Assembly: GCA_030608865.1 (NCBI GenBank)
Contig: JAUWDI010000006.1
Location: 1-13,758, forward strand
Source of the DNA: Anaerolineales bacterium
GTDB lineage: Bacteria > Chloroflexota > Anaerolineae > Anaerolineales > E44-bin32
DNA: 13,758 nt
Direction of reading: 5' to 3'
The notes under the pieces were generated by a model. The model worked only from the letters and a program-made list of their open reading frames with translations, was not told the DNA's origin and did not search any database. Numbering within the stretch: the stretch's first letter is position 1; each line of letters opens with the position of its first letter. A program made the translations under genes and the position numbers. Shown here piece after piece: positions 1 through 13,758 of this stretch.

Positions 1-416
1 GCCGATGCCGGATCAGGTCCGAACATGAGACCGCTCTCTGCTGAGATCCGGTTGAGCGCAGCTAAGACGACCCCAGGGCCAACTTCAACCGCAGATTCCT
101 CGGGAGAAAGTGAGTGAATTTGATTCAAATATTTAGAACAACCGAGAATTATTCCGTGCCCGAGCGCCTGCCCGGCCATGCTAGTCCCGGCCCCCCTGGC
201 GATTACGGATATGCCATACTCATTGGCGATCTCAACGACCGCGCAAATCTCATCTTCATCCCTCGGCAGCACAACGCCAAGAGGTTCGATTTGGAAGTTC
301 GACGCATCCGTGCTGTAAAGAACCCGCGTAAACGGATCAAATTGCACCTCGCCTTCAAGGCGCATTTGTAGATCCCTTTGCAATTCGGTAAGTGTTTTCT
401 CGGACAATTTTTCCAT
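1..416 (-). CDS. FAD-linked oxidase (GlcD/D-lactate dehydrogenase type), N-terminal part
   Basis: This is the first 138 codons of a gene that runs off the left edge of the window. It reads open from an ATG at 416, and an in-frame TGA lies seven codons upstream, which supports this start; no good Shine-Dalgarno is visible. The visible part matches the FAD-binding (PCMH-type) N-terminus of FAD-linked oxidases: an FDPFTRVLYSTDASN segment (residues 27-40), the pyrophosphate-binding loop ARGAGTSMAGQALG (73-86), a VEVGPGV strand (110-116) and the FGPDPAS motif (132-138). Family members oxidise 2-hydroxy acids such as lactate or glycolate, and those with FGPDPAS are often long proteins with a C-terminal iron-sulfur domain, but that part is outside the window. 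The substrate cannot be told. It follows hflX on the same strand after 76 bases, with no terminator visible between them. Confidence 0.85.
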   Translation of the reverse strand, partial: MEKLSEKTLTELQRDLQMRLEGEVQFDPFTRVLYSTDASNFQIEPLGVVLPRDEDEICAVVEIANEYGISVIARGAGTSMAGQALGHGIILGCSKYLNQIHSLSPEESAVEVGPGVVLAALNRISAESGLMFGPDPAS

Positions 417-492
417 GCGGAGGTTTATGTTACGATTTCATGGAATTGCATGATGTCTAAGGATGTAATTAATCGAACCCCTCATAGGGATC

Positions 493-1830
493 CTATCCAG
501 ATACTTCGGAACTATCCCCTAGAAGATAGGGACGGAACTCCCTCTCAAGACGTTGTGGAAGTTTGCCACTAATTACAACCTGATCGCGATCGTATGCAAC
601 ACTTGCGACTTCTCCGTGATCATGGAATATGCTGATTAAGTGGCCTTCCTTATACGGCAACTCTACAGTTACATCCAACGAGTCTTCAAACATTACTCGC
701 TCAATAACCGCCAACAAAGTGTCCACTCCATCTCCCCTACGCGCTGAAATTGGGACTGCGCGCTCGAAGGAATCGACCTGGTCGAAAATGTATTCCTGAT
801 CAGGGACCCGATCAATCTTATTCAAAGCAGTAACCATCGGAATACCAGAAACTTGTATCTCCTCGAGCGTCGCCTGGACAGCCTCTGCTTGAGAAGCAGC
901 GTTCGCATGAGAAATATCGACGACATGGAGGAGTAAATCTGCTTCATGGATCTCCTCCAGGGTTGCTCTGAATGCAGCGATAAGCCCTGTGGGCAGTTTC
1001 TGAATGAAACCAACCGTATCTGTAAAGAGGAACGGATGCCCCTTCGAAGTAGTCACACGGCGGGTTGTAGGATCTAACGTCGCGAATAGCTCGTTGGCCA
1101 CATAAACTTCAGCATCTGACAAGTAATTTAGAAGCGTTGATTTACCTGCATTTGTGTAGCCAACTAGCGCTACTGTGGGAATCGCAGACCGTTTCCTGCG
1201 CTCCCGATGGCGACTACGATGTGCGCGGACTTTCTCTAATTCTTTCTTCAAATTGGCGATCCGTCGCCGGATTTGGCGGCGGTCAACTTCAAGCTGGGTT
1301 TCGCCCGGTCCCCGAAGCCCGACACCGCCAACAGACCCAGAACGTCCTCCACCTCCACCTGCCTGCCTGGCAAGATGTGTCCAAGCCCGAGTAAGCCTTG
1401 GCAATTGGTACTCATATTGTGCCAACTCTACTTGCAGAGCGCCCTCACGTGTTTGCGCATGCTGAGCGAAGATATCAAGGATTAACGCGGTGCGATCGAC
1501 GATTTGAACAGATTCCCCGAATTCCTTCTCTAGCTCTCGCTGATGCCTGGGGTTGAGTTCATCATCGAATAGCACGACATCTGCGACGAGATCCTCCACT
1601 AGAGCTTTAATTTCTCTGATTTTCCCTGACCCCATATAGGTTTTCGAATTGGGATGCTCAAGAGTTTGCTGTGCCTGCCCCACAACGCCCAAACCAGCTG
1701 TTTCAGCAAGGAGTGCGAGTTCTTGAAGCGAATCATCAATCGTAAGCAAACCAGGTTGGTTTTTGATATTAAGACCGACCAAGAAAGCTCGTTCTTGCGG
1801 GTTTGTCGTAGGTGCAGCGACCTTACTCAT
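493..1830 (-). CDS. hflX: GTPase HflX
   Basis: HflX is a ribosome-associated GTPase that in other bacteria splits stalled 70S ribosomes under heat and other stress. The 445-residue product has the HflX N-terminal domain, a glycine-rich linker ending in GLRGPGETQLEVDRR, a helical segment, and then the G domain: G1 GYTNAGKST (224-232), G3 DTVGF (271-275), G4 NKID (337-340), G5 SAR (362-364), plus a short C-terminal domain. All GTP-binding motifs are intact. An in-frame TTG at 1854 would add eight residues, but the ATG at 1830 is preferred because GGAG lies eight bases upstream (1842-1839). The start overlaps the end of the upstream kinase gene (ATGAGTAA), which implies translational coupling and a shared transcript with that kinase. 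Confidence 0.96.
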   Translation of the reverse strand: MSKVAAPTTNPQERAFLVGLNIKNQPGLLTIDDSLQELALLAETAGLGVVGQAQQTLEHPNSKTYMGSGKIREIKALVEDLVADVVLFDDELNPRHQRELEKEFGESVQIVDRTALILDIFAQHAQTREGALQVELAQYEYQLPRLTRAWTHLARQAGGGGGRSGSVGGVGLRGPGETQLEVDRRQIRRRIANLKKELEKVRAHRSRHRERRKRSAIPTVALVGYTNAGKSTLLNYLSDAEVYVANELFATLDPTTRRVTTSKGHPFLFTDTVGFIQKLPTGLIAAFRATLEEIHEADLLLHVVDISHANAASQAEAVQATLEEIQVSGIPMVTALNKIDRVPDQEYIFDQVDSFERAVPISARRGDGVDTLLAVIERVMFEDSLDVTVELPYKEGHLISIFHDHGEVASVAYDRDQVVISGKLPQRLEREFRPYLLGDSSEVSG

Positions 1831-3058
1831 CTTCCGCGCTCCGCACGTGACCAAGCAAGCGCGCCGCCAAATCGTCCGGTGGTGACTCTCGGAAGGGAAA
1901 CATCAAGTGGAAGGTGCTTCCTGGGCAAAGTTCTTCATCATAACCCTGTGATTCGACCCATATTGCTCCCCCATGCGCTTCGATAATCCCTTTTGCCAGG
2001 TGCAACCCAAGACCAGGACCAGGCACCACGCCATCATTTCTGGCATACTTTAGCCGTTGCCCTGCACCGAATTTCTCGAAAATCAACGCTTGCGCACTCG
2101 GGTCGATGCCAACGCCGGTGTCAGCGATCGTAATCTCGATAAAGCCGGGAAGCATTCTTCCATCCACGACGATCGAACCACCCTCGGGTGTGAATTTTAC
2201 TGAATTGTCAAGCACATTGATGATGGCTTGTAGAAGCCTTTCGGAGTCAACGAATACTGTTTCTTCTGCCGCCGGGAAAATATTTATCTCCAAGTTTTGG
2301 GATCGCTCGGCAACTTTGGCTTCCATCATTGTCTTTGTTTTCTCGAGCAGATCCTTTATCTGCAGTGGTTGATAGTGCAACAGCAGCATATTCGTGTCAA
2401 TCATGGAGATATCAACCAATTCATCAATCGTGTGTCTCAATTTCTGAATCCCTGACTCCACACCAGCTACAAGAGGGCCACTTTCTAAGTCGCTGCTCAA
2501 TATCATTTCTTTGAGCATTTCTGTATAACCCTCAATAAGTGTCAGCGGTGTTCTCAATTCTTGTGCTGCTACTGTCACGAAATTCAAACGGGTTTCGTCG
2601 AGCAGTTCAGAAGCTTCTTTAATCTTGTCTCGGCTCGTTGTAAGCTTCTCAATAATCGCCGCGAATTCCCGATATGCAGCATATTCAATAATCTGACAGA
2701 ATTGAACCTCAAGGTCGTTTTGATATCTAAGCGCCCTCTCAGGGTCCGAATTTTTTTGGATGACGGCAAACGCTGCTACCCGAAGGACATGCAACACGGA
2801 GACGATGCCTCGCTCTTGGTACCCTCTCAACGCTTCTCCAACCGAGTCAAACGCTATGGGGGCAACAATCAATTCGTCGATACGTTTTTCCAGAACGTTC
2901 AATTCAGCGGTGAGCTTGGCTTCAAGGAGAGCATCGAGAAAGTTTTCCAACTCATCAAGTGAAAGCGTCGAATCCTCGCTGTTAATAGCTAGCATCCTAA
3001 CGGATTCGTCCACCCAATCCTGTCGATGCTTAAGGAAGAAATCAACTGTATCAATCAT
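1823..3058 (-). CDS. Histidine-kinase homologue lacking the phospho-acceptor histidine
   Basis: A 411-residue soluble protein with no membrane segment. Residues 1-150 are predicted mostly helical and match no domain I can name with confidence (an RsbRD-N-like helical sensor domain is one guess). A DHp-like region follows at about 150-220, then a complete HATPase_c domain: N box with N281 and N285, DTGVGI (313-318), an F-box-like FEKFGAG, and the G2 loop GPGLGL (347-352). The H box reads VAAQELRTPLTLI, so Gln166 (codon CAA at 2563-2561) stands where kinases of this family have the phosphorylated His; the following Glu-Leu-Arg-Thr-Pro is intact. Canonical autophosphorylation is therefore not expected. 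It may be an ATP-binding regulator, a phosphatase-only homologue, or a partner of another kinase. It is 93 bases downstream of the peptidase gene; I see no clear promoter or terminator in that gap. Confidence 0.9.
   Translation of the reverse strand: MIDTVDFFLKHRQDWVDESVRMLAINSEDSTLSLDELENFLDALLEAKLTAELNVLEKRIDELIVAPIAFDSVGEALRGYQERGIVSVLHVLRVAAFAVIQKNSDPERALRYQNDLEVQFCQIIEYAAYREFAAIIEKLTTSRDKIKEASELLDETRLNFVTVAAQELRTPLTLIEGYTEMLKEMILSSDLESGPLVAGVESGIQKLRHTIDELVDISMIDTNMLLLHYQPLQIKDLLEKTKTMMEAKVAERSQNLEINIFPAAEETVFVDSERLLQAIINVLDNSVKFTPEGGSIVVDGRMLPGFIEITIADTGVGIDPSAQALIFEKFGAGQRLKYARNDGVVPGPGLGLHLAKGIIEAHGGAIWVESQGYDEELCPGSTFHLMFPFRESPPDDLAARLLGHVRSAEDE
1839..1842 (-). promoter_or_regulatory. 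Ribosome binding site that fixes the hflX start
   Basis: GGAG on the minus strand lies eight bases before the ATG at 1830 and inside the last codons of the upstream kinase gene. The alternative TTG start at 1854 has no comparable site. Confidence 0.6.
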
Positions 3059-3151
3059 ATGCTGTTCATCATCCGTAAATATGCGCTCCGCCGATCAATT
3101 AATGCATTAAGTCTACTCAGATTTTTAACCTTGGGTACATTTAATAGGCGC

Positions 3152-4060
3152 TTAGCGTTCGTTCTCTAACCAGTGCTCTAAAGTTCGACCAACCTGTTCC
3201 AGGCTATCTGCGGATACCTTATCCATTGTGTCATTGACCGTGTGCCAGTGAGGGTAGTCAAAATCAATAATATCAATTGCGGGAACACCAATCCGTAGAA
3301 ACGGAGAATGATCATCGATCATTGAATACTTCGGAGTATTAATAAATGCTGGGTATCCTAACTGATTAGCCAACTCCCAGATTTCTTGCACAAGGTCGGG
3401 GTCAGAGTTTTTCTCGATAAAGAGCTGCAGATCCCGGTCCCCGACCATGTCGACAATCACTGCCGCTTCTAAATTCTGTGCGAGATTATCAGCGAAGAAA
3501 GACGATCCGACAATCCAGTCCCATCCATCAATATTCCCGCTGTCTTCTGCATCAAAAAACACCAGCCATACCGGCTGTCTTAAACGATTCCAATCCAACG
3601 TATGGGCAAGTTCTATCAGAACCGCGACTCCCGATGCACCGTCGTTGGCGCCTGGCACCGGCGCCTCGGGATTAATTGGGTCCCGATCTGCGTATGGCCG
3701 GGTATCGTAATGTGCCCCTATTAGTATAGGCTTAATTTCGTTATCGCCTTCCGATTTAGCAATAATATTCATTAGCGGTGTTCCGTGATAACTGAAGTGC
3801 TGGATTTCAGTCTCCCAGCCGATTGCTTCCAGTTGTTCGACGATCCATACGGCTGTTTTCCGGCTCGCTTCACTTCCGGGTATGCGCGGACCAAATGCCA
3901 TCTGCTCTTCTACAAAAAGAAGCGCGCTCTGCCCGTCGAATTGGACGTCTTGACTGGGCGTAGAGCACGAAAATTGCGCAAACAGCAGTATTACACACAA
4001 ACTTCGCATAGCCTTTGTAATTATCAATGAATTAGATAAAGAATGGTTGCTTACCTCCAT
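3152..4060 (-). CDS. Exported M28-family zinc hydrolase, glutaminyl-peptide cyclotransferase-like
   Basis: A zinc-dependent hydrolase/cyclase of peptidase family M28. With the ATG at 4060 it has 302 residues. A hydrophobic stretch MRSLCVILLFAQFSC (18-32) looks like a signal sequence, possibly of a lipoprotein with a poor lipobox (Cys32), so the enzyme is probably exported. Likely metal and catalytic residues are His117 (GAHYDT), Asp140 (GANDGASG), Glu172-Asp173 (FFDAEDSG), Asp204 (VDMVGD), Asp250-His251 (MIDDHSPF) and His273 (PHWHTVND). The DDHSPFLRIGVP and WHT motifs resemble bacterial glutaminyl cyclases, but the full two-metal ligand set of aminopeptidases is also present, so the reaction is uncertain. 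A start at 4168 would run into trmFO and is rejected; the ATG at 4009, right at the signal sequence, is a real alternative (285 residues). The 4060 start lies 13 bases after the trmFO stop, suggesting one operon. Confidence 0.85.
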   Translation of the reverse strand: MEVSNHSLSNSLIITKAMRSLCVILLFAQFSCSTPSQDVQFDGQSALLFVEEQMAFGPRIPGSEASRKTAVWIVEQLEAIGWETEIQHFSYHGTPLMNIIAKSEGDNEIKPILIGAHYDTRPYADRDPINPEAPVPGANDGASGVAVLIELAHTLDWNRLRQPVWLVFFDAEDSGNIDGWDWIVGSSFFADNLAQNLEAAVIVDMVGDRDLQLFIEKNSDPDLVQEIWELANQLGYPAFINTPKYSMIDDHSPFLRIGVPAIDIIDFDYPHWHTVNDTMDKVSADSLEQVGRTLEHWLENER

Positions 4061-4073
4061 ATGGCTATGCGCA

Positions 4074-5426
4074 TTATCTCTGTGTGTTTTCAATAAATTC
4101 AGCCAATACCACCGCTGATCTTTCAGCATAGGCGCTCGCGCGCTCACGGCGATTCCGCTTCCGCCCATCTTCCAGCGGTGGCATTAAACCGAAGTTCGCT
4201 TTCATCGGTTGAAACAATTTCGTATCCGCATGCGCAATATAATGAGCCAAGGAACCGAGCATGGTCTCCCGCGGCATGACTAAAAGATCCTCACCTTTTA
4301 TTCGTCGAGAGAGATTTATTCCTGCCAATAAACCCGTTGCGATATTCCCCAAGTATCCTTCCACCCCAGTGAGCTGACCAGCGAAGAAGAGATCGCTCCT
4401 CTCTAAATGCTGCATATCCGCCTTCAACTGGGTCGGGGCGTTCAAGAACGTATTCCTGTGCATTTGGCCATAACGTTGAAAACGCGCCTTTTCCAAACCG
4501 GGGATCATCCGAAAGACAGTGCGCTGGTCGTCGTAGGTCAAATTCGTTTGGAAACCCACCATATTGTAGAGACTTCCCGCCAGGTTATCCTGTCGAAGTT
4601 GAAGGACGGCATGTGGCCGCTTCCCACTCCTGGGATCTCTCAGCCCGACAGGACGCATAGGTCCAAAGGCTAAACTATCCCTGCCTCGCTCGGCGATAAT
4701 TTCGACCGGCAAACATCCCTCAAAGTAATGATGCGCGCCAGCACGCACTCCCCCTTCGATTTCTTTTTCAAAACTCCTGAGCAGGATCCTTTCCGCCTGG
4801 AGCAAGCTATCAATGAATGCTTCATATTCCTCTTTGTTTAGCGGACAGTTGATGTAGTCCCCCTCCTCCCGATCTCCTCGCTCATAACGTGAAGCACGGA
4901 AAGCGATGGACATATCGATACTCTCCGCGTCGACGATTGGCGCGAGCGCATCGAAGAAAAAGAGGTGGTCCTGACCAGACAAACCGCCAATCGCCTGTGT
5001 CAGTGAATCTGAAGTCAAAGGTCCAGAGGCGATAATCACAAATCCGTCAGGGATGCTCTTCGCTTCGTTGCGTATGATCTGGATCAGCGGATGTTTTTCA
5101 ATTTGCTCCGTCACATCTCGTGCAAAATGCTCTCGATCAACGGCTAAGGCACCCCCTGCAGGAACTGCGTTCCGCTCTGCGCAGATCAATAATATGGAAC
5201 CTAAAGCCCTCAATTCTGACATAAGGACTCCAGAGGCTCGATCTGGCAGCTTAGAACCAAGCGAATTAGAGCATACTAACTCTGCAAGGTATCCCGTTTG
5301 GTGCGCTCCTGTCGAAATGTCAGGCCGCATCTCAAAGAGATTAACGCTGATACCACGCTTCGCCAGCTGCCACGCCGCTTCGCTGCCCGCTAATCCTCCC
5401 CCCACTACAACTGCATCTGCATTCAC
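4074..5426 (-). CDS. trmFO: Methylenetetrahydrofolate-tRNA (uracil-54 C5)-methyltransferase TrmFO
   Basis: TrmFO makes ribothymidine at position 54 of the tRNA T-loop using 5,10-methylenetetrahydrofolate and FADH2. The 450-residue product is normal length. The N-terminus has the dinucleotide-binding [13 protein letters not shown], followed by [17 protein letters not shown]. The two cysteines known to matter in this family are present: Cys52 (LVCSNS) and Cys238 (FEGCLPVE). The conserved [16 protein letters not shown] segment near the C-terminus is also intact. The start is a GTG at 5426; an in-frame TAG three codons upstream rules out a longer form, and there is no strong Shine-Dalgarno. It is the first gene of the leftward group and diverges from rpoN. 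A sigma-54-type promoter match points at it, with a predicted leader of about 26 bases. Confidence 0.96.
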
Positions 5427-5442
5427 CCTGCGATTCTATCAC

Positions 5443-5454
5443 GCCAACGTTGGC
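5443..5454. repeat. Perfect 12-bp palindrome overlapping a -24 element
   Basis: GCCAACGTTGGC is its own reverse complement. Its right arm supplies most of the TTGGCA -24 box of the rpoN-directed sigma-54 promoter. It could be an operator for a dimeric regulator, or simply a by-product of the promoter element. Confidence 0.4.
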
Positions 5455-5467
5455 ATAGTTCTTGCAA
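5450..5467 (+). promoter_or_regulatory. Sigma-54 promoter for rpoN
   Basis: TTGGCA (5450-5455), a six-base spacer, then TTGCAA (5462-5467). The GG at 5452-5453 and GC at 5464-5465 have the invariant 12-base step of -24/-12 promoters. The predicted start of transcription is near 5477, giving a leader of about 42 bases before the rpoN ATG. The 11 bases CTTGCAACATT around the -12 box are repeated exactly at the promoter at 10106. The match departs from consensus only at the CG after TTGGCA. Confidence 0.75.
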
Positions 5468-5479
5468 CATTATTGCCAG
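5462..5479 (-). promoter_or_regulatory. Sigma-54 promoter toward trmFO, mirrored on the same -12 box
   Basis: Read on the minus strand: CTGGCA (5479-5474), a six-base spacer, then TTGCAA (5467-5462), with correct GG-to-GC spacing. Because TTGCAA is self-complementary, this promoter shares its -12 box with the rpoN promoter. The predicted transcription start is near 5452, 26 bases before the trmFO GTG. Seen in sequence; its activity is inferred. Confidence 0.6.
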
Positions 5480-5501
5480 CATTGTCCAGTCGATGTATAC
5501 T
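5473..5501 (+). promoter_or_regulatory. Possible sigma-70-type promoter for rpoN
   Basis: TTGCCA (5473-5478), a 17-base spacer and TATACT (5496-5501) each match the housekeeping consensus at five of six positions. The predicted start, near 5508, would leave a leader of only about 11 bases, beginning at the ribosome binding site. The -35 box overlaps the -24 box of the trmFO-directed sigma-54 promoter, so the two would compete. It could supply the basal sigma-54 needed before autoactivation. Confidence 0.4.
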
Positions 5502-5508
5502 CACCTGC

Positions 5509-5512
5509 GAGG
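5509..5512 (+). promoter_or_regulatory. Ribosome binding site that fixes the rpoN start
   Basis: GAGG lies six bases before the ATG at 5519. The longer reading frame that opens at TTG 5462 would start inside the -12 promoter box and is therefore rejected. Confidence 0.65.
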
Positions 5513-5518
5513 CGCAAT

Positions 5519-6934
5519 ATGTTTCGTCAAACCCAAGACCATTCACTCAGGCCACTTACGACCGCTCACCTTGCTCAGACAATGAGCCTCCTGGTTTTGT
5601 CCAATCAGGAGCTGCACGATCGAGTTATCACCGAACTTTCATCGAATCCTGCTTTGGAGCTTCTTGACGAGCGCATCTGCCCTGGCTGCCATAAGCCCCT
5701 GAGCAGCGCCGGGCCCTGCCCCGTATGCAGTCGCCAGGTTGAAGGCGAAGAACCGATTGTGTTTCTCTCACCTCGCGATTCCTACCGGCCATCACGAAAA
5801 AGAACACTTGAAGATCAACCGCTGGATCAAGAACCCGCAGCGCCAGAGGATCTTTCCATACATGTTATGCGCCAACTAGCGGCTGATCTCAAGAAGGAAG
5901 ACAGGCACGTCGCGGTTTATATCCTTGCCAGTCTAGACGAAGATGGCTTCCTAACCAGCCCCCCACCCTACATCGCGCAAGCCACACGTTCCAGCCTGCC
6001 GCAGGTTATGAGGGTCATCGACTTGATATATAAAGCCGACCCAGTCGGCCTGGCAACCGAGGGCCCCCGACAAACGCTTCTCGTTCAACTCGATCAATTG
6101 AGTCAAGAAGAAGAACCTCGCTGTGAACTGGCACGCCGGTTGCTGCGTGAATCATTTTCTGAACTCGGGCGCAGGGAGTACGACAAGATCGCTCACGACC
6201 TCGAAGTTAGCCCTGCTGCTGTGAAGGAAGCAGCCGCTTTCATTCACGACAACTTAAACCCCTACCCCGCTCGAGCATACTGGGGATCCGGACGGCAACC
6301 GCAATCTGGCGACTCAAATGTCTACCACACGCCAGACGTCATGATCTCGCGTAACCCATCTGTCATTGACGGCCCGCTGATGGTTGAAATCTTCTCGTCG
6401 ATTTCCGGCTGGCTCCGGGTGAACCCTCTTTTCCGGCAAGCCATGCCGGAGGCTGATGAAGAGCAGAGCGAGGAGTGGTCTGAGCATCTGGAAAAGGCGA
6501 ATCTCTTTGTAAAATGCATTCAGCAGCGCAATAACACGATGCAGCGCCTGATGGGTTTGCTCGTATCACAGCAAAGCGGTTTTATATTGGAAGGCGCTCG
6601 TTTCCTCAAACCAATGACGCGCGCCCAGATTGCAGGAGAGATCGGCGTACACGAATCCACAATCTCAAGAGCAGTTGCGAATAAATCAGTCGCTATGCCA
6701 AACGGCAGAATAATTCCTCTCGCCAAATTCTTCGACCGCAGCCTTTCTGTGCGTGATCGGATCAAAGAGATTGTCGAGAACGAATCCAAACCACTGACAG
6801 ATGATGTAATCGCCTCGCTTTTACAAGAAGAAGGGATTAAGATAGCACGCAGGACTGTCGCGAAATACCGTGCGGTTGAAGGTATTCTGCCAGCTCGATT
6901 ACGCGGGGCAAGAAAACTATCGCCGGCAGCCTAA
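5519..6934 (+). CDS. rpoN: RNA polymerase sigma-54 factor with a zinc-ribbon-like insert
   Basis: Sigma-54 directs RNA polymerase to -24/-12 promoters and needs an ATP-driven activator. The 471-residue product has region I (about 9-50; the activator-contact segment around AQTMSLLVLSNQELHDRV), then an unusual CPGC-x9-CPVC cluster (Cys54, 57, 67, 70) where most sigma-54 proteins have an acidic linker. The core-binding region follows (DADPVG-like KADPVGLATEGPRQTLLVQL, later FVKCIQQRNNTMQRL), then the HTH with GVHESTISRAVANK (about 366-395) and the RpoN box ARRTVAKYR (443-451), which reads the -24 element. All functional signatures are present, so the gene looks active. It starts at ATG 5519 behind GAGG. 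Its promoter region holds sigma-54 matches, implying autoregulation. The kinase gene follows after 10 bases, consistent with one operon. Confidence 0.96.
   Translation: MFRQTQDHSLRPLTTAHLAQTMSLLVLSNQELHDRVITELSSNPALELLDERICPGCHKPLSSAGPCPVCSRQVEGEEPIVFLSPRDSYRPSRKRTLEDQPLDQEPAAPEDLSIHVMRQLAADLKKEDRHVAVYILASLDEDGFLTSPPPYIAQATRSSLPQVMRVIDLIYKADPVGLATEGPRQTLLVQLDQLSQEEEPRCELARRLLRESFSELGRREYDKIAHDLEVSPAAVKEAAAFIHDNLNPYPARAYWGSGRQPQSGDSNVYHTPDVMISRNPSVIDGPLMVEIFSSISGWLRVNPLFRQAMPEADEEQSEEWSEHLEKANLFVKCIQQRNNTMQRLMGLLVSQQSGFILEGARFLKPMTRAQIAGEIGVHESTISRAVANKSVAMPNGRIIPLAKFFDRSLSVRDRIKEIVENESKPLTDDVIASLLQEEGIKIARRTVAKYRAVEGILPARLRGARKLSPAA
6128..6144 (+). promoter_or_regulatory. Consensus sigma-54 promoter match inside rpoN
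   Basis: CTGGCACG (6128-6135), four bases, then TTGCT (6140-6144); the GG-to-GC step is exact and the match to YTGGCACG-N4-TTGCW is complete. It lies within the coding sequence (codons for Leu-Ala-Arg-Arg-Leu-Leu). It could start a transcript near 6155 that reads into the kinase and activator genes, or it may be coincidence or a binding-only site. Confidence 0.4.
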
Positions 6935-6944
6935 GGTGTAATCT

Positions 6945-8921
6945 TTGGCAAAGGATACTTCACCCACCAATCCGATCTCACGCTTATTTAAGTCTGATCC
7001 CTACCGCGAGCTCTTTCTCTCCCTCGCTGATACTTTAGACAACTCCGTCCTGGTTTTATCCGGGACGGAATCGCGTCTACTCACATGCAATCATGAATTC
7101 CTGCTTCTCTCAGGCTACGCCCGAAAGGATCTCGATGATATAAGCCCCTCCACCCTTTTTCCAGGTGAAGAAGGCCACGTTATGCTCGAGCAGATCCTTG
7201 ACACTTGGGAGAACCCGGATTGCAAACTCCACGATGTTCCACTGCAGACACGTACGGGGGAAATCGTCCTCATTGACCTCGAAGCGCACCCAATCGCCCC
7301 ACCTAGAACAGCTGTCCTTCTCCAAATAAAGCCTGCGAGTGCTCGCTCGCAAATAGAACAACGCAAACTTGCCGAGGAGACGCTCCTTCGCAGCTTGGAG
7401 AACATCACAAACTTGATCCTGACGGGAGGCACCTCCGCCCTACCAACGGCTCTTGAGCTCTGCCAGGATCCGCTTTGCGCGTCCTACACCGCAATCTATA
7501 GGCTTTCGGCGACCTCCCCCAACTATTTCATCGAGGGCGTACTGCCCCCCGAATTCCCAGAATCGGTCCCTGCCGCCGAAATCGGCAATTTGCAGACGTT
7601 CACATCTTGGAGCCTGGGCCAACGCCCAGAGGGCGAACTACAGCGTGCAGCGAGAACCGCAGAGCTCACCCATCTGAAAACCGCACTGATTGGTGATGAT
7701 TCTGCCTGGATCGGTATTTTCATCGCCGGCTGGAAAGAGGAGATCGCGTTAAGTCCCGACATCGATCCGCTGATCCGCATCATCGCTAACCTCCTCCACA
7801 CTGCGATCTATCTGAGCCAGCTGCGATCCACCATCCTCGAGGGCGAAACGACGATGGAGGCGCTCGAGGCAGAGATCACGAGTCAATTCGAGGCTATCTC
7901 GGATACGCTGATAACAGTGGACTCTTCGCTCACGATAATTAGAGCAAATTCCGCGATCAACCGCCTGCTTGGTTACCACCCACACGAAGTTAAAGACCTT
8001 GCCATCCAGGATGTTCTTGTAGGTCCCGAGGATGTAACAACTACAATCCTCGACGCATTGGGACACAAGCGCATTGCAGAACGTTCAAGACTCATACTTC
8101 ACCATCGCGATGGCACGCGTCTGCCGGTCCATTTACGGGTTATCCCTATGGCTGGAGCTGCAGACGATCAACTTCTCATCGTTCTAGGTGACCAATCCGA
8201 ACAGCAGGCCATTGAAGATCAAACAGAAATCCTGGCGCAGAGAGCCCTGCTAGGAGAAGTCACAGCGATTTTCGCTCATGAAGTGAGAAATCCCATTAAC
8301 AACATATCCACCGGTGTCCAGCTCGTCGCCTCGCGTCTTGGTGAAAGTCACCCACAATTCGCGGCGCTGGGCACCATTCGGTCGGAGTGTGTTCGCCTCG
8401 ACCAGCTGATGAGCGACGTTCTCTTCTTCGCCCGCCCGCTCCAGCTTAAGATGGACCCCCTAGATCTCGCTGAGCTTCTTCAGAGAGTGATCACGAGATG
8501 GGCGCCGCGCTTTAATCAAACAGGCACTCGCTGCCACACTTCATTCGATCCTGATACGCCGCTCGCTTCAGCAGATCCGAGGACACTTGAACGCGTCATC
8601 GTAAACCTTATTAGTAATGCTCTTGAAGCCATGACTGAAGGCGGCACACTCTCCATTAATATCGCCCCAATAGGCCCTGCCCAACAAAGTATGATCGAGT
8701 TGAAGGTCGCGGATACCGGCCCAGGCATCCCCCCTGACAAGATCCACCGCATATTTGACCCCTTTTTCACCACGAAGAAGGACGGGACAGGCCTGGGGCT
8801 TGCGATTAGTCGACGCATAATAACTGCCCATAAAGGGACAATTCAGGTCGAGAGCTTTCCTGATGCAGGTACTGTGTTTACAATTCACCTTCCATCTGCA
8901 GACCTTAGCTCCAAGGAGTGA
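6945..8921 (+). CDS. Cytosolic sensor histidine kinase (PAS-GAF-PAS), NtrB-like
   Basis: A 658-residue kinase without signal peptide or membrane segments, so it senses something in the cytoplasm. The order is a PAS-like domain (about 22-130), a GAF-like region (about 145-295), a second PAS (about 312-418, with ANSAINRLLGY and HRDGTRLPVHLRV), then the HisKA domain with FAHEVRNPINNIS (phospho-acceptor His445) and HATPase_c with the N box NLISNALEAM (554-563), DTGPGI (590-595), FDPFFTTK and GTGLGLA (614-620). The HEVRNPI box and catalytic domain are of the NtrB/ZraS class that partners sigma-54 activators. The start is a TTG at 6945 with AAGG spaced eight bases upstream, overlapping the rpoN stop. 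The next gene, three bases after the stop, encodes the expected partner regulator. The ligands of the PAS and GAF domains are unknown; no heme or flavin motif was recognised. Confidence 0.93.
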   Translation: MAKDTSPTNPISRLFKSDPYRELFLSLADTLDNSVLVLSGTESRLLTCNHEFLLLSGYARKDLDDISPSTLFPGEEGHVMLEQILDTWENPDCKLHDVPLQTRTGEIVLIDLEAHPIAPPRTAVLLQIKPASARSQIEQRKLAEETLLRSLENITNLILTGGTSALPTALELCQDPLCASYTAIYRLSATSPNYFIEGVLPPEFPESVPAAEIGNLQTFTSWSLGQRPEGELQRAARTAELTHLKTALIGDDSAWIGIFIAGWKEEIALSPDIDPLIRIIANLLHTAIYLSQLRSTILEGETTMEALEAEITSQFEAISDTLITVDSSLTIIRANSAINRLLGYHPHEVKDLAIQDVLVGPEDVTTTILDALGHKRIAERSRLILHHRDGTRLPVHLRVIPMAGAADDQLLIVLGDQSEQQAIEDQTEILAQRALLGEVTAIFAHEVRNPINNISTGVQLVASRLGESHPQFAALGTIRSECVRLDQLMSDVLFFARPLQLKMDPLDLAELLQRVITRWAPRFNQTGTRCHTSFDPDTPLASADPRTLERVIVNLISNALEAMTEGGTLSINIAPIGPAQQSMIELKVADTGPGIPPDKIHRIFDPFFTTKKDGTGLGLAISRRIITAHKGTIQVESFPDAGTVFTIHLPSADLSSKE

Positions 8922-8924
8922 TGA

Positions 8925-10100
8925 ATGACCGCAACGGTATTGATCGTTGACGATGAAGAGACCGCCCGCAATTTCATCAGCGAAGCGTTGAGTGATGCTG
9001 GTTACGAAGCAATTGAAGCGGGGACCCTGAAGGAAGCAAACAAAGCGATCGATAAGGGTGTAGGAGATATCATCCTGCTCGACGTCATGCTCCCCGACGG
9101 ATCCGGACTATCTTTGCTCGACCGCCTCGCCATGGAAAATCCACGACCACCGGTGATCTTGATCACTGCTTTTGGAGAAATCGATACAGCAGTCGATGCG
9201 ATGAAGAAAGGCGCACTGGATTTCCTGCAAAAACCCCTCGATCTCGACCGCTTACTTCAAGCTATTGAGCGATCATCCGAAGTTGTCGGTCTGCGTCGGG
9301 AGCTTGATCTCCTGCGCCGAACTTCAATTCTTGAAACCGAGATGGTCATTGGCGATACTCAGATCATGAAACAGATCATGCACGAAGCCGAGCGTGCAGC
9401 CCAAGCCGCCGTCTCTGTACTGATCACGGGTGAAACCGGGACAGGCAAGGAAGTCCTTGCTCGATCGATTCACAGTTTCGGGCCACGTGCAGATACACCT
9501 TTTATTCCCATTAACTGCGCTGCGCTGCCGGATACGATGATCGAATCGGAGCTTTTTGGTCATGAGGCAGGAGCCTTCACCGGTGCGCAAAAAAAGAAAC
9601 CGGGGTTGATCGAGATCGCTGACGGCGGCATCCTCTTCCTCGACGAAATATCCTCGACCAAGCAGGAAATGCAAGCCAAGCTGCTGCGCGTCCTGGATGA
9701 GCAAAAATTCAGACGAGTCGGCGGGGTAAAAGAAATTGCCGTTGACGTTCAGATCATCGCGGCTTCGAATCGAAACCTCCCGGCGATGATCGAGGAGGGC
9801 ACCTTCAGGGAGGACCTCTACTACCGGCTAAAAGTGGTCGATCTTCACCTCCCGCCCCTTCGTGATCGCATTGTCGATCTTCCAGCGCTTACGGGTAACT
9901 TCATCCGTCAAATCAATCTTCGTGTCGGCGGTGTCGTTGAAGGAATCACGCCGCGTGCGCTGGACGCGTTGAAAGCTCACTCCTGGCCCGGCAACATCCG
10001 AGAACTCCGTCACGTGGTCGAGCGGGCAATCCTGTTTTGCGACGAGGAAAACATCGATCTCGCACACCTACCGCCTGACATCCGCGATCTCACTCCCTGA
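8925..10100 (+). CDS. Sigma-54 activator response regulator without a DNA-binding domain
   Basis: An NtrC-family bacterial enhancer-binding-type protein, 391 residues. The receiver domain (1-120) has the acidic pocket Asp9-Asp10, phospho-acceptor Asp53 (LLDVMLPDG), Thr81 and Lys103. The AAA+ domain (about 140-385) has Walker A GETGTGKE (169-176), the sigma-54-contacting GAFTGA loop (216-221), Walker B GGILFLDE (234-241), the arginine-finger region REDLYYRL (295-302) and sensor II WPGNIREL (354-361). The protein stops about 30 residues after sensor II, so the Fis-type HTH that normally ends this family is absent. The stop is followed six bases later by a sigma-54 promoter, so this is not an obvious frameshift remnant. 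AAGGAG lies six bases before the ATG. Known activators lacking the HTH (for example Helicobacter pylori FlgR) work from solution; the same is inferred here. Confidence 0.95.
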   Translation: MTATVLIVDDEETARNFISEALSDAGYEAIEAGTLKEANKAIDKGVGDIILLDVMLPDGSGLSLLDRLAMENPRPPVILITAFGEIDTAVDAMKKGALDFLQKPLDLDRLLQAIERSSEVVGLRRELDLLRRTSILETEMVIGDTQIMKQIMHEAERAAQAAVSVLITGETGTGKEVLARSIHSFGPRADTPFIPINCAALPDTMIESELFGHEAGAFTGAQKKKPGLIEIADGGILFLDEISSTKQEMQAKLLRVLDEQKFRRVGGVKEIAVDVQIIAASNRNLPAMIEEGTFREDLYYRLKVVDLHLPPLRDRIVDLPALTGNFIRQINLRVGGVVEGITPRALDALKAHSWPGNIRELRHVVERAILFCDEENIDLAHLPPDIRDLTP

Positions 10101-10105
10101 TCTTT

Positions 10106-10122
10106 TTGGCACGCTACTTGCA
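10106..10122 (+). promoter_or_regulatory. Consensus sigma-54 promoter for the membrane/TPR genes
   Basis: TTGGCACG (10106-10113), four bases, then TTGCA (10118-10122), a full match to the -24/-12 consensus with GG (10108-10109) and GC (10120-10121) correctly spaced. The predicted transcription start is near 10133, leaving a leader of about 25 bases. It lies six bases after the activator stop codon, in the only sizeable gap of the rightward gene group. Confidence 0.9.
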
Positions 10123-10157
10123 ACATTCGCCTTCAGACGCATTACCTGGAGGCGAAA

Positions 10158-10490
10158 ATGATTCCCCTTACCTTTAGCGACGTTCAAATCCTCATAGCTG
10201 CATCCATCTTTATCTTGGGCTTCTTGTTGGTGCTCATCGGTGCCTTAGTTTTAGTCAGCCGAGGCTATTCCCGAGAAGTGCGGGCATTGGCAGCTCACAC
10301 CGCCAGACTTGGCCAGAAAGGCCTTGCCCAAGACGTGACGGGGCTTGTAACCAGCGCATCTGAGCTCGTCGCTTCGCTCAATGGCCTTGTTCGTACCGCA
10401 AGCGGAATCGGCGTTTTGCTGATTTCAGTTGGATTGGGCTTGATGTACGCCGGCTATTGGGTCATTCAGCAAATCAGCTGGACAATCTAA
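10158..10490 (+). CDS. Small two-TM membrane protein of unknown function
   Basis: I do not recognise a family. The 110-residue protein has two hydrophobic segments (about 9-34 and 82-105) joined by a polar, helix-prone loop of some 45 residues. The basic SRGYSREVR just after the first segment suggests that the loop faces the cytoplasm with both ends outside. There is no catalytic motif and no cleavable signal. A strong GGAGG lies five bases before the ATG. It is the first gene behind the consensus sigma-54 promoter at 10106 and is followed after 17 bases by the giant TPR gene, so the two are probably co-expressed. A role as membrane anchor or partner of the TPR protein is a guess from position only. 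Confidence 0.85.
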   Translation: MIPLTFSDVQILIAASIFILGFLLVLIGALVLVSRGYSREVRALAAHTARLGQKGLAQDVTGLVTSASELVASLNGLVRTASGIGVLLISVGLGLMYAGYWVIQQISWTI

Positions 10491-10507
10491 CCGACTGGAT
10501 GGGTACT

Positions 10508-13500
10508 ATGCTCAATGACACGGACATCTTGCAGTATTTAAACCAAGTCCTGAACGAAGAAGATCTTTCCAGTGCAATCCACAGAATCCTGTATGTGCCC
10601 GAGGCATGGCGCGAGATTCACAACAACGAATTCCTCACCCTTGCTCTGGAGAAGATCGATCGTGCTGGTTGGTCCCCCGCCACCCTGGCTTCTCTAGCTA
10701 TCGGACAATCTTCGTTATCTAGCGCGCTGGACGCTCTCTCCTCCGAACAGGAGAGCCGCATCACAAATCTAATGGATTTGAATGTTGACGCTGAGAGCAA
10801 AAGTCTTGTTGACATCGCGCTGCTCTCTGTCACGCTGTTGAGAATTGCGGCTGATGAAGGATTGGATGGGCTAACGGAAGCGATATTAAAAAGCACAGAT
10901 TTCTGGGCTCCGGCGCTTTGCTGCGCGTGGCCTTATCTCGAGTTTGGGCAAGAAATAATCGATGCCCTAATCCGGGAAGGAAGTCAAGCTGCGATAGGGT
11001 TGGTAACACAAATACTGCATTCGAATATGGATGTCCCCAGTGCCGTTGAGATTCTTTCAGATCTTGACCCTACCTTAATTCGTAAAGTACTAATCAATTT
11101 GAACACCATGCACGAGGATGAATTATTCCTGGCTCTTTCTGAATCGGTCAATGAAGAACTCAACCCGATTCCAGCGAATAATCAACAAGACCCAGGCGGT
11201 CTTTCAGAACAGGCGATTATTCTTGCCGCAGCGGGGAATGCCGCTGGCGCGCAAGAAATCGTCTCTCAAGCTTGGGATCGAACCACCTTGACCTCAGCGT
11301 TGGTCGCAGATCGATTGGCTGATATTGCCAGAATGGATGACGATCCGGTACTTGAAGTGGAGGCACGCAAGCAAGCGCTCCAATTGAAGCTCACGCCAAG
11401 ACGGCGTGCTGAGCTGGCAAAGGCGTACGTTCAAATCGATCGCCCTCAAGACGCTCTTGACTTACTCCTGGAGCCGGCGACGGCGGAAGAATTTATCGCT
11501 GCTGGTCAAGCATATGAGCTTTCAAACGAATCGGCGTTAGCTGCAGACTACTTCATCCAGGCCTACCAACAGTCCTTAAGTGCCCCTGCACTGGATCCCA
11601 CATGGATGGCCATGCTCTCCAGCGGCCTTGATGCGTCAGGCAAGTACCGCGAAGCTGTCCAGGTTCTTGAGATCCTATCTGTGCAAAAACCAGTCGATGC
11701 AGAACTACGACATAATCTAGCCACTTTGCTTGAGAAGGCTGGCGATCCTAATGCGGCAGCCGAGCAAGCATCATTTGCGCTCACGCTTATGCCGAAATCG
11801 CTCGAATTGCGCGAAACACTGGCTCGCAACTTACAGAAATCCGGTCACTCAGAACAGGCTATCCCACATTGGCAAACCATCACTTTGCAGGACAAACAAG
11901 CACTTGCGAAGTTGAGCGCCTGTGCCCTGGAGGCCGGCGATTACACCTTAGCGAAGGAAAGCGCAGAGGAGCTTCGCTTGGATAACCCCGAATCCGTGGA
12001 GGCCCAAGTCCTTTTGGGCAAAGCCCTTTCTGCTTTAGGAGAACATCAGGAAGCTGAAACTCACTTAAAGAAAGTGACGCAGCTGACCCCCAGTGATGCC
12101 GAAGCATGGATCGCACTTGCGGAATGCCAGATGGCGACAGGCGATGAAGATACTGCCAACGAGACATTGAACTCCGCCCTCCAAGCCTTGCCAGCTAGCG
12201 GAGCTGTTCATATCGCCAAAGCGCATTGGCTCCGGGAAAAATCCGTGCAGACTGAAGCACTCGAGCATATCCGCCAGGCCGTAGAACTTGACCCAGAGCG
12301 AGCGGATTGGCTTGTAGATTATGGGGATCTACTCCGGGAGCTTGGTCGCGCAGAAGAAGCGACACCGATTCTGCAGTCAGCTTTGGATAAGCAGCCGGAA
12401 AACTGGAAAGCTCGCCAAGCTTTAGCTCTCACCTTCGAAAGCCAGGGTGAAATGGCTTCAGCTGCAGCTCTTATTAAAAGCCTTCCCACGAATCTCGACT
12501 CCGAATCTCTTTGGAACGCTGGACGCATTCTCGTCCAGACCCCTTCCGCTCAAGAAGAAACCGCTTACGAAGTCGGTGTTGAAACCCTTGAAATGGCTCG
12601 CGAGGCCGGATTTGATGACAACGCCATAGATTACTGGATTGCACATGGTCTTCGTCGTCAGGATCTCAACGAGGAAGCTATCAATCATTACCAGTCATTT
12701 CTGGACAATTCAGAGGATCTCCCCAGCGAGGAACATCTGCAAGGCGTACTCGGTCTCGCGGATGCTGCAATTGCAATGGATGATGCAATGTTAGCCATTG
12801 CAACAATGGAGAAACATCGCGGTCAGTACCCGACCTCTCTTGAAATGCTCATACTTCTCGCGAAAGCACATATGTCTCTCAATGACTTCGGTGCTGCAAA
12901 AAACCTCGCTCGCCAGGCCTTTGAGCGCAACCCGATCGAGACAGATGCACTCTCAATTTTGTGCATCGCTGCGGAAGCGGATGGCTCGCTAGACGAAGCT
13001 ATCTCTGCACGAAAACAACTCACCAAACTTCAGCCAGAACAATCAGAACCCTGGCTAGAACTCGCCCGGCTTGAATGGCTGTCAGGGAACAAGGACGCAA
13101 GCCGCAATCACCTGGCATGCAGTCTTTCTCTGGGCCGGAGAGATAAGCAAACCCTGCAAAAAGCCGCCACACTATGCGGCGAATTCAAATTCCCCCGTCT
13201 GCAATTACGGTTACTCCAGCGCGCTTCATCACTCGATGAAAATGACTCAAGCATTCATAAGGAATTGGCGCTTGCAGCTGAAAGCAATGGCAATTTTGAA
13301 TTGGCGCAGCAGGCTTGGTTGCATATTGCCGATCTTCTTCCAAAAGACACTTACCCTCTTGACCGTGCCGCGGACGCACTCTGGAAACTGGATAAGAGAA
13401 CCGCAGCTATTGGATTGTGGGAGCAAGCTACCCAGATCGACCCGGAAAACGCCCTGCACTTTACCGCGCTCGGACGAGCCTACATGCAAATTGGTGAGAT

Positions 13501-13758
13501 ACAGCGCAGTCTGAACTGCTTCGGTCATGCCCTGGCACTCCAACCGAACGATCCAGACTTCCTCGTTGAAGCTGGTTCAGCGATGACATGCTCAGGTTCG
13601 CCTGAGGAGGGCTTGGGGGCTCTGCAGAAGGCAGTTTCACTTGTACCGAACGATCCCATCCCCCTGATCGCTCTCGCAGAAACACTTCACCTGCTTGGAC
13701 GCAATACAGATGCCCGCGCGGCGCTAGACCGGGCAGCAATACTTGCGCCCCTCTCCGC
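10508..13758 (+). CDS. Giant TPR-repeat protein, truncated by the window edge
   Basis: One uninterrupted frame of at least 1083 codons runs off the right edge. No signal peptide or membrane segment is seen, so it is probably cytoplasmic. The first 230 or so residues are helical and repeat-like without clear TPR consensus. From about residue 300 tandem tetratricopeptide repeats dominate, for example GKALSALGEHQEAETHLKKV, then LEHIRQAVELDPERADWLVD near 586, and ALALQPNDPDFLVEAGSAM near the end. TPR arrays are protein-interaction scaffolds; no enzymatic domain is visible in this part, but one could lie beyond the edge. The ATG at 10508 is chosen for the GGA eight bases upstream; an ATG three codons earlier (10499) is possible. 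It shares the sigma-54-controlled transcript with the two-TM protein. Confidence 0.9.
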   Translation, partial: MLNDTDILQYLNQVLNEEDLSSAIHRILYVPEAWREIHNNEFLTLALEKIDRAGWSPATLASLAIGQSSLSSALDALSSEQESRITNLMDLNVDAESKSLVDIALLSVTLLRIAADEGLDGLTEAILKSTDFWAPALCCAWPYLEFGQEIIDALIREGSQAAIGLVTQILHSNMDVPSAVEILSDLDPTLIRKVLINLNTMHEDELFLALSESVNEELNPIPANNQQDPGGLSEQAIILAAAGNAAGAQEIVSQAWDRTTLTSALVADRLADIARMDDDPVLEVEARKQALQLKLTPRRRAELAKAYVQIDRPQDALDLLLEPATAEEFIAAGQAYELSNESALAADYFIQAYQQSLSAPALDPTWMAMLSSGLDASGKYREAVQVLEILSVQKPVDAELRHNLATLLEKAGDPNAAAEQASFALTLMPKSLELRETLARNLQKSGHSEQAIPHWQTITLQDKQALAKLSACALEAGDYTLAKESAEELRLDNPESVEAQVLLGKALSALGEHQEAETHLKKVTQLTPSDAEAWIALAECQMATGDEDTANETLNSALQALPASGAVHIAKAHWLREKSVQTEALEHIRQAVELDPERADWLVDYGDLLRELGRAEEATPILQSALDKQPENWKARQALALTFESQGEMASAAALIKSLPTNLDSESLWNAGRILVQTPSAQEETAYEVGVETLEMAREAGFDDNAIDYWIAHGLRRQDLNEEAINHYQSFLDNSEDLPSEEHLQGVLGLADAAIAMDDAMLAIATMEKHRGQYPTSLEMLILLAKAHMSLNDFGAAKNLARQAFERNPIETDALSILCIAAEADGSLDEAISARKQLTKLQPEQSEPWLELARLEWLSGNKDASRNHLACSLSLGRRDKQTLQKAATLCGEFKFPRLQLRLLQRASSLDENDSSIHKELALAAESNGNFELAQQAWLHIADLLPKDTYPLDRAADALWKLDKRTAAIGLWEQATQIDPENALHFTALGRAYMQIGEIQRSLNCFGHALALQPNDPDFLVEAGSAMTCSGSPEEGLGALQKAVSLVPNDPIPLIALAETLHLLGRNTDARAALDRAAILAPLS

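Follow-up and report, generated by a model that had tools for sequence, protein, structure and literature searches.

A putative self-amplifying sigma-54 switch linked to a second, altered FtsZ in relatives of an Anaerolineales bacterium

The known roles of sigma-54 relate to nitrogen, to motility and to the cell exterior, and the activator FlgR serves flagella. The chlamydial CtcB-CtcC/sigma-54 system is a two-component system whose activator is composed of regulatory and ATPase domains without a DNA-binding domain, and its proposed regulon of 64 genes is rich in secretion and membrane proteins and has been tied to membrane proteins and developmental conversion (PMC7482065). FlgR of Helicobacter and the type Ic activators are likewise NtrC-type proteins without a DNA-binding domain, and about 4% of surveyed activators are devoid of the DNA-binding and/or the signal domain (PMC3162934); loss of the activator DNA-binding domain is known from both CtcC and FlgR (PMC3162934, PMC7482065). 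Additional FtsZ copies encoded outside the dcw cluster, some of them in conserved loci, have been described in bacteria, with Bipolaricuta as a named example (PMC9871819). The chloroplast pair FtsZ1/FtsZ2, two proteins of different filament behaviour that work together, provides a model of mechanism, and E. coli FtsZ D212A has 7% of its GTPase activity left (PMC8142252).

The window (the whole 13,758-nt stretch of DNA that was analysed) harbored, in a row on the + strand, rpoN, the gene of a soluble PAS kinase, that of an NtrC-type activator, a 110-aa gene and a giant TPR gene, with the following features:

5451..5466, + strand: P1, putative sigma-54 -24/-12 element before rpoN, TGGCATAGTTCTTGCA (pattern match plus conservation in relatives)
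5473..5501, + strand: candidate sigma-70 promoter TTGCCA-17-TATACT just after P1 (pattern scan, 10 of 12)
5519..6934, + strand: rpoN, 471 aa (all three Pfam sigma-54 domains)
5678..5728, + strand: CxxC-9-CxxC in region II of RpoN, residues 54-70, between the activator-interacting and core-binding domains
6945..8921, + strand: soluble PAS sensor histidine kinase of AtoS/NtrB type, 658 aa (PAS, HisKA and HATPase domains)
8925..10100, + strand: activator, 391 aa (REC, AAA with GAFTGA, and lid; without a DNA-binding domain)
10107..10122, + strand: P2, putative sigma-54 element before the output operon, TGGCACGCTACTTGCA (pattern match plus conservation in relatives)
10158..10490, + strand: two-TM protein, 110 aa (no Pfam family; TM segments by hydropathy scan)
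10508..13758, + strand: giant TPR protein, its 3' part lying beyond the window end at 13758 (1729-aa ORF in relative L002)

The output operon began after P2 and extended beyond 10490, where the stretch originally described ended, its giant TPR gene running past the window end. Divergent genes on the - strand were trmFO (4074-5426), an M28 peptidase gene, a second histidine kinase gene and the gene of a GTPase that we take to be HflX-like; this block (493-5426) was often retained beside rpoN.

Relatives were collected by an RpoN-alignment scan of named genomes, and the best 80 loci of at least 590 relatives were used; their titles read Anaerolineae, Chloroflexi, or genera such as Brevefilum, Flexilinea and Candidatus Aquidulcis, which we take to be Chloroflexota genera. 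All genome-wide counts given below refer to relatives of the window organism, and the sampled genomes share ancestry, the counts not being independent. The order rpoN, kinase, activator was kept in all 70 of the 80 loci that had room to show it; the original prediction, in which rpoN, an NtrB-like kinase, an activator and an output operon lie consecutively with sigma-54 elements before rpoN and before the output, was confirmed, and the neighbourhood proved to be conserved across relatives. The closest named relative of the window RpoN came from Anaerolineales (95%), and in the 95% relative L002/L144 rpoN, kinase, activator, P2 output and the TIM-barrel/ftsZ2 set (see below) were contiguous.

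The window RpoN matched PF00309, PF04963 and PF04552 (activator-interacting, core-binding and DNA-binding domains), all above cut-off, and scored 252.8 bits against TIGR02395, below the cut-off of 277. Each of 20 relative genomes (20/20) had one RpoN above cut-off, and RpoN was present in 72 of the 201 genomes of a Chloroflexota phylum sample, a result that overturned the earlier suggestion that sigma-54 is uncommon in this phylum. Recognition of -24/-12 elements by this RpoN is predicted from the conservation of the sites. The CxxC-9-CxxC motif was invariant in 20/20 RpoN proteins, a CxxC..CxxC was found in 79/79 relatives, and the one aligned solved sigma-54 chain had none; the two cysteine pairs look zinc-ribbon-like and might possibly allow sigma-54 itself to respond to metal or redox state.

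No TM segment was found in the kinase by hydropathy scan. The window activator displayed REC, Sigma54_activat with GAFTGA (233.8 bits) and lid, and no HTH family was found in it by Pfam search. Among 73 aligned activators (the window's own and the 72 found complete in the 80 loci), the C-terminal tail after the AAA lid was 0-26 residues in 73/73, and HTH_8 was not among the matches listed for the activators (25 of 31 families). Three activators of deeper class lineages, located beside similar output genes, contained HTH_8 (Fis-type) in 3/3 tested, and by this comparison the DNA-binding domain appears to have been lost in this order. The activator loop was GAFTGA in 41/73, GAFTSA in 22 and other in 10; with GAFTSA or another variant in 32/73, some activators may therefore be weak.

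Strong activators, defined by a PF00158 line of 200 bits that was set after the scores were seen, were counted in three samples: (i) 24 RpoN-selected genomes, each with one match above 200 bits and two of them (G013 and G023) with a second near 160 bits, that of G013 having no GAFTGA-like loop by pattern; (ii) an order-wide sample of 81 genomes not selected for RpoN, of which 61 had a strong activator, exactly one in 60/61, and 55 of these 61 had no further match of at least 100 bits; and (iii) a class-wide sample, with a strong activator in 15/70 genomes. PF00158 matches below 40 bits were rejected as activators and treated as other AAA proteins; the family gave matches in all 14 controls. 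The expectation of a single activator thus held in nearly all activator-bearing genomes of the order sample and, together with one RpoN per genome and the conserved gene order, spoke for a dedicated sigma-54 switch as originally predicted.

P1 and P2 showed two departures (at 5451) and zero departures (at 10107), respectively, from TGGCACG-N4-TTGCW. The window contained five matches with at most two mismatches versus 2.3 expected, and 13/200 shuffles reached five; by match count in the window alone, P1 and P2 were not beyond chance; it is position and conservation that decide. A perfect match at 6129 inside rpoN, with one departure at the same place in L002, was taken as chance. For P1, a site with at most two departures (GG/GC fixed) was located within 150 bp of rpoN in 66/79 relatives and one with at most three departures in 75/79, versus 71/874 and 113/874, respectively, of the control ORF starts (ORFs >150 aa of these 80 loci, the target genes themselves included). 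For P2, 38 of the 40 loci where the two-TM gene followed the activator had a site with at most two departures no more than 150 bp from that gene, 37 of these 38 sites at -41 to -62; of the 67 loci with room, 23 showed no two-TM gene in the stretch seen and 4 had it further on. In L057 and L058 (RUG isolates, Chloroflexi), the 110-aa gene started 2 bp after the activator without P2, an arrangement that looks like a fusion with the first operon. When nine upstream regions were aligned, both elements kept their GGCA and TTGCA blocks and the flanks drifted: P1 and P2 stand out as islands of conservation in DNA that diverges around them. The sigma-70-like promoter at 5473-5501 was the best of 5 found, with 3.9 expected by chance, and its TATACTC was present in 7/9 aligned upstream regions; it could supply basal RpoN, with P1 providing the feedback.

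Genome-wide, the strict pattern was found at 3-13 sites in each of the 20 RpoN-bearing genomes. The class sample (Levilinea left out of this comparison) averaged 3.7 strict sites in 14 genomes with a strong activator and 2.2 in 55 without (p 0.08), with control totals of 17 and 46, respectively, and two genomes without a strong activator carried 11 and 14 strict sites, the 14 being those of G240. The handful of sites that had been anticipated was present, but activator-less class genomes also had some. The totals failed to separate genomes with and without the activator, so many strict sites are background; bare site totals are a poor guide, and only recurrent positions carry weight.

The recurrent positions were four: (i) before rpoN, (ii) before the two-TM plus giant TPR genes, (iii) before the TIM-barrel gene plus the second ftsZ (P3), and (iv) in the rsmH-ftsL gap (P4). 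P3, P4 and ftsZ2 are all located outside the window and are known from relatives. P3 was a strict same-strand site upstream of 15/18 second-ftsZ genes in the 20 genomes, 12 of them with 81-127 bp between site and Tubulin-domain match, and three (G001, G004 and G016) at a distance of about 1.4 kb, where the site precedes the TIM-barrel gene; G002 and G020 had a one-departure site before the TIM-barrel gene, Pelolinea (G017/L200) contained ftsZ2 with no P3 match, and with 7 sites in a genome the chance expectation for any one gene was about 0.002. P4 was a strict site that lay at the stop codon of rsmH or between rsmH and the gene following it, in 11/20 genomes (in G006 only the downstream gene was in view); the gene in ftsL position after it had no Pfam match and was followed by the transpeptidase PBP and Mur ligase genes of dcw (Pfam names from L156 only). 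G018 instead had a site between two genes resembling ftsA and ftsZ1. The circuit, previously envisaged as complete in one locus, thus did combine rpoN, kinase, activator and P2 output at one place, but its sites were also found before ftsZ2, whether linked or not, and in dcw.

It could be argued that the -24/-12 matches arose by chance or have no function, and that the neighbourhood is a neutral relic, given that the number of matches in the window by itself was within reach of chance and that site totals barely separated genomes with the activator from those without it. This explanation is very improbable in view of the positional conservation of P1 and P2, the reversed-pattern control (12 versus 134 sites in the 20 genomes), and the recurrence of P3 and P4 across genomes.

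Another 46 matches from 11 genomes were inspected, and 25 of them were located outside ORFs >100 aa: one was P4 of G006, and the others preceded lipoprotein, kinase and uncharacterised genes, so the regulon may be wider. Individual cases included (i) L148 (a GAF histidine kinase) and L211 (GAF match below cut-off), from two genomes, whose gene starts resemble each other and both have a strict sigma-54 site upstream, a possible further target; (ii) similar lipoproteins in two genomes (L220 and L233) with a strict site 64-80 bp upstream; and (iii) an identical site plus gene start occurring twice on one Levilinea contig (L227 and L228), a duplicated putative target. Sites of this kind would also be expected of an ordinary NtrBC-like nutrient or stress response that includes envelope genes among its targets by chance, with FtsZ2 as one of many, and the kinase and the activator did score best against the AtoS and AtoC models, respectively. 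However, the equivalog cut-offs of the NtrBC pair were missed (385 of 558.6 bits for ntrC and 99 of 240 for NR(II)), the activator was the only one and had no DNA-binding domain, and the same output genes were linked across the class; we consider such a response quite unlikely, and a dedicated switch remains the preferred reading.

A second FtsZ was found in 18/20 RpoN-bearing genomes. In the order sample, it was present in 53/61 genomes with a strong activator versus 7/20 without (Fisher 2e-5); in the class sample, 8/55 genomes without a strong activator had two FtsZ (by a line of 60 bits, set after the scores were seen). The TIM-barrel gene was located immediately before FtsZ in 61/63, and its family was also present in 8/20 order genomes without a strong activator; genome incompleteness possibly lies behind the activator-less genomes with this family or with two FtsZ. 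The partner protein was assigned the TIM-barrel fold of the glycoside hydrolase clan, the placement by Foldseek alone being weak; of a possible catalytic acid pair it had a near-invariant E145 after strand 138-141, no conserved acid was discerned after strand 236-242, and no Pfam family was found in the 2/2 tested.

The sequence comparison of the FtsZ proteins was made with rows <250 aa omitted from the alignment and the FtsZ-like row of L206 omitted from the tree. The 23 order-level FtsZ2 copies formed one side of a 100/100 branch and joined four deeper cluster copies (97/98); one deep copy, L207, was a very long branch. FtsZ1 displayed the T7 loop LINLDFADVR in 16/16, and FtsZ2 was without one catalytic T7-loop aspartate in 23/23 order-level copies, the last aspartate being replaced with His in 20 and Asn in 1 and the other aspartate being lost in 2; the two residues are presumably D209 and D212. 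L149 and L150 had INRGFAD, in which D212 was kept and the other catalytic aspartate was lost. The deeper copies were mixed at this loop, L203, L204 and L205 retaining both aspartates. Against TIGR00065, FtsZ2 scored 377.6 and 382.6 bits in the two copies tested (2/2; cut-off 295.2). It thus scores as a true FtsZ, and the FtsZ-like families of PMC2875224, a paper in which a term search found no Chloroflexi, TPR or sigma-54, were rejected as its identity.

Even with a real and dedicated switch, FtsZ2 might not be a division protein, and the TIM-barrel, two-TM and giant TPR proteins might instead join it in building a distinct structure, cytoskeletal or membrane-associated: FtsZ2 forms a clade of its own with an altered T7 loop, its gene is located away from the FtsZ1 locus and adjoins the TIM-barrel gene, and in many relatives it is linked to giant TPR and small membrane protein genes. 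Two observations speak against this, namely a C-terminal peptide of the DLD(I/L)PAFLRRR type retained in 20/23 FtsZ2 (by reading of the alignment) and the same sigma-54 element before the dcw gene in ftsL position in 11/20 genomes, and we regard a structure apart from division as unlikely.

The whole is probably best read as a dedicated, self-amplifying sigma-54 switch that controls itself together with a second, altered FtsZ and its partners, for conditional division or envelope remodelling. The cytosolic PAS kinase would sense a signal and phosphorylate the adjoining activator, which, by analogy with CtcC and FlgR, would act from solution on any closed sigma-54 complex, since it has no DNA-binding domain; this could work because it is normally the sole sigma-54 activator. 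Active holoenzyme would then raise the rpoN-kinase-activator operon via P1, a putative positive feedback, and would switch on (i) the P2 module of two-TM and giant TPR proteins, (ii) the P3 module of TIM-barrel protein, FtsZ2 and small membrane proteins, and (iii) in many relatives, the P4 promoter inside dcw, before the gene in ftsL position. FtsZ2 may polymerise or join FtsZ1 filaments and would be expected to hydrolyse GTP poorly because one catalytic T7-loop aspartate is missing; the outcome would be a ring or cytoskeleton of greater stability, which the FtsZ2 C-terminal peptide would hold and which would serve a conditional division mode or envelope remodelling. The recurrent site positions, the missing DNA-binding domain of the activator and the second FtsZ all go beyond the original prediction. 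More tentatively, with somewhat more doubt than confidence, the set might be a lineage-specific second division machine, in which a hydrolysis-impaired FtsZ2, the TIM-barrel and two-TM proteins and giant TPR scaffolds would be governed by a bistable switch whose sole free activator also fires within dcw, yielding an alternative, conditional form of bacterial division.

Among the matches listed, the open PMC literature offered no link of sigma-54 to FtsZ or division in Chloroflexota, and the open literature offered no precedent for the regulon; the table of Francke et al. gave cell cycle/cell division a minus for sigma-54, activators and promoters in the excerpt cited (PMC3162934). If the proposed switch is true, a sigma factor would here be left with a single activator and a small number of recurrent promoters, that of a second FtsZ included. 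This would be a natural test of the shrinkage of a sigma-54 system, the three deeper activators tested having the DNA-binding domain that this order has apparently lost, and would open a way into the division of a large, little-studied bacterial group of cultured and uncultured Chloroflexota (named strains: Levilinea, Ornatilinea, Pelolinea and Flexilinea).

The nearest precedent for the switch would be CtcB/CtcC of Chlamydia, judged from the excerpts of PMC7482065. Compared to that system, rpoN, kinase and activator were here arranged in one row with a putative sigma-54 element before rpoN, and the recurrent targets were a second FtsZ, TPR proteins and the dcw cluster, instead of the chlamydial regulon. 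In contrast to the flagellar role of FlgR, no flagellar genes were noticed among the outputs here. Compared to other additional FtsZ proteins as excerpted from PMC9871819, the copy described here was encoded in a putative sigma-54 operon, had a TIM-barrel gene beside it, and was without one T7-loop aspartate. Compared to the chloroplast pair, of which both copies are required (PMC8142252, excerpt), the two FtsZ proteins of these bacteria differed in organism and origin and are known from sequence alone, but the plastid pair still provides a working model of how two FtsZ proteins with different filament behaviour could act together.
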